From: Algoriphagus yeomjeoni
Lineage (GTDB): Bacteria > Bacteroidota > Bacteroidia > Cytophagales > Cyclobacteriaceae
Direction: 5' to 3'
Length of the DNA: 64,000 nt
NCBI RefSeq assembly: GCF_003259505.1
Contig: NZ_QLLK01000004.1
Span: forward strand, 310,001 to 374,000
In this document: piece after piece, positions 1 to 64,000 of the stretch
Layout: the number at the start of each line of letters is the position of its first letter
How positions within the stretch are numbered: the stretch's first letter is position 1
The notes under the pieces: generated by a model
Database searches by the model: none
The model's input: only the letters and a program-made list of their open reading frames with translations
What the model was told of the DNA's origin: nothing
Position numbers and translations under genes: made by a program

Positions 1-2
1 AA

Positions 3-911
3 AATAATCCTGAGCAAGATTTTTTTCTTGCTTCCACCCTCTATAACCAAGAAATGGGAATGCCAAATTCGGAATCTAACGGATTGATTTTCCCAGCTGC
101 CATGCTTGATTATTCAGGAAAAATCTGGGTTCCGACTGTAGAAGGAGTTGGTATAATAGATCCCATTTCACTCTCGACAATTCCAAAAAATCCAATCAAC
201 TTTATTTGGGACGAGCTTAGTGTCGGCGATCAAATCACAGCGATTGAAAATCAAATCCTAATTCCTGCAGGAATTAGGATGTTTCAGGTTTCTTTCAGCC
301 TGATAGAGTTTGAAAACCCTTCGCAGTATTCACTTTTCTATAGAATTGGTAAAAATTCAGGCCCTTGGATTCCCATCGATAATCAAAGGCAATTAAACTT
401 TAATGGCTGGAAACCCGGAAAATATGAATTAGAAATAATCATGCTTAGAAATGGTCAGCTCGAAATGAACCAAACCATTCCTATCAAAGTAGAAGCCACA
501 TTTTTTGAAACTCCGTACTTTTGGACCCTTATCGCCTTAGCAATTATTCTTTTGGCATACTTCATCTTTCAGCACTACTTCAACAGCAAGATGAAAAAGG
601 ACCTGGAGGCAAAAGTAGCTAAGCGGACTTTGGAACTAAGCTATTCTAATAAAAAACTAAAAATCGCTGTAAATGAAATTGAGGATCAAAATTTGATTCT
701 GAAGGAAATCACATGGAATCAATCTCATCTGGTACGGGCACCACTGACCAAAGCAATGGGAATCAATCAACTATTGATCAACTACCCTAAGTACACCAAT
801 GTGGGTAAAAGCAAAGAACAACTCGAATTGGAACTTTTGGATGCTTTGAAACAGCTTGATAAAATAGTGAAGGAAACACATTACATGTCCGAAAACCTAC
901 AAAAGAAATGA
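3..911 (+). CDS. C-terminal part of a two-component regulator propeller / Y_Y_Y sensor protein (5' truncated by window edge)
   Basis: The reading frame is open from the first bases of the window, so the true start lies outside it and only the last 302 residues are seen. They show the end of a beta-propeller repeat (GLIFPAAMLDYSGKIWVPT), a Y_Y_Y-type beta domain, and one membrane helix rich in Leu/Ile/Ala. A coiled coil follows, then a DHp-like helix with the H-box residues QSHLVRAPL. The protein stops about 60 residues after that histidine, so no HATPase domain is present. In this family the propeller lies in the periplasm and senses ligands such as glycans. The stop overlaps the next start (ATGA), so it is translationally coupled to the receiver gene downstream. 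Confidence 0.85.
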   Translation, partial: NNPEQDFFLASTLYNQEMGMPNSESNGLIFPAAMLDYSGKIWVPTVEGVGIIDPISLSTIPKNPINFIWDELSVGDQITAIENQILIPAGIRMFQVSFSLIEFENPSQYSLFYRIGKNSGPWIPIDNQRQLNFNGWKPGKYELEIIMLRNGQLEMNQTIPIKVEATFFETPYFWTLIALAIILLAYFIFQHYFNSKMKKDLEAKVAKRTLELSYSNKKLKIAVNEIEDQNLILKEITWNQSHLVRAPLTKAMGINQLLINYPKYTNVGKSKEQLELELLDALKQLDKIVKETHYMSENLQKK

Positions 912-1333
912 CATTTAACACACCTCAGGTTCTTATCATTGACGATGATCCTGGAGTTCTCTTTCTCCACGAAATCATCGTCAAAGAAGGTGCACTTAAT
1001 AGGTCCCCAAGCACTTTTCTAAATGCCGAAAAGGCGCTGGACTACATAATTCCTATAGATGCATCTACTACCAAAATTTTGATTTTTTTAGACATCAATA
1101 TGCCCCGAATCAACGGGTGGGAATTTCTGGAAATTCTAGTCGAGAAAATCAAACATGCGGATATCAAAGTGGTGATGGTTACTTCTTCCCTAAGTAAAAG
1201 TGAATTTGAAAAATCCAAGGAATACGAGTTCATTATTGATTTTTGGCAAAAACCGATGGAGGAAGAACAAGTATATCTTCTTAAGGAAAATTTGGGGAGT
1301 TGGCTAGGGGAACACTTAGCTAATGAAAACTAA
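908..1333 (+). CDS. single-domain response regulator (receiver only)
   Basis: This 141-residue protein is a complete CheY-like receiver with no output domain. The acidic pocket is D12-D14 (IIDDDPG), the phosphoacceptor is D62 in FLDINMP, and the conserved lysine is K115 in FWQKP. The start overlaps the stop of the membrane sensor by 4 nt, which points to a dedicated partner. With no DNA-binding domain it must act through protein contacts, for example in a phosphorelay or by binding another kinase. Similar small receivers often follow Bacteroidota sensors carrying the VRAPL box. Confidence 0.9.
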   Translation: MTFNTPQVLIIDDDPGVLFLHEIIVKEGALNRSPSTFLNAEKALDYIIPIDASTTKILIFLDINMPRINGWEFLEILVEKIKHADIKVVMVTSSLSKSEFEKSKEYEFIIDFWQKPMEEEQVYLLKENLGSWLGEHLANEN

Positions 1334-1440
1334 GATGTAATAGTTAATACTAGTTGGTAAAATCCTTGTATTGTCCATCAATTCTATGCCGTAATCCACG
1401 GAGATGGCAGATGTTGTAACTCCATTGATATCAATACTCC

Positions 1441-1477
1441 AGTATAAAAAAGCTAGTCAAACCGGCTTTTTTATACT
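1441..1477. terminator. bidirectional terminator between convergent genes
   Basis: A perfect 13-bp inverted repeat (AGTATAAAAAAGC at 1441-1453, complement at 1465-1477) encloses an 11-nt loop. Each arm carries a run of A or T, so it can terminate the receiver gene on the plus strand and the hybrid kinase on the minus strand. The right arm overlaps the stop codon of the kinase gene (1471-1473). The stretch 1334-1440 before it holds nothing I recognise. Confidence 0.8.
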
Positions 1478-4341
1478 TTTTTAGGTGATAGTTCAGTCTT
1501 TAAGGAATACTCTTTCAATTTTTCTGCTAACGAAAATAGCCTAATTGGCTTGGTCAAATAATCATCCATACCCGCTTCTACAGCTTTTTTCTGATCCTCA
1601 TCAAAGACATTGGCTGACAAGCCAACAATAAAAACTCTCCCCTGCTCACCCAACATTCTAATCTCCTTTGCTGCATCCAAACCATTTAAAATAGGCATTT
1701 GTACATCCATCAGAATGATGTCAAACTCTTTTTCTTTGACCTTTTGCAAGGCTTCCTGCCCATTTCTAACTACCTCAAATTCATAGCCTAGTTGATCCAG
1801 CATAAGATGCATAAGCTGAAGATTTAAGTCATTATCCTCTGCCAAAAGAATTCTGAGCGGAAATTCCTTGGCCATTCCATTCCAATTTACCCTCCTTGGC
1901 TGATCATTTAAAGAGTATTCTGTTACTGTGTCTGCTGCTTTCTTAACAATTACCGAAAAGGAAAAAACAGAACCTTTCCCTAGCTCACTTGATATGGCGA
2001 GCTCTCCTCCCATCAACTCTACAATCTTCTTTGCAATGGCCAAACCTAGTCCAGTTCCTTGATAACTTCTTGAGCTTGAGCTTTCAACCTGATAAAATGG
2101 ATCTGTGAGTTTAGGGATTTCCTCTGCTGGAATACCTATTCCACTGTCTTGAACTATACATTTTAAATAATTAATTCCTCCTGAAATATTTTCAATCTCC
2201 AGCTTGGCCAACACAGTCCCTCCCTTCGGGGTAAACTTCACAGCATTACCAACCAGGTTCAGAATTATTTGATTGATTTTCTCCACGTCTCCTTCCATCA
2301 TCTCCTCAGTTTTTGGCTGATGGATAGTTTTGAGGATAACTCCTTTCTTTTGAGCTAGTCCAAAGAGAATTTGAACTTGCTTTTCAAGCTCATCTGCAGG
2401 ACAAAAGTTATTGGAATTGATTTCTATCTTTCCGGCCTCAATTTTAGAATAATCGAGGATGTCCTTAATAATACTCAATAAGGAATTACCTGAATTTTTG
2501 ATTACATCCAGGTATTGAAGCTGCTCATCATTCAAGGTCGTTTGGTCTAGCAAATCAATTATTCCCAAGAGCCCATTCATTGGTGTCCTTATCTCATGAC
2601 TCATGTTTGCCAAAAATTCGGACTTAGCTCTACTAGCTTGATCTGCAGCATTCATTGCTTCTACCAAGCCCTTTTCCCAAACACGCTGGCTGGTAATATC
2701 TTTGGTAATAGACATCATTCGCTTGGTATCCAAAGGGAAAAAACGAATCTCAAAGTACTGACTATCGTGTCCTGAATTAAAATTTAAATCTACCGTTTGA
2801 ATTTGTCCGGATTTTCTGGCAAGATTAAAAGCGAATTTCGTCTGGTCACGTTGTTTTTTTGGAACCAAATCAAACACAGACTCTCCGATTACCGAGGTAC
2901 CTAAGGACTTTAGAAATTTCTGATCTTTGGCATAAGACTCCAATAAAACCCCATCATTATCATACGCAAAAATAATATCAGGAATATTGTCGATGAGGTT
3001 TTGGAGACGCTTTCCACTTTCAATCAACTCCTGCTTACTTTGAAATTGGTCAGAAATATCTGTACAAATCCCAAGTCCACCATTAAACCTACCGAGCTTG
3101 TCAAAGATTAGTTTTTCGAAGATTCTTAACCTTACTACTGACCCATCTGGCTTTTTAAAATCATATTCAAGATCAATGAATGACTTGTTCTGACTCAAAG
3201 CCCCCTTCACTAACCTTTTTACATTCAAAACATCTGCATGGTTTGCATTACTTCCAAATGCCTCCAAAAACTCGGATTTAGGATGTCCTAATATCTCTTC
3301 CACTTCGTCACTTACGCGAGTTATCTGTCCTTTGTAATCGTGAAAAAACACAAAGCCCCTGAGCTCCTTAAGTAAAATATTTTGCTGGTCAAATAGTTCT
3401 GAAATCTCCGTGGCACTTTCTTCAAGTAGTTTTTGAGACTCCAATCTGTTTTGTAGTGAAAGCGTGAAAAATACAACGGTACCAATTAATAGTAATACAA
3501 AACCGGTAAATAAAAATAGATAAGTACTATAAATCCCACTTGTGATTGAACTGGATTCAATCATAAATAAAAGGGCTACATTTTCATAAATACTTCCATA
3601 GTCAAAAGGATATTCTACCAATACTCCAATGCCGGATTCTGTCTCCTGCTCCCAATCAATTTCGTATATCCCAATTACACCTATTGAAGCATCATTTTGA
3701 ATACTTTCAAGCGAAACGGCATCAATCTCTAAATTGGATTGCGCATTCTCAAGATCAAGGCTTACCAATTCTTCATCTATTAGGAGCAATTTTTTACCAC
3801 CATTATTCAAATAATAATGAGTGACAAAATTCTTGGTAAACTTTACCGGATCTAACGAAAATGTAACTTCAAATCCCTTCCCGGTCCCTTCTGTGAAATA
3901 TAGAAAATTACGACTTCCTTTAAGTGGTACTTTCTTGGTATATCTATTTCGAATGAAATCGTTTCGGTCAGTTTTGGTCATGTACACCACCGAATCCTGA
4001 AGATTTACCCATGCAGTGTCAATGAGGCCTGGATAGTTATTATAGATTTTTCTTACAGCTTTGGTTAGATCTTCTCTGAAATCGTCCCCATCCAGATCAT
4101 CGTCTTCAAGATAGTCTGTAAGTCCATTGGCGTTTTCTTCAAATCTATCAATAGCTAGCTCAATCTCGGAAGCGGCAAGTTCCGTCTGCTTTATCAAGAA
4201 CTCCTTTCTAGCCTTGACTTCAGCGTCAGAAATAGCAATAAAAAAACTGACACCTAATAGGACCACCATAAAGACCAACCCACTGCCTATTACAAGAGTT
4301 AGCCAAAAATCTCTACGGTATCCTAATCTATTTTTCATCAT
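1471..4341 (-). CDS. membrane hybrid sensor histidine kinase / response regulator
   Basis: The 956-residue protein has a membrane helix at about 15-38 and a periplasmic sensor region at about 40-270. A second helix lies at 272-296, followed by two PAS domains (about 315-435 and 443-555). The HisKA domain has phosphoacceptor H582 (FLANMSHEIRTP). The HATPase domain has N box LNLVGNAVKF, G1 DSGIGIP and G2 GTGLGLAI. The receiver has D879 (ILMDVQMP) and the KP lysine at 931. There is no Hpt or output domain, so phosphate probably moves on to a separate protein. Its start overlaps the stop of the lipoprotein gene upstream by 4 nt (ATGA), suggesting that lipoprotein is its periplasmic partner. Confidence 0.95.
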   Translation of the reverse strand: MMKNRLGYRRDFWLTLVIGSGLVFMVVLLGVSFFIAISDAEVKARKEFLIKQTELAASEIELAIDRFEENANGLTDYLEDDDLDGDDFREDLTKAVRKIYNNYPGLIDTAWVNLQDSVVYMTKTDRNDFIRNRYTKKVPLKGSRNFLYFTEGTGKGFEVTFSLDPVKFTKNFVTHYYLNNGGKKLLLIDEELVSLDLENAQSNLEIDAVSLESIQNDASIGVIGIYEIDWEQETESGIGVLVEYPFDYGSIYENVALLFMIESSSITSGIYSTYLFLFTGFVLLLIGTVVFFTLSLQNRLESQKLLEESATEISELFDQQNILLKELRGFVFFHDYKGQITRVSDEVEEILGHPKSEFLEAFGSNANHADVLNVKRLVKGALSQNKSFIDLEYDFKKPDGSVVRLRIFEKLIFDKLGRFNGGLGICTDISDQFQSKQELIESGKRLQNLIDNIPDIIFAYDNDGVLLESYAKDQKFLKSLGTSVIGESVFDLVPKKQRDQTKFAFNLARKSGQIQTVDLNFNSGHDSQYFEIRFFPLDTKRMMSITKDITSQRVWEKGLVEAMNAADQASRAKSEFLANMSHEIRTPMNGLLGIIDLLDQTTLNDEQLQYLDVIKNSGNSLLSIIKDILDYSKIEAGKIEINSNNFCPADELEKQVQILFGLAQKKGVILKTIHQPKTEEMMEGDVEKINQIILNLVGNAVKFTPKGGTVLAKLEIENISGGINYLKCIVQDSGIGIPAEEIPKLTDPFYQVESSSSRSYQGTGLGLAIAKKIVELMGGELAISSELGKGSVFSFSVIVKKAADTVTEYSLNDQPRRVNWNGMAKEFPLRILLAEDNDLNLQLMHLMLDQLGYEFEVVRNGQEALQKVKEKEFDIILMDVQMPILNGLDAAKEIRMLGEQGRVFIVGLSANVFDEDQKKAVEAGMDDYLTKPIRLFSLAEKLKEYSLKTELSPKKV

Positions 4342-5354
4342 AAACTTGGCTCAATCTCTATTAAATACCACTCTAGCAGATTAAAAGGAGCCGCATAAGC
4401 TGCTTCTGGACTAAATTCATCCTTGAATTGATAAAATTTTTCCTTTTTCAAAATGATAGATTTTGCCATTTCTCTAACCTCCTTATTCTTGCTATTAAAC
4501 AAATTGTAGTCAGAAACTCTGTAGTTGTCTGACAAGATTGTTTCTCTATATACATGGTTTAACAAAGGAGGAAAACTAAGAGCCTCGATAGCACCGGAAT
4601 TCCCTCCGACTATATCGCCTTTGCTATTTACGATCAAATACTCACCTTTTTTGTTTTCTAAATATCGTTCAAAAATTTCTTCTACTGTGATATCAATGCC
4701 CAATACAGCATATAATTCACCATCCAAGAGAACCGGATGAACCAATGATAATATCCATCCCCTTCCTGCAGGATCTACATATACTTCAGGAATCCATTTT
4801 GCACCCTTTGCTGGATTATGATTAAAATCCCCTTCATAGAAAAAATTAAACGCTGTAACATCAATATTTAAATCCAATAGAGCTTTTGCATCATAAGGAG
4901 GAAAAACTCTGGACACTTGATCTATGGCATTGTAATAGACCTGAGCAATAATCCCATACTTTTCAAGCGAGTTCTTAAATAGAGAATCCATACTATTAGT
5001 TATCAACACACTTTCCATTGATTTATCAAAATCATTGGTTGTATTTAGAATAACTACAGAGCTCAGATTTTCGGAATCTTGAGGAGTATTAGTAGAATAT
5101 CCCCCATCAAAACTATACTTTGTACGGTCTGCTTTTTGCAGAATACTATCCCGATTTTCTAGAAGAAATTCGAAATGATCTTTTAATAAAATGATCTCAT
5201 TTTCCAATATTTTAAGCTCAGATTCCATTTCCAAAATAATGGAATCATCAAGGCCAAGGCTATGATCTCGCTGCGTTTTATCAGAAGAGTTGCAGGATGC
5301 TAGAAAAAAGACAAAAAGGAAAAACCAAAGGAAATAGAACTTCATAGGATTCAA
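4338..5354 (-). CDS. periplasmic Cache (PDC)-type sensor lipoprotein
   Basis: A hydrophobic signal peptide ends in the lipobox FLASC with C21 as the lipidated cysteine. A heptad-rich helix (about 40-75, DSIILEMESELKILENE) is typical of the stalk of dCache domains. A long alpha/beta sensor region follows, with features such as FPPYDAKALLDLNI, WILSLVHPVLLDGELYAVLGIDIT and YLIVNSKGDIVGG, which match PDC/Cache ligand-binding folds. There is no membrane helix and no kinase part. It is therefore a free-standing sensor anchored in a membrane lipid layer and translationally coupled to the hybrid kinase. The ligand is unknown. The family assignment comes from motif shape, not from a search. Confidence 0.75.
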   Translation of the reverse strand: MNPMKFYFLWFFLFVFFLASCNSSDKTQRDHSLGLDDSIILEMESELKILENEIILLKDHFEFLLENRDSILQKADRTKYSFDGGYSTNTPQDSENLSSVVILNTTNDFDKSMESVLITNSMDSLFKNSLEKYGIIAQVYYNAIDQVSRVFPPYDAKALLDLNIDVTAFNFFYEGDFNHNPAKGAKWIPEVYVDPAGRGWILSLVHPVLLDGELYAVLGIDITVEEIFERYLENKKGEYLIVNSKGDIVGGNSGAIEALSFPPLLNHVYRETILSDNYRVSDYNLFNSKNKEVREMAKSIILKKEKFYQFKDEFSPEAAYAAPFNLLEWYLIEIEPSL

Positions 5355-5367
5355 ACTAATCAGGAAA

Positions 5368-5607
5368 TTATAAATTTCCCACTTCAGCCCTAAATGAATC
5401 TCCCATTTCTTTAAATCTTACTTTCACTTTTTCAAAAAAATCTCCCATCCAAAAAATTCCCAAATCAGATTCATCAAGAACATCTGTTTCAGGTATTTTG
5501 AAAGTTTGCTCCATTGGCCCCAATTCAAATTTGAGGATATATTTATTATTCCAGGAGAATATACTGATGCGAATATCCTCCTGGTTAAATTCTTTGACAA
5601 CTCTCAT
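5368..5607 (-). CDS. small conserved-looking protein of unknown function
   Basis: This 79-residue soluble protein is rich in beta-strand patterns (DIRISIFSWNNKYILKFELGPMEQTFKIP) with an amphipathic helix near the end. I do not recognise a family. Its start codon overlaps the stop of the OsmC gene by one base (TAATG), so the two are surely co-translated. It ends 13 nt before the lipoprotein gene, so osmC, this gene, the Cache lipoprotein and the hybrid kinase may form one transcript. There is no signal peptide and no cysteine. Confidence 0.6.
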   Translation of the reverse strand: MRVVKEFNQEDIRISIFSWNNKYILKFELGPMEQTFKIPETDVLDESDLGIFWMGDFFEKVKVRFKEMGDSFRAEVGNL

Positions 5608-6020
5608 TAAACTGCTTTTACTTCAGAAGAAAATGTAATGGTCGACTTCAAAGAAGAAGCTACCGAGCAGTACTTCTCTACCGATAGCGCAACCACTTTT
5701 GCAAACTCCTCTTCTTTGGCATCCGGAGAGGTGAGGATAAACCTCAAATGAATATCTGTGTAAAAAGCAGGAACTCCATCGTTTCTAATTCCTTCTACCT
5801 CTACGATCAAATCATTCACTGTTTTACGCTTCTTTTTCATCATCAAGACAGCATCTACAGATGCACATGAACCTACCGCGGAAAGTAGCATGTCCATAGG
5901 AGACTGTGCTTTTTTATCCTGAGGATCATACATATCTATCTGTACTACATTTCCTTGTGGATTTACGGACTCATATTCGTGATCCGCTTTCATGCGAACT
6001 GTCACATTTCTCTTTGCCAT
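5607..6020 (-). CDS. OsmC/Ohr-family protein
   Basis: The length (137 residues) is typical of OsmC-like proteins, and the two redox cysteines lie in the expected places: C52 in the helix GSCASVDAVLMM and C118 in EKYCSVA. The family reduces organic hydroperoxides with thiols, or in some YhfA-like branches has an unknown thiol chemistry. The N-terminal strand and the motif SPMDMLLSAVGSC place it closer to YhfA-like OsmC than to Ohr. It is first in a minus-strand cluster, and a 14-nt palindrome lies 29 nt upstream of the start. Confidence 0.9.
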   Translation of the reverse strand: MAKRNVTVRMKADHEYESVNPQGNVVQIDMYDPQDKKAQSPMDMLLSAVGSCASVDAVLMMKKKRKTVNDLIVEVEGIRNDGVPAFYTDIHLRFILTSPDAKEEEFAKVVALSVEKYCSVASSLKSTITFSSEVKAV

Positions 6021-6048
6021 TTTATCTCTAATTAATCAATAGACTTAT

Positions 6049-6062
6049 AATTCTTAAGAATT
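6049..6062. promoter_or_regulatory. 14-nt perfect palindrome upstream of the OsmC gene, candidate operator
   Basis: AATTCTTAAGAATT is a perfect palindrome, 29 nt before the OsmC start. No T-tract follows on either strand, so it does not look like a terminator. It could bind a dimeric regulator, but it does not match the OhrR box I know. No clear TAnnTTTG element is seen nearby. Confidence 0.3.
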
Positions 6063-6097
6063 TTGCAATCTTCCAATTTTTCAATCTTGAATTAAGA

Positions 6098-9000
6098 TTA
6101 CATATTTCGGCGATACTGCCCGCCTACTTGGTATAACGCATGTGTAATCTGACCAAGTGAACAATACTTAACTGCCTCCATTAGTTCCTCAAATATATTT
6201 TCATTATTTACAGAAACCCTCTTCAATGCCTCTAGGTGCTTATTCACCAATTCTGGGTTTGCTGAATGAAGTATCTGCAAGGTCTTGATCTGAGCTTCTT
6301 TTTCATACTTTTCTGCTCTGATGACTTCACCTGGAGTTACCGTAGGTGAACCATCAGAAGAAAGGAAGGTATTCACACCGATGATCGGATATTCACCAGT
6401 GTGTTTCAGCATCTCATAATGCATGCTTTCTTCCTGGATTTTCCCACGCTGGTACATAGTTTCCATAGCACCAAGTACTCCTCCACGCTCGGTAATTCTA
6501 TCAAACTCCACATAAACAGCCTCTTCAATTAAGTCTGTCAATTCCTCGATTATGAATGCGCCTTGTATAGGATTTTCGTTCTTTGTAAGCCCCAATTCCT
6601 TATTGATAATCAGCTGAATAGCCATTGCTCTTCGAACTGATGCTTCAGTAGGTGTCGTAATCGCTTCATCGTATGCATTGGTATGCAGAGAGTTGCAATT
6701 ATCATAGATCGCGTACAACGCCTGAAGGGTTGTTCTGATATCATTGAAATCAATTTCCTGGGCATGAAGGGAGCGACCAGAAGTTTGAATATGATATTTC
6801 AGCATCTGGGAGCGTTCATTAGCACCATACTTTAGCTTCATGGCTTTGGCCCAAATCCTACGCGCCACTCTGCCGATTACCGCATATTCTGGATCTATTC
6901 CATTCGAGAAAAAGAAAGAAAGGTTTGGAGCAAATTGATTGATATCCATGCCACGGCTCACGTAATATTCCACGTAAGTAAAGCCATTGGAAAGCGTCAA
7001 CGCCAATTGTGTAATCGGGTTAGCTCCTGCTTCAGCAATATGATATCCGGAAATAGAAACCGAATAGAAATTGCGGATGGAATTTTCTATAAAATACTGC
7101 TGAACATCTCCCATCAATCTAAGAGAAAATTCAGTAGAAAAAATACAGGTATTCTGTGCCTGATCTTCTTTCAAAATGTCAGCTTGTACTGTTCCTCTCA
7201 CTTTCGCAATGGTATCAGCTTTGATCTTTTGATAAACCTCTGCAGGTAACACCTGATCACCTGTGACTCCTAGCAGCATCAATCCTAAGCCATTGTTTCC
7301 CTCCGGAACCTTGGCATTGTATGTAGGTCTTGGAAGGTTTTTAGCTTTATAGATTTGATTGATTTTTTGGTCAATCTCATCTTCTAGTCCATTCGCCTTG
7401 ATATAAACTTCGCATTGTTGATCTATGGCAGCATTCATGAAAAATGCTGTCATGGTAGCCGCAGGACCATTTATAGTCATTGACACAGAGGTCATTGGAT
7501 CTACTAAGTTAAAGCCAGAGTAGAGCTTCTTTGCGTCGTCCAAACAGCAAACACTAACACCTGAATTTCCTATTTTACCATAGATATCGGGACGGTGATC
7601 CGGGTCTTCTCCATACAATGTCACCGAGTCAAAGGCAGTAGAAAGACGCTTAGCGTCTGTATCCTTGGATACATAGTGGAAGCGTTTATTGGTACGCTCT
7701 GGTCCGCCTTCGCCAGCAAACATCCTTGTTGGATCCTCTCCTTCTCTTTTAAATGGAAAAACTCCTGCGGTGTATGGAAACTTACCTGGAACATTTTCCC
7801 GCAATCCCCATTTCAAAATGTCGCCCCAAGCTTCATATTTAGGCAAGGAAACCTTTGGGATTTTGGAGTCAGAAAGTGACATGGAGAAAGTTTTAATCTT
7901 GATCTCCTTATCTCTCACTTTGAAAATATAATAGTCTTCACCGTATTTGGCTGCTTCTGCGGGCCATTCCTCCAACCACTTTTTATTCTTTGGATCAAAT
8001 TCAAGTTCTACCTGCTCGTATACTTCCTGAAGTTCTTTGATCAGACGATCCTTATCCTCCACTTTCGTATTTTCTATGGCTTCAATAGACTTGGTGATGC
8101 TGTAAAGCTGCTGAGCGATCTCCTTTTGCTCCTCCACCCAGACATCGTAGTTTCTATTGATTTCAGAGATTTCAGACAGATATCTAGTTCTCGCAGGAGG
8201 AATAATATAAATCTTCTCAGAGCTACCAGCCGTCAATTCAAAATCACTTTCCATCTCTGGATGACTCTTTGCAATCTTTGAAATAAGCGTACGATACAAC
8301 TGATTCATCCCAGGATCATTGAACTGAGAGGCAATGGTGCCAAAAACCGGCAAGTCCTCATCCTTGGCTTCCCAAAGGTTATGATTTCGTTTAAATTGCT
8401 TCTTCACATCACGAATCGCATCTAAAGCTCCACGCTTATCAAACTTGTTCAGCGCAATCACATCAGCAAAATCAAGCATATCGATCTTCTCTAATTGAGA
8501 TGCTGCGCCGTATTCAGGAGTCATCACATAGAGTGAAAGATCTGAATGCTCAATAATCTCCGTATCAGATTGACCAATTCCAGAAGTCTCCAAAATCACC
8601 ATATCAAACCCAGCAGCTTTCACCGTATCCACCGCATCTTGGACATATCTGGATAGCGCAAGATTTGATTGCCTAGTGGCCAATGAGCGCATATACACAC
8701 GAGGATGATGAATCGCATTCATGCGAATTCTATCACCAAGTAAGGCTCCACCTGTTTTTCGCTTAGATGGGTCAACTGATATGATAGCCAATGTTTTATC
8801 TTCGAAGTCCATAATGAACCTTCGAACTAATTCATCTACCAAAGAAGACTTTCCGGCACCACCGGTTCCTGTGATTCCTAGTACAGGAGTTTTACATTCT
8901 TTACTTTGTTTTCTAACTTTTTCTAGAAGCTGGGTGGAGTTTTCCGGGAAATTTTCGAAAGCCGAAATGGCTCTTGCCACATGCTCTTTACTCTTCACTC

Positions 9001-9475
9001 CAAGTACAAAACCTTCCGGTAGCTCATCTCCAATGGCGAAATCACATTGACTTACTAAGTCATTGATCATTCCCTGCAATCCCATGGAGCGTCCATCGTC
9101 CGGCGCATAAATTCTAGTAATCCCATACTCATGCAGTTCCTTGATCTCTTCAGGGAGGATTGTTCCTCCCCCTCCACCAAAAATCTTAACATGTGCGGCT
9201 CCCTTTTCACGAAGCAAGTCATACATGTATTTGAAAAACTCTACATGCCCACCTTGATAAGATGTAATTGCGATTGCCTGCACATCTTCTTGAATCGCAC
9301 AATCAACGATCTCCTGTACAGATCGATTATGACCTAAATGTATTACCTCACAGCCGGTTGACTGTATGATACGGCGCATGATATTAATCGCAGCATCATG
9401 CCCGTCAAACAATGAGGCAGCAGTAACAATTCTAATGTGATTTTTGGGTTTATAGCTCTCAGGAATCGTAGTCAT
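6098..9475 (-). CDS. icmF: fused B12-dependent acyl-CoA mutase with G-protein chaperone (IcmF type)
   Basis: The 1125-residue length and domain order are those of IcmF. An N-terminal B12-binding domain (about 12-145) carries DGHDAA with cobalt-ligand H26 and GGGGTI. A MeaB-like GTPase (about 195-420) has P-loop GTGGAGKS (203-210) and NKFD (343-346). A linker follows, then the TIM-barrel mutase (about 545-1125, [21 protein letters not shown]). IcmF interconverts isobutyryl-CoA and n-butyryl-CoA (some also pivalyl/isovaleryl) using adenosylcobalamin; the GTPase part protects and reloads the cofactor. The phenylalanines of GVFPF sit where methylmalonyl-CoA mutase has an active-site tyrosine, which favours an isobutyryl-type substrate. 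This comparison was by eye. A CoA-transferase gene is divergent next door. Confidence 0.9.
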
Positions 9476-9548
9476 GGAGTTGGTTTAGCTAGATGTAGTT
9501 TTCTATTTTCATGAGCAAAACAGGCTTCAAACCCATTTTCTCAGCAGA

Positions 9549-9556
9549 CAAATATA
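9549..9556 (-). promoter_or_regulatory. candidate -7 element for icmF
   Basis: Read on the minus strand the sequence is TATATTTG, which fits the Bacteroidota TAnnTTTG element, about 75 nt before the icmF start. The matching TTTG element 20 nt further upstream is not clear, so this is a weak call. Confidence 0.3.
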
Positions 9557-9714
9557 GTAATTTTAAAGGGGCTTCACTTCCGCGATTGGGTGAAAAACAA
9601 AATATTATTTGGCTTAATTGATTCATAAATTTTCTACGCTAATCTATTTTTTGATAATTTTTCCGACCTTGGAATCTGTCCATTACTAGTTTACTACTCT
9701 TAATTTTTACTGCC

Positions 9715-11007
9715 ATGATCAACTATGTCACGCCAGAAATTGCTGTTTCTTCTATCCAGAGTCATCAACGAGTATTTATCCATGGAAGTGCAGCGACACC
9801 GACGACTCTACTTCATGCGTTGGCTGACAGAAAAGATGAACTCAATAACGTTGAAATAGTCGCCATTACTACCTTGGGAGATATGCCTTTAGTTTCTGAT
9901 GACTGTAAAAAGAGCTTTTACATGAATTCTCTTTTTGTATCACAAAATGTGCGAGGGGCTGTCAATTCTGAGCATGGGGGGTATGTTCCAATTTTTCTAA
10001 GTGAAATCGGTCATCTTTTCCGGCAAAATATTCTCAAAATAGATATTGCCATTGTGCAGGTTTCGGAGCCAGATGCACATGGATTTTGCTCACTTGGGAC
10101 TTCTGTGGATGTAGCCAAGCCTGCCGTGGAAACTGCTCGGACTATCATAGCGCAAGTGAACAAGCAAATGCCAAGAACGCATGGAGATGGGCAAATTCAT
10201 ATCTCGAAATTTCATGCGGCAATTTATGTGGATGAGCCACTTCCTGTGGTAAATTATGGTGAAAAGATAACAGAAATAGAGCGCCAAATTGGAAACCATT
10301 GTGCTTCCCTGATCGAAGACAGATCTACACTGCAAATGGGAATCGGTGCTATCCCGGATGCTGTGCTAGATTCACTAAAGCAGCATAAGGACCTTGGAAT
10401 TCATACAGAAATGTTTTCAAATGGAATCTTGGGACTTCTCAAATCCGGTGCTATTACCAATAAATACAAGAAAAAACACCCCGGTAAAATAGTCTCTTCT
10501 TTCGTCACTGGCTCGAAAGAATTATACGATGCCATAGATGATAATCCTGAATTTTCATTCCATGAAGCCGCCTATTTGAATGATACTGCTGTCATTCGTA
10601 AGAACCCTAAAGTCATCTCCATCAACAGTTGCGTAGAAATGGATCTCACAGGCCAGGTATGCGCAGATTCCATTGGTAGCTATCAATACTCCGGTGTAGG
10701 CGGGCAAATGGACTTCATGCGCGGTGCTTCACTTTCTGAAGGAGGCAAGCCCATTATGGCCATGACTTCGGCTACTCGAACAGGAACTTCCAAAATAGTC
10801 CCTTTCCTAAAAGAAGGTGCTGGCGTGGTCACCACAAGAGCGCACATGCAATACGTGGTGACGGAGTACGGTATGGTCAATCTTTATGGTAAAAACTTAC
10901 GTCAGCGTGCTTATGAGCTGATGAAAATCGCTCATCCCGAGCACAGAGAAACTCTCGAAAAAGCTATCGTAGAGAGGTTCGGCAGTTTTATTTACCCTTT
11001 TCGATAA
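9715..11007 (+). CDS. acetyl-CoA hydrolase / 4-hydroxybutyrate-type CoA-transferase family protein
   Basis: The 430-residue protein matches the Cat1/AbfT group throughout. It has a glycine-rich N-terminal loop (VFIHGSAATP) and the glutamate that forms the CoA thioester, E232 in GIHTEMFSNG. GVGGQMDFMRGA and the closing TRAHMQYVVTEYGMVNLYGKN follow. The family moves CoA between acetyl-CoA and short acids such as butyrate, 4-hydroxybutyrate or succinate, and a few members are hydrolases. The exact acid cannot be read from the sequence. Lying next to an isobutyryl-CoA mutase, a role in short-chain acyl-CoA use is likely. The start ATG fits the family N-terminus. Confidence 0.88.
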   Translation: MINYVTPEIAVSSIQSHQRVFIHGSAATPTTLLHALADRKDELNNVEIVAITTLGDMPLVSDDCKKSFYMNSLFVSQNVRGAVNSEHGGYVPIFLSEIGHLFRQNILKIDIAIVQVSEPDAHGFCSLGTSVDVAKPAVETARTIIAQVNKQMPRTHGDGQIHISKFHAAIYVDEPLPVVNYGEKITEIERQIGNHCASLIEDRSTLQMGIGAIPDAVLDSLKQHKDLGIHTEMFSNGILGLLKSGAITNKYKKKHPGKIVSSFVTGSKELYDAIDDNPEFSFHEAAYLNDTAVIRKNPKVISINSCVEMDLTGQVCADSIGSYQYSGVGGQMDFMRGASLSEGGKPIMAMTSATRTGTSKIVPFLKEGAGVVTTRAHMQYVVTEYGMVNLYGKNLRQRAYELMKIAHPEHRETLEKAIVERFGSFIYPFR

Positions 11008-11029
11008 AATCAAGGCAAATTGATTCAGT

Positions 11030-11037
11030 TAGTTTTG
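11030..11037 (+). promoter_or_regulatory. candidate -7 element for the sugar porter-kinase pair
   Basis: TAGTTTTG fits TAnnTTTG and lies 54 nt before the sugar porter start. The expected TTTG 20 nt upstream is absent, so confidence is low. Confidence 0.3.
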
Positions 11038-11090
11038 ATTTATTCCGCTTCTCTCTAGATTAGCAAACTAAAAACAACCCAAAACAGCTA

Positions 11091-12437
11091 ATGACTTCTA
11101 AACAATACGCCTTTTTTATCTCAATCACAGCTGCATTGGGCGGCTTTTTGTTTGGATTTGATACTGCAGTAATATCAGGTGCAGAGCGAGCCATTCAGGA
11201 TATTTGGAAATTAAATGATCTCACACATGGTCTTGCCATAGCAATGGCGCTTTATGGTACCGTAATCGGCGCCTTGTTTGGAGGTATCCCAGCAGATAAA
11301 TTTGGGAGAAAAAAGAGTTTACTCTGGATTGGAGCCCTGTATCTAATCTCTGCAATTGGATCAGGAATGGCTCCAGATGAGTATTCCTTTATGTTTTTTA
11401 GATTCATTGGGGGCTTGGGAGTTGGTGCTTCTTCCGTCGTTGCTCCTATGTATATCTCTGAAATAGCGCCTGCCAAAAACAGAGGATTACTCGTAGCACT
11501 TTATCAATTCAATATCGTGTTTGGTATCCTGATGGCTTATTTGTCAAACTACCTGATAGGCACAGCGGAAATTGCAAACGACTGGCGCTGGATGCTTGGG
11601 ATGGAGGCAGTTCCTGCGTTGATTTATACTGTAATGATATTCAAAATACCGGAAAGTCCACGCTGGCTAATTGCCAAGTTCAACGATCAGGTAAAAGCAA
11701 GAGAAATCCTAACCAGAACTGATCCAGAGGGAGTAGATGAAGCTATTCGACTGGCAATAATTGAAGAACAAACTATCAAACAGAAAGGAAGTTTTGCAGC
11801 TTTATTCAGCAGAGCGTTTTTATCCACCACCATGCTGGCAATATTTATCGCCTTTTTCAACCAAGTTTCCGGCATCAACGCAATCATATATTTTGCTCCA
11901 AGAATCTTTGAAATGGCAGGCATCTCAACCGAATCAGCGCTTTTCTCCACTATTGGAATAGGCGTGGTGAATCTGCTGGCGACCTTTGTTGGATTGTATT
12001 TGATAGATAGAATCGGTAGAAAAAAGCTAATGTACATCGGGTCGATGGGCTATATCCTTTCTCTTTCTCTTATGGCCTACAATTTTCTAGTAGGAGGAAT
12101 TGACAACTTCTGGTTACCTATATTTATTTTTACGTTTATAGCCTCCCATGCGGTAGGTCAAGGAGCCGTGATTTGGGTTTTCATTTCTGAGGTTTTCCCC
12201 AATGAACTCCGCGCATATGGTCAATCCATCGGAAGTTTTACCCACTGGATATTCGCTGCAGTGATTGCCAACGTCTTTCCATATTTTGCCAATCAATTTG
12301 GACCAGGATATATTTTTGCTTTTTTCGCTTTGATGATGGTTTGGCAGTTACTCTGGGTGAAATACAAAATGCCAGAAACCAAGGGAAGATCCTTAGAAGA
12401 AATTCAACAAGACTTACATAATACCAATGCAGCATAA
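11091..12437 (+). CDS. MFS sugar porter (XylE/GalP-like)
   Basis: At 448 residues with twelve predicted membrane segments it has all sugar-porter family signatures. These include GGFLFGFDTAVISG in helix 1, DKFGRKKS in loop 2-3, PESPRWL before the central loop, NQVSGINAIIYFAP in helix 7, DRIGRKK, and PETKGRSLEEIQ at the C-terminus. It imports a hexose or pentose with protons across the inner membrane. The sugar is not evident, but the gene overlaps the next, a fructokinase-like gene, by 11 nt, so a hexose such as fructose is a reasonable guess. Confidence 0.92.
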   Translation: MTSKQYAFFISITAALGGFLFGFDTAVISGAERAIQDIWKLNDLTHGLAIAMALYGTVIGALFGGIPADKFGRKKSLLWIGALYLISAIGSGMAPDEYSFMFFRFIGGLGVGASSVVAPMYISEIAPAKNRGLLVALYQFNIVFGILMAYLSNYLIGTAEIANDWRWMLGMEAVPALIYTVMIFKIPESPRWLIAKFNDQVKAREILTRTDPEGVDEAIRLAIIEEQTIKQKGSFAALFSRAFLSTTMLAIFIAFFNQVSGINAIIYFAPRIFEMAGISTESALFSTIGIGVVNLLATFVGLYLIDRIGRKKLMYIGSMGYILSLSLMAYNFLVGGIDNFWLPIFIFTFIASHAVGQGAVIWVFISEVFPNELRAYGQSIGSFTHWIFAAVIANVFPYFANQFGPGYIFAFFALMMVWQLLWVKYKMPETKGRSLEEIQQDLHNTNAA

Positions 12438-13290
12438 AGTAGTCATATTCGGAGAGATGCTTTGGGATTGCTTACCATCTGGTCCAGTACCTGGCGGAGC
12501 CCCTATGAACGTTACGCTTAATCTCCACCAGCTTGGGCTGAAATCAAGATTAATCTCCGCCATAGGCAATGATATTGACGGACAAAAGCTTCTAGACTTT
12601 TTAGAAACGTTTAACCTACCAGTTGATCTGATTCAGGTAAATGAAGAGCATGAAACCTCAAAAGTTTTGGTAAATGACGACGATCCCGAGAATATCAAGT
12701 ACACCATCGTCTCTCCAGTGGCTTGGGATTTTATCCAGTGGAATAATGAAATAGATGAGGCTGTTGCTACTTCGGATGCTTTTGTCTTTGGAACACTTGG
12801 AGTTCGAAACTCTGCAAGTCTAACAACCTTACTCAGGTTACTTCATCATAAAACCTTACGCATCTTTGATGCGAATTTTCGTCCTCCCTTTTATGATTTT
12901 GAGATCATAGAAAACTTATTGGGTTTTACAGATATTCTAAAAATCAACGAGGATGAGTTAGAGATTTTTGCGGATTATTTTAATGTATCGCCAAATATAG
13001 AAAGCGTCTGTAACTACTTGGATGAGCATTATCCGATGGATTTGATCTGCGTTACACTAGGTTCGAAAGGAGCCTTAATCTATAAAGGCGGTAAAATAGT
13101 CTCTCATAAAGGATACAAAGTACAAGTCGCGGACAGCATCGGTGCAGGAGATGCGTTTTTGAGTGGCTTTATCAAAACCTATTTGGAAAAATATCCATTA
13201 GATCAGGTTTTGGACTTCGCCTGTAAACTTGGAGCTTTTGTAGCAAGCAAAAAAGGTGGGACACCGAGGTATGAGGTTTCTGATATATAA
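12427..13290 (+). CDS. PfkB-family carbohydrate kinase (fructokinase-like)
   Basis: The 287-residue protein has the ribokinase-fold features: N-terminal VVIFGEMLWDCLPSG with the GGAPMNVTLNLHQLG substrate loop, and the C-terminal anion-hole signature DSIGAGDAFLSGFI with catalytic Asp. The start VVIFGE(M/V)L(W/F)D and GGAP motif are typical of fructokinases, so ATP-dependent phosphorylation of fructose on entry is the best guess. The start lies 11 nt inside the porter gene in another frame, so the pair is co-translated. Confidence 0.88.
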   Translation: MQHKVVIFGEMLWDCLPSGPVPGGAPMNVTLNLHQLGLKSRLISAIGNDIDGQKLLDFLETFNLPVDLIQVNEEHETSKVLVNDDDPENIKYTIVSPVAWDFIQWNNEIDEAVATSDAFVFGTLGVRNSASLTTLLRLLHHKTLRIFDANFRPPFYDFEIIENLLGFTDILKINEDELEIFADYFNVSPNIESVCNYLDEHYPMDLICVTLGSKGALIYKGGKIVSHKGYKVQVADSIGAGDAFLSGFIKTYLEKYPLDQVLDFACKLGAFVASKKGGTPRYEVSDI

Positions 13291-13314
13291 AGTATTCAGT
13301 CGCAGTATTCAGTC
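13291..13314 (+). repeat. short direct repeat in the 3' region of the kinase gene
   Basis: AGTATTCAGTC occurs at 13291-13301 and again at 13304-13314, immediately after the kinase stop codon. It is followed by CACTGAACACTGACCAGTGA, which has the same CACTGA flavour. No open frame or terminator is seen in the 80-nt gap. Confidence 0.5.
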
Positions 13315-13370
13315 CTATGTAGAATATAGAGTAACACTGAACACTGACCAGTGAGACTGAAAACTAAATC

Positions 13371-13763
13371 CTAAAACCCACTTTTAATCGTCTCAGCAAT
13401 CTCCGACAGTTCATCCTTACTTAATTTCAGCTTAGGACGATTGAAATTAATATCATCAATACTTCTTAGCGGTACTAGGTGCACGTGTACATGGGGAACT
13501 TCCAATCCAATCACAGCGACACCTACACGAGTGCACTTTATCGTTTTATCTATGGCTTTTGCTACTTGCTGCGCAAAAAGATGTAATCCTGAAAGTACTT
13601 CAGGTTTCAAATCAAAAATGTAATCTACTTCCTGTTTGGGAACCACCAACACATGTCCTTTGACCAAAGGCATGATATCTAGAAAAGCAATGTAATTTTC
13701 ATCCTCGGCTACGATGTGACCGGGAATTTCTCGATTGATTATTTTTGTGAATATTGATGCCAT
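13371..13763 (-). CDS. HIT (histidine triad) family hydrolase
   Basis: This 130-residue protein carries the triad HVHVHLVP near the C-terminus, the N-terminal IFTKIINREIPGHIVAEDE typical of HinT/PKCI branches, and a middle GHVLVVPKQEVD strand. Such enzymes hydrolyse nucleoside phosphoramidates or related mononucleotide substrates. It follows greA on the same strand. The 42-nt gap contains a strong terminator ending 16 nt before this start, so transcription must pass that hairpin or begin inside greA. Confidence 0.92.
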   Translation of the reverse strand: MASIFTKIINREIPGHIVAEDENYIAFLDIMPLVKGHVLVVPKQEVDYIFDLKPEVLSGLHLFAQQVAKAIDKTIKCTRVGVAVIGLEVPHVHVHLVPLRSIDDINFNRPKLKLSKDELSEIAETIKSGF

Positions 13764-13779
13764 AATCTGTAAAAATAAA

Positions 13780-13801
13780 AATCCCGACGTATGCCGGGAT
13801 T
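13780..13801 (-). terminator. intrinsic terminator after greA
   Basis: On the minus strand a 7-bp stem (AATCCCG / CGGGATT) is followed by TTTTATTTTT. It begins 4 nt after the greA stop and ends 16 nt before the HIT start codon. Confidence 0.8.
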
Positions 13802-13805
13802 AGTT

Positions 13806-14279
13806 TTAGAAAGTAATATCTAATATTTCGAATTGTAGAGTTCCTGCTGGAGCTTTTACTTCAGCGATATCTCCCACCTTTTTTCCTACTAGGCCTTTTC
13901 CAAACGGAGAACCCAAGGAAATTTTGCCTGCTTTCAAATCAGCCTCCTGCTCAGATACCAAGGTGTAGCTGACGGTCATTCCATTCTTAACATTTTTGAT
14001 TTTGACAGTAGTCAATATCCCAACTTTGGAAGTATCCAACTGAGAGCTATCCAAAACTCTAGCATTACCTACTACAGCCTCTAACTTGGCGATCTTAAGC
14101 TCCAAGTGACCTTGGGCGTCCTTTGCCGCATCATATTCTGCATTCTCACTCAGGTCGCCTTTATCTCTTGCCTCTGCAATCTGCAGGGAAATATCAGTTC
14201 TCCCTTTAGTTTTAAGCATTTGAAGTTCGTCCTTCAATCTCTTTAGGCCCTCTTCAGTATAATATTGTATTTCTCCCAT
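13806..14279 (-). CDS. greA: transcription elongation factor GreA
   Basis: The 157-residue length and sequence are standard GreA. An N-terminal coiled coil carries the tip motif GDLSENAEYDAAKDAQ (acidic residues that reach the RNA polymerase active site), and a C-terminal FKBP-like domain ends in GSPFGKGLVGKKVGD and the closing strands. It stimulates cleavage of backtracked RNA. The start is preceded by only 16 nt before a strong hairpin, with a good promoter on the far side of that hairpin. This suggests expression is set partly by termination in the leader. Confidence 0.97.
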   Translation of the reverse strand: MGEIQYYTEEGLKRLKDELQMLKTKGRTDISLQIAEARDKGDLSENAEYDAAKDAQGHLELKIAKLEAVVGNARVLDSSQLDTSKVGILTTVKIKNVKNGMTVSYTLVSEQEADLKAGKISLGSPFGKGLVGKKVGDIAEVKAPAGTLQFEILDITF

Positions 14280-14295
14280 AATCTACTCTGTTATA

Positions 14296-14350
14296 AGCTA
14301 CAAAAACAAAGTAACGGTCGCAAGACGTGACCGTTACCTTGTTTTTAGCT
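14296..14350 (-). terminator. long terminator-like hairpin between the dehydrogenase gene and greA
   Basis: The core stem GTAACGGTC / GACCGTTAC (9 bp, loop GCAAGACGT) is extended by matching outer arms AGCTACAAAAACAA / TTGTTTTTAGCT with small mismatches. Read on the minus strand, TTTGTTTTTG follows the GC-rich core, as expected of an intrinsic terminator. It ends 16 nt before greA and lies downstream of the predicted greA promoter, so it is either the terminator of the rsmA-mgtE-dehydrogenase operon, a greA leader attenuator, or both. Confidence 0.75.
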
Positions 14351-14363
14351 TGAATTTGATGAA

Positions 14364-14395
14364 CAAAGATAGCAAAAGCTTTGAAACAAAGCAAA
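14364..14395 (-). promoter_or_regulatory. predicted greA promoter (TTTG - 20 nt - TATCTTTG)
   Basis: On the minus strand TTTG at 14395-14392 and TATCTTTG at 14371-14364 are separated by exactly 20 nt, a full match to the Bacteroidota primary sigma factor pattern. The start point would be near 14357, giving a leader of about 78 nt that contains the whole hairpin. Confidence 0.6.
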
Positions 14396-14430
14396 GCATG
14401 GTTTCTTGTCACACGCTTTTAAAAACCCAA

Positions 14431-15366
14431 TTAACAGGCCGTAAACGCCTTTTTAATCCTTTTGGCTAAAACTTTATTAATCTTCTCGTAGGATTCAAAA
14501 GTCCAGCCGGCCACATGTGGACTAAACAACACATTATCTCTTGCCGCCAATTTCTCAAACTCAGCCTTTTGCTCAGGAGTAAACTTTTGAAACTTCTCAT
14601 TTTCCAAAACATCCAGCAATGCTCCTCGCAAAATCCCTTGATCAAGTGCTTCATTCAACGTCTTAAAACTGACCACTTCTCCCCTAGCTGTATTAATCAG
14701 CCAAAAAGGTTTAGCGAAACTTTGCAGCTCTTTTAGTGTAAAAAAATTCTTGGTCTCAGGAGTAAGCGGAACATGAATACTCAGGATATCAGCTTCGGCT
14801 TTCAACTTTTCCCACATCACTTCTTGGACGAAATCATCAGCAAAGTCCAACTTGTACTTATCATATGCCAGAATATTTACATGAAATCCTCTAAGTCTAT
14901 GAGCAAATGACTTGCCCATATTTCCAAATCCCATGATCCCAACGGTCTTACCCATCAGCTCATGACCACGATTTCCTTCTCGATCCCAGATACCCTTTCG
15001 AACTTCCTGATCAGCATTTTTTACATTATTAAAAAGTGCCAAAAGCATCCCCACAGCATGCTCTGCTACTGCATCCCGATTTCCTTTGGCTGCATGGAAA
15101 AGCTTGATACCCTTTTCCTCCATATACTCCAAATCAATTTTATCTAACCCCGCTCCTGCTCTTCCTATGAATTTAAGGTTGGTAGCTTTCTCCAACAGCT
15201 CTCGATCCATAGGAGTTTTGGAACGAATGATCAATCCATCATATTCAGCGACGGTTTCTACAATTTCCTCTCGTGTGATTTCCGGAGAATACTCGACTTC
15301 ATGTCCTTCTTTCTGAAGTAGGGGCATGATACTTTCGTGCATTTCGTCAATGATAAGAATCTTCAT
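14431..15366 (-). CDS. D-isomer-specific 2-hydroxyacid dehydrogenase (phosphoglycerate dehydrogenase-like)
   Basis: The 311-residue enzyme has the NAD-binding motif GIMGFGNMGKSF and the catalytic trio of the family: Arg in LINTARGEVV, Glu in LLDVLENE and His in FSPHVAGWT. The N-terminal MKILIIDEMHESI and RAGAGLDKIDLEYMEEKGI resemble SerA, but the regulatory ACT domain of many SerA proteins is missing. It could make 3-phosphohydroxypyruvate for serine synthesis or act on another 2-hydroxyacid. It follows mgtE by 11 nt. Confidence 0.88.
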   Translation of the reverse strand: MKILIIDEMHESIMPLLQKEGHEVEYSPEITREEIVETVAEYDGLIIRSKTPMDRELLEKATNLKFIGRAGAGLDKIDLEYMEEKGIKLFHAAKGNRDAVAEHAVGMLLALFNNVKNADQEVRKGIWDREGNRGHELMGKTVGIMGFGNMGKSFAHRLRGFHVNILAYDKYKLDFADDFVQEVMWEKLKAEADILSIHVPLTPETKNFFTLKELQSFAKPFWLINTARGEVVSFKTLNEALDQGILRGALLDVLENEKFQKFTPEQKAEFEKLAARDNVLFSPHVAGWTFESYEKINKVLAKRIKKAFTAC

Positions 15367-15377
15367 TTTTCTACTAA

Positions 15378-16745
15378 TTATATGTGCAAAAGTGACATAG
15401 CTACCAAAAAGTAAACAGCAAGACCTATCAGATCATTTGCTGTTGTGATAAAAGGTCCAGAGGCCAAAGCAGGATTAATCCCTATTTTATCCAGTATGAT
15501 CGGTGTGATTGTTCCCATAAAGGAAGCAAGAAGTACGACTGAAAATAGGGCTATTGAGACTACCATGGCAAATGATACGTCGGTTTTATAAAACAGCACG
15601 ACCACACCAAAGACAAATGTGGCCAGAATCAATCCATTTAAAATCGCTACTAAAAGCACTTTCAGAAATCTTTTGGCCATGGAATCATCAAAAATAGATT
15701 TACTGGCAAGAGACTGCACGACTATAGAGGAAGTCTGAATCCCTACATTCCCGCCAGTTGCAGTGATCAACGGGATGAAAAAGGCAAGTGCAGTAACCTT
15801 ACTTAGCCCTTCTTCAAAAAAGCCAATAAATCCAGCACCAAGTAGTCCACCGCAAATTCCTATCAGTAGCCAAGGGAGTCTAGCCTTGGAAAGCTTGATA
15901 ACACTGTCATACTCATCGACGGTATCAGATATACCTGTCATTGCCTGAATATCTTCCTCGGCTTCCTCACGGATTACATCTAGAATATCATCGACTGTAA
16001 TTCTCCCAACCAACTTATTCTTACTATTTACCACTGGTAGTGATTCCAAATCATACTTTCGCATGACCTCAGCCACCTCTTCCTGATCCATGTAAGTAGG
16101 CACTGAGATCACTTCTTCCTCGTAGATATCTTCAATTTTGGTTTCGTCTGAAGCCAGTACGATGCGCTTCAGCGATACAATTCCCATCAATTGCTGTCGA
16201 TTATTCACAACAAAAATGGAATAGATCTTACTTACATTTTCTGCTTGTCGCCGAATCTCATTGATAGTCTGAACGACATTCCAGTTTTTATTGGCCCGGA
16301 TATATTCCTTTGCCATAATACCACCGGCAGTGTCTTCATCGTAGCGTAGGAGTTCGAGGATTTGATCTGATTTTACCTTATCCTGGAAATGACTGATAAT
16401 ATCTTCCCGTTCTCTTTCGAGAAAAAGGTTTAAAATATCGGCACCATCATCCGAGTCCATCAACTCAATCAGATTAGCCATTTCCTGTACTTCCAACTCC
16501 TTCAGTACCCGATGCTGATTAGTCGCTTCCAGCTCTATAATAATATCAGCCGCCAATTGCGCATCCAATACCCGCAGCACAAAGATTGACTCAGACATGG
16601 ACAACTCATCGAGCAAGGCAGCAATATCAGCCACATTGACCCCATCAAGCGACTCTTGAATGAAGTTCAAGTCCTCTGCTTCAATTGCCTGCTGTAGGCT
16701 TTCTAAGTACTCCTTCGAAAGTTCAAACTGCTTAATGATTTCCAC
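15378..16745 (-). CDS. mgtE: MgtE-type magnesium transporter
   Basis: The 455-residue protein has the MgtE order. A superhelical N domain rich in acidic residues (about 1-135) comes first. A pair of CBS domains (about 140-260, [14 protein letters not shown] at the border) follows, then an intracellular plug helix and five membrane helices, the first starting near [19 protein letters not shown]. The pore-region motifs [16 protein letters not shown] and [22 protein letters not shown] are conserved. It imports Mg2+ and is gated by Mg2+ binding to the cytoplasmic domains. It overlaps rsmA by 14 nt. Confidence 0.96.
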
Positions 16746-17517
16746 GGGAAGCTTCGATAGTTTGGGTTAAAAATATGAATTCTGCTACGTCCAATTGCTC
16801 GGCGCGCAAATTCAAAATAGGATTTGAATTAAACTCCTCAGGAAGATTAAAAGGCTTGAGACAGTTGCGAAGAGTTTTTCTTCTATTACCAAATCCTGCC
16901 TTAACAACCTGTTTGAAAAGCTTTTCGTTGCAATCTAATTTATCAGTGGCATTTCTAGTAAGCCGAATAACACCAGAATTGACTTTCGGAGGCGGGTCAA
17001 ATACATGCGGAGGAACGGTAAACAGATATTCTATATCGTAAAAAGCCTGAAGTAATACAGACAAAATTCCATAGTCTTTATTTCCTTTTGGCGAAGCAAT
17101 GCGTTCAGCGACTTCCTTCTGAAGCATGCAAACTACCTCAGTCACTTGATCTTTTACCTCCAGAACTTTAAAGAAAATCTGGGAGGAAATATTGTAGGGA
17201 AAATTACCTGCGATGGCAAACTTATCGGTAAAGACTTCTTCAAGATTCATTTTGAGGAAATCTCCTTCGATAATCTTATCTCCAAGTTCAGGATATTTTT
17301 TGTGTAGGTAAACTATAGATTCTTTATCAATATCGATTAGATATAAATCCAGATTTCCCTTCATCAGGAAATCCGTCAGCACACCCATACCAGGTCCTAT
17401 TTCCAGAACCTTAGCTACTTCGTTGTGCCCTTTGACCGCTTGCGCTATTTGCTCCGCAATACTCAAATCGGTCAAAAAATGCTGTCCCAAGTGTTTCTTG
17501 GCTTTGACCTTTTCCAT
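16732..17517 (-). CDS. rsmA: 16S rRNA dimethyladenosine transferase RsmA (KsgA)
   Basis: The 261-residue enzyme has the N-terminal [13 protein letters not shown], the SAM-binding loop [13 protein letters not shown], the acidic YLIDIDKES and the catalytic NFPYNIS motif of the adenine dimethylases. A C-terminal helical domain follows ([13 protein letters not shown]). It dimethylates two adjacent adenines near the 3' end of 16S rRNA during small-subunit assembly. It is the first gene of the rsmA-mgtE-dehydrogenase operon. Confidence 0.97.
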
Positions 17518-17553
17518 CGGTTAGCTCAGATAAATTTTTATAAATTGCAATCT

Positions 17554-17561
17554 CAAAATTA
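17554..17561 (-). promoter_or_regulatory. candidate -7 element for rsmA
   Basis: On the minus strand the sequence is TAATTTTG, a match to TAnnTTTG 36 nt before the rsmA start. No TTTG is found at the expected upstream spacing. Confidence 0.3.
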
Positions 17562-17638
17562 AGAGAATAATTCTAAAGGACTAGCTTACACGAGGAGGCT
17601 TGACCAAACCTTAACACCTAGTCCACATTATACTTTAT

Positions 17639-18661
17639 ATGCATCAACGAAAGATCAAACCCATTATCGGAATAAGCATTGGCGACCTAAACGGAATAAG
17701 TGTAGAAGTCACCATGAAGGCCTTACTAGACAATAGAACATACAAGTCATTTACCCCGCTGATATACGCGCATGGTAAAGCGCTGACTTTTTATAGGAAA
17801 CAGCTTGGCCTTGACGATTTCAATTTTGCTCAGATCAGAAGCATAGATGAGATTCAGCACAAGCGCATCAATGTAATCAATGTATCGGAAGAATGTCCCG
17901 AGGTAATTCCAGGAGTAGAAACTCAGGAAGCAGGGAAATTTGCTTTGGAAGCATTGAAAATGGCTGTAGCTGATCTGAAGGAAGGAAAAATACAGGCTTT
18001 AGTAACTGCCCCATTAAATAAAAACAACGTCAATTCTGAAGAACTGCACTTTGTAGGACATACCGAATTCATCACTCAGGCAGTAGGATCAAAAGAAAGT
18101 TTGATGCTAATGGTTGCCGAGCAATTTCGAGTGGGATTGGTTACGGGTCATGTGCCTTTGGCAAAAGTGGCTGAAAATGTCACGCAAGAGCGAATCATCC
18201 AAAAAGCCAATATTCTTCTCAAAACCTTAGAAAAAGACTTTGGTATCAATAAGCCAAAGATTGCCATTTTAGGACTAAACCCTCACGCGGGTGAAGACGG
18301 TCTTTTAGGCGAAGAAGAAGAGCAAATTATCAAACCTGCAGTTCATGCCTTGAAAGACCAGAACAAAATGGTTTTTGGTCCCTATCCAGCAGATGGATTC
18401 TTCGGAATGGCCCACCAGACTAAGTTTGATGGTATTTTGGCAATGTACCATGACCAAGGGTTGGTACCCTTTAAATCCATGGCATTCAGCACGGGAGTCA
18501 ACTTCACCGCTGGATTACCCGTAGTAAGAACTTCGCCTGATCACGGCACTGCTTATAATATAGCAGGAAAAAACATCGCAGATGAAGGCTCTATGAGAGC
18601 AGCAATTTTCCTGGCAGCAGACATTATTCAACAACACAACCCGCAGGAATCAGAGGATTGA
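17639..18661 (+). CDS. pdxA: 4-hydroxythreonine-4-phosphate dehydrogenase PdxA
   Basis: The 340-residue enzyme has the family start KPIIGISIGDLNGIS, the central VTAPLNKNNVN and HTEFITQAVGS, the metal/substrate loop LGLNPHAGEDGLLGEEE, GPYPADGFFG and MYHDQGLVPFK. It oxidises 4-phosphohydroxythreonine in the DXP-dependent pyridoxal phosphate pathway. It heads a plus-strand run that continues into yceD, rpmF and fatty-acid genes, but a separate promoter before yceD suggests it need not be co-transcribed. Confidence 0.96.
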   Translation: MHQRKIKPIIGISIGDLNGISVEVTMKALLDNRTYKSFTPLIYAHGKALTFYRKQLGLDDFNFAQIRSIDEIQHKRINVINVSEECPEVIPGVETQEAGKFALEALKMAVADLKEGKIQALVTAPLNKNNVNSEELHFVGHTEFITQAVGSKESLMLMVAEQFRVGLVTGHVPLAKVAENVTQERIIQKANILLKTLEKDFGINKPKIAILGLNPHAGEDGLLGEEEEQIIKPAVHALKDQNKMVFGPYPADGFFGMAHQTKFDGILAMYHDQGLVPFKSMAFSTGVNFTAGLPVVRTSPDHGTAYNIAGKNIADEGSMRAAIFLAADIIQQHNPQESED

Positions 18662-18737
18662 GAAGGAAAAACGGAGATTTATTGAACAGAACCAAAGATT
18701 ATTTCAAAATCTCTTTCATCCTTTTATAATAATTCAC

Positions 18738-18767
18738 TATTTTTGCGGTCTTAAATCGAGAGGAGGT
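18738..18767 (+). promoter_or_regulatory. predicted promoter -7 element and strong ribosome binding site for the DUF177-rpmF pair
   Basis: TATTTTTG at 18738-18745 fits TAnnTTTG, with TTTC (3 of 4) at the expected position 20 nt upstream. GAGGAGGT at 18760-18767 is an almost full anti-Shine-Dalgarno match, unusual for this phylum, and sets the GTG start at 18771. Confidence 0.5.
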
Positions 18768-18770
18768 ATC

Positions 18771-19337
18771 GTGAAATTCTGGCGAACATTTGATATTGAG
18801 GTCATTAAGTTCCTCGAAGGCATCCACGAAATTGACTTCGAAATTGGAGATTCATTTTTCCAACACTTCGAAGACAACGAACTTGTAGAAAAAGGCAATT
18901 TGATCGTACGGATCAAAATGAAAGTCGGAGCCAACTTAATTGAAATGGATTTTCATATTGCGGGGAAAGTAACCTTGACTTGCGATAGAAGTCTGGAGCC
19001 TTTTGAACAGCCGTTGGACTTCCATGAAAAAATGATTTATAAGTTTGGTGCTGAGGAAAAAGAAATTGACGAAGATGTAATCATGATTACTCGTGATACA
19101 CCGAAAGTCAATGTTGCTCAGCTGATTTACGAATTTATTTTATTGGCTTTGCCTCTAAAAAAGATTCACCCCGATTATAGAAATGAAATGGATGATGAGG
19201 AATACGAAGGAGAAGGAATCTACGCTTATATAGATGGGCAAGATTCGGACGACTCAGAAGATTCAGATTCCAGCGAAGATAATAAACCAGTTGATCCTAG
19301 ATGGGATCTTTTAAAAAAGTTAAAAAACAAGGAATAA
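18771..19337 (+). CDS. DUF177 / YceD-family protein
   Basis: This 188-residue protein shows the family signature around VTLTCDRSLEPFEQPL and a long acidic C-terminal tail (DSDDSEDSDSSEDN). It lies directly before rpmF, as in most bacteria. YceD homologues are needed for normal accumulation of 23S rRNA. The start is GTG, chosen because the strong AGGAGGT site is 3 nt upstream and no ATG fits. Usual DUF177 proteins have a CxxC pair; here only one cysteine is seen in the core, so metal binding is doubtful. Confidence 0.88.
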   Translation: MKFWRTFDIEVIKFLEGIHEIDFEIGDSFFQHFEDNELVEKGNLIVRIKMKVGANLIEMDFHIAGKVTLTCDRSLEPFEQPLDFHEKMIYKFGAEEKEIDEDVIMITRDTPKVNVAQLIYEFILLALPLKKIHPDYRNEMDDEEYEGEGIYAYIDGQDSDDSEDSDSSEDNKPVDPRWDLLKKLKNKE

Positions 19338-19355
19338 TCATAAACCACGCATAAA

Positions 19356-19547
19356 ATGGCACATCCTAAACGAAAAATTTCGAAAACCAGAAGAGATAAG
19401 AGAAGAACTCATTACAAATTAGAGGCTCCAGGTTTGGCTAAATGTCCTACTACAGGCGAAATGCACCTTCCACACAGAGCTTTCTGGTTGGACGGTAAAT
19501 TGTACTACAAAGGACAAGTTATCATTGAGAAAGAAATATTGGCTTAA
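19356..19547 (+). CDS. rpmF: 50S ribosomal protein L32, zinc-free form
   Basis: The protein has 63 residues with the L32 start [25 protein letters not shown] cut into its known pattern [16 protein letters not shown]. The position of the first zinc ligand is kept (AKCPTTG), but the other three cysteines of the zinc ribbon are replaced. It is therefore the C-minus type that should not bind zinc. It begins 18 nt after the DUF177 gene, the usual pairing. Confidence 0.95.
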
Positions 19548-19566
19548 TCAGTCATCTGAATATTAT

Positions 19567-19599
19567 AAAAATCCATTCGCTAATTGCGAATGGATTTTT
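19567..19599 (+). terminator. intrinsic terminator after rpmF
   Basis: A 14-bp stem (AAAAATCCATTCGC / GCGAATGGATTTTT) with a 5-nt TAATT loop runs into a longer T-tract. Confidence 0.9.
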
Positions 19600-19660
19600 T
19601 TTTAGCCCTAATTAAAACAGCTTGTTAATCAAGCCTATTACCTTCCATTAATGGATTTCT

Positions 19661-19692
19661 TTTGGTAGAGAATGACAATTGTAATATTTTTG
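19661..19692 (+). promoter_or_regulatory. predicted promoter for fabH-efp
   Basis: TTTG at 19661-19664 and TATTTTTG at 19685-19692 are separated by 20 nt, a full match to the Bacteroidota consensus and the same spacing as the predicted greA promoter. The leader to fabH would be about 75 nt. Confidence 0.65.
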
Positions 19693-19774
19693 CCTTCCTT
19701 ACAGGATAGAATACATCCATAACAAATAGTTTTAGATGATTGTAAATTGATCATCTTACCTTAAACCAAGCATA

Positions 19775-20773
19775 ATGGACAAACTCAGAGCCATGATCAC
19801 CGGAATACAAGGTTACGTTCCGGAATACAGGTTGACCAACAAAGAACTTGAGGAGCTCGTGGAGACAAACGACGAGTGGATAGTCTCAAGAACTGGCATA
19901 AAAGAAAGAAGAATACTTAAAGGAGAAGATCAAGGAACATCTGTAATGGGTGCTGCAGCGGTAAAAGGTTTGTTAGAAAAAACAGGCATAGACCCTTTAG
20001 ATGTAGATTTGATTATTTGTGCCACTGTCACACCCGACATGCCTTTTCCTGCTACTGCAAATATCATTGCTGATATGGTTGGAGCTAAAAACAGCTTCAG
20101 CTTTGACATAGGAGCCGCTTGTTCAGGCTTTCTTTATGCTTTGCAAATGGGTAGCCAATTCATACAAACTGGAACGCACAAGAAAGTAATTGTAGTAGGC
20201 GCTGATAAAATGTCTTCTATCGTCAATTATAAAGACAGAACAACGTGTATACTTTTTGGAGATGGTGCAGGGGCAGTAATGCTAGAGCCAACAACTGAAG
20301 ATCTAGGAATAGTGGACGCTATCCTCAAATCAGATGGTTCTGGAGCGCCATTCTTACATATGAAAGCTGGAGGAAGTCGAAGACCAGCTACTCATGAAAC
20401 GTTAGATGCCGATGAGCATTTTGCTTTTCAAGAAGGTTCTTCAGTTTTCAAGTTTGCTGTCACCAATATGGCAGACGTCAGCGCAGAGATTATGGAGAAA
20501 AATGGATTGACTAGCGATGATATCGCTTGGCTTGTACCTCACCAAGCAAACCTTAGAATTATCAATGCCACGGCCAATCGCATGGGAATCGGATCAGATA
20601 AGGTGATGATGAATATTGAAAAGTACGGTAACACTACTGCTGCGACAATCCCGCTTTGCCTTTGGGACTATGAAAGTCATTTGAAGAAGGGTGACAATTT
20701 GGTATTAGCTGCTTTTGGGGGTGGATTCACTTGGGGATCTATCTATTTGAAGTGGGCCTATGACCCGAAATAA
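19775..20773 (+). CDS. fabH: 3-oxoacyl-[acyl-carrier-protein] synthase III
   Basis: The 332-residue thiolase-fold enzyme has the catalytic triad of KAS III: C116 in [13 protein letters not shown]256 in [10 protein letters not shown] and N286 in [11 protein letters not shown]. It condenses an acyl-CoA starter with malonyl-ACP, and in this group it usually prefers branched starters, which gives the iso-fatty acids of Bacteroidota. plsX, often its neighbour, is not here. It is followed by efp, accB and accC, so the first steps of fatty-acid synthesis are clustered. Confidence 0.96.
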
Positions 20774-20801
20774 GTTAAAATAAATAACACGATAATACTA
20801 T

Positions 20802-21365
20802 ATGGCTAGTACTGCAGATTTTAAAAACGGACTTTGTTTGGTCATGAACAATGACATCTACACGATTACAGAGTTTCAGCATGTCAAACCTGGAAAGGGC
20901 CCTGCATTTGTAAGAACAAAAATGAAAGGCATCACCTCAGGCAAAACACTTGATAAAACATTCAGTGCTGGGGAAAAGGTAGAAACAGCCAGAGTGGAAA
21001 AAAGACCACATCAGTTTCTATACAAAGATGACTTGGGTTTTCACTTCATGGATACCAACACGTTTGAGCAAATTACGCTACAAGAAAACCTGCTGGAAAG
21101 AGCTAATTTGATGAAAGACGGTCAACTTTGTGATATTTTGATTCACGACGAAACAGAAACTCCCCTTGCTGTGGAGCTACCACCTTTCGTGGAGTTAATG
21201 ATCACTTACACAGAGCCAGGAATCAAAGGAGATACAGCTACAAATGCTTTAAAACCAGCAACTGTAGAAACTGGAGCTACTGTAATGGTACCTTTATTTG
21301 TAGAGCAGGATATCATGATCAAGGTTGATACTCGCGACGGTTCTTACTCAGAAAGAGTAAAATAA
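20802..21365 (+). CDS. efp: translation elongation factor P
   Basis: The protein has 187 residues in three beta-barrel domains. The tip loop near the peptidyl-transferase centre is HVKPGKGPAFV, with lysine K32 at the site modified in many bacteria. It relieves stalling at polyproline stretches. The C-terminal GDTATNALKPATVETGA and DTRDGSYSERV are conserved. It starts 28 nt after fabH and is followed by a hairpin before accB. Confidence 0.97.
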   Translation: MASTADFKNGLCLVMNNDIYTITEFQHVKPGKGPAFVRTKMKGITSGKTLDKTFSAGEKVETARVEKRPHQFLYKDDLGFHFMDTNTFEQITLQENLLERANLMKDGQLCDILIHDETETPLAVELPPFVELMITYTEPGIKGDTATNALKPATVETGATVMVPLFVEQDIMIKVDTRDGSYSERVK

Positions 21366-21374
21366 GTAACTTAG

Positions 21375-21402
21375 GCTGTGTGATTTTCTTAAATTACACA
21401 GC
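21375..21402 (+). terminator. hairpin between efp and accB
   Basis: A 12-bp stem (GCTGTGTGATTT / AAATTACACAGC, one G-T pair) with a TCTT loop is followed by TTTATTCTTTTT. It ends 58 nt before the accB start, so accBC may have reduced or separate transcription. Confidence 0.7.
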
Positions 21403-21460
21403 TTTATTCTTTTTAACCCATTTATAAAATTGCCTTTTGGCACATCTAACTAATAGACCT

Positions 21461-21940
21461 ATGAAAGCAAAAGAGATTCAGGAGTTGATCGATTACATCT
21501 CCAATTCTGGTTTGGCGGAAGTTAAAATCAAGACTGACGAGTTTGAACTTTCTATTAAAAAATATGCTGATTCTTCAGCTCAGAGAATGGTAGAAGTATC
21601 CGCACCTGCTCCGGTAGCAGCACCAACACCTTCACCTGCTCCTGCTGCAGCGCCTGCTCCGGCGGCATCCCCCGCTCCTGCTGAGGCTCCTTCAAACTTA
21701 GTAGAGATCAAATCTCCAATGATTGGAACCTTCTACCTTACATCAAGCCCAGATGCTGATCCATTTGTAGCTGTTGGTGATTCCGTAAAAGCAGGAGAAA
21801 CAGTTTGTATCATAGAAGCAATGAAGCTTTTCAATGAGATCGAATCAGAAATTTCCGGTAAAATCGTCAAAATCTTGGTGAGCAACTCTACTCCAGTAGA
21901 ATATGATCAGCCGTTGTTCCTTGTAGATCCAGCAGGTTAA
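21461..21940 (+). CDS. accB: biotin carboxyl carrier protein of acetyl-CoA carboxylase
   Basis: With the ATG at 21461 the protein has 159 residues and the standard BCCP start [17 protein letters not shown] 24 nt upstream is in frame but adds a non-conserved extension, so ATG is preferred. An Ala/Pro-rich linker (about 48-78) precedes the biotinyl domain with K122 in EAMKLFNE, the biotin attachment site. It carries CO2 between AccC and the AccAD carboxyltransferase. Confidence 0.96.
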
Positions 21941-21964
21941 TTTTTTCACCCAAAATAAAAAGCT

Positions 21965-23314
21965 GTGTTTAAAAAAATACTAATTGCCAATAGAGGTGAA
22001 ATTGCCCTAAGAATCATCCGCACCTGTAAGGAGATGGGGATAGAAACTGTAGCAGTTTATTCCACTGCGGATAAAGACAGTTTACATGTCAGATTTGCTG
22101 ATGAAGCTGTGTGCATAGGTCCGGCACCGAGCCGAGAATCCTATCTAAACATCCCAAGAATTATTGCTGCTGCAGAAATCACAAATGCCGATGCAATTCA
22201 TCCTGGTTATGGATTCCTTTCAGAAAATGCTGAATTTTCTAAAATCTGTGAAGAATACGGGATCAAATTCATTGGTGCCAGCGCCGAGATGATCAATCAA
22301 ATGGGTGATAAAGCTACGGCTAAAGCAACCATGAAAGCTGCTGGCGTTCCTACTATCCCAGGTTCTGAAGGGATCTTAGAGACAATGGAACAAGGAATCA
22401 AGCTAGCCAATGAAATGGGCTATCCTGTTATTCTAAAAGCAACTGCCGGTGGTGGTGGACGTGGTATGCGGATTGTGAAGGAACAAGCGGGATTCAAGAA
22501 AGCTTGGGATGACGCAAGAATGGAATCAGGCGCTGCATTCGGAAATGATGGCCTCTATCTTGAGAAATACGTAGAAGAACCACGCCATATTGAGATCCAA
22601 GTTATTGGAGACAAAACTGGAAAAGCATGTCATCTATCTGAGCGTGATTGCTCAATCCAAAGAAGACACCAGAAACTGGTCGAAGAAACCCCTTCCCCAT
22701 TCATCACGGATGAGTTGAGAGAAGAAATGGGTAAAGCTGCCATCAAAGGAGCCGAAGCTATTGGATACGAAGGTGCAGGAACTGTAGAGTTTTTGGTTGA
22801 TAAGCACCGCAACTTCTTCTTTATGGAGATGAATACCCGTATTCAGGTAGAGCATCCAATCACTGAGGAGGTTACTGATTTTGACTTGATCAAAGAACAA
22901 ATCAAAGTAGCTGCAGGTGAAACAATCTCAGGAAGAAATTACTATCCTAAGCTTTATGCGATGGAATGTAGAATCAATGCGGAAGATCCTTCCCATGGCT
23001 TCAGACCTAGCCCAGGAAAAATCCAGAACCTGCATATTCCAGGTGGGCGTGGCGTAAGAATCGACTCTCATGTTTATGCAGGATATATAATCCCTCCTAA
23101 CTATGACTCCATGATTGCAAAGCTGATCGTGAGTGGCCAATCTAGGGAGGAAGTAATCGTGAGGATGAAAAGAGCACTAGAAGAGTTCGTGATCGACGGT
23201 ATCAAAACCACCATTCCTTTTCATATCGCATTATTAGAAGATGAGCAATTCAAAGCAGGAAATTTCACGACTAAGTTCCTGGAAGACTTTGACTTCTCTG
23301 TGATTAAAGGATAA
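21965..23314 (+). CDS. accC: biotin carboxylase subunit of acetyl-CoA carboxylase
   Basis: The 449-residue ATP-grasp enzyme starts with [16 protein letters not shown] and carries the glycine-rich loop [13 protein letters not shown], the [16 protein letters not shown] motif and the metal-binding [11 protein letters not shown]. The start codon is GTG, 24 nt after accB. It uses ATP and bicarbonate to carboxylate the biotin of AccB. AccA is encoded 33 kb further on in this window; accD is not in it. Confidence 0.97.
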
Positions 23315-23331
23315 TTCGAAATACTTACATT

Positions 23332-23371
23332 AAACAAAAAAAGCTGCCCATCTGGACAGCTTTTTTTGTTT
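23332..23371 (+). terminator. intrinsic terminator after accC
   Basis: A 15-bp stem (AAACAAAAAAAGCTG / CAGCTTTTTTTGTTT) with a 10-nt loop has T-tracts on both strands. The 200 nt that follow, up to the next gene, hold no frame or clear promoter. Confidence 0.9.
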
Positions 23372-23573
23372 AGAGAAACTATTGCTATTTCAAATTAAAA
23401 ATCCGATACAGGTTTTTTCTAAAAATCACGAAACAATCTTCTATTAAATAATATTTTAGACAAAGTTAATTTCCTTTCATTAAAAAAGAATGAGAATATT
23501 CTTCTAATCATGACGGCTTTTCTTCAAATTATCACTAGTTTGAAAACGATTTAACTATCGAATTGACCCAGAA

Positions 23574-25886
23574 ATGACTTATCCTACTATTAATAGACTT
23601 CTTGCGTTTGCCTGCATTGGATTTACGATTTTTAGTTGTAACCAAAAGGAATCCAGTGAAATACTAATTTCGGAAATCGATCAGGTCAGCTACAACTTTC
23701 ATATACGACCTATTCTTTCTGACAAATGCTTCGCTTGTCACGGACCTGACGCAAATAAGCGGGAATCAGAACTTCGCTTAGATACAGAAGCAGGAGCATA
23801 TGCAGCTTTAAAAGATGATCCCAGCCAGTTTGTCATTAAGCCAGGAAACTTAGAAGAATCAACCGTCTATCATAGAATCACCTCTGAAGATCCGGGAGAG
23901 TTGATGCCTCCGCCAGAGTCAAATCTTGCACTATCAGAAACAGAGATTCAACTGATTAAAAAATGGATTGAGCAAGGAGCTAAATACGAACCACATTGGG
24001 CTTTCGTAGCTCCTGAAAAATCTCCATTACCTGAGGAAACGGATTGGACGACAAATGAAATTGATCGCTTTGCCTTGAAGAAAATGACCGAAAAAGGTCT
24101 TCAACCAAATCCAGAAGCTAAACCTCATGAACTAATTAAAAGAGCAAGTTTAGATCTCACAGGATTACCTCCTAGCCCAGAAGTTTTGGATAGATTTGGT
24201 GATTTCTCTGGCGATCTGACTTATGAGGATCTATTGGATGGATTGCTATCTGATCCGGGATTTGGAGAAAAAATGGCAATTATCTGGATGGATATATCCA
24301 GATATTCAGATAGTTACGGGTATCAGGATGACAATATCCGAACGCAATGGCCTTACCGTGACTGGGTGATTCATGCGTTCAACGAGAACATGTCTTATGA
24401 TCAATTTATCACTTGGCAGCTTGCAGGAGATCTTTTGCCGAATGCCAATAAGGAGCAAATTTTAGCAACAGCTTTCAACAGAAATCATAAATACACTGAA
24501 GAAGGTGGCGTAATCGATGAAGAGTATAGAATCGAATATGTGCTTGACAAAACGAATACGGTAAGCAAAGGCCTACTGGGTATCACCATGGAATGTGCCC
24601 AGTGTCATGATCACAAATATGATCCTTTCTCCCAGAAGGAATATTATGAGATGTTCGCCTTTTTCAACAATACACCTGAGAAAGGCTACCAAGGCGATGT
24701 TTCTCAATCCAAACCTGCCAAAACTCCTATTCTATGGGTTGATCAGGAAGACCTTTCGGGAGTAATGAGCTTCATTAACTACGCTGACACTTCTAAATTA
24801 AGTGTTTCAGTGATGGGAGAATTGGATGAGCAGCGCCCAACTTACATCCTTGATCGAGGCGTCTATGATGCTCCTACAGTGGAAGTTGAGCCCTCTACGC
24901 CAAGTTCGATAATGAAATTTCCAGATGATCTGGAAGAGAACCGACTTGGATTAGCTAAATGGATGACTGCAAGAGAGAACCCACTTACCGCACGAGTATT
25001 TGTCAATCTGATGTGGCAGGAAATTTTCGGACAGGGAATCGTCAAATCTGCAGGTGACTTTGGCATGCAGGGAGATCTTCCTACTCACCCAGAGTTGTTG
25101 GATTGGCTTGCTGTAGATTTTATAGAAAATGGTTGGGATATCAAGAGATTAATGAAGCAAATACTGACTTCTTCTACCTATAAGCAAAGCGCTATCATTA
25201 AAGACAAACACCTTAAGACTGATCCTGAAAATCTCTACTTGGCTAGAGCTCCTAGACTTAGATTACCGGCAGAAAATATTCAGGATTTAGTGTTAGCAAG
25301 TAGTGGCTTACTTGTTAGAAAACTGGGAGGACCTAGCGTAAAACCCTATATGCCTGAAGGAATATGGGAAGCAGCTACTTCCGGAAGAGGTGTATTGGCA
25401 ACATATGTTCAGGATAAAGGTGACAAACTCTACAGAAGAGGTCTATATAATTTCATCAAATTAACAGTTCCACCCCCAAAGGCTATCATTTTCGATTCTA
25501 GTAATCGGGACCGATGTGAAATTGGCAGAAGTAGAACAAATACACCCTTACAAGCATTGGTGATGATGAATGACCCAATGATTTTGGAAGCATCTCGTGT
25601 GCTGGCAGGTAAGATGTGGGAAGAAAATAGAGAGGAAGAAAAAGCAATTGCTACTTCCTTCAAACGTATTGTGTGTAGGGATTTGACCTCCAAGGAAAAG
25701 TCCATTCTCCTCTCCTACTATGAAGATCAATTGGAAAGATTTAAAGAAAACCCAGACCAGATAGTTTCATCTTTAAGTGTTGGAGAATATCCTTTGGAAG
25801 AAAAAAACATAAATCCGGAAACTGCAGCGCTCATGCAAGTGATCGTGAGCATTTACAATCTGGAAGAAACCATTACCAAGAGCTGA
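23574..25886 (+). CDS. exported DUF1549/DUF1553 protein with planctomycete-type cytochrome c domain
   Basis: A signal peptide ends in the lipobox IFSC with C22 as lipid anchor. A PSCyt1 haem domain follows (about 40-140) with C52-x-x-C55-H56 and a Met-rich ligand region LMPPPE. DUF1549 (PSCyt2, about 155-360) then contains a second CxxCH at C341-C344-H345 (CAQCHDHKYDP), and DUF1553 (PSD1, about 440-700) follows with RVFVNLMWQEIFGQGIV. The 770-residue length fits. The family is common in Planctomycetes and some Bacteroidota, and its biochemical role is unknown; electron transfer during polysaccharide or sugar oxidation is a guess. It is 1 nt from the DUF1501 gene. Confidence 0.88.
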   Translation: MTYPTINRLLAFACIGFTIFSCNQKESSEILISEIDQVSYNFHIRPILSDKCFACHGPDANKRESELRLDTEAGAYAALKDDPSQFVIKPGNLEESTVYHRITSEDPGELMPPPESNLALSETEIQLIKKWIEQGAKYEPHWAFVAPEKSPLPEETDWTTNEIDRFALKKMTEKGLQPNPEAKPHELIKRASLDLTGLPPSPEVLDRFGDFSGDLTYEDLLDGLLSDPGFGEKMAIIWMDISRYSDSYGYQDDNIRTQWPYRDWVIHAFNENMSYDQFITWQLAGDLLPNANKEQILATAFNRNHKYTEEGGVIDEEYRIEYVLDKTNTVSKGLLGITMECAQCHDHKYDPFSQKEYYEMFAFFNNTPEKGYQGDVSQSKPAKTPILWVDQEDLSGVMSFINYADTSKLSVSVMGELDEQRPTYILDRGVYDAPTVEVEPSTPSSIMKFPDDLEENRLGLAKWMTARENPLTARVFVNLMWQEIFGQGIVKSAGDFGMQGDLPTHPELLDWLAVDFIENGWDIKRLMKQILTSSTYKQSAIIKDKHLKTDPENLYLARAPRLRLPAENIQDLVLASSGLLVRKLGGPSVKPYMPEGIWEAATSGRGVLATYVQDKGDKLYRRGLYNFIKLTVPPPKAIIFDSSNRDRCEIGRSRTNTPLQALVMMNDPMILEASRVLAGKMWEENREEEKAIATSFKRIVCRDLTSKEKSILLSYYEDQLERFKENPDQIVSSLSVGEYPLEEKNINPETAALMQVIVSIYNLEETITKS

Positions 25887-25887
25887 T

Positions 25888-27342
25888 ATGGAAAAGGAAA
25901 TATTAGAAGAGGGACTGAATCACAACCGCAGAAAATTTCTCTCCAGGCTCAGTCTTGGAGTTGGAAGTCTGGCATTAGGTTCCCTATTAGTACCAGATCT
26001 TTTCTCAGGAAAATCTGAAGCAGAAGAAGCAATGATGAATGCTTTGCCTCATTTTGCACCTAAGGCAAAACGAGTGATTTATCTGTTCCAAAATGGGGCT
26101 CCAAGTCAACTGGAGTCGTTTGATTACAAGCCTGAGTTAATAAAAAGAATGGGAGAAGAACTTCCTGAATCCATTCGTGGAACACAGCGACTTACGGGAA
26201 TGACTGCTGGTCAATCCTCCTTTCCTTTAGTAGGTTCCAATTATAAATTTGACCAATACGGAGAGTCTAGGGCTTGGATTTCAGAAGTATTTCCCCACAC
26301 CGCAGGAATCGTCGATGACATTTGTATCGTGAAGTCAATGCATACCGATGCAATCAACCACGATCCAGCACTTACTTTCTTCCAAACCGGAGCTCAAGTA
26401 GGCAATCGCCCAAGTATGGGATCTTGGTTAAGCTATGGTCTAGGATCTGAAAACAGTAATCTACCTGCATTTTCTGTTTTATTGAGTCGAGGACGTGGAA
26501 ATGGGCAGGGCGTATATTCTAAACTTTGGAGCAATGGCTTCTTAGATGCCACTCACCAAGGTGTTCAGTTTTCAAATTCAGAAGATCCAGTGCTTTATCT
26601 CAAAGATCCAGAATCAATGAGTCGCTCTGAGCGCAGAAAAATGATAGATCAGATTGCAGCGATGAACGACTTGAGCATGAATCAATTCAATGATCCAGAA
26701 ATAGCTGCTAAAGTAAAGCAATATGAAATGGCGTACCGTATGCAAACGGCTGTTCCAGAAATGACAGATATTTCCAAAGAGCCAGAAAGCATTATCAAAC
26801 TTTATGGTCCAGATTGCCTCGTGCCTGGTACTTATGCAGCAAATTGTCTCTTGGCAAGGAAGCTTTCAGAAAGTGGGGTTCGATTCGTCCAACTGTATCA
26901 TCAAGGTTGGGATCAGCATGGTAATTTACCAAATGAAATGAGACTACAGGCTGAAGATGTAGATCAAGCTTCGGCAGCTCTAATTACAGATCTAAAGCAA
27001 AGAGGATTACTCGATGAGACTTTGGTTATTTGGGGAGGTGAATTTGGAAGGACAAATTACTGCCAAGGAAAAATCCAGGTTGATAATTACGGTCGCGATC
27101 ACCACCCTAGAGCTTTCTCAATCTGGATGGCCGGAGGTGGTGTGAAGTCTGGAATGGTGTATGGAGAAACTGATGAGTTCGGGTACAATATCACAGAAAA
27201 CCCGGTTCACGTGCATGATTTTCAAGCTACAGTGCTTCATTTAATGGGAATAGACCATGAGCGGATGACCTATAAACACCTAGGGAGAAGATATCGCCTT
27301 ACTGATGTCTCTGGTCAAGTTGTGAAAGACTTAATTGCTTAA
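25888..27342 (+). CDS. Tat-exported DUF1501 protein (alkaline phosphatase/sulfatase superfamily)
   Basis: The 484-residue protein has a twin-arginine signal (N13-R-R-K-F-L followed by a hydrophobic stretch), so it is probably exported folded. The body has DUF1501 features: YLFQNGAPSQLESFDYKPEL, HTDAINHDPALTFFQTG, WDQHGNLPNEM and WGGEFGRTNYCQG, then GRDHHPRAFSIWMAGGGV. DUF1501 is distantly related to sulfatases and phosphatases, but its substrate is not established. Genes for DUF1549/1553 and DUF1501 are almost always adjacent. Start and stop are 1 and 7 nt from the neighbours, so one operon. Confidence 0.9.
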   Translation: MEKEILEEGLNHNRRKFLSRLSLGVGSLALGSLLVPDLFSGKSEAEEAMMNALPHFAPKAKRVIYLFQNGAPSQLESFDYKPELIKRMGEELPESIRGTQRLTGMTAGQSSFPLVGSNYKFDQYGESRAWISEVFPHTAGIVDDICIVKSMHTDAINHDPALTFFQTGAQVGNRPSMGSWLSYGLGSENSNLPAFSVLLSRGRGNGQGVYSKLWSNGFLDATHQGVQFSNSEDPVLYLKDPESMSRSERRKMIDQIAAMNDLSMNQFNDPEIAAKVKQYEMAYRMQTAVPEMTDISKEPESIIKLYGPDCLVPGTYAANCLLARKLSESGVRFVQLYHQGWDQHGNLPNEMRLQAEDVDQASAALITDLKQRGLLDETLVIWGGEFGRTNYCQGKIQVDNYGRDHHPRAFSIWMAGGGVKSGMVYGETDEFGYNITENPVHVHDFQATVLHLMGIDHERMTYKHLGRRYRLTDVSGQVVKDLIA

Positions 27343-27349
27343 AATCTAT

Positions 27350-29479
27350 ATGCTCAAGATTTCTTCGATCAGATCTATTCTGGAAAGCACCCTTTTTATC
27401 TGGATAGGTCTCACGCTAATCATTACAATTGCAGGCAATGCTCTTGCTTTGCCCGATTGGTTGCAGGTTGTTGGCAGGAGTCATCCTATTATCCTACACT
27501 TCCCAATTGTCTTGCTGTTGATTGGGTTGCTTTTCTTTTGGATTCCAGGAATAGACAAAAAACCTGAAATCAGAGAAATGGGTGAACTCAGCTTTTTGGC
27601 TGGTTGCAATTTCGCTGGCATCACAGTGCTAGCAGGTTTGATTTTAGCACAGGAAGAATATACTGGAGAGATCTTGACTTGGCATAAATGGGGAGGCCTA
27701 ATCGTTTTTGCCGGGTGTGTTTTACTCTATTTTTACAGATCTATCAAAGCCAATCTTATACGCTTATCGAGCATTGCTCTTGCTTTAGCGATAATAGCTA
27801 CAGGACATTGGGGAGCAGGATTGACTCATGGTGAGGATTTTCTGCTAGCTCCTATTCAGTCTAATGAAATTGAAGTTATCCCTTTGGCTGAAGCTGAAAT
27901 TTTTGGAGATGTAGTTCAGCCGATTTTGCAGGCAAAGTGCGTAAGCTGTCACAAAGAGGGAAAAATCAAAGGAGAGCTAAGAATGGATCATATCGAAGGC
28001 TTGCAAAAAGGTGGTAAGTCGGGGCCGTTCGTTTTGGCTGGCGATTTTGAAAATTCAATGCTTATCCAAAGAATCAATCTTCCTGAAGATGATAAAAAGC
28101 ACATGCCGCCTAAAAACAAGGCTCAGCTAACAGATGAAGAACTATTGATCTTAAGTGAATGGGTTGCATCAGGAGCCAGTTTTGAACAAAAGCTAGTGAC
28201 ATTGCCTGCAAAAAATGAGCTGTACCAATTGGCGTCTGTGAAGTTTGAAGGAAATAAAATCTATTCCTTTGATGCTGCTGATTTAGATGATATCCAAGAA
28301 TTAAACACCTCCTTTCGTTCAGTTCAACCATTGTTTCCTGAATCACCTGCACTAGATGTCTCCTATTTTGGTATTTCAGCATTTCAGCCTGAATCCTTAA
28401 CCGACCTCAAAAAGGTAAAGAATCAAGTAGTACGATTTAGCCTAAATAAAATGCCTCTGGCTGGGGTGGATCTCACATTCCTGAAGGATTTCACACATTT
28501 GGAAGAACTTCAATTAAATTTTACTGACCTAAATACAGATCAGCTTAACCTCATTTTCAGTCTAAATACGCTAGAAGTTTTAGCAATTTCTGGGAATACA
28601 ATCGACAAACAATCCCTGAGCAATCTTGCTAAAATGACTTCATTGAAGAAGCTTTTTGTATGGCAAACTGGCTTGAGCGACAAAGATCAAGAAATGCTAA
28701 AGAAAGCACTGCCTGAAACTATTATTGATTTTGGCTTTGATGGAAAAGGGGTCATATATGAACTGAATAGCCCTATCATCACTCAGTCTGAAATGATCTA
28801 CCAAGACAGTTTGGAGCTGAAACTTTCACATCCAATCCCAACAGCTGAAATTCGCTACACGCTTGATGGAACTGAACCTGACAGTATCTCAGGAAAAGTA
28901 TATACCGAACCAATCTTTACAAAAAGCACTGGCAAAATCATTGCAAAAGCGTACGCAGCAGAGTGGAAAGGATCAAAATCGTCGGAATCAATCTATATAC
29001 ATTCTGGAATTCAGCCTACCGAATCAGTTTTGGTAAATGATCCAAATCCAAAATACAAAGCCACTGGAGTTGCTACTCTTTTTGACTTAGTAAAAGCTGA
29101 AGCTCCAAACCATGGTCAAAAATGGCTAGGATTTCAGGATCATCCAATGGTCTTAGAAGTAAGCTTTGCAAAGGAAAATAATCCGAAAGAAGTTTCACTT
29201 AGCCTCTTATATAACGAGGGCGCCCATATTTTCCCACCTTCCAAAGTGACAATTCAAGGCTTGGAAAATGGGAAATGGCAACTCTTAGCAAGTACTTCTC
29301 CAGAAGTACCCTCCAAGGGAGCTCCTGCAAGATCGGAACTCATGAATATGGAACTAGCGAACACGAACTACGAAAAGCTCAAAATCACCTTAACCCCACT
29401 TTCTAGGCTCCCAAAATGGCACCCTTTTGCTGGAGATAAAGGCTGGGTGTTTGTAGATGAAGTGATATTTAACGAGTAG
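27350..29479 (+). CDS. membrane DUF2231 - cytochrome c - leucine-rich - chitobiase-like multidomain protein
   Basis: The ATG at 27350 gives 709 residues; an in-frame TTG 15 nt earlier overlaps the previous gene and is less likely. About five membrane helices form a DUF2231-like module (HPIILHFPIVLLLIGLLFFW). A PSCyt1 haem site follows at C197-V-S-C200-H201 with MPP as the likely Met ligand. Then comes a leucine-rich-repeat-like stretch (about 340-450), a chitobiase/CHB_HEX_C-type beta domain (RYTLDGTEPDS), and a C-terminal beta domain that may be of the F5/8 type. The protein could pass electrons between the exported proteins of the operon and the membrane. Confidence 0.85.
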   Translation: MLKISSIRSILESTLFIWIGLTLIITIAGNALALPDWLQVVGRSHPIILHFPIVLLLIGLLFFWIPGIDKKPEIREMGELSFLAGCNFAGITVLAGLILAQEEYTGEILTWHKWGGLIVFAGCVLLYFYRSIKANLIRLSSIALALAIIATGHWGAGLTHGEDFLLAPIQSNEIEVIPLAEAEIFGDVVQPILQAKCVSCHKEGKIKGELRMDHIEGLQKGGKSGPFVLAGDFENSMLIQRINLPEDDKKHMPPKNKAQLTDEELLILSEWVASGASFEQKLVTLPAKNELYQLASVKFEGNKIYSFDAADLDDIQELNTSFRSVQPLFPESPALDVSYFGISAFQPESLTDLKKVKNQVVRFSLNKMPLAGVDLTFLKDFTHLEELQLNFTDLNTDQLNLIFSLNTLEVLAISGNTIDKQSLSNLAKMTSLKKLFVWQTGLSDKDQEMLKKALPETIIDFGFDGKGVIYELNSPIITQSEMIYQDSLELKLSHPIPTAEIRYTLDGTEPDSISGKVYTEPIFTKSTGKIIAKAYAAEWKGSKSSESIYIHSGIQPTESVLVNDPNPKYKATGVATLFDLVKAEAPNHGQKWLGFQDHPMVLEVSFAKENNPKEVSLSLLYNEGAHIFPPSKVTIQGLENGKWQLLASTSPEVPSKGAPARSELMNMELANTNYEKLKITLTPLSRLPKWHPFAGDKGWVFVDEVIFNE

Positions 29480-29507
29480 AAAAGGGAATCAACTTTTCTC
29501 AGTACTC
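29474..29507. terminator. hairpin shared by two convergent stop codons
   Basis: AGAAAAG (29478-29484) pairs with CTTTTCT (29493-29499) across 8 nt, and outer GAGT / ACTC can add a bulged extension. Both the plus-strand stop (29477-29479) and the minus-strand PPK2 stop (29489-29491) lie inside it. The genes are only 9 nt apart. Confidence 0.5.
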
Positions 29508-30373
29508 AAAATCTCCTTATACATTTCAATGTTTTCCTGAATCTTCGCATCCAGTTCTGGCTCTTCTATATCCTTGATTTTCTTCATTTCATCATGGATG
29601 ATTTGAGCCACAATCACACGTGCCGCCTCTTTATTGTCTGAGGGAATAATAAACCAGGGAGCATGAGGTTTAGAAGTCTTATTGATTGCCTCTTCGTAGT
29701 ATCGCTGGTAGTCGTCCCAGCGCTCTCGCTCTTTTAGATCACCCGGTGAAAACTTCCAGTTATGCTTTGACTTGTTCAATCTTCGAAGTAATCGCTGCCT
29801 TTGCTCTTCTTTTCCCAAATGCAGGAAAAACTTAAAAACAATGGTACCATTATCACTGATTTGCTTCTCAAAGTTGTTAATCTGCTCAAATCTCTTTTCC
29901 CAAAACTCCTCTGTGATATCATCCACAGAATTGATCCCCGGGATATTTTCCCCAAGAATATATGTGGGATGTACTCTGGTCACCAAGACATTCTCGTAAT
30001 GAGTTCGGTTGAAAACCCCATATTTTCCCCGCTGAGGCAAAGCAATCACATGTCTCCATAAGTAGTCATGCTGTAACTCTAATTTAGAAGGGGTTTTGAA
30101 ACTATAAACTACCACACCTCTGGGATTGAATTCTTTGAAAACCTCACGAATCAGACTGTCTTTCCCCGCAGTATCCATTCCTTGCAAGCAGATGAGAACC
30201 GAGTATTTGTTATGTGCATACATGGTATCCTGATGATCGCTTAGCTTCTCTCTTACCTTGTTGAGTTCCTTCTCCTTCTTTTTCTCTGAAGCTTCCAGGT
30301 CTATGGAAGTAGGAATATCCTTGAGGGAAATAGTTTTGGTCACTTTGAAATCGTCAATGGAAATATCTTTCAT
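29489..30373 (-). CDS. polyphosphate kinase 2 family protein
   Basis: The 294-residue P-loop kinase has Walker A GMDTAGKDS (65-73), the lid/Walker B region RGKYGVFNRTHYENVLVTRVHP and LLRRLNKSKHNWKFSPGDLKERERWDDY. PPK2 enzymes move phosphate between polyphosphate and nucleotides: AMP to ADP, ADP to ATP, or both. The class cannot be assigned with confidence, but the length and the single domain fit class I or III. PPK1 is encoded at 43162. Confidence 0.93.
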   Translation of the reverse strand: MKDISIDDFKVTKTISLKDIPTSIDLEASEKKKEKELNKVREKLSDHQDTMYAHNKYSVLICLQGMDTAGKDSLIREVFKEFNPRGVVVYSFKTPSKLELQHDYLWRHVIALPQRGKYGVFNRTHYENVLVTRVHPTYILGENIPGINSVDDITEEFWEKRFEQINNFEKQISDNGTIVFKFFLHLGKEEQRQRLLRRLNKSKHNWKFSPGDLKERERWDDYQRYYEEAINKTSKPHAPWFIIPSDNKEAARVIVAQIIHDEMKKIKDIEEPELDAKIQENIEMYKEILSTEKS

Positions 30374-30487
30374 CTGTTTTAAATTCTAGGTGGATAAAAA
30401 GTCTGTTTTCAAGTATTGAACAAGATAATATTTTATCTTAACCCTACAGAAAAACCCCATCTTTTATCCCTTATCCCCAACCTTAAA

Positions 30488-31609
30488 ATGACCCAAAATC
30501 CTATCTTACCTGGCCTCAGCAATAGATACCTGGCCTTGGACGTCTTACGTGGATTGACTATTGCGTTCATGATTGTCGTCAATACAGCGGGCGACTGGAG
30601 TAATTTGTTTGCTCCGCTTGCTCACGCAAAATGGCACGGCTTCACTCCTACTGACCTTGTTTTCCCGACATTTCTCTTTGTTGTGGGCAATGCGATGAGC
30701 TTTTCCATGAAAAAGCTTCAGCAAACATCGAGTTCAGATTTCTTCAAAAAAGTAGGAAAAAGGACGGTGTTGATTTTTATGATTGGATGGTTATTAAGCG
30801 CTTTTCCATTCTATGATGTGACAAATATTCTTGAAGTCAGACTATTTGGAGTTTTGCAGAGAATAGCTCTTTGCTATTTCTTTGGGGCAGTTGTCTTGTA
30901 TTATGGAGGAATCAAAGGCGCATGGATATTCAGTGCCATTTCGCTACTTGGCTATTGGGCGATCATGTATTTCTTTGGAGATTCAGTAGACCCTTATTCC
31001 CTAACTGGCAATGCTGCTATCAAGTTGGATTTAGCTCTGATGGGCCCAGAAAGAATGTATGGCGGTGAAGGAATTCCATTTGACCCAGAAGGTATCTTAA
31101 GTACTCTACCTGCTATCGTGAATGTTTTAGCTGGTTATTTGGCTGGAAAAATGATCCAGAAGCTAGGAAACACAATGGATGCTGTGAAGAAAATGCTTGC
31201 CATTGGATTGGTCCTTGTTGTGGTAAGTTATGCTTGGGACATCCTTTTCCCGATCAATAAAAAAATCTGGACGAGCTCTTATGTCTTGCTCACAGTAGGC
31301 ATAGACCTGATTTTTCTAGCACTTTTGGTCGCAGTAATCGAAATCAAAAACTGGAAAGGATGGACTTATTTCTTCGAAGTATTTGGTAGAAATCCACTGA
31401 TTCTTTATGTACTATCAGGCTTGGTAGTAACTATTTTATCGCTGATACCTGTTGGCGACACTACGCTAAAAGGCTTTATTTATCAGAATTTCTATACCAA
31501 TTGGCTTTCGCCAAAAATGGCCTCCTTCCTCTTTGCATTCAGCTATATGCTGATCATTTGGCTGATTGGACTATGGATGGACAAAAGAAAAATCTACATA
31601 AAAGTATAA
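30488..31609 (+). CDS. membrane acyltransferase of the HGSNAT / DUF5009 type
   Basis: Starting at the ATG 30488 the protein has 373 residues; an earlier in-frame TTG adds 24 residues that look non-conserved. The start RYLALDVLRGLTIAFMIVVN and the histidine-bearing WHGFTPTDLVFPTFLFVVGNAMS are hallmarks of the heparan-alpha-glucosaminide N-acetyltransferase relatives. About ten membrane helices follow. Human HGSNAT moves acetyl from CoA across the membrane to a sugar amine. In this bacterium the acceptor is unknown, perhaps a cell-wall or exported sugar. Confidence 0.85.
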   Translation: MTQNPILPGLSNRYLALDVLRGLTIAFMIVVNTAGDWSNLFAPLAHAKWHGFTPTDLVFPTFLFVVGNAMSFSMKKLQQTSSSDFFKKVGKRTVLIFMIGWLLSAFPFYDVTNILEVRLFGVLQRIALCYFFGAVVLYYGGIKGAWIFSAISLLGYWAIMYFFGDSVDPYSLTGNAAIKLDLALMGPERMYGGEGIPFDPEGILSTLPAIVNVLAGYLAGKMIQKLGNTMDAVKKMLAIGLVLVVVSYAWDILFPINKKIWTSSYVLLTVGIDLIFLALLVAVIEIKNWKGWTYFFEVFGRNPLILYVLSGLVVTILSLIPVGDTTLKGFIYQNFYTNWLSPKMASFLFAFSYMLIIWLIGLWMDKRKIYIKV

Positions 31610-31640
31610 ATACAATAACTTCACAATCAGATAAATATCT

Positions 31641-31688
31641 ATAAAAATGTAACTTAAGGGTGATTTTTAACCTAAGTTACATTTTTAT
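31641..31688 (+). terminator. terminator hairpin whose 3' arm contains the next start codon
   Basis: ATAAAAATGTAACTTA (31641-31656) is the exact reverse complement of TAAGTTACATTTTTAT (31673-31688), with a 16-nt loop that can pair further (GGGT / ACC). The ATG of the next gene begins at 31687, so its first two bases are the end of the hairpin. Confidence 0.8.
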
Positions 31689-32688
31689 GATACTGAAAAT
31701 TGGAGTATACAATGTTGAGTGGATGCGGGATCTTTTTGATACCGAAGGGAATCCAAAAATGACTGGAAAGGAGCTTATCCGTAGTCAACAGCTCGCAGAA
31801 ATAATAACTGCAATGAGTCCGGATTTTCTGGGAATAGTGGAAGGTCCAAACACCTTGGTAGATGGATCAAAAACTGCTTCCGCCCAGATGGAAATTTGGA
31901 CTCAAACCTTTATCCCTGGCTCTAATTACAAAGGAATTCATGGGTTCCCTTCAGCAGGTCAGCAGGAGCTTTGTGCTATTTATAATCCTGACAAAGTGAA
32001 TGTGTTATTTACCCCGGAGACGAAAGCTGGAAAGCGTTTTGACGAACCATTTCTGCAAGACACAACCAATCGACTCATCAAAGAGCAATACAAACATTAC
32101 CGTCCGCCACTTGAGTTAAGTATTTTAGGTATCGACAATTCTCTAATAACCCGAGTGATAATCGCCCATACCAAGTCCAAAGGAATCTTCGATATGGTAG
32201 ATTATGCGCGTTTTGAGCAGATTTCCGCACGTGATCGACTCAAGCTCTTTGCAGAATGTATGTCTATCCGCGAGCGCTGTGATGAGTATTTGGAAAAAAA
32301 TCAACAAGTCATGGTGATGGGTGATATTAACGACGGTTTTGAACTGGATTTCTATGAGAATAAGTTCTCTAAGAGTGCTGTAGAAATCTTACTTGGAGAC
32401 CTATGGAAGCCCGAGTTTGTGCTTAAATCTGTATTGCCCAAGCCGAAGTTGAACAGTTATGGCTTCACTCCAAATTCAAGCAGATACAAGGATAGAATTA
32501 CCGGTGACCAAATTAATGTCCTTATTGACCATATATTGACTAGTCAGAAGCTAAGTGTAATATCAGGAACTGTCTGGAATCCCTATTTGGAGAAAGCAAA
32601 TCCTACAATCCAATCGGTAAGTAATTCATTAAAAAAAGCTTCCGACCATTTTCCCATACTTTGCGAAATCGAAACACCAAACCCCTAA
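31687..32688 (+). CDS. endonuclease/exonuclease/phosphatase (EEP) family protein
   Basis: From the ATG at 31687 the protein has 333 residues and begins directly with the first EEP strand (ILKIGVYNVEWMRDLFD, Asn as metal-side residue). A GTG 27 nt earlier lies in the hairpin loop and is less likely. Other EEP motifs are the catalytic GDINDGFELDFYE, the DHILTS strand and the closing SDHFPI histidine motif. There is no signal peptide. EEP enzymes cut DNA, RNA or phosphorylated lipids/sugars, and the substrate cannot be told. It is followed 5 nt later by a DUF4287 gene. Confidence 0.88.
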   Translation: MILKIGVYNVEWMRDLFDTEGNPKMTGKELIRSQQLAEIITAMSPDFLGIVEGPNTLVDGSKTASAQMEIWTQTFIPGSNYKGIHGFPSAGQQELCAIYNPDKVNVLFTPETKAGKRFDEPFLQDTTNRLIKEQYKHYRPPLELSILGIDNSLITRVIIAHTKSKGIFDMVDYARFEQISARDRLKLFAECMSIRERCDEYLEKNQQVMVMGDINDGFELDFYENKFSKSAVEILLGDLWKPEFVLKSVLPKPKLNSYGFTPNSSRYKDRITGDQINVLIDHILTSQKLSVISGTVWNPYLEKANPTIQSVSNSLKKASDHFPILCEIETPNP

Positions 32689-32693
32689 AAAAT

Positions 32694-33248
32694 ATGGATC
32701 CAGCCGTACAAACAATGATCGACAACCTAGAAAAAAATACAGGTAAAAGCCTGGATCAATGGGTTACGATCGTTCAACAAGAAGATTTTAAAAAGCATGG
32801 AGAAATCGTCAAATTTCTAAAGGCAGATCATGGTTTCACCCATGGTTTTGCAAATCTAGTCGCTCATAAATCGCTGAAATCAGATGCCGGATCAGCTTCA
32901 GACACGGATGAGTTGATAGCAAAACAGTACAAGGGCAAGGAGCATTTTCTGCCTATTTTCCAGAAACTGAAATCTGAGATTGCTGCTTTTGGAAAAGACG
33001 TAGAGTTCGTTCCAAAAAATGCTTATGTCAGCGTAAAAAGAAAAAAACAATTTGCTATGCTCGTCCCTGCAACTAAAAGCCGCTATGAAGTTGGAATCAA
33101 TTTGAAGGGACAAGAACCATCAGGAATACTTGAGTTAGATACCAAGTCCAGCGGCATGATCAGTCACCGAGTCGTCATAAATCATGAGGAGCAATATTCC
33201 AAAGAACTAGTAGACTGGCTCAAAAAAGCTTATGAAGCTGCTGGATAA
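32694..33248 (+). CDS. DUF4287 - DUF5655 domain protein
   Basis: The ATG at 32694 gives 184 residues; a TTG 33 nt upstream lies inside the previous gene and is unlikely. The N-terminal DUF4287 part has KNTGKSLDQWVTIV and LKADHGFTHGFANLVAHKSL. The C-terminal part has the DUF5655 pattern IFQKLKSEIAAFGKDVEFVPKNAYVSVKRKKQFAMLVP. No function is known for either domain. They occur as a small stand-alone protein in many bacteria. A hairpin ends the unit. Confidence 0.85.
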   Translation: MDPAVQTMIDNLEKNTGKSLDQWVTIVQQEDFKKHGEIVKFLKADHGFTHGFANLVAHKSLKSDAGSASDTDELIAKQYKGKEHFLPIFQKLKSEIAAFGKDVEFVPKNAYVSVKRKKQFAMLVPATKSRYEVGINLKGQEPSGILELDTKSSGMISHRVVINHEEQYSKELVDWLKKAYEAAG

Positions 33249-33311
33249 ATAATGCCACTTACAAAATAGGACCACTATTGGTCAATTATTGAAGTGTTTC
33301 TTCCAGTTTTT

Positions 33312-33341
33312 GGGGATATCTTGATTATTAAAGCTATCCCC
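33312..33341 (+). terminator. terminator-like hairpin 7 nt before the S9 peptidase start
   Basis: GGGGATA (33312-33318) pairs with TATCCCC (33335-33341); the stem can continue after one mismatch (CTT / AAG). CTTCTTTT follows directly, then the ATG at 33349. Confidence 0.6.
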
Positions 33342-33348
33342 TTCTTTT

Positions 33349-35634
33349 ATGTCTAATCTTCATATTTTCAACTATTTACAATTCAGGTATTTACTGGTAG
33401 TCTTGCTGACTTTTGCTGGTCAAAACTCCTTTGCACAAATCACAGAAGAAACCTACCACAAGGCGGAATATTTTCTGAGTGGAAATATTCAAAAAGAAGT
33501 TTATCACTTAGATGTAATTCCCAATTGGCTGGATGACAAAAAGAGTTTTTGGCATCAAACTTATACGAAGGACGGAAAGCGTTTTTTTATAACGGACATA
33601 GAAAAAGGGGAAACAAAAGTAGCCTTTGACCATGAAGTGTTGGCTAAACTTCTATCCGAGCAAAGTGGTGGTTCTATTAATTCAAACAACCTACCTTTCA
33701 ACCGAATTCAGCTCAATGGAGATGGGGCTCTTTCTTTCGAGTGGTTGAATAAAAATTGGACCTATGCCGATGGCAGTTTGGAGTCGAAAAGGATTACAGC
33801 AGGCTCCAGAGACGGATCCGTATCAATTTCTCCAGATGAGAATTGGAAAGCTTATGTAAAAAACTTCAATCTGTTCGTAGAAAATCAAGAAACTGGAGAG
33901 GAAATCCAATTGAGCTATGACGGAAGAAAAGACTATGAATATGCGTCATATTGGGGCTGGTCTGATATGGTTTTGGGAGAAAATGGCCTGCGACCAGAGC
34001 ATTTAACTATCAATTGGTCTCCTGATTCGAAAAAGATCCAAACTCAGATTGTTGATTTACGATTGGCAGAAAAAATGCTTCTGCTGGATAACAGCCAGGA
34101 CGATAAATTCCGTCCACAACTCATGGGATACTATCGAGCGTCACCAGGCGATACTACTGTAGTGATGTATACGCCGGTTGTATTTGAGATAGAAACTAAA
34201 GAGAATACCAAATTTCCTGGGCTTTCACTTCCTCATTTCATGGGGATGTATTTCAATTGGGATGCCGATAGTAAGCACATGTTCGGAACTTACCTGGAAA
34301 GAGGTTTTAAAAGCTTTGACTTACTTGAGATCAATACCGACTCCAAAGAAATTCGGAAAGTCTATTCAGAATCTTCTCCTACTCATGTCAACAATAACAA
34401 TATTTTCAGAAGACTGGATAATGGTCAATTTATCCTAGGAACAGAGAAATCAGGCTGGAATCAGTTGTATTTGATGGATTGGCAAACTGGAAAACTAGTA
34501 AATAGAATTACTAACGGAGATTATGTAGTCAAGAATCTGCTTAAAGTCGATGAGGAAAACAGCATCATCTATTTTGAAGCTGCCGGCAAGGAAAAAGATA
34601 TAAACCCATATTACTCCTTTGTTTATAAAGTGAATTTTGATGGAACGGGGTTGGAATTACTAACTCCTGAGAATGCCTTTCACGACATCAGTTATGGACG
34701 AGGTGAAGATTACTTTATAGACAATTATTCTACTGTAAATCAACCTACAGTATCCGTCGTCCGAGAATTGAAGACCGGTAAAATCGTCCATGAGGTTTCC
34801 AAAGCTGATATTTCGAATTTGCTTAAAAAAGGCTATCAAAGCCCGAAGCAGTTCACTGCAACAGCTAAGGATGGTAAAACCACGATCTATGGCATTTATT
34901 ACGTTCCAACGGATTTCAATGCCAAAAAAAGTTATCCCATCATTGACTACACCTACTCAGGACCTCATACAGATATTACTCCAAAGACATTTAGAGCAGG
35001 ATTAATAGGATTACAGCAGCCTATGGCAGAATTGGGTTTTGTGGTAGTGACAGTGGATGGTTTGGGCACAAGCGGCCGTGGTAAAGCTTTCAATGATATC
35101 TCTTACAATAACTTGGGTGATGGCACGACTGATCACGTGTTTGCTATCAAAGAATTAGGGTCTAAAAACAAGTTCATGGATGTGGAAAAAGTAGGCATAT
35201 TTGGTCACTCCGCAGGAGGATATGACGCTGGAAGAGCGATGCTTTTACATCCTGATTTCTATAAAGTTGGAGTGGCTTCCGCTGGTGATCATGATCATCG
35301 AATGGAAAAAGCCTGGTGGCCAGAGATGTACATGGGATATCCAGTTGGAGATTTCTACCACGAGCAATCCAATATCACCAATGCAGCAAATCTGAAAGGA
35401 CACTTGCTTTTAGCACATGGAGGAATTGATGAAAATGTGAATCCCTCTGCTACTTTCAAGTTTGCGGAAGCTCTGATCAAAGCAGGAAAAGACTTCGATC
35501 TATTTATCTGGCCAAGCAGAAATCATAGTTTTGGCAGAACTGACGGGGATTATTTCACCAAAAAGCGTTGGGATTATTTTATAGAGCACTTGCTCGGAGA
35601 AGAGCCGATTAGGCATTATCAAATTCAGAAGTGA
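33349..35634 (+). CDS. exported S9 (prolyl oligopeptidase / DPP-IV) family peptidase
   Basis: A signal peptide (LLVVLLTFAGQNSFAQ) leads into an N-terminal beta-propeller (about 40-480). A C-terminal alpha/beta hydrolase follows with nucleophile S621 in GHSAGGYDAGR, D694 in GGIDENVNPS and H726 in NHSFGR. DPP-IV-like enzymes release dipeptides, often X-Pro, from peptides in the periplasm. The nucleophile elbow reads GHSAGG where the family usually has GWSYGG, so the specificity may differ. The length of 761 is normal for the family. Confidence 0.9.
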   Translation: MSNLHIFNYLQFRYLLVVLLTFAGQNSFAQITEETYHKAEYFLSGNIQKEVYHLDVIPNWLDDKKSFWHQTYTKDGKRFFITDIEKGETKVAFDHEVLAKLLSEQSGGSINSNNLPFNRIQLNGDGALSFEWLNKNWTYADGSLESKRITAGSRDGSVSISPDENWKAYVKNFNLFVENQETGEEIQLSYDGRKDYEYASYWGWSDMVLGENGLRPEHLTINWSPDSKKIQTQIVDLRLAEKMLLLDNSQDDKFRPQLMGYYRASPGDTTVVMYTPVVFEIETKENTKFPGLSLPHFMGMYFNWDADSKHMFGTYLERGFKSFDLLEINTDSKEIRKVYSESSPTHVNNNNIFRRLDNGQFILGTEKSGWNQLYLMDWQTGKLVNRITNGDYVVKNLLKVDEENSIIYFEAAGKEKDINPYYSFVYKVNFDGTGLELLTPENAFHDISYGRGEDYFIDNYSTVNQPTVSVVRELKTGKIVHEVSKADISNLLKKGYQSPKQFTATAKDGKTTIYGIYYVPTDFNAKKSYPIIDYTYSGPHTDITPKTFRAGLIGLQQPMAELGFVVVTVDGLGTSGRGKAFNDISYNNLGDGTTDHVFAIKELGSKNKFMDVEKVGIFGHSAGGYDAGRAMLLHPDFYKVGVASAGDHDHRMEKAWWPEMYMGYPVGDFYHEQSNITNAANLKGHLLLAHGGIDENVNPSATFKFAEALIKAGKDFDLFIWPSRNHSFGRTDGDYFTKKRWDYFIEHLLGEEPIRHYQIQK

Positions 35635-35670
35635 GGGAAATTTGAGATTTGAGGTTGAAAATTTGAAATT

Positions 35671-35704
35671 AAAAAAGCGCAGACCTCACGATCTGCGCTT
35701 TTTT
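35671..35704. terminator. bidirectional terminator after the S9 peptidase
   Basis: A 13-bp stem (AAAAAAGCGCAGA / TCTGCGCTTTTTT) with an 8-nt loop and T-tracts on both strands serves the peptidase (plus) and the convergent dehydrogenase gene (minus). Confidence 0.9.
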
Positions 35705-35789
35705 TATTCAAAGGCTAAAGCAACCTAGGATTATTCTAACGCTACAATTCAGACTTTAGAAGCCTTCCGCCTCCCGTTTGCCAGCCAAA

Positions 35790-37898
35790 TTACTTCACCA
35801 CTTTCAAAATTCCCTGCATGGTATAAAAATGCCCAGGAACAGTACACACGTAAGTATATTCACCAGGCTCGGTTGGAGCGATGAAATAGATCGTAGCTGA
35901 CTCACTTGGTTGAAGCAATTTCGTGTTGAATAAGACTTTGCTTGTATTCGGAATGTAGTCCTTTTGCTGCCCTTCCAGTCCAAGTTTCATCGCAGCCTCT
36001 CCTACTTCTATCGCAGTTCCTGGCATCACGATTACAAAATTATGAAGCATGTCATCCACATTTTGGAACACTAGCTTCACTTTACTTCCTGCTTTCACCT
36101 GAAGTTGGGCTGGGTCAAATTTCAATCCTGGCTTAGTTCCCATGTTGATGGTAATATCAGCTTTTCCATCCCATGATGCTGGCATAGTGGTCGTGTTTTT
36201 TGCCAATTTTGGAGCGACCGGTTTAGTGGCAGCTGCCTGCTTTTTGGCTTCGGCAGCTTTAGCTTTTGCTTCAGCATCAGCTTGTGCCTTTGCGGCACTA
36301 TCAGCTGCGGCTTTCATCATCATTTCATGCTCGTGACGCGCTGCCAAAAAAGGTGTTTGATCTATTTTTTCTCCTGCACCAAAATTGTTCAGGGTATAAT
36401 ATCCTACATTATGCAAAAGCGGCTTTCCTTCAGTAGACTTCACTCCTTCTGCTTTGATCTCATGGATGTATCCCAAACGAAGATTATCCACTACCAGACG
36501 AGCTTTCATTCCATCTTCAGAAACTACCACTCCTATGATATCACAATTCTCATTATTAATCACAGGGCTACCGTATTGAGCTTGGTACTTGTATGTGAAG
36601 CCAGTTACTTGGTAGTTTGCCGGGTCTTTTGCCAACTCCTTATTTACAGGCTCGGTAAACTCAATCTCAAAACCATCAGGTTTCGATTTGATGGTCTTCA
36701 TTTCAAAAGGCATTCTACCAGTCCACACCAATCGCTGCAAACTGAACAGCTCTTTACCAGTTGAAGACCAACCACGGCTAGTCATTCCAACAAACATGGA
36801 AGCATCATTCCCCCAAACCATTCTCAAGATTCCAGAAGAAAAGCCTTCTCTAAATGGAAATACCACACCTTGATATACTCCATCAATTTTCTCAAAATCA
36901 ACTCGGGAAATAATACTTTGCCCCTGATCCCCTACAAAGACCTGATTGGCAAATGGGCCAAATCCACCATCCGTATTATCACTCAAAAATCCGGAAGTAG
37001 AGATACCCAGGATTCCATGAGGCAACCAAATGGCTGGAGCTTTCAGTCCAGGCACCCGTTGCGCTACGTCATACATGGGTTCACCGGTATTTGGAATATC
37101 TTCTGTAGTCAATGTCACTGGAGATCCTGGCAGGTTTGACCATTCCAAACTCTCTGCATTCCCTAGGAAATCTCCCTTTTCTACATGTGAAATTCTTCCT
37201 GAACCGACCCAGTCACCTTGATTTTCAGTGTAAAAGAAATCTCCTTCAGCGTTCATTCCATATCCTGCAGGCGATCGCATTCCTGCTGCAAAAGGAATCA
37301 TCTCACCTTCTGGAGTAATCTCCAACGCCCAACCTCTCCATGGTACCAAACTTACACCATGCCCAAGGCTATTACTCCAGCCAACATTAAGGGTCACGAG
37401 CATATTTCCGTTAGGGAGAAATGTAGGACCATAAGAGTACTCATGGTAATTCCCCGAAAGTGGCCAAGAAACAATTTTCTTATAAACATCTGCCTGACCA
37501 TCTCCATCGGTATCACTGAGGCGGGTCAATTCACTTCGTTGTGTGACATAAATATCCCCATCATGATAGGCCAAACCCAATGGTTCGTGCAATCCTGAAG
37601 CGAACTTTTTATAAACTGGTTTTTCATTTCCTGAAATATTCGGACTTGATACGATCCAAACTTCCCCTCTTCGGGTACAAATAGCCAAACTACCGTCTGG
37701 TAAGGTTGCCATACCTCCTACTTCCAAAATCACGTCTTCTGGTACTGGCAGAGAGATTAGTTTATAAAAATCATCTTCTGTATCAGGCAACAAATTGGGT
37801 TCTTTAGCCTGAGCTCTTAATTCAGCTTGTCCGAAAAGTAGGCAAGCCAAGGCAAAAGCAAATCCTTTTATAATATTGAGTTTCATTAGATTTTTCAT
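35790..37898 (-). CDS. sorbosone/glucose dehydrogenase-like propeller fused to an azurin-type copper domain
   Basis: A signal peptide (about 1-30) precedes a six-bladed propeller (about 45-470) of the GDH/sorbosone type (LPDGSLAICTRRGEVW, GLAYHDGDIYVTQRSELTRLSDTDGDGQADVY, split here). A short beta domain follows, then a Lys/Ala-rich linker (about 530-580). The C-terminal auracyanin/azurin-like domain has all four copper ligands: H619 (LHNFV), C685 (YVCTVPGH), H690 and M694. There is no CxxCH haem site. The copper domain probably accepts electrons from sugar oxidation in the propeller. It follows the DUF1080 gene by 15 nt in an operon. Confidence 0.87.
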   Translation of the reverse strand: MKNLMKLNIIKGFAFALACLLFGQAELRAQAKEPNLLPDTEDDFYKLISLPVPEDVILEVGGMATLPDGSLAICTRRGEVWIVSSPNISGNEKPVYKKFASGLHEPLGLAYHDGDIYVTQRSELTRLSDTDGDGQADVYKKIVSWPLSGNYHEYSYGPTFLPNGNMLVTLNVGWSNSLGHGVSLVPWRGWALEITPEGEMIPFAAGMRSPAGYGMNAEGDFFYTENQGDWVGSGRISHVEKGDFLGNAESLEWSNLPGSPVTLTTEDIPNTGEPMYDVAQRVPGLKAPAIWLPHGILGISTSGFLSDNTDGGFGPFANQVFVGDQGQSIISRVDFEKIDGVYQGVVFPFREGFSSGILRMVWGNDASMFVGMTSRGWSSTGKELFSLQRLVWTGRMPFEMKTIKSKPDGFEIEFTEPVNKELAKDPANYQVTGFTYKYQAQYGSPVINNENCDIIGVVVSEDGMKARLVVDNLRLGYIHEIKAEGVKSTEGKPLLHNVGYYTLNNFGAGEKIDQTPFLAARHEHEMMMKAAADSAAKAQADAEAKAKAAEAKKQAAATKPVAPKLAKNTTTMPASWDGKADITINMGTKPGLKFDPAQLQVKAGSKVKLVFQNVDDMLHNFVIVMPGTAIEVGEAAMKLGLEGQQKDYIPNTSKVLFNTKLLQPSESATIYFIAPTEPGEYTYVCTVPGHFYTMQGILKVVK

Positions 37899-37913
37899 GC
37901 TGCTTCCTATTTA

Positions 37914-39791
37914 TTACCAAACAATTGAATAAGTAATCACCCCAACGTTATTTTTCAAATTCACTGGTAAAACCAATTCTTTTGAACCATCAACTGAGTT
38001 TCTCACCATCGGTGATTCCTTCCCTTCGAATTCGATGTAGTAAGATTTGTCATCTATCGCATAAAGTCCATTTGGCAATTTTTCAATCGTAGACCCCTGA
38101 GCCACCAAACAATAGATTTGAGTTGCATCGGTTTCTGAAACAAGATTTAAAGTATGCACTAACTTCTTTCCTGATTCTTTGGTGTCTAAAGTTTCTTTAA
38201 AGCTCACGCCCGGCATCTTATAGCTAATAACTGGCGATCCATCTTGTTTCAATTCAAACCCTTCATAGGTAAAGCCATCAATTTCTGTAGGCCAAGCTTC
38301 CTCCTTTGATGCAAGCACAGATAAACTTGGCTTTCCTGCGAATTCAATGACATTCCCCAAAGGCAGCATCAATTGAGTTTCGCCACGGCCATACCACATT
38401 GGTGTTGTCTCCACAAAATCCCCTCTCCAGACACTCAACAGCTCTCCTCGGCTTAAATCAATGGCATAATTTGCTCCACCAGGTTCACCTACTGCTACAG
38501 TATGGGTACGCTTTTCTCCAGCGTGCATGATAAACCCACGTTGCATTTCTGCCTTACTATCCACATTCAATGCAATCTGTCCAACTGGATCATAGGCTCT
38601 TATTGGAGAGTTTAGAGCAGTTTTAGCAACTCCATTTCCTTCAACAGTCAATGTGATATCATTACTTGGGGCATACCAGTGACCATATTTCTTAAAGTAA
38701 TTCAATTTGACCTTGTGGTTTCCAGCAGTTAATTGTGTAGATCCACTCGCTTTCCCAGTTACACCATCAACATAGACCACTTCCTTATCATCTATGAAAA
38801 GCTTACCAGCTCCATTAATATTCCCAGGGGGCGTATCATCAGGAACCCATGCTAGGTTCAAGTTGAAAAAATATTCCCCGTCACTTGGTATAACTAGCGT
38901 CCCTTCGACCGTTCCTGAAAACTCATTTCGAGTTGCCGGAGCTAAATGAGCTAACACATCGATATCCATTTCTCCCTTTGGATTAGCTGTCGCAAAATCA
39001 CTGATGGATTTGATGCTGTCATAATAAGTGAGCTTCATTTGCTCCAAAGTCACATTTTCTGATCCATAGGTTTTGTACTTGATGTTTCGAATAGCTACAC
39101 CACCATGATCTCCTTGAATCACTAACGGGCCTAATGCCTGCTCATCTTCAAAAAATGCGGCCTGAGTAGGCCCAGTAACTTCTATATTCTTTTGAACTAG
39201 CACATCGTTTTGATAAACAGAAATAAATTTGGCGTTAGTCACCTTTTTCCCATTAGAATCAAAGCGAGGAGCTTGGAAGACAATTCTTAGTGATTGCCAA
39301 AGTCCAGGCGCTCTACTTACATTCACAAGCGGAGGATGCCCTTCATAACCTTCTCTTCCTGCTCCTCTGCTAGCATCCCACCTTTGGTAGATTGCACCAG
39401 CATCCGAGTATTTAGGGTCTTTCTCAGTCCAAGAATCAAATAATTGAACTTCATATCTTCCTTGAAGATAAACGCCTGAATTACTGCCCTTTGGCATCAT
39501 AAAATCAAGCTCCAGTTCAATATCTCCATGCTCAAAGACAGTCTTTATCGCTTGATTATCCCCTTTTTGTAAGGTGTTCAGCAATATGCCTGTTCCGTTT
39601 GTAGCTTTAGATTTGCCTCCATCGAGATCATAATATACATCTTCGACAATCTGCCAATTAGCACTCGTGGATTGAAATTCACTTAGACTTTGTAATGGTA
39701 GCACTTCAAATGGAATTGGGCTATCCTGTGCTATAGATGCTATTGCCTTGATATACAGACAACAACAAATCAGAAATATTTTATTATTCAT
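37914..39791 (-). CDS. exported DUF1080 protein (3-keto-disaccharide hydrolase-like) with PA14-like domain
   Basis: A signal peptide (about 1-22) leads to a DUF1080 lectin-like beta sandwich (about 30-250, KGSNSGVYLQGRYEVQLFDSW). A PA14-like domain follows (about 280-380, GEYFFNLNLAWVPDDTPPG, KVKLNYFKKYGHWY) and then a beta-rich tail. DUF1080 members cleave glycosidic bonds of 3-keto-sugars after oxidation by a dehydrogenase, which fits the dehydrogenase encoded next. The total of 625 residues is longer than a bare DUF1080. It is first in the operon, and a palindrome sits at the likely promoter. Confidence 0.85.
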   Translation of the reverse strand: MNNKIFLICCCLYIKAIASIAQDSPIPFEVLPLQSLSEFQSTSANWQIVEDVYYDLDGGKSKATNGTGILLNTLQKGDNQAIKTVFEHGDIELELDFMMPKGSNSGVYLQGRYEVQLFDSWTEKDPKYSDAGAIYQRWDASRGAGREGYEGHPPLVNVSRAPGLWQSLRIVFQAPRFDSNGKKVTNAKFISVYQNDVLVQKNIEVTGPTQAAFFEDEQALGPLVIQGDHGGVAIRNIKYKTYGSENVTLEQMKLTYYDSIKSISDFATANPKGEMDIDVLAHLAPATRNEFSGTVEGTLVIPSDGEYFFNLNLAWVPDDTPPGNINGAGKLFIDDKEVVYVDGVTGKASGSTQLTAGNHKVKLNYFKKYGHWYAPSNDITLTVEGNGVAKTALNSPIRAYDPVGQIALNVDSKAEMQRGFIMHAGEKRTHTVAVGEPGGANYAIDLSRGELLSVWRGDFVETTPMWYGRGETQLMLPLGNVIEFAGKPSLSVLASKEEAWPTEIDGFTYEGFELKQDGSPVISYKMPGVSFKETLDTKESGKKLVHTLNLVSETDATQIYCLVAQGSTIEKLPNGLYAIDDKSYYIEFEGKESPMVRNSVDGSKELVLPVNLKNNVGVITYSIVW

Positions 39792-39801
39792 TTTAGGTTA
39801 A

Positions 39802-39824
39802 TTAGGTATTGAATACCAAAGGTA
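39802..39824 (-). promoter_or_regulatory. candidate promoter with overlapping palindromic operator for the DUF1080 operon
   Basis: TACCTTTG on the minus strand (39824-39817) matches TAnnTTTG, 26 nt before the start. It overlaps TTAGGTATTGAATACCAAA (39802-39820), a palindrome with one mismatch pair whose 13-nt core GGTATTGAATACC is perfect. The position across the likely start point suits a repressor. No TTTG is seen at the -33 spacing. Confidence 0.4.
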
Positions 39825-39899
39825 ACCTCCTGAGCATTTTAAAAAAATAGGATTATTTCAAGTAAAAATTTATTGGTATAGTATATATACAATAAAAAA

Positions 39900-39918
39900 G
39901 CAGGAGAAAATCTCCTGC
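39900..39918 (-). terminator. intrinsic terminator after the DUF3078 gene
   Basis: An 8-bp stem (GCAGGAGA / TCTCCTGC) with an AAA loop is followed on the minus strand by TTTTTTATTG, about 100 nt after the DUF3078 stop. The gap between terminator and the divergent DUF1080 promoter holds nothing else. Confidence 0.8.
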
Positions 39919-40021
39919 CCTTTATTTGAAAACTAAACCAACTATTATTTAACTACCACAATGAATTCAAAAATAATACATTTATAATAGAATCAAAATT
40001 CCAAATAAAAATTTGTTAAGA

Positions 40022-40921
40022 TTATTTCTTCTTTGGGAAGTTACCTCGTTTAAATGCAATTCCTAATGCTAAACCTTGGGAAAATTGAATTTTACTGTCT
40101 TGATCCAAATCATAGATCATTAAACTTGTCAAACTAACATTTACAAGATTGGATACTTTGGCAGTAAGTCCGAAGTCTAAGCGATGATCTATCGCATCAA
40201 AGGCGAAAGTCTCATAATTAGCGAACATCTGGTATCTAATCATCAGCGATAAATTATCCGAGAGTTTCTTATTGTAATCAGCCAACAAACTAAAAGCTAA
40301 CCATTCAGTACGAACCGTTTCTCCTATTTCCACGCCATAATTGTTAGGAACATTAAGATAGAGGTCTGTATCTGTCACAAAAGTCCATCTTGGAGAAAGT
40401 GGAGACATACGTAAACTAAACTCATCATTTGGCTTGTATTCTATACCAAGAGATGTTGTTAGATAGGCTGGATTTGCAAACTTAGAAATCAGCATTTTTT
40501 CTTGATCTTCTGGAAATTCGTAGCCTGGTGCAAATTGCGAAAGGAAATTAACAGCAAAGAAATAATTCCATTTATCATTGATTTTATAGCCCACTTTAGA
40601 ATCAAGGAATATTCGGTCATTAGATTTACGGCCATCTTCACCTTTGTTTTTCACGACACCATAAATGAAATCCATGGTATTGTCCCATGACCACTTTTCC
40701 TTGGCATAGTTTGCTCTGCCAACCAAATAGATTCCTAGGGCTACAGAATTGACACCACCACCTTGCCAGTTTCCACTAAATGCCGCCTGATTTAAATTCA
40801 AACCACCGCCTATTTCTTTAAGCCAATAGCTAGTATCTTGTGGTATTAGCGCAACTTCTTCCTGTGCAAAAACTTGCCCACAGAATAAAATAATGAGGAA
40901 AAATGTAGAAATTCTTTTCAT
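40022..40921 (-). CDS. DUF3078 outer-membrane-type protein
   Basis: A signal peptide (FFLIILFCGQVFAQ) is followed by an N-terminal box GGGLNLNQAAFSGNWQGGGVNS, the signature of DUF3078, and alternating aromatic/hydrophobic beta strands to the end of the protein (299 residues). The pattern suggests a small outer-membrane beta-barrel. Its function is unknown; the family is confined mostly to Bacteroidota. It is divergent from the DUF202 gene. Confidence 0.88.
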   Translation of the reverse strand: MKRISTFFLIILFCGQVFAQEEVALIPQDTSYWLKEIGGGLNLNQAAFSGNWQGGGVNSVALGIYLVGRANYAKEKWSWDNTMDFIYGVVKNKGEDGRKSNDRIFLDSKVGYKINDKWNYFFAVNFLSQFAPGYEFPEDQEKMLISKFANPAYLTTSLGIEYKPNDEFSLRMSPLSPRWTFVTDTDLYLNVPNNYGVEIGETVRTEWLAFSLLADYNKKLSDNLSLMIRYQMFANYETFAFDAIDHRLDFGLTAKVSNLVNVSLTSLMIYDLDQDSKIQFSQGLALGIAFKRGNFPKKK

Positions 40922-40970
40922 AAGTACTGATGTTTGAATTATTTCATTGTAAAATAACTAGAATACAAAT

Positions 40971-41246
40971 ATGGAAAATGACTTGGAAAGAGAATTAATA
41001 ATTCGGGATTTTTTGGCACGACAGCGCACTACGCTGGCTAATAATAGGACCCTGTTATCATTTATTCGTACTTCTTTGTATTTCTTGGTTTCAGGTACGG
41101 CCCTTTTTGAAGTGAAGGAATTAAACCATGTACGGGATCTGGGGTATTTGGCATTTGGATTGAGCTTAGTTATTCTTATAGTTGGAATTGTTAATTACTT
41201 CCGCATCAGACAAAAACTCAAAAAAGGAAACTATTTAAAAATGTAA
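40971..41246 (+). CDS. small DUF202 (YidH-family) membrane protein
   Basis: The 91-residue protein has the DUF202 motif ERELIIRDFLARQRTTLANNRTLLSFIRTSLYF in its N-terminal amphipathic part (RD-LA--RT-LANERT-L pattern) and two membrane helices. The family is of unknown function. It is 3 nt from the SLC13 transporter gene, so the two are co-translated and may form one unit. Confidence 0.88.
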   Translation: MENDLERELIIRDFLARQRTTLANNRTLLSFIRTSLYFLVSGTALFEVKELNHVRDLGYLAFGLSLVILIVGIVNYFRIRQKLKKGNYLKM

Positions 41247-41249
41247 TAA

Positions 41250-43031
41250 ATGACCTTTGAAATAGGACTCGTCTTTTCAATTATTGGTCTCGCTATAATT
41301 CTATTTTTTACCGAGAAGTTTACCATTGATACCGTCTCTATAGGCGTAATGGTAGCCTTTCTTTTGACTGGAATTTTGAATGTAGAAGAAGGTCTTTCTG
41401 GATTTTCAAATCCAGCAACGATCACCGTTGCTGCTATGTTTGTGGTATCTGCAGCGATTTTCAATACCGGTTTATTGGATAGTTTTACTCAAAAACTAAG
41501 TTCACAAGCTGGCAAAAGCCAAACTCATCTCTTATTCACTTTAATGTTGTCTGCTGGTTTTTTATCGGCATTTATTAGCGACACTGCGGTGGTTGCTCTG
41601 CTGATGCCTGCTGTGATAAGACTCTATAAAACAGACAACATCGCTCCTTCTAAGCTGCTAATGCCGCTTTCTTTTGGAGCATTGATGGGAGGAATTTGTA
41701 CGCTGCTGGGCACTAGCACTAATATTTTGGTAAGTGGTATAGTTGAAAAAGCCGGTTTACCTTCATTTGGTGTTTTTGAAATGAGTTTGATGGGGCTGGT
41801 GTTTTTTGCCACTGGATTGGTCTATATGCTGACTATAGGCAGGTGGCTCACACCTAACCGTAAACCAAAATCCGAATTGGGGGATAGCATTCAGCTGGGT
41901 AATTACCTTTCCGAATTAATTATTCTTCATGATTTTGAGCAAATAAATGAGCCTCTTTTAAAGCAGACTCTTTTTGAAAAGCTTCCCGTCAAACCCCTAC
42001 AAATTATCCGATCAGATGGAAGAAAAGTCCGTGTTTATCCAAACACATCTATTCAGGAAGGTGATATTATTCGCATCAATTGTGATAAAGAGACCCTTGA
42101 AAAAATAAAAACCCGTAAGGGAATTGAAATAAAAGCTGACTTAAAATGGAATGAAGAAGACATAGTCGATGAAGAAGAACGACTTTATGAAGCGTTAGTA
42201 ATTCCTAATTCATTTTTGATAGGCGAAAGCATCAAAAGCCTAAATTTCAAGAAAATATACAATCAAGTTCTAGTCATTGGGATCAGACATAGATCTGATA
42301 TGCTTAACTCACTCCTTTCCAAAACAGCCCTACGCGCCGGAGACATCTTGCTTTTAAGAGCAACAGAGGAATCAATTAAAAGTATAGAAACGAGTGATGA
42401 TCTGCTTTTACTTTCAGAATCAAAAAGTCTTCCTTTCAATAAGATAAAAACTGTAATAACATTAGTCATACTTGCCCTGATCATAGGATTGGCTACATTG
42501 GAGGTGTTCCCAATTGTTGTCACGGCAGTCGCAGGCGCGATTGCTTTGATCATGGTAGGATCAATTAACACAGAACAAGCTTACAAAGCCATAGACTGGA
42601 AGGTAATCCTGATGCTTGCCGGGGTTTTATCCATGGGTTTAGCGCTAGAAAAAACTGGAGGGTCTCAACTTATTGGGACATCAATAGTGGAAAGTGTAGG
42701 ACAGTTTGGTCCAAGAGCGGTCATGAGCGCTTTATTTGCCTTGACTTTCCTGATGACTAATGTGATGTCAAATAATGCAACTGCTGCTTTGCTGGCGCCT
42801 ATTGCGATCAGTATTGCTACCGCTTTGGATGTAGACTCCAGACCCATGCTGATGGCTGTCACATTCGCTGCCAGTCTGAGCTTCATGACTCCTATGGGCT
42901 ACCAAACCAATACCATGATCTATACGCCCGGAAACTATCGATTCAGTGATTACATAAAAGTGGGCACTCCGCTCAATCTACTGCTTTGGGTCGTTGCGAC
43001 ATTTGGAATTCCTTATTTCTTCCCCTTTTAA
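41250..43031 (+). CDS. SLC13/DASS-type anion permease with two TrkA-C (RCK_C) domains
   Basis: The 593-residue protein has two membrane blocks. The first block (about 1-190) has the re-entrant motif LGTSTNILVSG. Two soluble RCK_C domains in the middle (about 205-395) follow, and a second block (about 400-593) carries SNNATAALLAPIAISIA. This order is that of the SAC1/DASS group, which moves sulfate, silicate or dicarboxylates with Na+. The substrate cannot be read. The RCK_C domains may sense a nucleotide or ion. Confidence 0.9.
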   Translation: MTFEIGLVFSIIGLAIILFFTEKFTIDTVSIGVMVAFLLTGILNVEEGLSGFSNPATITVAAMFVVSAAIFNTGLLDSFTQKLSSQAGKSQTHLLFTLMLSAGFLSAFISDTAVVALLMPAVIRLYKTDNIAPSKLLMPLSFGALMGGICTLLGTSTNILVSGIVEKAGLPSFGVFEMSLMGLVFFATGLVYMLTIGRWLTPNRKPKSELGDSIQLGNYLSELIILHDFEQINEPLLKQTLFEKLPVKPLQIIRSDGRKVRVYPNTSIQEGDIIRINCDKETLEKIKTRKGIEIKADLKWNEEDIVDEEERLYEALVIPNSFLIGESIKSLNFKKIYNQVLVIGIRHRSDMLNSLLSKTALRAGDILLLRATEESIKSIETSDDLLLLSESKSLPFNKIKTVITLVILALIIGLATLEVFPIVVTAVAGAIALIMVGSINTEQAYKAIDWKVILMLAGVLSMGLALEKTGGSQLIGTSIVESVGQFGPRAVMSALFALTFLMTNVMSNNATAALLAPIAISIATALDVDSRPMLMAVTFAASLSFMTPMGYQTNTMIYTPGNYRFSDYIKVGTPLNLLLWVVATFGIPYFFPF

Positions 43032-43101
43032 TAAGCATAAATTCTAAAACTTCTCGAACTCTGGAAAGAATAGCTGCTTTTCCCAAAACAGCTAAAACCA
43101 A

Positions 43102-43133
43102 AAAAAGCATTGAGTCCACACTCAATGCTTTTT
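43102..43133. terminator. bidirectional terminator between the permease and ppk1
   Basis: A 14-bp stem (AAAAAGCATTGAGT / ACTCAATGCTTTTT) with a CCAC loop has T-tracts on both strands and separates convergent genes. Confidence 0.9.
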
Positions 43134-43161
43134 CCTGTTTATCCAAACAGAAACTTGATTT

Positions 43162-45288
43162 TTAATCAACAAGCTTCACCTGAAAGACGTTATCTGCATC
43201 CAAATTAAAGAATTCTCGGTGCACATTAAACTCAGGTTCGTCTCCTACAGGATGCTTTGCTAAATACGTACCATCTTCTTGCATCACATAAGCGTTTACA
43301 TTGTCCTTAAGATTGTAAGCCAGAATATTCATCAACTGCTTTTCGAGCAAAGGAGACTCTACTTTGAATAGTGCTTCCAATCTTTTATCAAAACTACGAA
43401 CCATCATATCCGCACTTCCAGCGTAAGTTCTTGTGTCTCCATTGTTGTGGAAGTAATAGATCCTGGAGTGCTCCAAGAAATCCCCAACAATAGAAAGTAC
43501 TTCGATATTTTCGCTCAAGCCAATTCTCCCTGGTCTGATGCAGCAAATCCCTCGAACAATCAGCTTGATGGTAACACCAGACTGCGATGCACGATACAAG
43601 GCATAGATCATCTCAGAATCTTCCAGAGAGTTTACCTTGATAAAAACACCACTAGGTAAACCATTCCTAGCGTTCTCGGCCTCTTTCTCGATGTACTCTA
43701 TCAATTGATTCCTCATATCACGAGGTGCAGTGATTAAATTTTGATATTGGGAAGGCATGGAGTGCCCGGTGATTACGTTGAAAAATTCCGAAACATCATT
43801 TGCCAAAGTTTCATTGGTAGTCATCAAGCCAATATCAGTGTAAAGCCTGGCCGTGTCTTCATTGTAATTACCTGATCCTAAATGTACATAGCGGGTAATC
43901 TCACCCCCATCCCGCTTCACGATCAGTAGAAGTTTTGTATGGGTTTTCAAATGAGAAATGCCATAAATCACAAAGCAACCTGCCTTCTGAAGTTTCTTCG
44001 CTTCACGAATATTATTTTCCTCATCAAATCTAGCTTTGACCTCAAAAAGCACCGAAACGTGTTTCCCATTTTCAGCAGCTTTTAGCAATGCTTTAGTAAT
44101 CCGGCTTTCCTTCGCAAGGCGATAAATGGTCATCTTGATAGCCATTACATCAGGATCTTCAGATGCTTTTTCTATCAAATCTAAAATAGAATCGATGTTA
44201 TTATATGGATGATGAAGAAGAATATCCTTCTCCTTGAGCACATCAAAAATATCTGCAACACCTTCATCCTGATAAGAAAGTGGCTTTACTGGATCAGGAA
44301 TTTGAGGTAAACGCTCACGGAATTTTTTATTTCCCACGATCTGCCAAAGGCCTGTAAAATCTATGAGGCTTTCTCTTTTGATCAGAAACACAGAGTCCAT
44401 TTTGAGATTCCATCTTTCCAAAAGTGAATTCATCATCCACTTGCTGTAACCTTCTTCAATTTCTATTTTTACCACCCTCCCACTCTTTCTTTCCATCAAC
44501 TTTCGCTTTACTTCTTCCAAGAAGTTCGCGTCCATATCTTCACTTTCTTCCAAGGTAAAGTCGCCATTTCTGGTAATTCGGAAAAGGCTGATCCCTTCGA
44601 TTTCCACATTTCTGAAAAGTGAAACAATGTTCTCCCTGATTACTTCTTCAATAGGAATTAGGAGTAAAGAGTCTTCTCGCTCGATTTCGAAGAACCTTGG
44701 AATATTTGCTGGAATCTGCACAAAACTCATCTTACGCATATCCTGTCTATCGCCTGGACTTGTGGTTACTACACCAAAAACCAAGAGTTTATTCATCAAA
44801 ATTGGGAAAGTACGATAGCCATCATAAACCATCGGAGTAAGCATGGGGTAAATAGCTTTTAAAAAGTAATCCTGGACTTTTTCTTGTTCTTTATCAGTAA
44901 GCTTTGAGGTATTACACAGAACCACACCCTGTTCCTGAAGCTCAGGCATTATCGTCTGAGTGAAATGTTCGTGCTGAGCATTATGAAAAATATGACTATC
45001 GTTCATCAATTTAGCCTTGAAGGGCTCTTCCCTCAAACCAGAGTAGTCAACTCTTTCCTTATCGTAATCTAGGTAGTTATAAAGTGATCCTACACGAATC
45101 ATGAAAAACTCGTCCAGATTGGAGGCTGTAATAGCAAGGAACTTAAGCTTTTCAAAAACACTACGGTGGGATTTTTTGGACTGATCCAACACACGTTCGT
45201 TGAATCTTAACCAACTCAAATCTCTACTTACAAGATCACTATGTTGTATAATCGAATCGTATTTTTCAACAACTTCCAATTTCATCAC
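43162..45288 (-). CDS. ppk1: polyphosphate kinase 1
   Basis: The 708-residue protein has the four PPK1 domains: N-terminal SRDLSWLRFNERVLDQ, a head domain, and two phospholipase-D-like catalytic domains with ATP-binding and phosphohistidine motifs (VLFEVKARFDEENNIR, GISHLKTHTKLLLI, HLGSGNYNEDTARLYTD). It polymerises phosphate from ATP into polyphosphate. Together with the PPK2 encoded at 29489 the cell can make and reuse polyphosphate. Either of two adjacent ATG codons could start it. Confidence 0.97.
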   Translation of the reverse strand: MMKLEVVEKYDSIIQHSDLVSRDLSWLRFNERVLDQSKKSHRSVFEKLKFLAITASNLDEFFMIRVGSLYNYLDYDKERVDYSGLREEPFKAKLMNDSHIFHNAQHEHFTQTIMPELQEQGVVLCNTSKLTDKEQEKVQDYFLKAIYPMLTPMVYDGYRTFPILMNKLLVFGVVTTSPGDRQDMRKMSFVQIPANIPRFFEIEREDSLLLIPIEEVIRENIVSLFRNVEIEGISLFRITRNGDFTLEESEDMDANFLEEVKRKLMERKSGRVVKIEIEEGYSKWMMNSLLERWNLKMDSVFLIKRESLIDFTGLWQIVGNKKFRERLPQIPDPVKPLSYQDEGVADIFDVLKEKDILLHHPYNNIDSILDLIEKASEDPDVMAIKMTIYRLAKESRITKALLKAAENGKHVSVLFEVKARFDEENNIREAKKLQKAGCFVIYGISHLKTHTKLLLIVKRDGGEITRYVHLGSGNYNEDTARLYTDIGLMTTNETLANDVSEFFNVITGHSMPSQYQNLITAPRDMRNQLIEYIEKEAENARNGLPSGVFIKVNSLEDSEMIYALYRASQSGVTIKLIVRGICCIRPGRIGLSENIEVLSIVGDFLEHSRIYYFHNNGDTRTYAGSADMMVRSFDKRLEALFKVESPLLEKQLMNILAYNLKDNVNAYVMQEDGTYLAKHPVGDEPEFNVHREFFNLDADNVFQVKLVD

Positions 45289-45364
45289 TTTTAAAGTTAA
45301 TAGTTAGAAGCAAGTTAAGTTATGCTTGCTTAATTTGGGTTTATGATTGTGTTAAGAATTAAAA

Positions 45365-45386
45365 AAAGGGGCTGAAAAGCCCCTTT
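45365..45386 (-). terminator. intrinsic terminator after gyrB
   Basis: A 9-bp stem (AAAGGGGCT / AGCCCCTTT) with a GAAA loop is followed on the minus strand by TTTTAATTC. Confidence 0.85.
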
Positions 45387-45392
45387 GAATGA

Positions 45393-47369
<1,977 letters not shown>

Positions 47370-47519
47370 TCAAATTGGGGCTAAAAAGGTGATTTTATGT
47401 TCTTTTTAAGATACGGCAAGTTAGGTAAAAAATGTGACTTTACACAGCTTTTCCCGAGGATCAGTAGCACAAAAAAGGATTTCAAAACCAAGCAGTCAAC
47501 AGACTGGTTCACAAGGATT

Positions 47520-47888
47520 TTAGTATTGATTTGTATTCAACATAACTAAAGTACAAGCCGGTAAAACGTCAATTCCTGCAGCTTTAGCTTTCTGAAAAAA
47601 TACAGGATTCTCAGTTCCTGGATTGAAGATGATTCTTTTCGGCTGCAGACTGATCAAATAATCAATCCACTCTTCCTGATGTGCAGGACCTATATAAAGG
47701 GTGATCGTATGTATGTTATGTAAATCCGGCTTACTTCGAAGATCAAGAATTTTGTGGCCAAAAACTTCTCCTGATTTAATACCAATCGGCAAAAAGGGAA
47801 TGCCATTATTAGCCAATCTATCTGCAGCGAAATAGGCAAATCTAGATTTGTTTGTTGTAGCCCCTACGATCAACGTTAACTTTTCCAT
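47520..47888 (-). CDS. CoA-binding-domain protein (YccU type)
   Basis: Starting at the ATG 47888 the protein has 122 residues, beginning with the first Rossmann strand EKLTLIVGATTNKSRFAYFA. A longer frame exists upstream but lies in the GNAT gene. It also has GIPFLPIGIKSGEVFGHKILD and IIFNPGTENPVFFQKAKAAGIDVLPACTLVML. The fold binds CoA or a nucleotide. The function is unknown. It begins right after the stop of the GNAT N-acyltransferase gene, so it may serve that pathway. Confidence 0.8.
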   Translation of the reverse strand: MEKLTLIVGATTNKSRFAYFAADRLANNGIPFLPIGIKSGEVFGHKILDLRSKPDLHNIHTITLYIGPAHQEEWIDYLISLQPKRIIFNPGTENPVFFQKAKAAGIDVLPACTLVMLNTNQY

Positions 47889-47889
47889 C

Positions 47890-48849
47890 TTACCTGCTTC
47901 CAAAGATTCTATCTCGCTCGAAAGTATCCATATGCCTATGTTTTTTGGTTTCGTAGATATCATCAAGTGTAATCAATATCCCGGTTTCTTCCACTTCACC
48001 AAATTCATCATTCAACGCAGTACCAAAAGTCATCATAGTCGGTGAAAGATTCATATAGGTGTTGATTAGCGGAGGAATATTCTCTCCATAGGTCCGAATC
48101 CTGCCATTCAGCAACTTATATCCTTCTTTATATTCCAATCCTTCAAACGGGTTTCCTGCTTTGGGAAGATCTGTTTCATAGCCTAGCTTCAATTTATCTT
48201 TTGGCTTCACCAATCCATCTTTATCAGGAAAATAGAAATTCATAAACATCAGCAATAAGTCTCGCGCTTCACGACTAAAGTGTGGGTACATCGTCACCTT
48301 TCCGAAAAGATACTTCACCTCTGGGTTCAACAAAACCACAGCTCCCAATCCATCCCAAAGATTGTCTAGGCTAAAAATACCTTTCCTATTATCGAGTGCC
48401 GGCTGGTATTTGGGCTGCACAAATGATCTTCCAAGCTCGATAGTGTATGGAATATAATCCTGAATAAAGCGCTCAGTAAAATCAAATAAATGGGTGGTGG
48501 AAAGATTGATACTTCCGTCTCCATTGATTGAGTTTTTACAATTAATCAATCTGTATCCAGCTACGATTTCTTCATCTTCAGGATTCCAAGTGACCAACTG
48601 CTCGTAGCAATTTTGACAAATATCATTTTCATCAAGATCCAGTTCCAAGCCAGTCCCTCCTCCTGCAGCTCTAAAAGTCAATTCTCGCAACCTTCCTATT
48701 TCTCGAACAACATTCGGAGAATTATGAAAATTAACTAGGTATACCAGGTTATCCCCATTATTAGTATATCGTAAAAATCGATCCGGAGTCAACTCAGACT
48801 TTAAAAGCTCTTTGTCAATTGCCGGAATTATTTCTGCTTCTTTATTCAT
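47890..48849 (-). CDS. GNAT-type N-acyltransferase (glycine/ornithine-lipid GlsB/OlsB-like)
   Basis: With the ATG at 48849 it has 319 residues; another ATG 12 nt upstream is possible. The Acetyltransf_5 region shows EIGRLRELTFRAAGGGTGLELDLDEND (split), EDEEIVAGYRLINC and the SFVQPKYQ strand. This family adds a 3-hydroxy-acyl chain from ACP to the amine of glycine or ornithine. It overlaps the PlsC-like gene upstream by 8 nt, the same pair arrangement as glsB-glsA of Bacteroides, which makes glycine lipids. The amino acid used cannot be told from sequence. Confidence 0.8.
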   Translation of the reverse strand: MNKEAEIIPAIDKELLKSELTPDRFLRYTNNGDNLVYLVNFHNSPNVVREIGRLRELTFRAAGGGTGLELDLDENDICQNCYEQLVTWNPEDEEIVAGYRLINCKNSINGDGSINLSTTHLFDFTERFIQDYIPYTIELGRSFVQPKYQPALDNRKGIFSLDNLWDGLGAVVLLNPEVKYLFGKVTMYPHFSREARDLLLMFMNFYFPDKDGLVKPKDKLKLGYETDLPKAGNPFEGLEYKEGYKLLNGRIRTYGENIPPLINTYMNLSPTMMTFGTALNDEFGEVEETGILITLDDIYETKKHRHMDTFERDRIFGSR

Positions 48850-49663
48850 TCTTTTTACCAAGTTCGTAAACCAAATCCTTCACTTTTTCGGCCCACTGTG
48901 CATCCGTTTTCGAAGAGTCAAAGGTTTGATAGGAAATTTGTTTACCTACGGTGATCACCACTTTTTTCCCCTGCTGCTTATACAATTCATCAGCCAGGTA
49001 CAACATCTCAATATTGGCCTTTATACCTAACTTCTTTCTCCAATAAGCCAAATTGTAGAAAAATTTGGAATTATTACCTCCAATAAAACAAGGTAGTACA
49101 TCTTTTTTGTATTTCTTCGCTTTAGAAATAAAGCTCTTTTTCCACTGCAAATCCCGTATTCCAGTTTCATCTTTCCTTGAAACTAGTCCCGCAGGAAAGA
49201 TTAAGACAGCATAACCACCTGAGTAAGCGGCTTCTATTGCCGCTAAGGTGTCTCCAGAATTCTTACCATGCTTATTGATTGGTATAAATAAGGGATCAAA
49301 ATTTTTAAGAGCCATCAGCAAGTCATTGACAAGAAACCTCATATCAGGTCTCACTTGTCCAATTGCCTTCATCAGCGTAATTCCATCAATTCCGCCTAGA
49401 GGATGGTTTGCTGCAATTATAATCCCACCAGTCTTTGGAATATTCTCTGCTCCAACCAACTCAACTTCAATGTTCAGTTCCTTTATTATTCCGTTTCCAA
49501 AGTCAAGTCCATGAAGATGGTCTACCTTATCCAGCACATCATTCATCCAATCTTCATGCGTTACCCGCTTGATATACCTAAGCAAAAAGCCCGGCATCCA
49601 TTTCAAAAGCGCAGGATTTTTGGAATCAATAGATTTTTCTATGTCAATAAATTTCTTGGACAT
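48842..49663 (-). CDS. PlsC-type O-acyltransferase (GlsA/OlsA-like)
   Basis: The 273-residue protein has the acyltransferase core: AANHPLGGIDG with H87 and D93, then FIPINKHG, LIFPAGLVSRK (in place of EGTRS) and KKDVLPCFIGG. The spacing between His and Asp is five residues, not the four of classical PlsC, a variant seen in hemolysin-like Bacteroidota members. It should add the second acyl chain to an N-acyl amino acid or lysophospholipid. First gene of a three-gene operon with the GNAT and CoA-binding genes. Confidence 0.82.
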   Translation of the reverse strand: MSKKFIDIEKSIDSKNPALLKWMPGFLLRYIKRVTHEDWMNDVLDKVDHLHGLDFGNGIIKELNIEVELVGAENIPKTGGIIIAANHPLGGIDGITLMKAIGQVRPDMRFLVNDLLMALKNFDPLFIPINKHGKNSGDTLAAIEAAYSGGYAVLIFPAGLVSRKDETGIRDLQWKKSFISKAKKYKKDVLPCFIGGNNSKFFYNLAYWRKKLGIKANIEMLYLADELYKQQGKKVVITVGKQISYQTFDSSKTDAQWAEKVKDLVYELGKKNE

Positions 49664-49995
49664 CTTAGAACTCAGATTACTGATTGGGCGATGAAATAGA
49701 GGTGAACTTATTCTCTCTTATTTTCAAAATAAAGCTAAAAGTACAAAAAAACAGGTTTAACCTTACGATAGGTAAAGACTGTGGTGATTAGAGTCCTGAA
49801 AACCAATCCACTTAATTTGAATCATCACCGAATAGGACCCTACTCGAATGATGAATTAATCCTATTCTGACTAATTGATAACTCTAAAAAAATAATTTCA
49901 TCAACTGAAATTCATTGAAACCCCAGGTAAAAAGCCTCCTCTGACCTAGCCTCCGATTAATTTCTTATTTTTGCCTTCCGATAATAACACACCTT
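49664..49995. other. 332-nt divergent intergenic region
   Basis: It separates the aminolipid operon (minus) from the methyltransferase (plus). It holds an inverted repeat GAATAGGA (49830-49837) / TCCTATTC (49860-49867) with a 22-nt spacer, of unknown role, and the -7 element near its right end. No frame or RNA gene is seen. Confidence 0.5.
49966..49973 (+). promoter_or_regulatory. candidate -7 element for the methyltransferase gene
   Basis: TATTTTTG fits TAnnTTTG, 22 nt before the ATG. No TTTG is seen at the usual upstream distance. Confidence 0.4.
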
Positions 49996-50892
49996 ATGAG
50001 CGAATCCATACTATCACTTTGTCCTGGCCCTTGGAAAGATTACGAACTTATTGACACAGGAGGATTTGAGAAATTAGAGCGCTTTGGAGAGTTTATCCTT
50101 AGCAGACCTGAACCACAGGCGATTTGGGATAAAACCCTGCCTGAAAGTGAGTGGAGAAGTCTAGCGCATGCGCACTTTGCAAAAGAGAAGAGCAATCCTG
50201 AAAAAGGAAATTGGGAGCAATTGAAAAAAATGCCTCATAATTGGGCAATTGAATATGAGAACCCTGATGGCTTGAGACTGAAACTTAATCTTGCTCAAAC
50301 TTCCTTCAAGCATATCGGCCTTTTCCCTGAGCAGGCTGTCAACTGGGATTACCTATACAAAACCATAAAACGATCTCCAGTAGCAAAGCCTAAAGTCCTA
50401 AATCTTTTCGCCTATACTGGTGCAGCAAGTGTTGCAGCAAAGGCTGCAGGAGCTGACGTCACGCACTTGGATTCTGTGAAGCAGGTTGTGACCTGGTCGA
50501 GACATAACATGGAATCTTCCGGGCAATCCGACATACGATGGATGGTGGATGATGCGATGAAATTCATCAAACGGGAAGCTCGCCGAGGCAATAAATACAA
50601 TGGAATAATCCTGGACCCGCCTGCCTACGGCCGTGGTCCGGATGGAGAAAAGTGGGTGCTGGAAGAGCAAATCAATGAAATGCTAAAAGTATGTGCAGAG
50701 ATTCTTGATCCAAAAGATCACTTCCTCCTACTAAACATGTACTCCCTAAGCTTCTCATCACTCATCGCTGCCAATTTGATCAATACTACGTTCAAGAATG
50801 TGCAGAACGCCGAACACGGAGAACTCTATCTCCAAGACAATCAAAATAAAAAACTACCGCTGGGAATCTTCTTCAGGTTCTCCAGCTTTTGA
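49996..50892 (+). CDS. class I SAM-dependent rRNA-type methyltransferase (RlmI/RlmK-like)
   Basis: The 298-residue protein has the SAM-binding loop VLNLFAYTGAASVAAKAAGADVTHLDSV (split), a second acidic strand, and the catalytic-region motif LDPPAYGRGPDGEKW. These motifs and the N-terminal region resemble RlmI-type 23S rRNA cytosine methyltransferases but without the PUA domain. The target base is not certain. It is 14 nt upstream of the aminotransferase gene. Confidence 0.82.
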   Translation: MSESILSLCPGPWKDYELIDTGGFEKLERFGEFILSRPEPQAIWDKTLPESEWRSLAHAHFAKEKSNPEKGNWEQLKKMPHNWAIEYENPDGLRLKLNLAQTSFKHIGLFPEQAVNWDYLYKTIKRSPVAKPKVLNLFAYTGAASVAAKAAGADVTHLDSVKQVVTWSRHNMESSGQSDIRWMVDDAMKFIKREARRGNKYNGIILDPPAYGRGPDGEKWVLEEQINEMLKVCAEILDPKDHFLLLNMYSLSFSSLIAANLINTTFKNVQNAEHGELYLQDNQNKKLPLGIFFRFSSF

Positions 50893-50906
50893 AATAAATT
50901 TTAGTA

Positions 50907-52097
50907 ATGAATAATAGGCAGCTTTTCCTTCAGCATTTAGCACAAACAACAGATTTCCCTTTGATGATCGAAGTGGAAAAAGCTGAAGGAATCTATCTTT
51001 TTGGACCCAAGGGAGAAAAATATATAGATCTCATCTCGGGTATAGGAGTAAGTAACGTGGGCCACAGACACCCAAAAGTGCTGGAAGCAATCCAAGGTCA
51101 ACTGGATAAATACCTACACCTAATGGTCTATGGAGAGTATGTTCAAAGCCCTCAGTCCGAATTGGCCAAGGCACTTTGTGATACCCTACCTGAGCATTTA
51201 GATAATGTCTACCTGGTAAATAGTGGAAGCGAGGCAATAGAAGGCGCATTGAAACTGGCAAAGCGATATACGGGAAAGCCAAATTTGATTTCCTGCGTAA
51301 ATGCCTATCATGGGAGTTCTCATGGCGCTTTGAGTGTGGGTGGCAACGAGATTTTCAAGCAAGCTTATCGTCCCCTTCTTCCAGGTATTAGCCATATCAA
51401 CCATGGAAAAATATCTGACTTAGAAAGTATCAATTCTGATACAGCAGCAGTTTTAATTGAAACTGTACAAGGAGAAGCTGGAATCAGGGTTGGGGATAAA
51501 GAATATTTTCATGCGCTGAGAAAGCGCTGTGATGAAACAGGCACTTTGTTGATTTTGGATGAGGTGCAGTGTGGATTCGGTAGAACAGGTAAATTCTGGG
51601 CATTCGAGCACTTTGGATTTGTTCCTGATATCGTTGTTTGTGCCAAAGGAATGGGCGGAGGTATGCCGATTGGGGCATTTATCGCCAATAAAGAAGTAAT
51701 GGGAGTTTTCAAAAACAACCCAATTCTAGGACACATTACTACTTTTGGAGGACATCCAGTGAGTGCTGCAGCTTCTTTGGCAACTATCAAGATACTTTTG
51801 GAGGAAAAGCTGATAGAGCAAGTTGAAGAAAAGGCAAATCTGATCAAGTCCCTTTTGGTTCACCCAAAAATCAAAGGCATCAGAAATAAAGGCTTGCTGA
51901 TGGCTGTCGAGTTTGAGTCTTTTGATGTATTGAAACCAATTATCGATACCGCCATTGAAATGGGTGTGATTACCGATTGGTTTTTATTTTGTGACGATTC
52001 CATGCGAATCGCACCTCCTTTGACTATTACAAATGAACAAATTCACGAAGCATGTGAAGTGATTTTGAGGGCTATAGATCAGGTATTTCCAAGTTAA
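50907..52097 (+). CDS. class III PLP-dependent aminotransferase (ArgD/acetylornithine-like)
   Basis: The 396-residue protein has the PLP features of class III enzymes: NSGSEAIEGALKLAKRYTGK, D219 in LLILDEVQCGFGRTG for the pyridine ring, and the Schiff-base lysine K247 in VCAKGMGGGMPIGAFI. The overall length and GLLMAVEF fit the acetylornithine/succinylornithine group, yet the substrate is not fixed by these motifs. It could equally act on another omega-amino acid. Confidence 0.88.
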   Translation: MNNRQLFLQHLAQTTDFPLMIEVEKAEGIYLFGPKGEKYIDLISGIGVSNVGHRHPKVLEAIQGQLDKYLHLMVYGEYVQSPQSELAKALCDTLPEHLDNVYLVNSGSEAIEGALKLAKRYTGKPNLISCVNAYHGSSHGALSVGGNEIFKQAYRPLLPGISHINHGKISDLESINSDTAAVLIETVQGEAGIRVGDKEYFHALRKRCDETGTLLILDEVQCGFGRTGKFWAFEHFGFVPDIVVCAKGMGGGMPIGAFIANKEVMGVFKNNPILGHITTFGGHPVSAAASLATIKILLEEKLIEQVEEKANLIKSLLVHPKIKGIRNKGLLMAVEFESFDVLKPIIDTAIEMGVITDWFLFCDDSMRIAPPLTITNEQIHEACEVILRAIDQVFPS

Positions 52098-52169
52098 TAT
52101 TCCATCCATTTTTTTAAGTCAGAAACTTCTTATTCGTTCAAAGAGTTACAACTACTAAATGACACTAAT

Positions 52170-52589
52170 ATGAAGAATCAAGAAAACAAGAGCTACCCAG
52201 GACAAAAATCTGAAGAGCAATATCGCAAGGAGTTAGACGCAGATTCCTATAGAGTTCTTCGGGAAAAGGGAACCGAAAGAGCTTTCACTGGGGAATATTA
52301 CCTGAATAAGGAAACGGGCATTTACGAGTGCAAAGCCTGCGGGAACGAGATTTTTCACTCATCCAATAAGTATGACAGCGGTTGCGGATGGCCAAGTTTC
52401 ACCAAACCGGTGAAACCAGAAGCCATCGATGTACATATGGATTATACCCATGGCATGATCCGTGAGGAGATATTATGTGCCAATTGCGGTTCGCACCTAG
52501 GACACCGATTTCCTGATGGGCCAAGTGACCAAGGAGGAATCAGATATTGTATCAATTCTGTGAGTTTGGATTTTGAGAAAGAGAAATAA
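52170..52589 (+). CDS. msrB: peptide-methionine (R)-S-oxide reductase
   Basis: The 139-residue enzyme has two CxxC zinc pairs (C54/C57 in YECKACGN, C103/C106 in LCANCGSHLGH) and the catalytic C127 in IRYCINS. The motif KYDSGCGWPSFTKP is conserved. It reduces R-methionine sulfoxide in damaged proteins, with thioredoxin as donor. There is no signal peptide, so it works in the cytoplasm. Confidence 0.97.
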   Translation: MKNQENKSYPGQKSEEQYRKELDADSYRVLREKGTERAFTGEYYLNKETGIYECKACGNEIFHSSNKYDSGCGWPSFTKPVKPEAIDVHMDYTHGMIREEILCANCGSHLGHRFPDGPSDQGGIRYCINSVSLDFEKEK

Positions 52590-52629
52590 TCAGCTGATTT
52601 TATTTTAATAAAAAAGCTTAATTTGTGCT

Positions 52630-52851
52630 ATGGAAAGAATGTTTAGAATCATCCTTACCCCTGAGTTAGATGGTGGATTTACAGCAATTGTACCTTCCTT
52701 ACCTGGCTGCGTCACGTGGGGCGAAACGCTAGAACATACCAAAGAAATGGCCAAAGAGGCTATCTCTTTATACATTGAGGATATGGAGGCAAACGGGGAT
52801 GAAATCCCTAACGACAACAACAGCCTAGAATTATCCCTTGTAGTTGCTTAG
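52630..52851 (+). CDS. hicB: HicB-family antitoxin-like protein
   Basis: The 73-residue protein is the degenerate RNase H fold of HicB: FRIILTPELDGGFTAIVPSLPGCVTWGETLEHTKEMAKEAISLYIEDME. There is no separate DNA-binding domain, as in many short HicB proteins. HicB binds and blocks HicA, an mRNA-cutting toxin. The hicA gene follows 29 nt downstream but carries a frameshift. HicB may therefore be an orphan. Confidence 0.9.
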   Translation: MERMFRIILTPELDGGFTAIVPSLPGCVTWGETLEHTKEMAKEAISLYIEDMEANGDEIPNDNNSLELSLVVA

Positions 52852-52880
52852 AAACAACTTTTTTAAAATGATCTCTTTTC

Positions 52881-53080
52881 ATGAAACCCATCACTCCAAA
52901 AGAACTGATCAAGATATTAGAATCATTGGGTTTCGAATTTCAGCGTAGTAAGGGAAGTCACCAAGTTTTCAAACACCAAGATGGGCGTAGAACGGTTGTT
53001 CCGCTGCATACAAAGGAGTTGAAACAGGTACATTGATGGCAATTCTAAAACAATCGGGAATATCAAAAGATGAAATCTAA
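52881..53080 (+). pseudogene. hicA: hicA toxin gene with a one-base deletion
   Basis: The frame from ATG 52881 gives KPITPKELIKILESLGFEFQ and the GSHQVF site that carries the catalytic His. It reaches KELKQVH and a stop at 53034-53036, so only 51 residues. If one base were restored at about 53027 (CAGGTACA to CAGGGTACA), the frame would continue as GTLMAILKQSGISKDEI to the stop at 53078-53080, a normal 66-residue HicA. The length 200 is one short of 201. The damage removes the C-terminal part needed for the fold. Confidence 0.85.
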
Positions 53081-53121
53081 AATAGCGAATTTCTGTTCAA
53101 ATTGCTGAAATGGGATTTGAC

Positions 53122-53137
53122 ATTTCAAATTTGAAAT
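53122..53137. repeat. 16-nt perfect palindrome
   Basis: ATTTCAAATTTGAAAT lies between the broken hicA and the convergent DUF4221 gene, 1 nt from its stop. It could form a weak bidirectional terminator. AATTTGAAATT-like strings also occur after the S9 peptidase gene near 35660. Confidence 0.5.
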
Positions 53138-53138
53138 T

Positions 53139-54287
53139 CTAATCCAACTCCACTTGAACTACAACAAAAGCCATCTCATCATCGATGTTTTCAAAAATCC
53201 AGATGTTGCCATCTTTGGCAAAATGAACATTGGGAGTTTGGGTCAATTCTGGGATCTGGGCTTCGGCTTTTAAATTGAAATCTTTGTCAAAAATACTGAG
53301 ATAAACCTCTGCTCCAGTCGTGACATAGCTATCATATTCATTGAGTTCTTCACTATAATGCTTCTTATCTGAAAATCTGAAATAGCGTTGGTTTTTCTCA
53401 TCCCAAACAAAGCTTCCATAAGAAATTTCCTCTCCAATCTTCCGTTCTACATCTTTTATGCCTCCTGAAGTATATTCCACAGTCTTGGGTGGTACGTATT
53501 CTTTCTCATAACCCAACAGTGGAGTATCCCATTTTTTCACCTGAACACTATCACTTTTGAAATCAAACACTTGAACTTCGTTGAATGCATTCGAACTGAC
53601 CAAAAAGTTCCCATTAGCCTGTAATGGATAAGCTCCAGTTCCGTACCCTCCTGCATCATTTCCATTGTAAAGAATCTTAATATACCGGTCAGAATTTTTA
53701 ACCCAATCAGGGAGCTCAACCTTTTTGTAGGCTCGATCTTTCAAGTCAATATCAAGTATAAAGTCCGTATTAGTTTCCCAATGAGTGACTAAGGCTATAA
53801 ATCGTTCAGGATTGCTTTCATCCTGTTCTAGGGATCGAGCAAAATACTCATTAACCCCGAGGTACTCTTCAACTATTTTTTCCAATTCCAAATCTCTAAC
53901 TAGCTCGCCATTCTGATCAAAAATTTTATAGAATTGGTAGTGCCAGAAAAGCAGGTTTTGGTTTGGCAAAATTGAAAACTGGGGATAATCACCAATTCCA
54001 TTAGGTCCTTCTTTTTCATATTGGATCTTTCTCTCCAATTTGAGATTATTTAGATCAATTTTCTCCGCTGAATTATCCTTTCTATTGAAGTTGAGGAGGT
54101 AGCTTTTGTCCCCAGACAAACTGGAAGTATATAACCGATCCTGTAAATAAAGAAACTCCTGACCTGCATCTATCATCACAGTATCCAGAGAAACTGTAAT
54201 CTCATCTGATACGGACAATTTTTCCTCTTCGGATGAAGCACAGGAACTGGCAAGTAATAAAAGTAAAATCCCGGTAAACAATCTCAT
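53139..54287 (-). CDS. DUF4221-like propeller lipoprotein
   Basis: A short signal peptide ends in LLLASSC with C16 as lipid anchor. The 382 residues then show repeated strands with WxF/Y patterns and the phrases YEKEGPNGIGDYPQFSILPNQNLLFWHYQFYKIFDQNG, split, typical of the DUF4221/6-bladed propeller lipoproteins that are abundant in Cyclobacteriaceae. The function is unknown. It stands alone, between the broken hicA and the acyltransferase operon. Confidence 0.8.
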   Translation of the reverse strand: MRLFTGILLLLLASSCASSEEEKLSVSDEITVSLDTVMIDAGQEFLYLQDRLYTSSLSGDKSYLLNFNRKDNSAEKIDLNNLKLERKIQYEKEGPNGIGDYPQFSILPNQNLLFWHYQFYKIFDQNGELVRDLELEKIVEEYLGVNEYFARSLEQDESNPERFIALVTHWETNTDFILDIDLKDRAYKKVELPDWVKNSDRYIKILYNGNDAGGYGTGAYPLQANGNFLVSSNAFNEVQVFDFKSDSVQVKKWDTPLLGYEKEYVPPKTVEYTSGGIKDVERKIGEEISYGSFVWDEKNQRYFRFSDKKHYSEELNEYDSYVTTGAEVYLSIFDKDFNLKAEAQIPELTQTPNVHFAKDGNIWIFENIDDEMAFVVVQVELD

Positions 54288-54434
54288 AACATATCCTTTT
54301 GAAGTTCAATTAAAAATTTATTGCACTAAAAGGTAATTGATAAGTTCCAAAAATGCTGAACCTGAGATGTTACAAAAAGTTAAAAGCGGATTTGGCCTCG
54401 TGGATTTCAGATTTCAAAATTACGACTTTAGCCT

Positions 54435-54995
54435 TTAAAGAATCCCTTTCTCCGGATGCCTGCCAGTCACAGTTCTTCCAAAAACTTTCAGTTCCTCAAT
54501 CTGAGCATCCATATTTCCATCTGGGTAAATCACTGGCCCAATTCCAGCTTCCTTTTTCTTATAATCAAGGTAGCCAACCACTACTGGAACATTTGCTCCA
54601 AGTGCTATATGGTAAAAGCCTGATTTCCATTTTTTTACCTGACTTCTAGTACCCTCAGGAGTAACCATAATTACGAGCTCATCCCGCTCGCTGAGCATGG
54701 ATACCATGGATTCAGTATAAGTCTGTTTTCTACCTCCAGGCACACGCTTTCTATCTATAGCAATTGCCCCTAACCCACTTAGCAACCAACCCAGTGGACC
54801 TACCATCACTTCTTTTTTGATCGTAAAACGAACAGGGATGTCCATCAAGAAAAAAGCTGCACGGGCGTACAAAATATCCCAATTGGAAGTATGAGGAATA
54901 GCTATAAGAACAGCTTTCTTAAGACCTTTTGGCCAATTATCATTTAAGGACCAACCCGAAAGCCAAAACACAATTCGTGACAGAAACTTCATCAT
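54435..54995 (-). CDS. PlsC-type 1-acylglycerol-3-phosphate acyltransferase
   Basis: The 186-residue protein has the canonical motif H35-T-S-N-W-D40 (HX4D) in IAIPHTSNWD, the lysophosphatidate-binding MVTPEGTRSQVKKW, and a C-terminal VPVVVGYLDYKKKEAGIG. It should acylate a lysophospholipid at sn-2. Its short length lacks long extra domains. It overlaps the patatin gene by 4 nt, so it belongs to a deacylation/reacylation pair. Confidence 0.88.
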   Translation of the reverse strand: MMKFLSRIVFWLSGWSLNDNWPKGLKKAVLIAIPHTSNWDILYARAAFFLMDIPVRFTIKKEVMVGPLGWLLSGLGAIAIDRKRVPGGRKQTYTESMVSMLSERDELVIMVTPEGTRSQVKKWKSGFYHIALGANVPVVVGYLDYKKKEAGIGPVIYPDGNMDAQIEELKVFGRTVTGRHPEKGIL

Positions 54996-55798
54996 GCTTT
55001 TATAGATTTATTGGGTTGAACAGCTAATTCTAAAATTGAAGGATTTTCCTCGATATATTTTATGGTGTGATCGTATCCCACACTAAATAATTCAGGAGCT
55101 TTTTTGATATCAAAAACCCCATATTTACCTAGCGCCGGTGGTTCAATAAAATAATCACACTTAGCTTTTCGGCTATACACATTGTAATTCATCGCCATAA
55201 TCACCGAGCGCTCGATCAGTTTTTTCATATTACTGATATTAGCCTCTTCGGGAAGTTGATTACAATTAACTCCTATCACTATATCACAAGTCCCATCCAA
55301 GGGCTCCACTGGAAGATTATTCAATACCCCACCATCCACAAGGTATCGATTGCCTATCACAATAGGATCAAACATTCCCGGAATACATGAAGAAGCCATG
55401 ATTGGCCGGATCAACTCACCTTCTGAATAATATCGGACCTTACCCTTTTTGATATCTGTAGCTGCTACAGTCAACGGAATCTGCAATTCCGAAAAATCAT
55501 CGTGTTTTAAGTAGAGTTTAAATAAGGTACCTACAGAATCCATTTTCAAAAAGCCAGTTAAAGAAACTGCTGGGCGCAAAAACTTAAAATAATTAGTCTC
55601 TACTATGATTTTTAGGATTTCTTCAGGCTTATAACCTTGACAAAACATGGCTCCAACAATTGCTCCAGCTGAAGTTCCTGATACTTTTGTAGGAACAATA
55701 CCAGCATCAGTGAGTGCTTTCAACACTCCCAAATGTGCAATCCCACGTACTCCTCCTCCAGAGAGAGCCAACCCGATTTTCATTTTAGATTTCATCAA
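54992..55798 (-). CDS. patatin-like phospholipase (RssA type)
   Basis: The 268-residue protein has the oxyanion loop LALSGGGVRGIAHLG, nucleophile S43 in GTSAGAIVGA and the dyad aspartate D155 in LVDGGVLNNLP. These enzymes cleave acyl groups from membrane lipids. There is no signal peptide, so it acts at the cytoplasmic face. It overlaps the metallo-hydrolase gene by 14 nt and the PlsC gene by 4 nt. Confidence 0.92.
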   Translation of the reverse strand: MMKSKMKIGLALSGGGVRGIAHLGVLKALTDAGIVPTKVSGTSAGAIVGAMFCQGYKPEEILKIIVETNYFKFLRPAVSLTGFLKMDSVGTLFKLYLKHDDFSELQIPLTVAATDIKKGKVRYYSEGELIRPIMASSCIPGMFDPIVIGNRYLVDGGVLNNLPVEPLDGTCDIVIGVNCNQLPEEANISNMKKLIERSVIMAMNYNVYSRKAKCDYFIEPPALGKYGVFDIKKAPELFSVGYDHTIKYIEENPSILELAVQPNKSIKA

Positions 55799-56624
55799 AT
55801 CTGAATGTTTGATCTAACCGAACTCCTTTATCTGTCATTTTAACTGTACAGCATTCGTTAACTGCATCATGTTCCATAAATAAAACATACTCTTCTCTTG
55901 CTGCTTCTTCCAAAAACCTGGCTTTTTCGTCCATAGTCAGAAGCGGTCTTGTATCATAGCCCATCACATATGGCAGAGGAATATGACCTACTGAAGGAAG
56001 CAAATCGGCCACAAAAACAACCGTTTTTCCCTTGTACTGGATTTTTGGAAGCATCTGCTTATCTGTATGTCCATCAGCAGTAATAAAATCAAATCCCGGA
56101 AGAAATGATTTCTTCTCCATGTCAATGAAGTCTAATTGACCCAGCTCTTGCATTGGAAGTATATTCTCTTCTAGAAAAGAGGCTTTTTCGCGAGGATTAG
56201 GAACTGTTGCCCACTGCCAATGATCCTTATTGGACCAATAGGTAGCTCTAGGGAAAGTCATTTCATACTGTCCATGGGATCCATATTTTACTCCGCCTCC
56301 ACAGTGATCAAAATGCAAATGGGTGAGAAAATTATCTGTTATCTGATGAGGACTTACACCGAGTTTTCTTAGACTTTTTTCCAGGGAATCATCGCCATGT
56401 AAATAGTAATGGGAGAAAAATTTCGCATCCTGCTTATCTCCTATCCCATTATCAATTAAGACGATTCTATTGCCATCAACCACAAGAAGCGATCTCATAG
56501 CCCAAGTACAAAGGTTATTTTCGTCAGCCTGATTTGTGCGCGACCAAAGTGTTTTTGGAACGACGCCAAACATGGCTCCTCCGTCCAATTTGAAAAATCC
56601 GGTATTGACTACGTGTAATTCCAT
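55785..56624 (-). CDS. metallo-beta-lactamase fold hydrolase (AHL-lactonase-like group)
   Basis: The 279-residue protein has the zinc motif THLHFDHCGGG (HxHxDH), later ligands in the TADGHTDKQM and DLLPSVGHIPLPYVMGYD stretches and MEHDAV. Its overall pattern recalls the N-acyl-homoserine-lactonase branch of the fold, but substrates of near relatives are varied. It leads an operon with a patatin and PlsC, so it may act on a lipid or acyl compound. A terminator sits only 16 nt upstream of its ATG. Confidence 0.87.
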   Translation of the reverse strand: MELHVVNTGFFKLDGGAMFGVVPKTLWSRTNQADENNLCTWAMRSLLVVDGNRIVLIDNGIGDKQDAKFFSHYYLHGDDSLEKSLRKLGVSPHQITDNFLTHLHFDHCGGGVKYGSHGQYEMTFPRATYWSNKDHWQWATVPNPREKASFLEENILPMQELGQLDFIDMEKKSFLPGFDFITADGHTDKQMLPKIQYKGKTVVFVADLLPSVGHIPLPYVMGYDTRPLLTMDEKARFLEEAAREEYVLFMEHDAVNECCTVKMTDKGVRLDQTFRFDEI

Positions 56625-56640
56625 GATATGAAAGAAAAAT

Positions 56641-56664
56641 CCCGGACTTTGTAAGAAATCCGGG
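56641..56664 (-). terminator. intrinsic terminator after accA
   Basis: On the minus strand a 6-bp GC-rich stem (CCCGGA / TCCGGG, 12-nt loop) is followed by ATTTTTCTTTC. It lies in the 51-nt gap and ends 16 nt before the metallo-hydrolase start. Confidence 0.75.
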
Positions 56665-56675
56665 CTTTAAATATT

Positions 56676-57623
56676 TTACTCAACAACTACACCCATCGAG
56701 CAAAACTTGTCGATGCGCTGTTCAATTCTTTTCTCAGGCTTGATCTTATCCAGTTCCTTCAAGGCTTGAAGAATGGCTTCTTTCAGGGTGATAGCCATTT
56801 TCTTCATGTTCTTATGGGCTCCGCCTAAAGGCTCTGGAATTATCCCATCCACTAAGCCATTGCCTTGCATGTCAAGTGCTGTCAGTTTGAGAGACTCTGC
56901 AGCTTGCTCCTTGTAATCCCAGCTTCTCCAAAGAATAGTGGAACAGTTTTCCGGAGAAATCACAGAATACCAAGAGTTCTCTAGCATCATAACACGATCT
57001 CCAATTGCAATACCTAAAGCACCACCTGAAGCACCTTCACCAATGATGATGCAGATCACAGGTACTTTTAGCATAAACATCTCCTTGATATTGCGGGCGA
57101 TTGCTTCACCTTGGCCTCTTTCTTCAGCTTCCAAACCTGGAAATGCACCAGGAGTATCAATCAAGGTTACGATAGGCTTACCAAACTTCTCAGCTATTTT
57201 CATCAGGCGAAGTGCCTTTCTGTATCCTTCAGGATTTGCCATCCCAAAGTTTCTCATTTGGCGCTGCTTGGTATTTCTACCTTTTTGCTGCCCAACGAAC
57301 ATTACAGATCTGCCATCCAAATCGCCAAGGCCACCAACCATTGCCTTGTCATCTGCTACATTCCTATCTCCATGAAGTTCTATAAAATCATTGGTCATCT
57401 CATAGATATAATCCAATGCATAGGGTCTTTCAGCATGTCTAGAGAGCTGAACTCGCTGCCAGCGGGTCAGATTTTGAAACGTTTCTTTTTTCAAAGCAAG
57501 AATTTTTTCTTCAAGAGATTCAATATCTGAACTTAAATCAATATTTCTGCCGGTAGCCAACTCCTTCATTTCCTGAAGTTTTTGCTCTAAATCAGCGATA
57601 GGTTTTTCGAATTCTAATACCAT
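56676..57623 (-). CDS. accA: acetyl-CoA carboxylase carboxyltransferase subunit alpha
   Basis: From the ATG at 57623 the protein has 315 residues, starting with [18 protein letters not shown], the normal N-terminus. An in-frame ATG 24 nt upstream adds residues not seen in the family. The core has [31 protein letters not shown] and [17 protein letters not shown]. With AccD it moves the carboxyl group from biotin to acetyl-CoA to form malonyl-CoA. Confidence 0.97.
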
Positions 57624-57644
57624 TTTGGTGATTTTTGGGAAAAA

Positions 57645-57652
57645 CAAAGATA
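57645..57652 (-). promoter_or_regulatory. candidate -7 element for accA
   Basis: On the minus strand TATCTTTG matches TAnnTTTG and equals the predicted greA element. TTTT (3 of 4) lies 20 nt upstream. It is 21 nt before the accA start. Confidence 0.45.
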
Positions 57653-57683
57653 AGCATATACCCTTGGGAATTAAAATTTTTAA

Positions 57684-57808
57684 TGAGAGGCTGTCTCATA
57701 ATTGCTGTTTGTCACATTGAGCGAAGTCGAAATGCGGCTGTATTCGCTGCAAATGGCCTTCGACTCCGCTCAGGCTGACACAATTTGCCCTTTTAAGACA
57801 GCCTCTTA
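57684..57808. repeat. 125-nt nested palindromic element
   Basis: Outer arms AGAGGCTGTCT (57686-57696) and AGACAGCCTCT (57796-57806) are perfect complements, extended by a G-T and a T-A pair. Inside, TGTCACATTGAGCGAAGTCG (plus AA, 57710-57731) is nearly complementary to TTCGACTCCGCTCAGGCTGA (plus CA, 57759-57780) with four mismatches in 22. The GAGCGAAGTCGAA / TTCGACTCCGCTC box resembles dispersed palindromic repeats I know from other Bacteroidota genomes. No frame is inside. Confidence 0.7.
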
Positions 57809-57850
57809 CTTTATTCGATAAGATAAAATGCAAAAGGGGCTAAAACAAAA

Positions 57851-57874
57851 AAGTCCCGAATTTCTTCGGGACTT
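57851..57874 (-). terminator. intrinsic terminator after the tRNA genes
   Basis: A 10-bp stem (AAGTCCCGAA / TTCGGGACTT) with a TTTC loop is followed on the minus strand by TTTTTTGTTTTAG. It begins 4 nt after the 3' end of the first tRNA. Confidence 0.9.
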
Positions 57875-57878
57875 TAAG

Positions 57879-57952
57879 CGGAATGGACGGGACTCGAACC
57901 CGCGACCTCCTGCGTGACAGGCAGGCATTCTAACCAGCTGAACTACCACTCC
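57879..57952 (-). tRNA. tRNA-Asp (anticodon GTC), copy 1
   Basis: The 74-nt gene folds as a cloverleaf: acceptor GGAGTGG / CCATTCC (one G-T pair), D arm GTTC AGCTGGTTAGAAT, anticodon stem CCTGC / GCAGG around loop CTGTCAC (anticodon GTC), T arm with GGTTCGAGTCC. The 3' CCA is not encoded. Discriminator is G. Confidence 0.97.
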
Positions 57953-58005
57953 AATGGTTTTAATCTAATTATTTTAAAGCAATGATCTTTTTCAGCAACT
58001 TTAAG

Positions 58006-58079
58006 CGGAATGGACGGGACTCGAACCCGCGACCTCCTGCGTGACAGGCAGGCATTCTAACCAGCTGAACTACCACTCC
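58006..58079 (-). tRNA. tRNA-Asp (anticodon GTC), copy 2
   Basis: It is identical over its 74 nt to copy 1, including anticodon GTC and absence of CCA. It is upstream in transcription and separated by 53 nt with no terminator, so both are likely made from one precursor ending at the hairpin at 57851. The region 58085-58289 beyond holds no gene that I can support. Confidence 0.97.
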
Positions 58080-58289
58080 AATGGCTTCAAAAAAAAGATC
58101 GTTTTAGATTTCTCGTCCACTACCCTGTTTTTGAGTGATGCAAAGGTATGTTTTAGATTTGTTAATGCAAAAGTAGATTTAATAATTTGCTTTAATAATT
58201 CGTATGAACTTCAATTTCAAGGAGATATTTTTTGATAAATTTTGAATCATTTCCAGTTTATGACGATTCATCGCAGCTATTAATCAATT

Positions 58290-61200
58290 TTACACCTCTT
58301 CTTTTTTAATGATTCCCATCAAATATTCTATCTCTGACTCAATCTCTTTAAATCTTCGCTTCACAGATTCTGATTCAAATTCCTCTAAATGCTCCAGTGA
58401 GCTTGCCATTTTTGAAAGCCTAGGCATTCCAGCAGAAACAGCCGTCCCATATAGTTTGTGGCCTGCTTCATTTATCAGGTTTAGGTCTTCCTTTTTAAGT
58501 AAGTCATCCAGAGATTCCAGAGACCCAGTTAACTCAAGCTTCAAGATTTCTATAATATTCTCCAAAATCTGAGGGTCATTGTCAGTGTAACTCATCAACT
58601 TTTCCGGATTGTAGTGAATATCCTCCAGACCATTGGTATTATCCTGAGATAGCTTAATATCCGATTGTGAATCAAGCCATTTATTCAGAACCAACGCAAC
58701 AGTTTCCTCTACCACAGGTTTGACCACGAAATCATCCATTCCAGCCGCCAGACATTTATCACGTTCACCCTTTACATTGCCAGCAGTAAAAGCAATAATA
58801 GGGACATGCTGATCCTTTTCCAACAGTCTAATATTTTTGGTAGCCTCATACCCATTCATAACTGGCATCTGTACATCCATGAGGATTATATCCGGCAACT
58901 GCTTTTGGCAATATTCTACAGCTTCTAGACCATTACTCACTTGCACCAATATGGAATTCGGAGCTATTTTGTTAATGATCGTTTTTGCAAGTAGCATGTT
59001 CACAAGGTTATCTTCCGCTACCAGCACCGTAAATTGTTTCTCAGAACTTTGCGCAATCTCCACTGGGTGCGACTCCTTAAATGACTCTACCGTATAAAGC
59101 CTGGATAATGCCTGATAGAAATCATTAATCTTCAAGGGCTTGATCAAACGATGGTGAATATGAAGTTCTCTACTGCTATCTATAATTCTCTGGTCATCTG
59201 ACGAACTATGAAGTAACATGATCGGCTCATGTCCACTCCAAGATGGAAAACCTTCCCTGATTTTTCGGATTGTCTCCAGTCCATCCATAAACGGCATGTG
59301 ATAATCCATTAGAATCACATCAAACTCCTCACCTGAGGCAAGAATCTGTAAAGCCTCGAACCCATGTGCTGCTTCCTTAGATTTAATATTCTTCAAAAGC
59401 AACATTTGCTTGACTATCAGCCTATTATTCTCGTTATCATCAACGATCAGTACATTCTTTATTTTTTCTACATCAAACCAAGCAATCGCATCTCCTTCCT
59501 CCGTTTTCAATTCAACATCAAAGTAAAATGTACTTCCTTCACCTAGCTTGCTTTCCAAATCAAGTTTACTGTCCATTAATCTGAGTAAACTATTCGATAT
59601 CGTCAGTCCCAGTCCCGTTCCCCCATATTTTTTGGTAGTGGAGCTATCCTCCTGCGAGAATGCCTCGAAAATTTTTGATTGCTTCTCTGCCTTGATTCCA
59701 ATCCCCGTATCTCTAACTGAAAAGCGGATTTTATGCAAATCTCCCTTAACTCCTAAGCTCTCTACTTTCAGTTCTATTTCACCCTTTTCGGTGAATTTGG
59801 ATGCATTTCCCAGGAGGTTCACCAGTATTTGTTTCAAACGAACCGAATCGCCAAAGACAAACCTTGGCAAGTCGTTGGAAATATTCAGCAGCATTTCCAG
59901 ACCCTTACTTTGGATTTGATAGGTAATAATATCCGTGGCCTGGGAGCACATCTCGTACAGATCGCATTTATCTACATCTAATTCCAGACGTCCAGCCTCA
60001 ATTTTTGAAAAATCGAGAATGTCATTTATGATACTCAGCAATGCATTCCCTGATTGGTTTACTATGGACAGGTATTGATGCTGAGTCTCATTGAGACTTG
60101 TTTTTAATACTAAATCTGTAAAGCCGATCACACCATTAAGAGGCGTACGAATTTCATGGCTCATATTTGCAAGAAATTCTGATTTGGCAACACTGGCTTC
60201 CTCAGCCTGTATTTTTGCTTTTTTCAACTCTTGGCGCTGCTTGATACTATTCGTAATATTTTTGGTGAAAAGCATTACACCGCCAATTTCGCTATCATTG
60301 AGATACCAAGGCCTTAATTCCCAGGTGACATATTGTTCTTCTGAAAATCCGGATAGATTTATCAGATCCTCTTCCTTTTTTTCAACTGCGCCTTTTAATA
60401 TACGCTGATGCCTTTCCTTTCTTTCTTGATCTACAAATGAAAAAATATCATAATGTGACTCGCCGATAATCTGCTGATCTTGCAAGCGATAATCCTCTAT
60501 ATAGCGATTGCTGACAGCAATGTATTTCATATTGGTATCAAACATCGCAACAGCCGCTGGAGTATGCTGCACAAATGCTGAAAGGCGACTCTTCTCACTG
60601 ATCAGATCCAGTTCCATTCTTCGCATATCAGTGATATCTGTTGCAAATCCTAAATATCCTATAGTCACATGATCTACACCTTTAATCGGAGTGATTACCA
60701 AGGAAACTGTTCTTCTATCACCGGATTTAGAAATATAGGTCCAATCACGCTGTTCCTTTCCCAGCCTATCAGCCTTCGCATGAAACACTTCCTTTTCATC
60801 TATATCATTTCCAAATTCCTGTCTCAAAGCCAATATATGCTCTTCTAATTCAATCGGGTCATGAAAGAAACTAGGTTTGCGTTTACCAATCATTTCTTCA
60901 GCAGTATAGCCAAGCATTTTTTCCGCCCCTGAATTAAAAACAGAAATAAATCCCGTCATGTCAGTTGCAATTATACTCACCTCAGAAGATGCCTCAAACA
61001 CATCATCAAGCACCTTTCTTGTATGCTCTAGATCTAACTGGGCCCGTTTACTTTCATCTATATCCTGAAACGTCCCGAAAACTCTTACACATTTTTCATC
61101 GATAAATTCCATTTGGCCAATTGCCCGAACCCAAATTTCATTTCCTTTGGCTGTAATAAGCTGTAAATCCTCATCCCATCCTTCCCCGGTCTCTATGCCG

Positions 61201-62639
61201 TGTTGAAGCGCATTGGTAATCGTATTACGACTTTCTCCCTCTTTATAGAAATTAATACCTGTGGTAATGTCAGGGACAAAATCAAACGGAACTTCATGAA
61301 TAATCTTGGTCATTGGACTCCAGTAAACTTCCTGAGAAATCAGGTCAACGTTCCATCCACCGACTCTCGCTACTTTACCTGTCTCTTCTAAAAGTTCTCT
61401 TGTTCGAGTTAAATCTGCCTCCAATTGAACACGCTTAGTAATATCAATAGCATTCCCAATCACATAAACCCCAGCTCCAAAGGGATCATTCTCAATGACG
61501 TTATTGAACATCCAAATCAGCTGAGCCCCCTCTTTATCGAGGGTGATCATTTGACCAGAGGCTTTACCCTCCCTTTCAACAGTTAATAAGTATTGATTTA
61601 TTAATTCATGACGATTTTTTGGTACAATATCATACAAGCTTTTTCCGATTAACTCGCTTGCAGTATATCCTATTTTTCTTGCTCCAGCCTCATTTACTGA
61701 GAGAAATACCCCTTTCAAATCATGTGTACACATCAAGCCTTGAGAGTTTTCAAAAAATGCCCGTAACCTTGCCTCGCTATGAGCTAATTGCTGTTCATTT
61801 GCTTGAGAATCAGTGATATCCCTACCAATACTATAAATATTTCCTGTCTTAGGATCTGGAGTAGACATCCAAGATAATACCTTGTAAGTCCCGTCTTTGC
61901 ATAAAAACCTATTTGAAAATTCTACTGAAGAATCCCCTTTAGTCAATTTCGAAAACTTCCTAATTGACTTTTTAATATCCTTTGGGTGAATCAATTCGAA
62001 AAAGGATCTTTTCAATAAGACTTCATTATCCCAACCCAATAAATGAGTGAATGAAGGATTAATTTTTTTGAAATAACCATCTGTGTTTGCTACACAAATC
62101 AAATCATTAGATAGGTTAAACAATTTCTCCACAGTACTGAATTCAGCAATCAACTGTCGCTCCTGGATAATGATCACTGCCTCACTCACCAATAATTCTA
62201 GTCCTGTTTTGGCTTTCTCATTAAGGGAAATAGGATCACTTCCTACTAGTACCAAGCAGCCTTTGGCTACGCCAAATTCATTAATCAATGGAAGGCAAAC
62301 AAAGAAACCAATACCCTGGGATTGTAATGAGCTCTTGAGCTTTTCAGAAAGTGAAAGTTCATGAACATTAAAAGAAGCAAAAGGTGAATCCAGATGTGAT
62401 GCTTTACTTTTGAAAAAAGTAAGGAGTTCATCATTATGGATACTAATCCCAGTTTCAACTTTGAAACCAACCGCGTCTGTACCTTCAATTAGAATCAGCG
62501 CGTTTTCGGCACCTGACACTACAGCACTCAACTGGCAAACTCGATATAAAGAAATGTCCTGGACAGGATCTAGATTTTGATAGCTATAAACACGTGGTGA
62601 TTCTAACTCTGTTTTTCCGTAGGCGGAACTATTACCCAT
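58290..62639 (-). CDS. large soluble hybrid histidine kinase with GAF, five PAS, two receivers and Hpt
   Basis: The 1449-residue protein has no membrane helix. In order it has a GAF-like domain (about 28-160), PAS domains at about 167-280, 288-405, 412-530, 540-672 and 683-798, HisKA with H828 (ANMSHEIRTP), and HATPase (NLLGNASKFT, DTGIGIK, GGTGLGL). Receiver 1 has D1112 (LMDYHMP), receiver 2 has D1255 (LMDVQMP), and the Hpt domain has H1394 (EAGHKLYGTAVSAG). All parts of a His-Asp-His relay are therefore in one chain. It probably reads cytoplasmic redox, light or small-molecule signals. The output partner is not next to it. Confidence 0.95.
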   Translation of the reverse strand: MGNSSAYGKTELESPRVYSYQNLDPVQDISLYRVCQLSAVVSGAENALILIEGTDAVGFKVETGISIHNDELLTFFKSKASHLDSPFASFNVHELSLSEKLKSSLQSQGIGFFVCLPLINEFGVAKGCLVLVGSDPISLNEKAKTGLELLVSEAVIIIQERQLIAEFSTVEKLFNLSNDLICVANTDGYFKKINPSFTHLLGWDNEVLLKRSFFELIHPKDIKKSIRKFSKLTKGDSSVEFSNRFLCKDGTYKVLSWMSTPDPKTGNIYSIGRDITDSQANEQQLAHSEARLRAFFENSQGLMCTHDLKGVFLSVNEAGARKIGYTASELIGKSLYDIVPKNRHELINQYLLTVEREGKASGQMITLDKEGAQLIWMFNNVIENDPFGAGVYVIGNAIDITKRVQLEADLTRTRELLEETGKVARVGGWNVDLISQEVYWSPMTKIIHEVPFDFVPDITTGINFYKEGESRNTITNALQHGIETGEGWDEDLQLITAKGNEIWVRAIGQMEFIDEKCVRVFGTFQDIDESKRAQLDLEHTRKVLDDVFEASSEVSIIATDMTGFISVFNSGAEKMLGYTAEEMIGKRKPSFFHDPIELEEHILALRQEFGNDIDEKEVFHAKADRLGKEQRDWTYISKSGDRRTVSLVITPIKGVDHVTIGYLGFATDITDMRRMELDLISEKSRLSAFVQHTPAAVAMFDTNMKYIAVSNRYIEDYRLQDQQIIGESHYDIFSFVDQERKERHQRILKGAVEKKEEDLINLSGFSEEQYVTWELRPWYLNDSEIGGVMLFTKNITNSIKQRQELKKAKIQAEEASVAKSEFLANMSHEIRTPLNGVIGFTDLVLKTSLNETQHQYLSIVNQSGNALLSIINDILDFSKIEAGRLELDVDKCDLYEMCSQATDIITYQIQSKGLEMLLNISNDLPRFVFGDSVRLKQILVNLLGNASKFTEKGEIELKVESLGVKGDLHKIRFSVRDTGIGIKAEKQSKIFEAFSQEDSSTTKKYGGTGLGLTISNSLLRLMDSKLDLESKLGEGSTFYFDVELKTEEGDAIAWFDVEKIKNVLIVDDNENNRLIVKQMLLLKNIKSKEAAHGFEALQILASGEEFDVILMDYHMPFMDGLETIRKIREGFPSWSGHEPIMLLHSSSDDQRIIDSSRELHIHHRLIKPLKINDFYQALSRLYTVESFKESHPVEIAQSSEKQFTVLVAEDNLVNMLLAKTIINKIAPNSILVQVSNGLEAVEYCQKQLPDIILMDVQMPVMNGYEATKNIRLLEKDQHVPIIAFTAGNVKGERDKCLAAGMDDFVVKPVVEETVALVLNKWLDSQSDIKLSQDNTNGLEDIHYNPEKLMSYTDNDPQILENIIEILKLELTGSLESLDDLLKKEDLNLINEAGHKLYGTAVSAGMPRLSKMASSLEHLEEFESESVKRRFKEIESEIEYLMGIIKKEEV

Positions 62640-62954
62640 AACTCACAATTGGTTTTCTCATAAAGTAATCAAATCCTACCTATGGAATGATCTCTATTGG
62701 GCAGCCAAATTATTACTCTTTAGCAACAATAAAAATTAATTGAACGCTAATAAAAAACCTTTCCAAAATGCTCTTATGCAGTTATTTAATAGCCTAATAC
62801 GGCTATACACTATAAAATGCCTATTGAATCACCGAATCCGATTTTCATATTTAGGATGGTATTTAAACAAGAAAAACCCTCTTGATGATTTTTTTCACCT
62901 CAAGAGAGTCCTTTTCACTTTTTAGAAATTTTAGCGTTTAATTGTCAAGCAGAA
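62640..62954. other. 315-nt intergenic region between galE and the hybrid kinase
   Basis: Both genes are on the minus strand, so the left part should hold the kinase promoter; no clear TAnnTTTG was found there. A small hairpin, ATAGCC at 62789-62794 and GGCTAT at 62801-62806, lies in the middle, and the galE terminator at the right. No supported frame is present. Confidence 0.5.
62879..62906 (-). terminator. intrinsic terminator after galE
   Basis: CTCTTGA (62879-62885) and TCAAGAG (62900-62906) pair across a 14-nt loop. Read on the minus strand the stem is followed by GGTTTTTCTTG, about 50 nt after the galE stop. Confidence 0.7.
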
Positions 62955-63962
62955 TCACAAAGTCTTTTGCCAGTTCCAGCTATCTCTTAGCGAGTCTTCC
63001 AGGGAATAACTTGGATGCCAATTGAATACAGAATTGATTTTAGCTGTATCTGCCCAGATCTTTACAATGTCACCCGGCCTTCTTGCACCGATTTCAAAAT
63101 TGACTTTTACCCGATTGACTTTTTCAAATGTCCTAATGACTTCCAAAACAGTATTTCCGTTTCCAGTGCCTACATTGAAAACATCATAGAAATCAACCTG
63201 CTGCTCACCCAAATAAGCTAAAGCTTTTACGTGGGCATCCGCTAAATCCATCACATGGATAAAATCACGAACACAAGAACCATCCACAGTATCATAATCA
63301 TCTCCGAACACCGTAAGTTTCTCACGAATACCCGCAGCAGTCTGTGTGACAAAAGGAACCAAGTTGGCCGGAGTGCCTATTGGTAACTCACCGATTTTCC
63401 CACTTGGATGTGCTCCTACCGGATTGAAATACCTCAGAGAAATCACGCGGATACCTGCTTGACTTTTCACAAAATCCATCAATATATCCTCACAGATTTT
63501 CTTGGTATTACCATAGGGACTTTCAGCATCTTGTCTAGGTGTCTCTTCAGTCACCGGCAATACTTCGGGCTGCCCATATACCGTACAGGAAGAAGAAAAA
63601 ACCAAATCTTTAATTCGATTCGCTTTCATGAAATCCAGGATAGCCAGCAAAGAACCTATGTTATTCTGGTAATACTTTAAAGGCTGAACCGTACTTTCAC
63701 CCACTGCTTTAAAGGCTGCGAAATGAATAACACCCGAAATTTCATGTTCAGAAGCAATTTTTTCCAAGAGACTTTTATCACTGCAGTCCCCCTTATAAAA
63801 GGTAAGCTTTCTGCCAGTGATCTCTTCCAGTCGATCCAGCACCTTTTCCTCAGAATTTGATAAATCGTCGATGATAATCGGATTGTAACCTGCTTCGATT
63901 AATTGAACCGCTGTGTGTGAACCAATGTATCCGGCTCCCCCGGTGATTAAAATATTCTTCAT
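62955..63962 (-). CDS. galE: UDP-glucose 4-epimerase
   Basis: The 335-residue short-chain dehydrogenase-type enzyme has the NAD loop GGAGYIGSHTAVQLIEAGY, the catalytic SSSCTVYG serine/threonine segment and YxxxK in ESPYGNTKKI. The substrate loops VVSL-type RYFNPVGAHPSGKIGE and DYDTVDGSCVRDFIHVMDLADAHVKAL are also present. It interconverts UDP-glucose and UDP-galactose, used for surface sugars or galactose use. The start lies 38 nt from the end of the window, so its promoter is mostly outside. Confidence 0.97.
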   Translation of the reverse strand: MKNILITGGAGYIGSHTAVQLIEAGYNPIIIDDLSNSEEKVLDRLEEITGRKLTFYKGDCSDKSLLEKIASEHEISGVIHFAAFKAVGESTVQPLKYYQNNIGSLLAILDFMKANRIKDLVFSSSCTVYGQPEVLPVTEETPRQDAESPYGNTKKICEDILMDFVKSQAGIRVISLRYFNPVGAHPSGKIGELPIGTPANLVPFVTQTAAGIREKLTVFGDDYDTVDGSCVRDFIHVMDLADAHVKALAYLGEQQVDFYDVFNVGTGNGNTVLEVIRTFEKVNRVKVNFEIGARRPGDIVKIWADTAKINSVFNWHPSYSLEDSLRDSWNWQKTL

Positions 63963-64000
63963 TTATGTTTAAAAGTTTGAGCTTACAAAACTATCCAATT

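What the first reader, a model, noticed from the sequence alone, without database searches (positions are those of the whole stretch)
52630..53080. Intact hicB next to hicA broken by one missing base
Restoring one G at about 53027 gives a full 66-residue HicA whose C-terminal half is otherwise well kept, so the damage is recent or is a sequencing or assembly error. If real, HicB is an orphan antitoxin. Because the rest is conserved, recoding or phase variation at the GG/GGG site should be considered too.
Basis: seen in the sequence. Interest (0 to 1): 0.55.

Follow-up and report, generated by a model that had tools for sequence, protein, structure and literature searches.

The report
Decaying hicBA toxin-antitoxin gene pair
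A small bacterial self-poison gene has been put out of frame by one lost base while its antidote gene next door is still whole; a sister species has lost even more of the same pair, so this is most likely ordinary recent gene decay, not recoding.

Summary
Confirmed: hicB (52630-52851, 73 aa) is intact, and hicA (52881-53036) is frameshifted, its tail following in another frame to a stop at 53080. The lesion sits in codon 48 (53022-53024), not at the GG near 53027, and removes the last helix of the HicA fold. Five close relatives have an intact pair. The nearest relative with the same flanking genes (G070, Algoriphagus winogradskyi DSM 15360) keeps only a hicB remnant with its own frameshift and has no hicA. 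Of 50 non-overlapping window ORFs compared with G070, hicB is the only one split by a frame change. Substitution patterns suggest hicA was lost after that split; the counts are small. Most likely this is real, recent, toxin-first decay of a chromosomal type II toxin-antitoxin module. A sequencing error cannot be excluded without reads. Recoding and phase variation have no support: a run of three A's, no slippery heptamer, no special RNA fold. The same intergenic slot holds another toxin-antitoxin type in some genus members; 7 of 26 comparable loci hold a module or remnant. Known process, new example.

The parts
52630..52851 (+). hicB, intact, 73 aa; too short to hold a DNA-binding domain (inference from length and match range)
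   Evidence: ORF; PF15919 E 3.7e-11, profile 3-59 of 123; 79% identical to four intact relatives
52881..53036 (+). hicA, frameshifted; open frame of 51 aa, first 47 codons in register with intact HicA
   Evidence: PF07927 E 1.3e-15, profile 2-45 of 58
53022..53024 (+). site of the lesion: codon 48 of hicA lacks one base relative to intact relatives
   Evidence: alignment; (upstream frame kept to 53021, tail frame starts 53024)
53024..53080 (+). out-of-frame tail of hicA (18 codons and stop), which holds the conserved last helix
   Evidence: helix 49-59 in the model of an intact relative
52170..52589 (+). msrB, upstream border of the slot
   Evidence: PF01641 E 1.9e-49
53139..54287 (-). DUF4221 gene, downstream border of the slot (convergent)
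   Evidence: PF13970 E 1.3e-43

Best explanation
This is a chromosomal type II hicBA toxin-antitoxin module in an Algoriphagus-related bacterium that has recently begun to decay, toxin first. A one-base loss in codon 48 of hicA truncates the mRNA-cleaving toxin (function by family, not tested) from the 66 residues of its relatives to 51 and removes its last helix, which should abolish folding or activity (inferred). HicB, left without its target, is still whole, probably because too little time has passed for it to decay (inferred). The sister lineage A. winogradskyi shows a later stage at the same site, probably reached independently: hicA gone, hicB frameshifted and with an excess of nonsynonymous changes.
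For: Same gene neighbourhood in G070 = A. winogradskyi DSM 15360 (L039) with hicA gone and hicB in two frames. Intact hicBA in four MAGs (G061, G063, G065, G067) and in Cognataquiflexum rubidum (L029). pN/pS of the window against four intact relatives is 0.16-0.17 for hicB, 0.18-0.22 for hicA codons 1-47 and 0.13-0.21 for the hicA tail, far below 1. If hicA had drifted freely over 0.3 substitutions per site (about half the hicB synonymous distance of 0.65 to G070), about 26 of 47 residues would have changed; yet the window differs from the more distant Cognataquiflexum in only about 10 of 48 (79% identity). Polarised hicB changes: window 6 synonymous to 1 nonsynonymous, G070 2 to 7, 10 not polarised. 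Of 50 non-overlapping window ORFs of 70 aa or more, 48 match the G070 stretches; 43 as one piece, 4 broken only at the ends of my 20-kb stretches, and hicB alone split by a frame change, G070's own. In reverse, each of the 60 G070 ORFs listed matches the window as one segment. An intact relative is modelled as helix, three strands, helix 49-59 and matches the HicA structures 1whz and 6g26; the model of the window's 51-aa product lacks that helix. Of 30 family loci fetched with a HicA query (window included), 3 have a broken hicA, while the hicB match is free of stops in all 30.
Against: No reads and no second strain of the species were available, so one wrong base in the assembly would look the same. 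Loss of toxicity is inferred. The polarised counts are small and rest on a majority rule over four outgroups. hicA of the window has a somewhat higher pN/pS (0.18-0.22; tail 0.13-0.21) than Cognataquiflexum against the MAGs (0.13-0.17; tail 0.06-0.10), so some relaxation before or since the frameshift cannot be excluded; pairs among the MAGs scatter from 0 to 0.23, and synonymous sites are near saturation in the wider pairs. G070 has no hicA left, so a shared older hicA lesion cannot be ruled out by direct comparison. The 30 family loci are the best of the listed HicA matches, a sample biased toward recognisable hicA.
Confidence: 0.8

Rival explanations
1. Sequencing or assembly error: the real genome has an intact hicA and a working hicBA module.
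For: Both parts of hicA still look constrained (pN/pS 0.13-0.22), as expected of a working gene. The genome is a 30-contig draft.
Against: No frame break in the window's copy of the other ORFs compared with G070. The lesion lies in a run of only three A. The sister species has lost the same module, so the locus is dispensable there.
Confidence: 0.14
2. hicA is made in full by ribosomal frameshifting or transcriptional slippage, or is phase variable.
For: The tail is well kept and ends at the same codon position as in close relatives.
Against: No canonical slippery heptamer in frame (my reading), a three-A run, an RNA fold no better than shuffles (z 0.04). The five intact close relatives need no shift.
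Confidence: 0.03
3. The 51-aa truncated HicA still works as a toxin and HicB still neutralises it.
For: The GSH core with the invariant His27 and the three strands remain.
Against: The last helix, with the nearly invariant T51, I55, K57, A59 and G60, is lost, and the end of the model is of low confidence (block means 65 and 47).
Confidence: 0.03

Closest known systems
HicA (PF07927), e.g. 1whz and 6g26
   Same: An intact close relative matches 1whz (Foldseek E 2.4e-7, TM 0.93) and HicA of the Burkholderia pseudomallei HicAB complex 6g26; by sequence E 1.1e-12 to 1whz.
   Different: The window's copy goes out of frame at codon 48 and lacks the last helix.
HicB antitoxins without a DNA-binding domain (Class 1 HicB of PMC10865869; passages only)
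   Same: 73 aa covering the start of PF15919 (3-59 of 123); solitary hicB genes are already mentioned in that paper (passage).
   Different: Here the partner is still recognisable as a freshly broken hicA.
Decaying chromosomal toxin-antitoxin modules such as ccdO157 of E. coli (reviews PMC2654758 and PMC7167474, passages only; the primary paper by Mine et al. is not held)
   Same: A module in an intergenic slot, lost by deletion or inactivating mutation, with other elements found in such slots.
   Different: Another toxin family (HicA) and another phylum (Bacteroidota).

Membership tests
HicA toxin (PF07927) | Profile match over the domain | tested here: met
   E 1.3e-15, over the cut-off, but only positions 2-45 of 58 in one frame
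HicA toxin (PF07927) | Conserved GSH core with the His | tested here: met
   G25 S26 H27 invariant in the 29 relatives aligned and present in the window
HicA toxin (PF07927) | Complete helix-strand-strand-strand-helix domain in one frame | tested here: not met
   Last helix (49-59 in the intact relative) is out of frame; absent in the model of the window's product
HicB antitoxin (PF15919) | Profile match and intact ORF | tested here: met
   E 3.7e-11; ORF 52630-52851
Functional type II toxin-antitoxin module | Toxicity neutralised by the antitoxin | not testable with these tools
   Needs expression tests
Decaying chromosomal toxin-antitoxin module | Inactivating lesion in the toxin gene, intact homologues elsewhere, loss at the same site in a related genome | tested here: met
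   that the lesion is not an assembly error remains open
Phase-variable or recoded gene | Repeat tract or slippery site with stimulator at the lesion | tested here: not met
   Three-A run, no in-frame heptamer (my reading), fold z 0.04

The most novel reading that the evidence does not exclude
The intergenic slot between the aminotransferase/msrB genes and the DUF4221/acyltransferase genes is a recurrent landing place for unrelated toxin-antitoxin modules in this genus, where the toxin is lost first and the antitoxin (HicB here, a weakly VapB-like protein in G033) is kept for a time by selection as immunity against incoming copies of the same toxin.
Probability: 0.12. Interest if true: 0.45.

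Novelty: new member of a known kind. Interest (0 to 1): 0.2.

Why it matters
It catches a toxin-antitoxin module at an apparently early stage of decay, next to a sister species at a later stage at the same conserved site, in line with the view that chromosomal modules are gained and then lost toxin first. It also removes a possible recoding claim. For annotation, hicA here should be marked as frameshifted and hicB as an orphan antitoxin until reads say otherwise.

Tried and rejected
Recoding and phase variation: looked at the bases around the lesion and the RNA fold; nothing special. Partnership of the orphan HicB with the three other hicAB pairs of the same genome (one on C1, two on C7): protein identities are low (HicB 23-33% to the two C7 HicBs, no real match to the C1 HicB; HicA 30-41% over 29-37 residues), so a shared partner is unlikely. 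Viral origin: no relative of HicB in IMG/VR, by two short peptide patterns only. Plasmid origin: 25 records, all below 60% identity, best 57.7% in a 4.9-kb Marivirga plasmid. The NCBIfam and PADLOC libraries gave no match for hicA or hicB at E 0.01. The first DNA alignment was wrong because two loci lay reversed; it was redone. A promoter and terminator scan found no more than expected by chance.

Full report
What is there. hicB is an intact 73-codon ORF at 52630-52851 that matches PF15919 (E 3.7e-11). Twenty-nine bases on, hicA starts at 52881 and stops after 51 codons at 53036; it matches PF07927 positions 2-45 of 58 (E 1.3e-15). The last 18 codons and the stop follow in another frame at 53024-53080.

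Where it lies. The window is part of contig C4 of a 4.97-Mb, 30-contig genome. Among 72 genomes of the genus, the hicA piece is found in 5 and the hicB protein in 8 at E 1e-3, own genome included; two of the eight (G057, G023) are weak matches of 34-35% identity. Four of the others (G061, G063, G065, G067; 74-78% complete; MAGs by the contig lengths) have an intact pair without the window's flanking genes in the stretches fetched. Cognataquiflexum rubidum (L029) has an intact pair as well.

The sister species. G070 has the window's neighbourhood (aminotransferase, msrB, hic, DUF4221, acyltransferase). There hicB is split into two frames (residues 1-22 and 22-59), and its end and hicA are missing.

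Timing. Against four intact relatives (Cognataquiflexum, G061, G063, G065; G067 was not included), pN/pS of the window is 0.16-0.17 for hicB, 0.18-0.22 for hicA codons 1-47 and 0.13-0.21 for the tail; Cognataquiflexum against the three MAGs gives 0.14-0.17, 0.13-0.17 and 0.06-0.10, and pairs among the MAGs scatter from 0 to 0.23. So hicA of the window is clearly constrained over most of its history, with a slightly raised ratio that could be chance or some relaxation. Synonymous sites are near saturation in the wider pairs. hicB of window and G070 differ with dS about 0.65; the neighbours give 0.81 to 1.68. Had hicA drifted freely over 0.3 substitutions per site, about 26 of 47 residues would have changed and a stop would appear in about 79% of runs; the window's hicA piece is 79% identical to Cognataquiflexum's. 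Polarised hicB changes are 6 synonymous and 1 nonsynonymous in the window, 2 and 7 in G070, 10 not polarised. I infer that the window's hicA was lost after the split from G070, independently; the counts are small, and G070 has no hicA left for a direct test.

Error or real. I compared 50 non-overlapping window ORFs of 70 aa or more (58.6 kb) with five G070 stretches: 43 match as one piece, 2 have no match, 4 break at the ends of my stretches, and hicB is the only one with a frame split, which is G070's own. The hicA ORF is below that length limit. In reverse, the 60 G070 ORFs listed (matches above 60% identity, some of them antisense ORFs) each match the window as one segment. A lone assembly error in exactly this module is possible but less likely than decay.

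What the lesion does. AlphaFold2 on the intact Cognataquiflexum HicA gives helix, three strands, helix 49-59 (mean pLDDT 93.7), matching 1whz and 6g26. The model of the window's 51-aa product keeps the first helix and three strands and has no last helix (mean pLDDT 84.3). Loss of toxicity is inferred.

How general. A HicA query in the family matched 50 of 390 genomes; loci of the 30 best matches were fetched (window included). The hicB match is free of stops in all 30, though weak or partial in several. hicA is broken in 3: the window, G358 (in-frame TAG, one-contig genome) and G309 (frame change at a run of eight A; same sequence as L032, Marivirga sp. LH_M32). flags a stop in 9 of these 30 matches; I judged seven of them (L084, L085, L088, L090, L092, L095, L099) to be the gene's own end, since their open frames are 62-76 aa. 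L033, found through HicB, has an in-frame stop in hicA too. The rate is only indicative.

The slot. I examined 42 loci of the genus around the acyltransferase gene (22, 20; 67 of 72 genomes have that gene). In 26 of the 42 the aminotransferase or msrB lies on the expected side and strand within the stretch. Of these 26, 2 hold hicBA or its remnant (window, G070), 4 hold a small protein followed by a PemK/MazF-type toxin (G021, G003, G043, G052; PF02452 in the two tested, G003 and G021), and 1 holds the small protein alone (G033). That small protein is only weakly VapB-like (E 0.0017-0.0071, below the cut-off). In the other 19 these queries found neither type at E 1e-6; some hold other genes there, such as a 511-aa ORF in G006, G007 and G039 that reads like a transporter to me (not searched).

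Literature. Decay of chromosomal modules and the use of their intergenic sites by other elements are described in reviews (passages of PMC2654758, and PMC7167474), and solitary hicB genes in PMC10865869 (passages). A search for HicA, HicB, Bacteroidetes and Algoriphagus (three of four terms) listed 6 papers, none of which holds the word Algoriphagus (listing only). Three further searches were seen as listings. The finding is a new example of a known process.

Noticed in passing
L073 (G358:C1:3207578-3207772): An otherwise well kept hicA with an in-frame TAG next to an open hicB in a one-contig genome of the same family.
   Followed up: partly
L032 4181-4480 and L083: Marivirga sp. LH_M32: hicA with a frame change at a run of eight A beside an intact hicB; unlike the window, this tract could be prone to slippage.
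   Followed up: no
L152 about 6219-6446 (G033): A weakly VapB-like antitoxin alone in the same slot; the PemK-type toxin that follows it in other species is missing.
   Followed up: partly
L065 / L139 (G003): The DUF4221 gene next to the slot matches in two overlapping pieces in G003 (residues 1-95 and 85-381), as if frame-split.
   Followed up: no
L137 (G021): Three tandem DUF4221 genes beside the slot, 82%, 65% and 49% identical to the window's copy.
   Followed up: no
window 58290-62639: A 1449-aa ORF that reads like a hybrid sensor kinase is only 67-69% identical to its G070 counterpart, while most neighbours are 85-99%.
   Followed up: no
window 57878-58079: Two tRNA-Asp (gtc) genes close together on the minus strand.
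   Followed up: no
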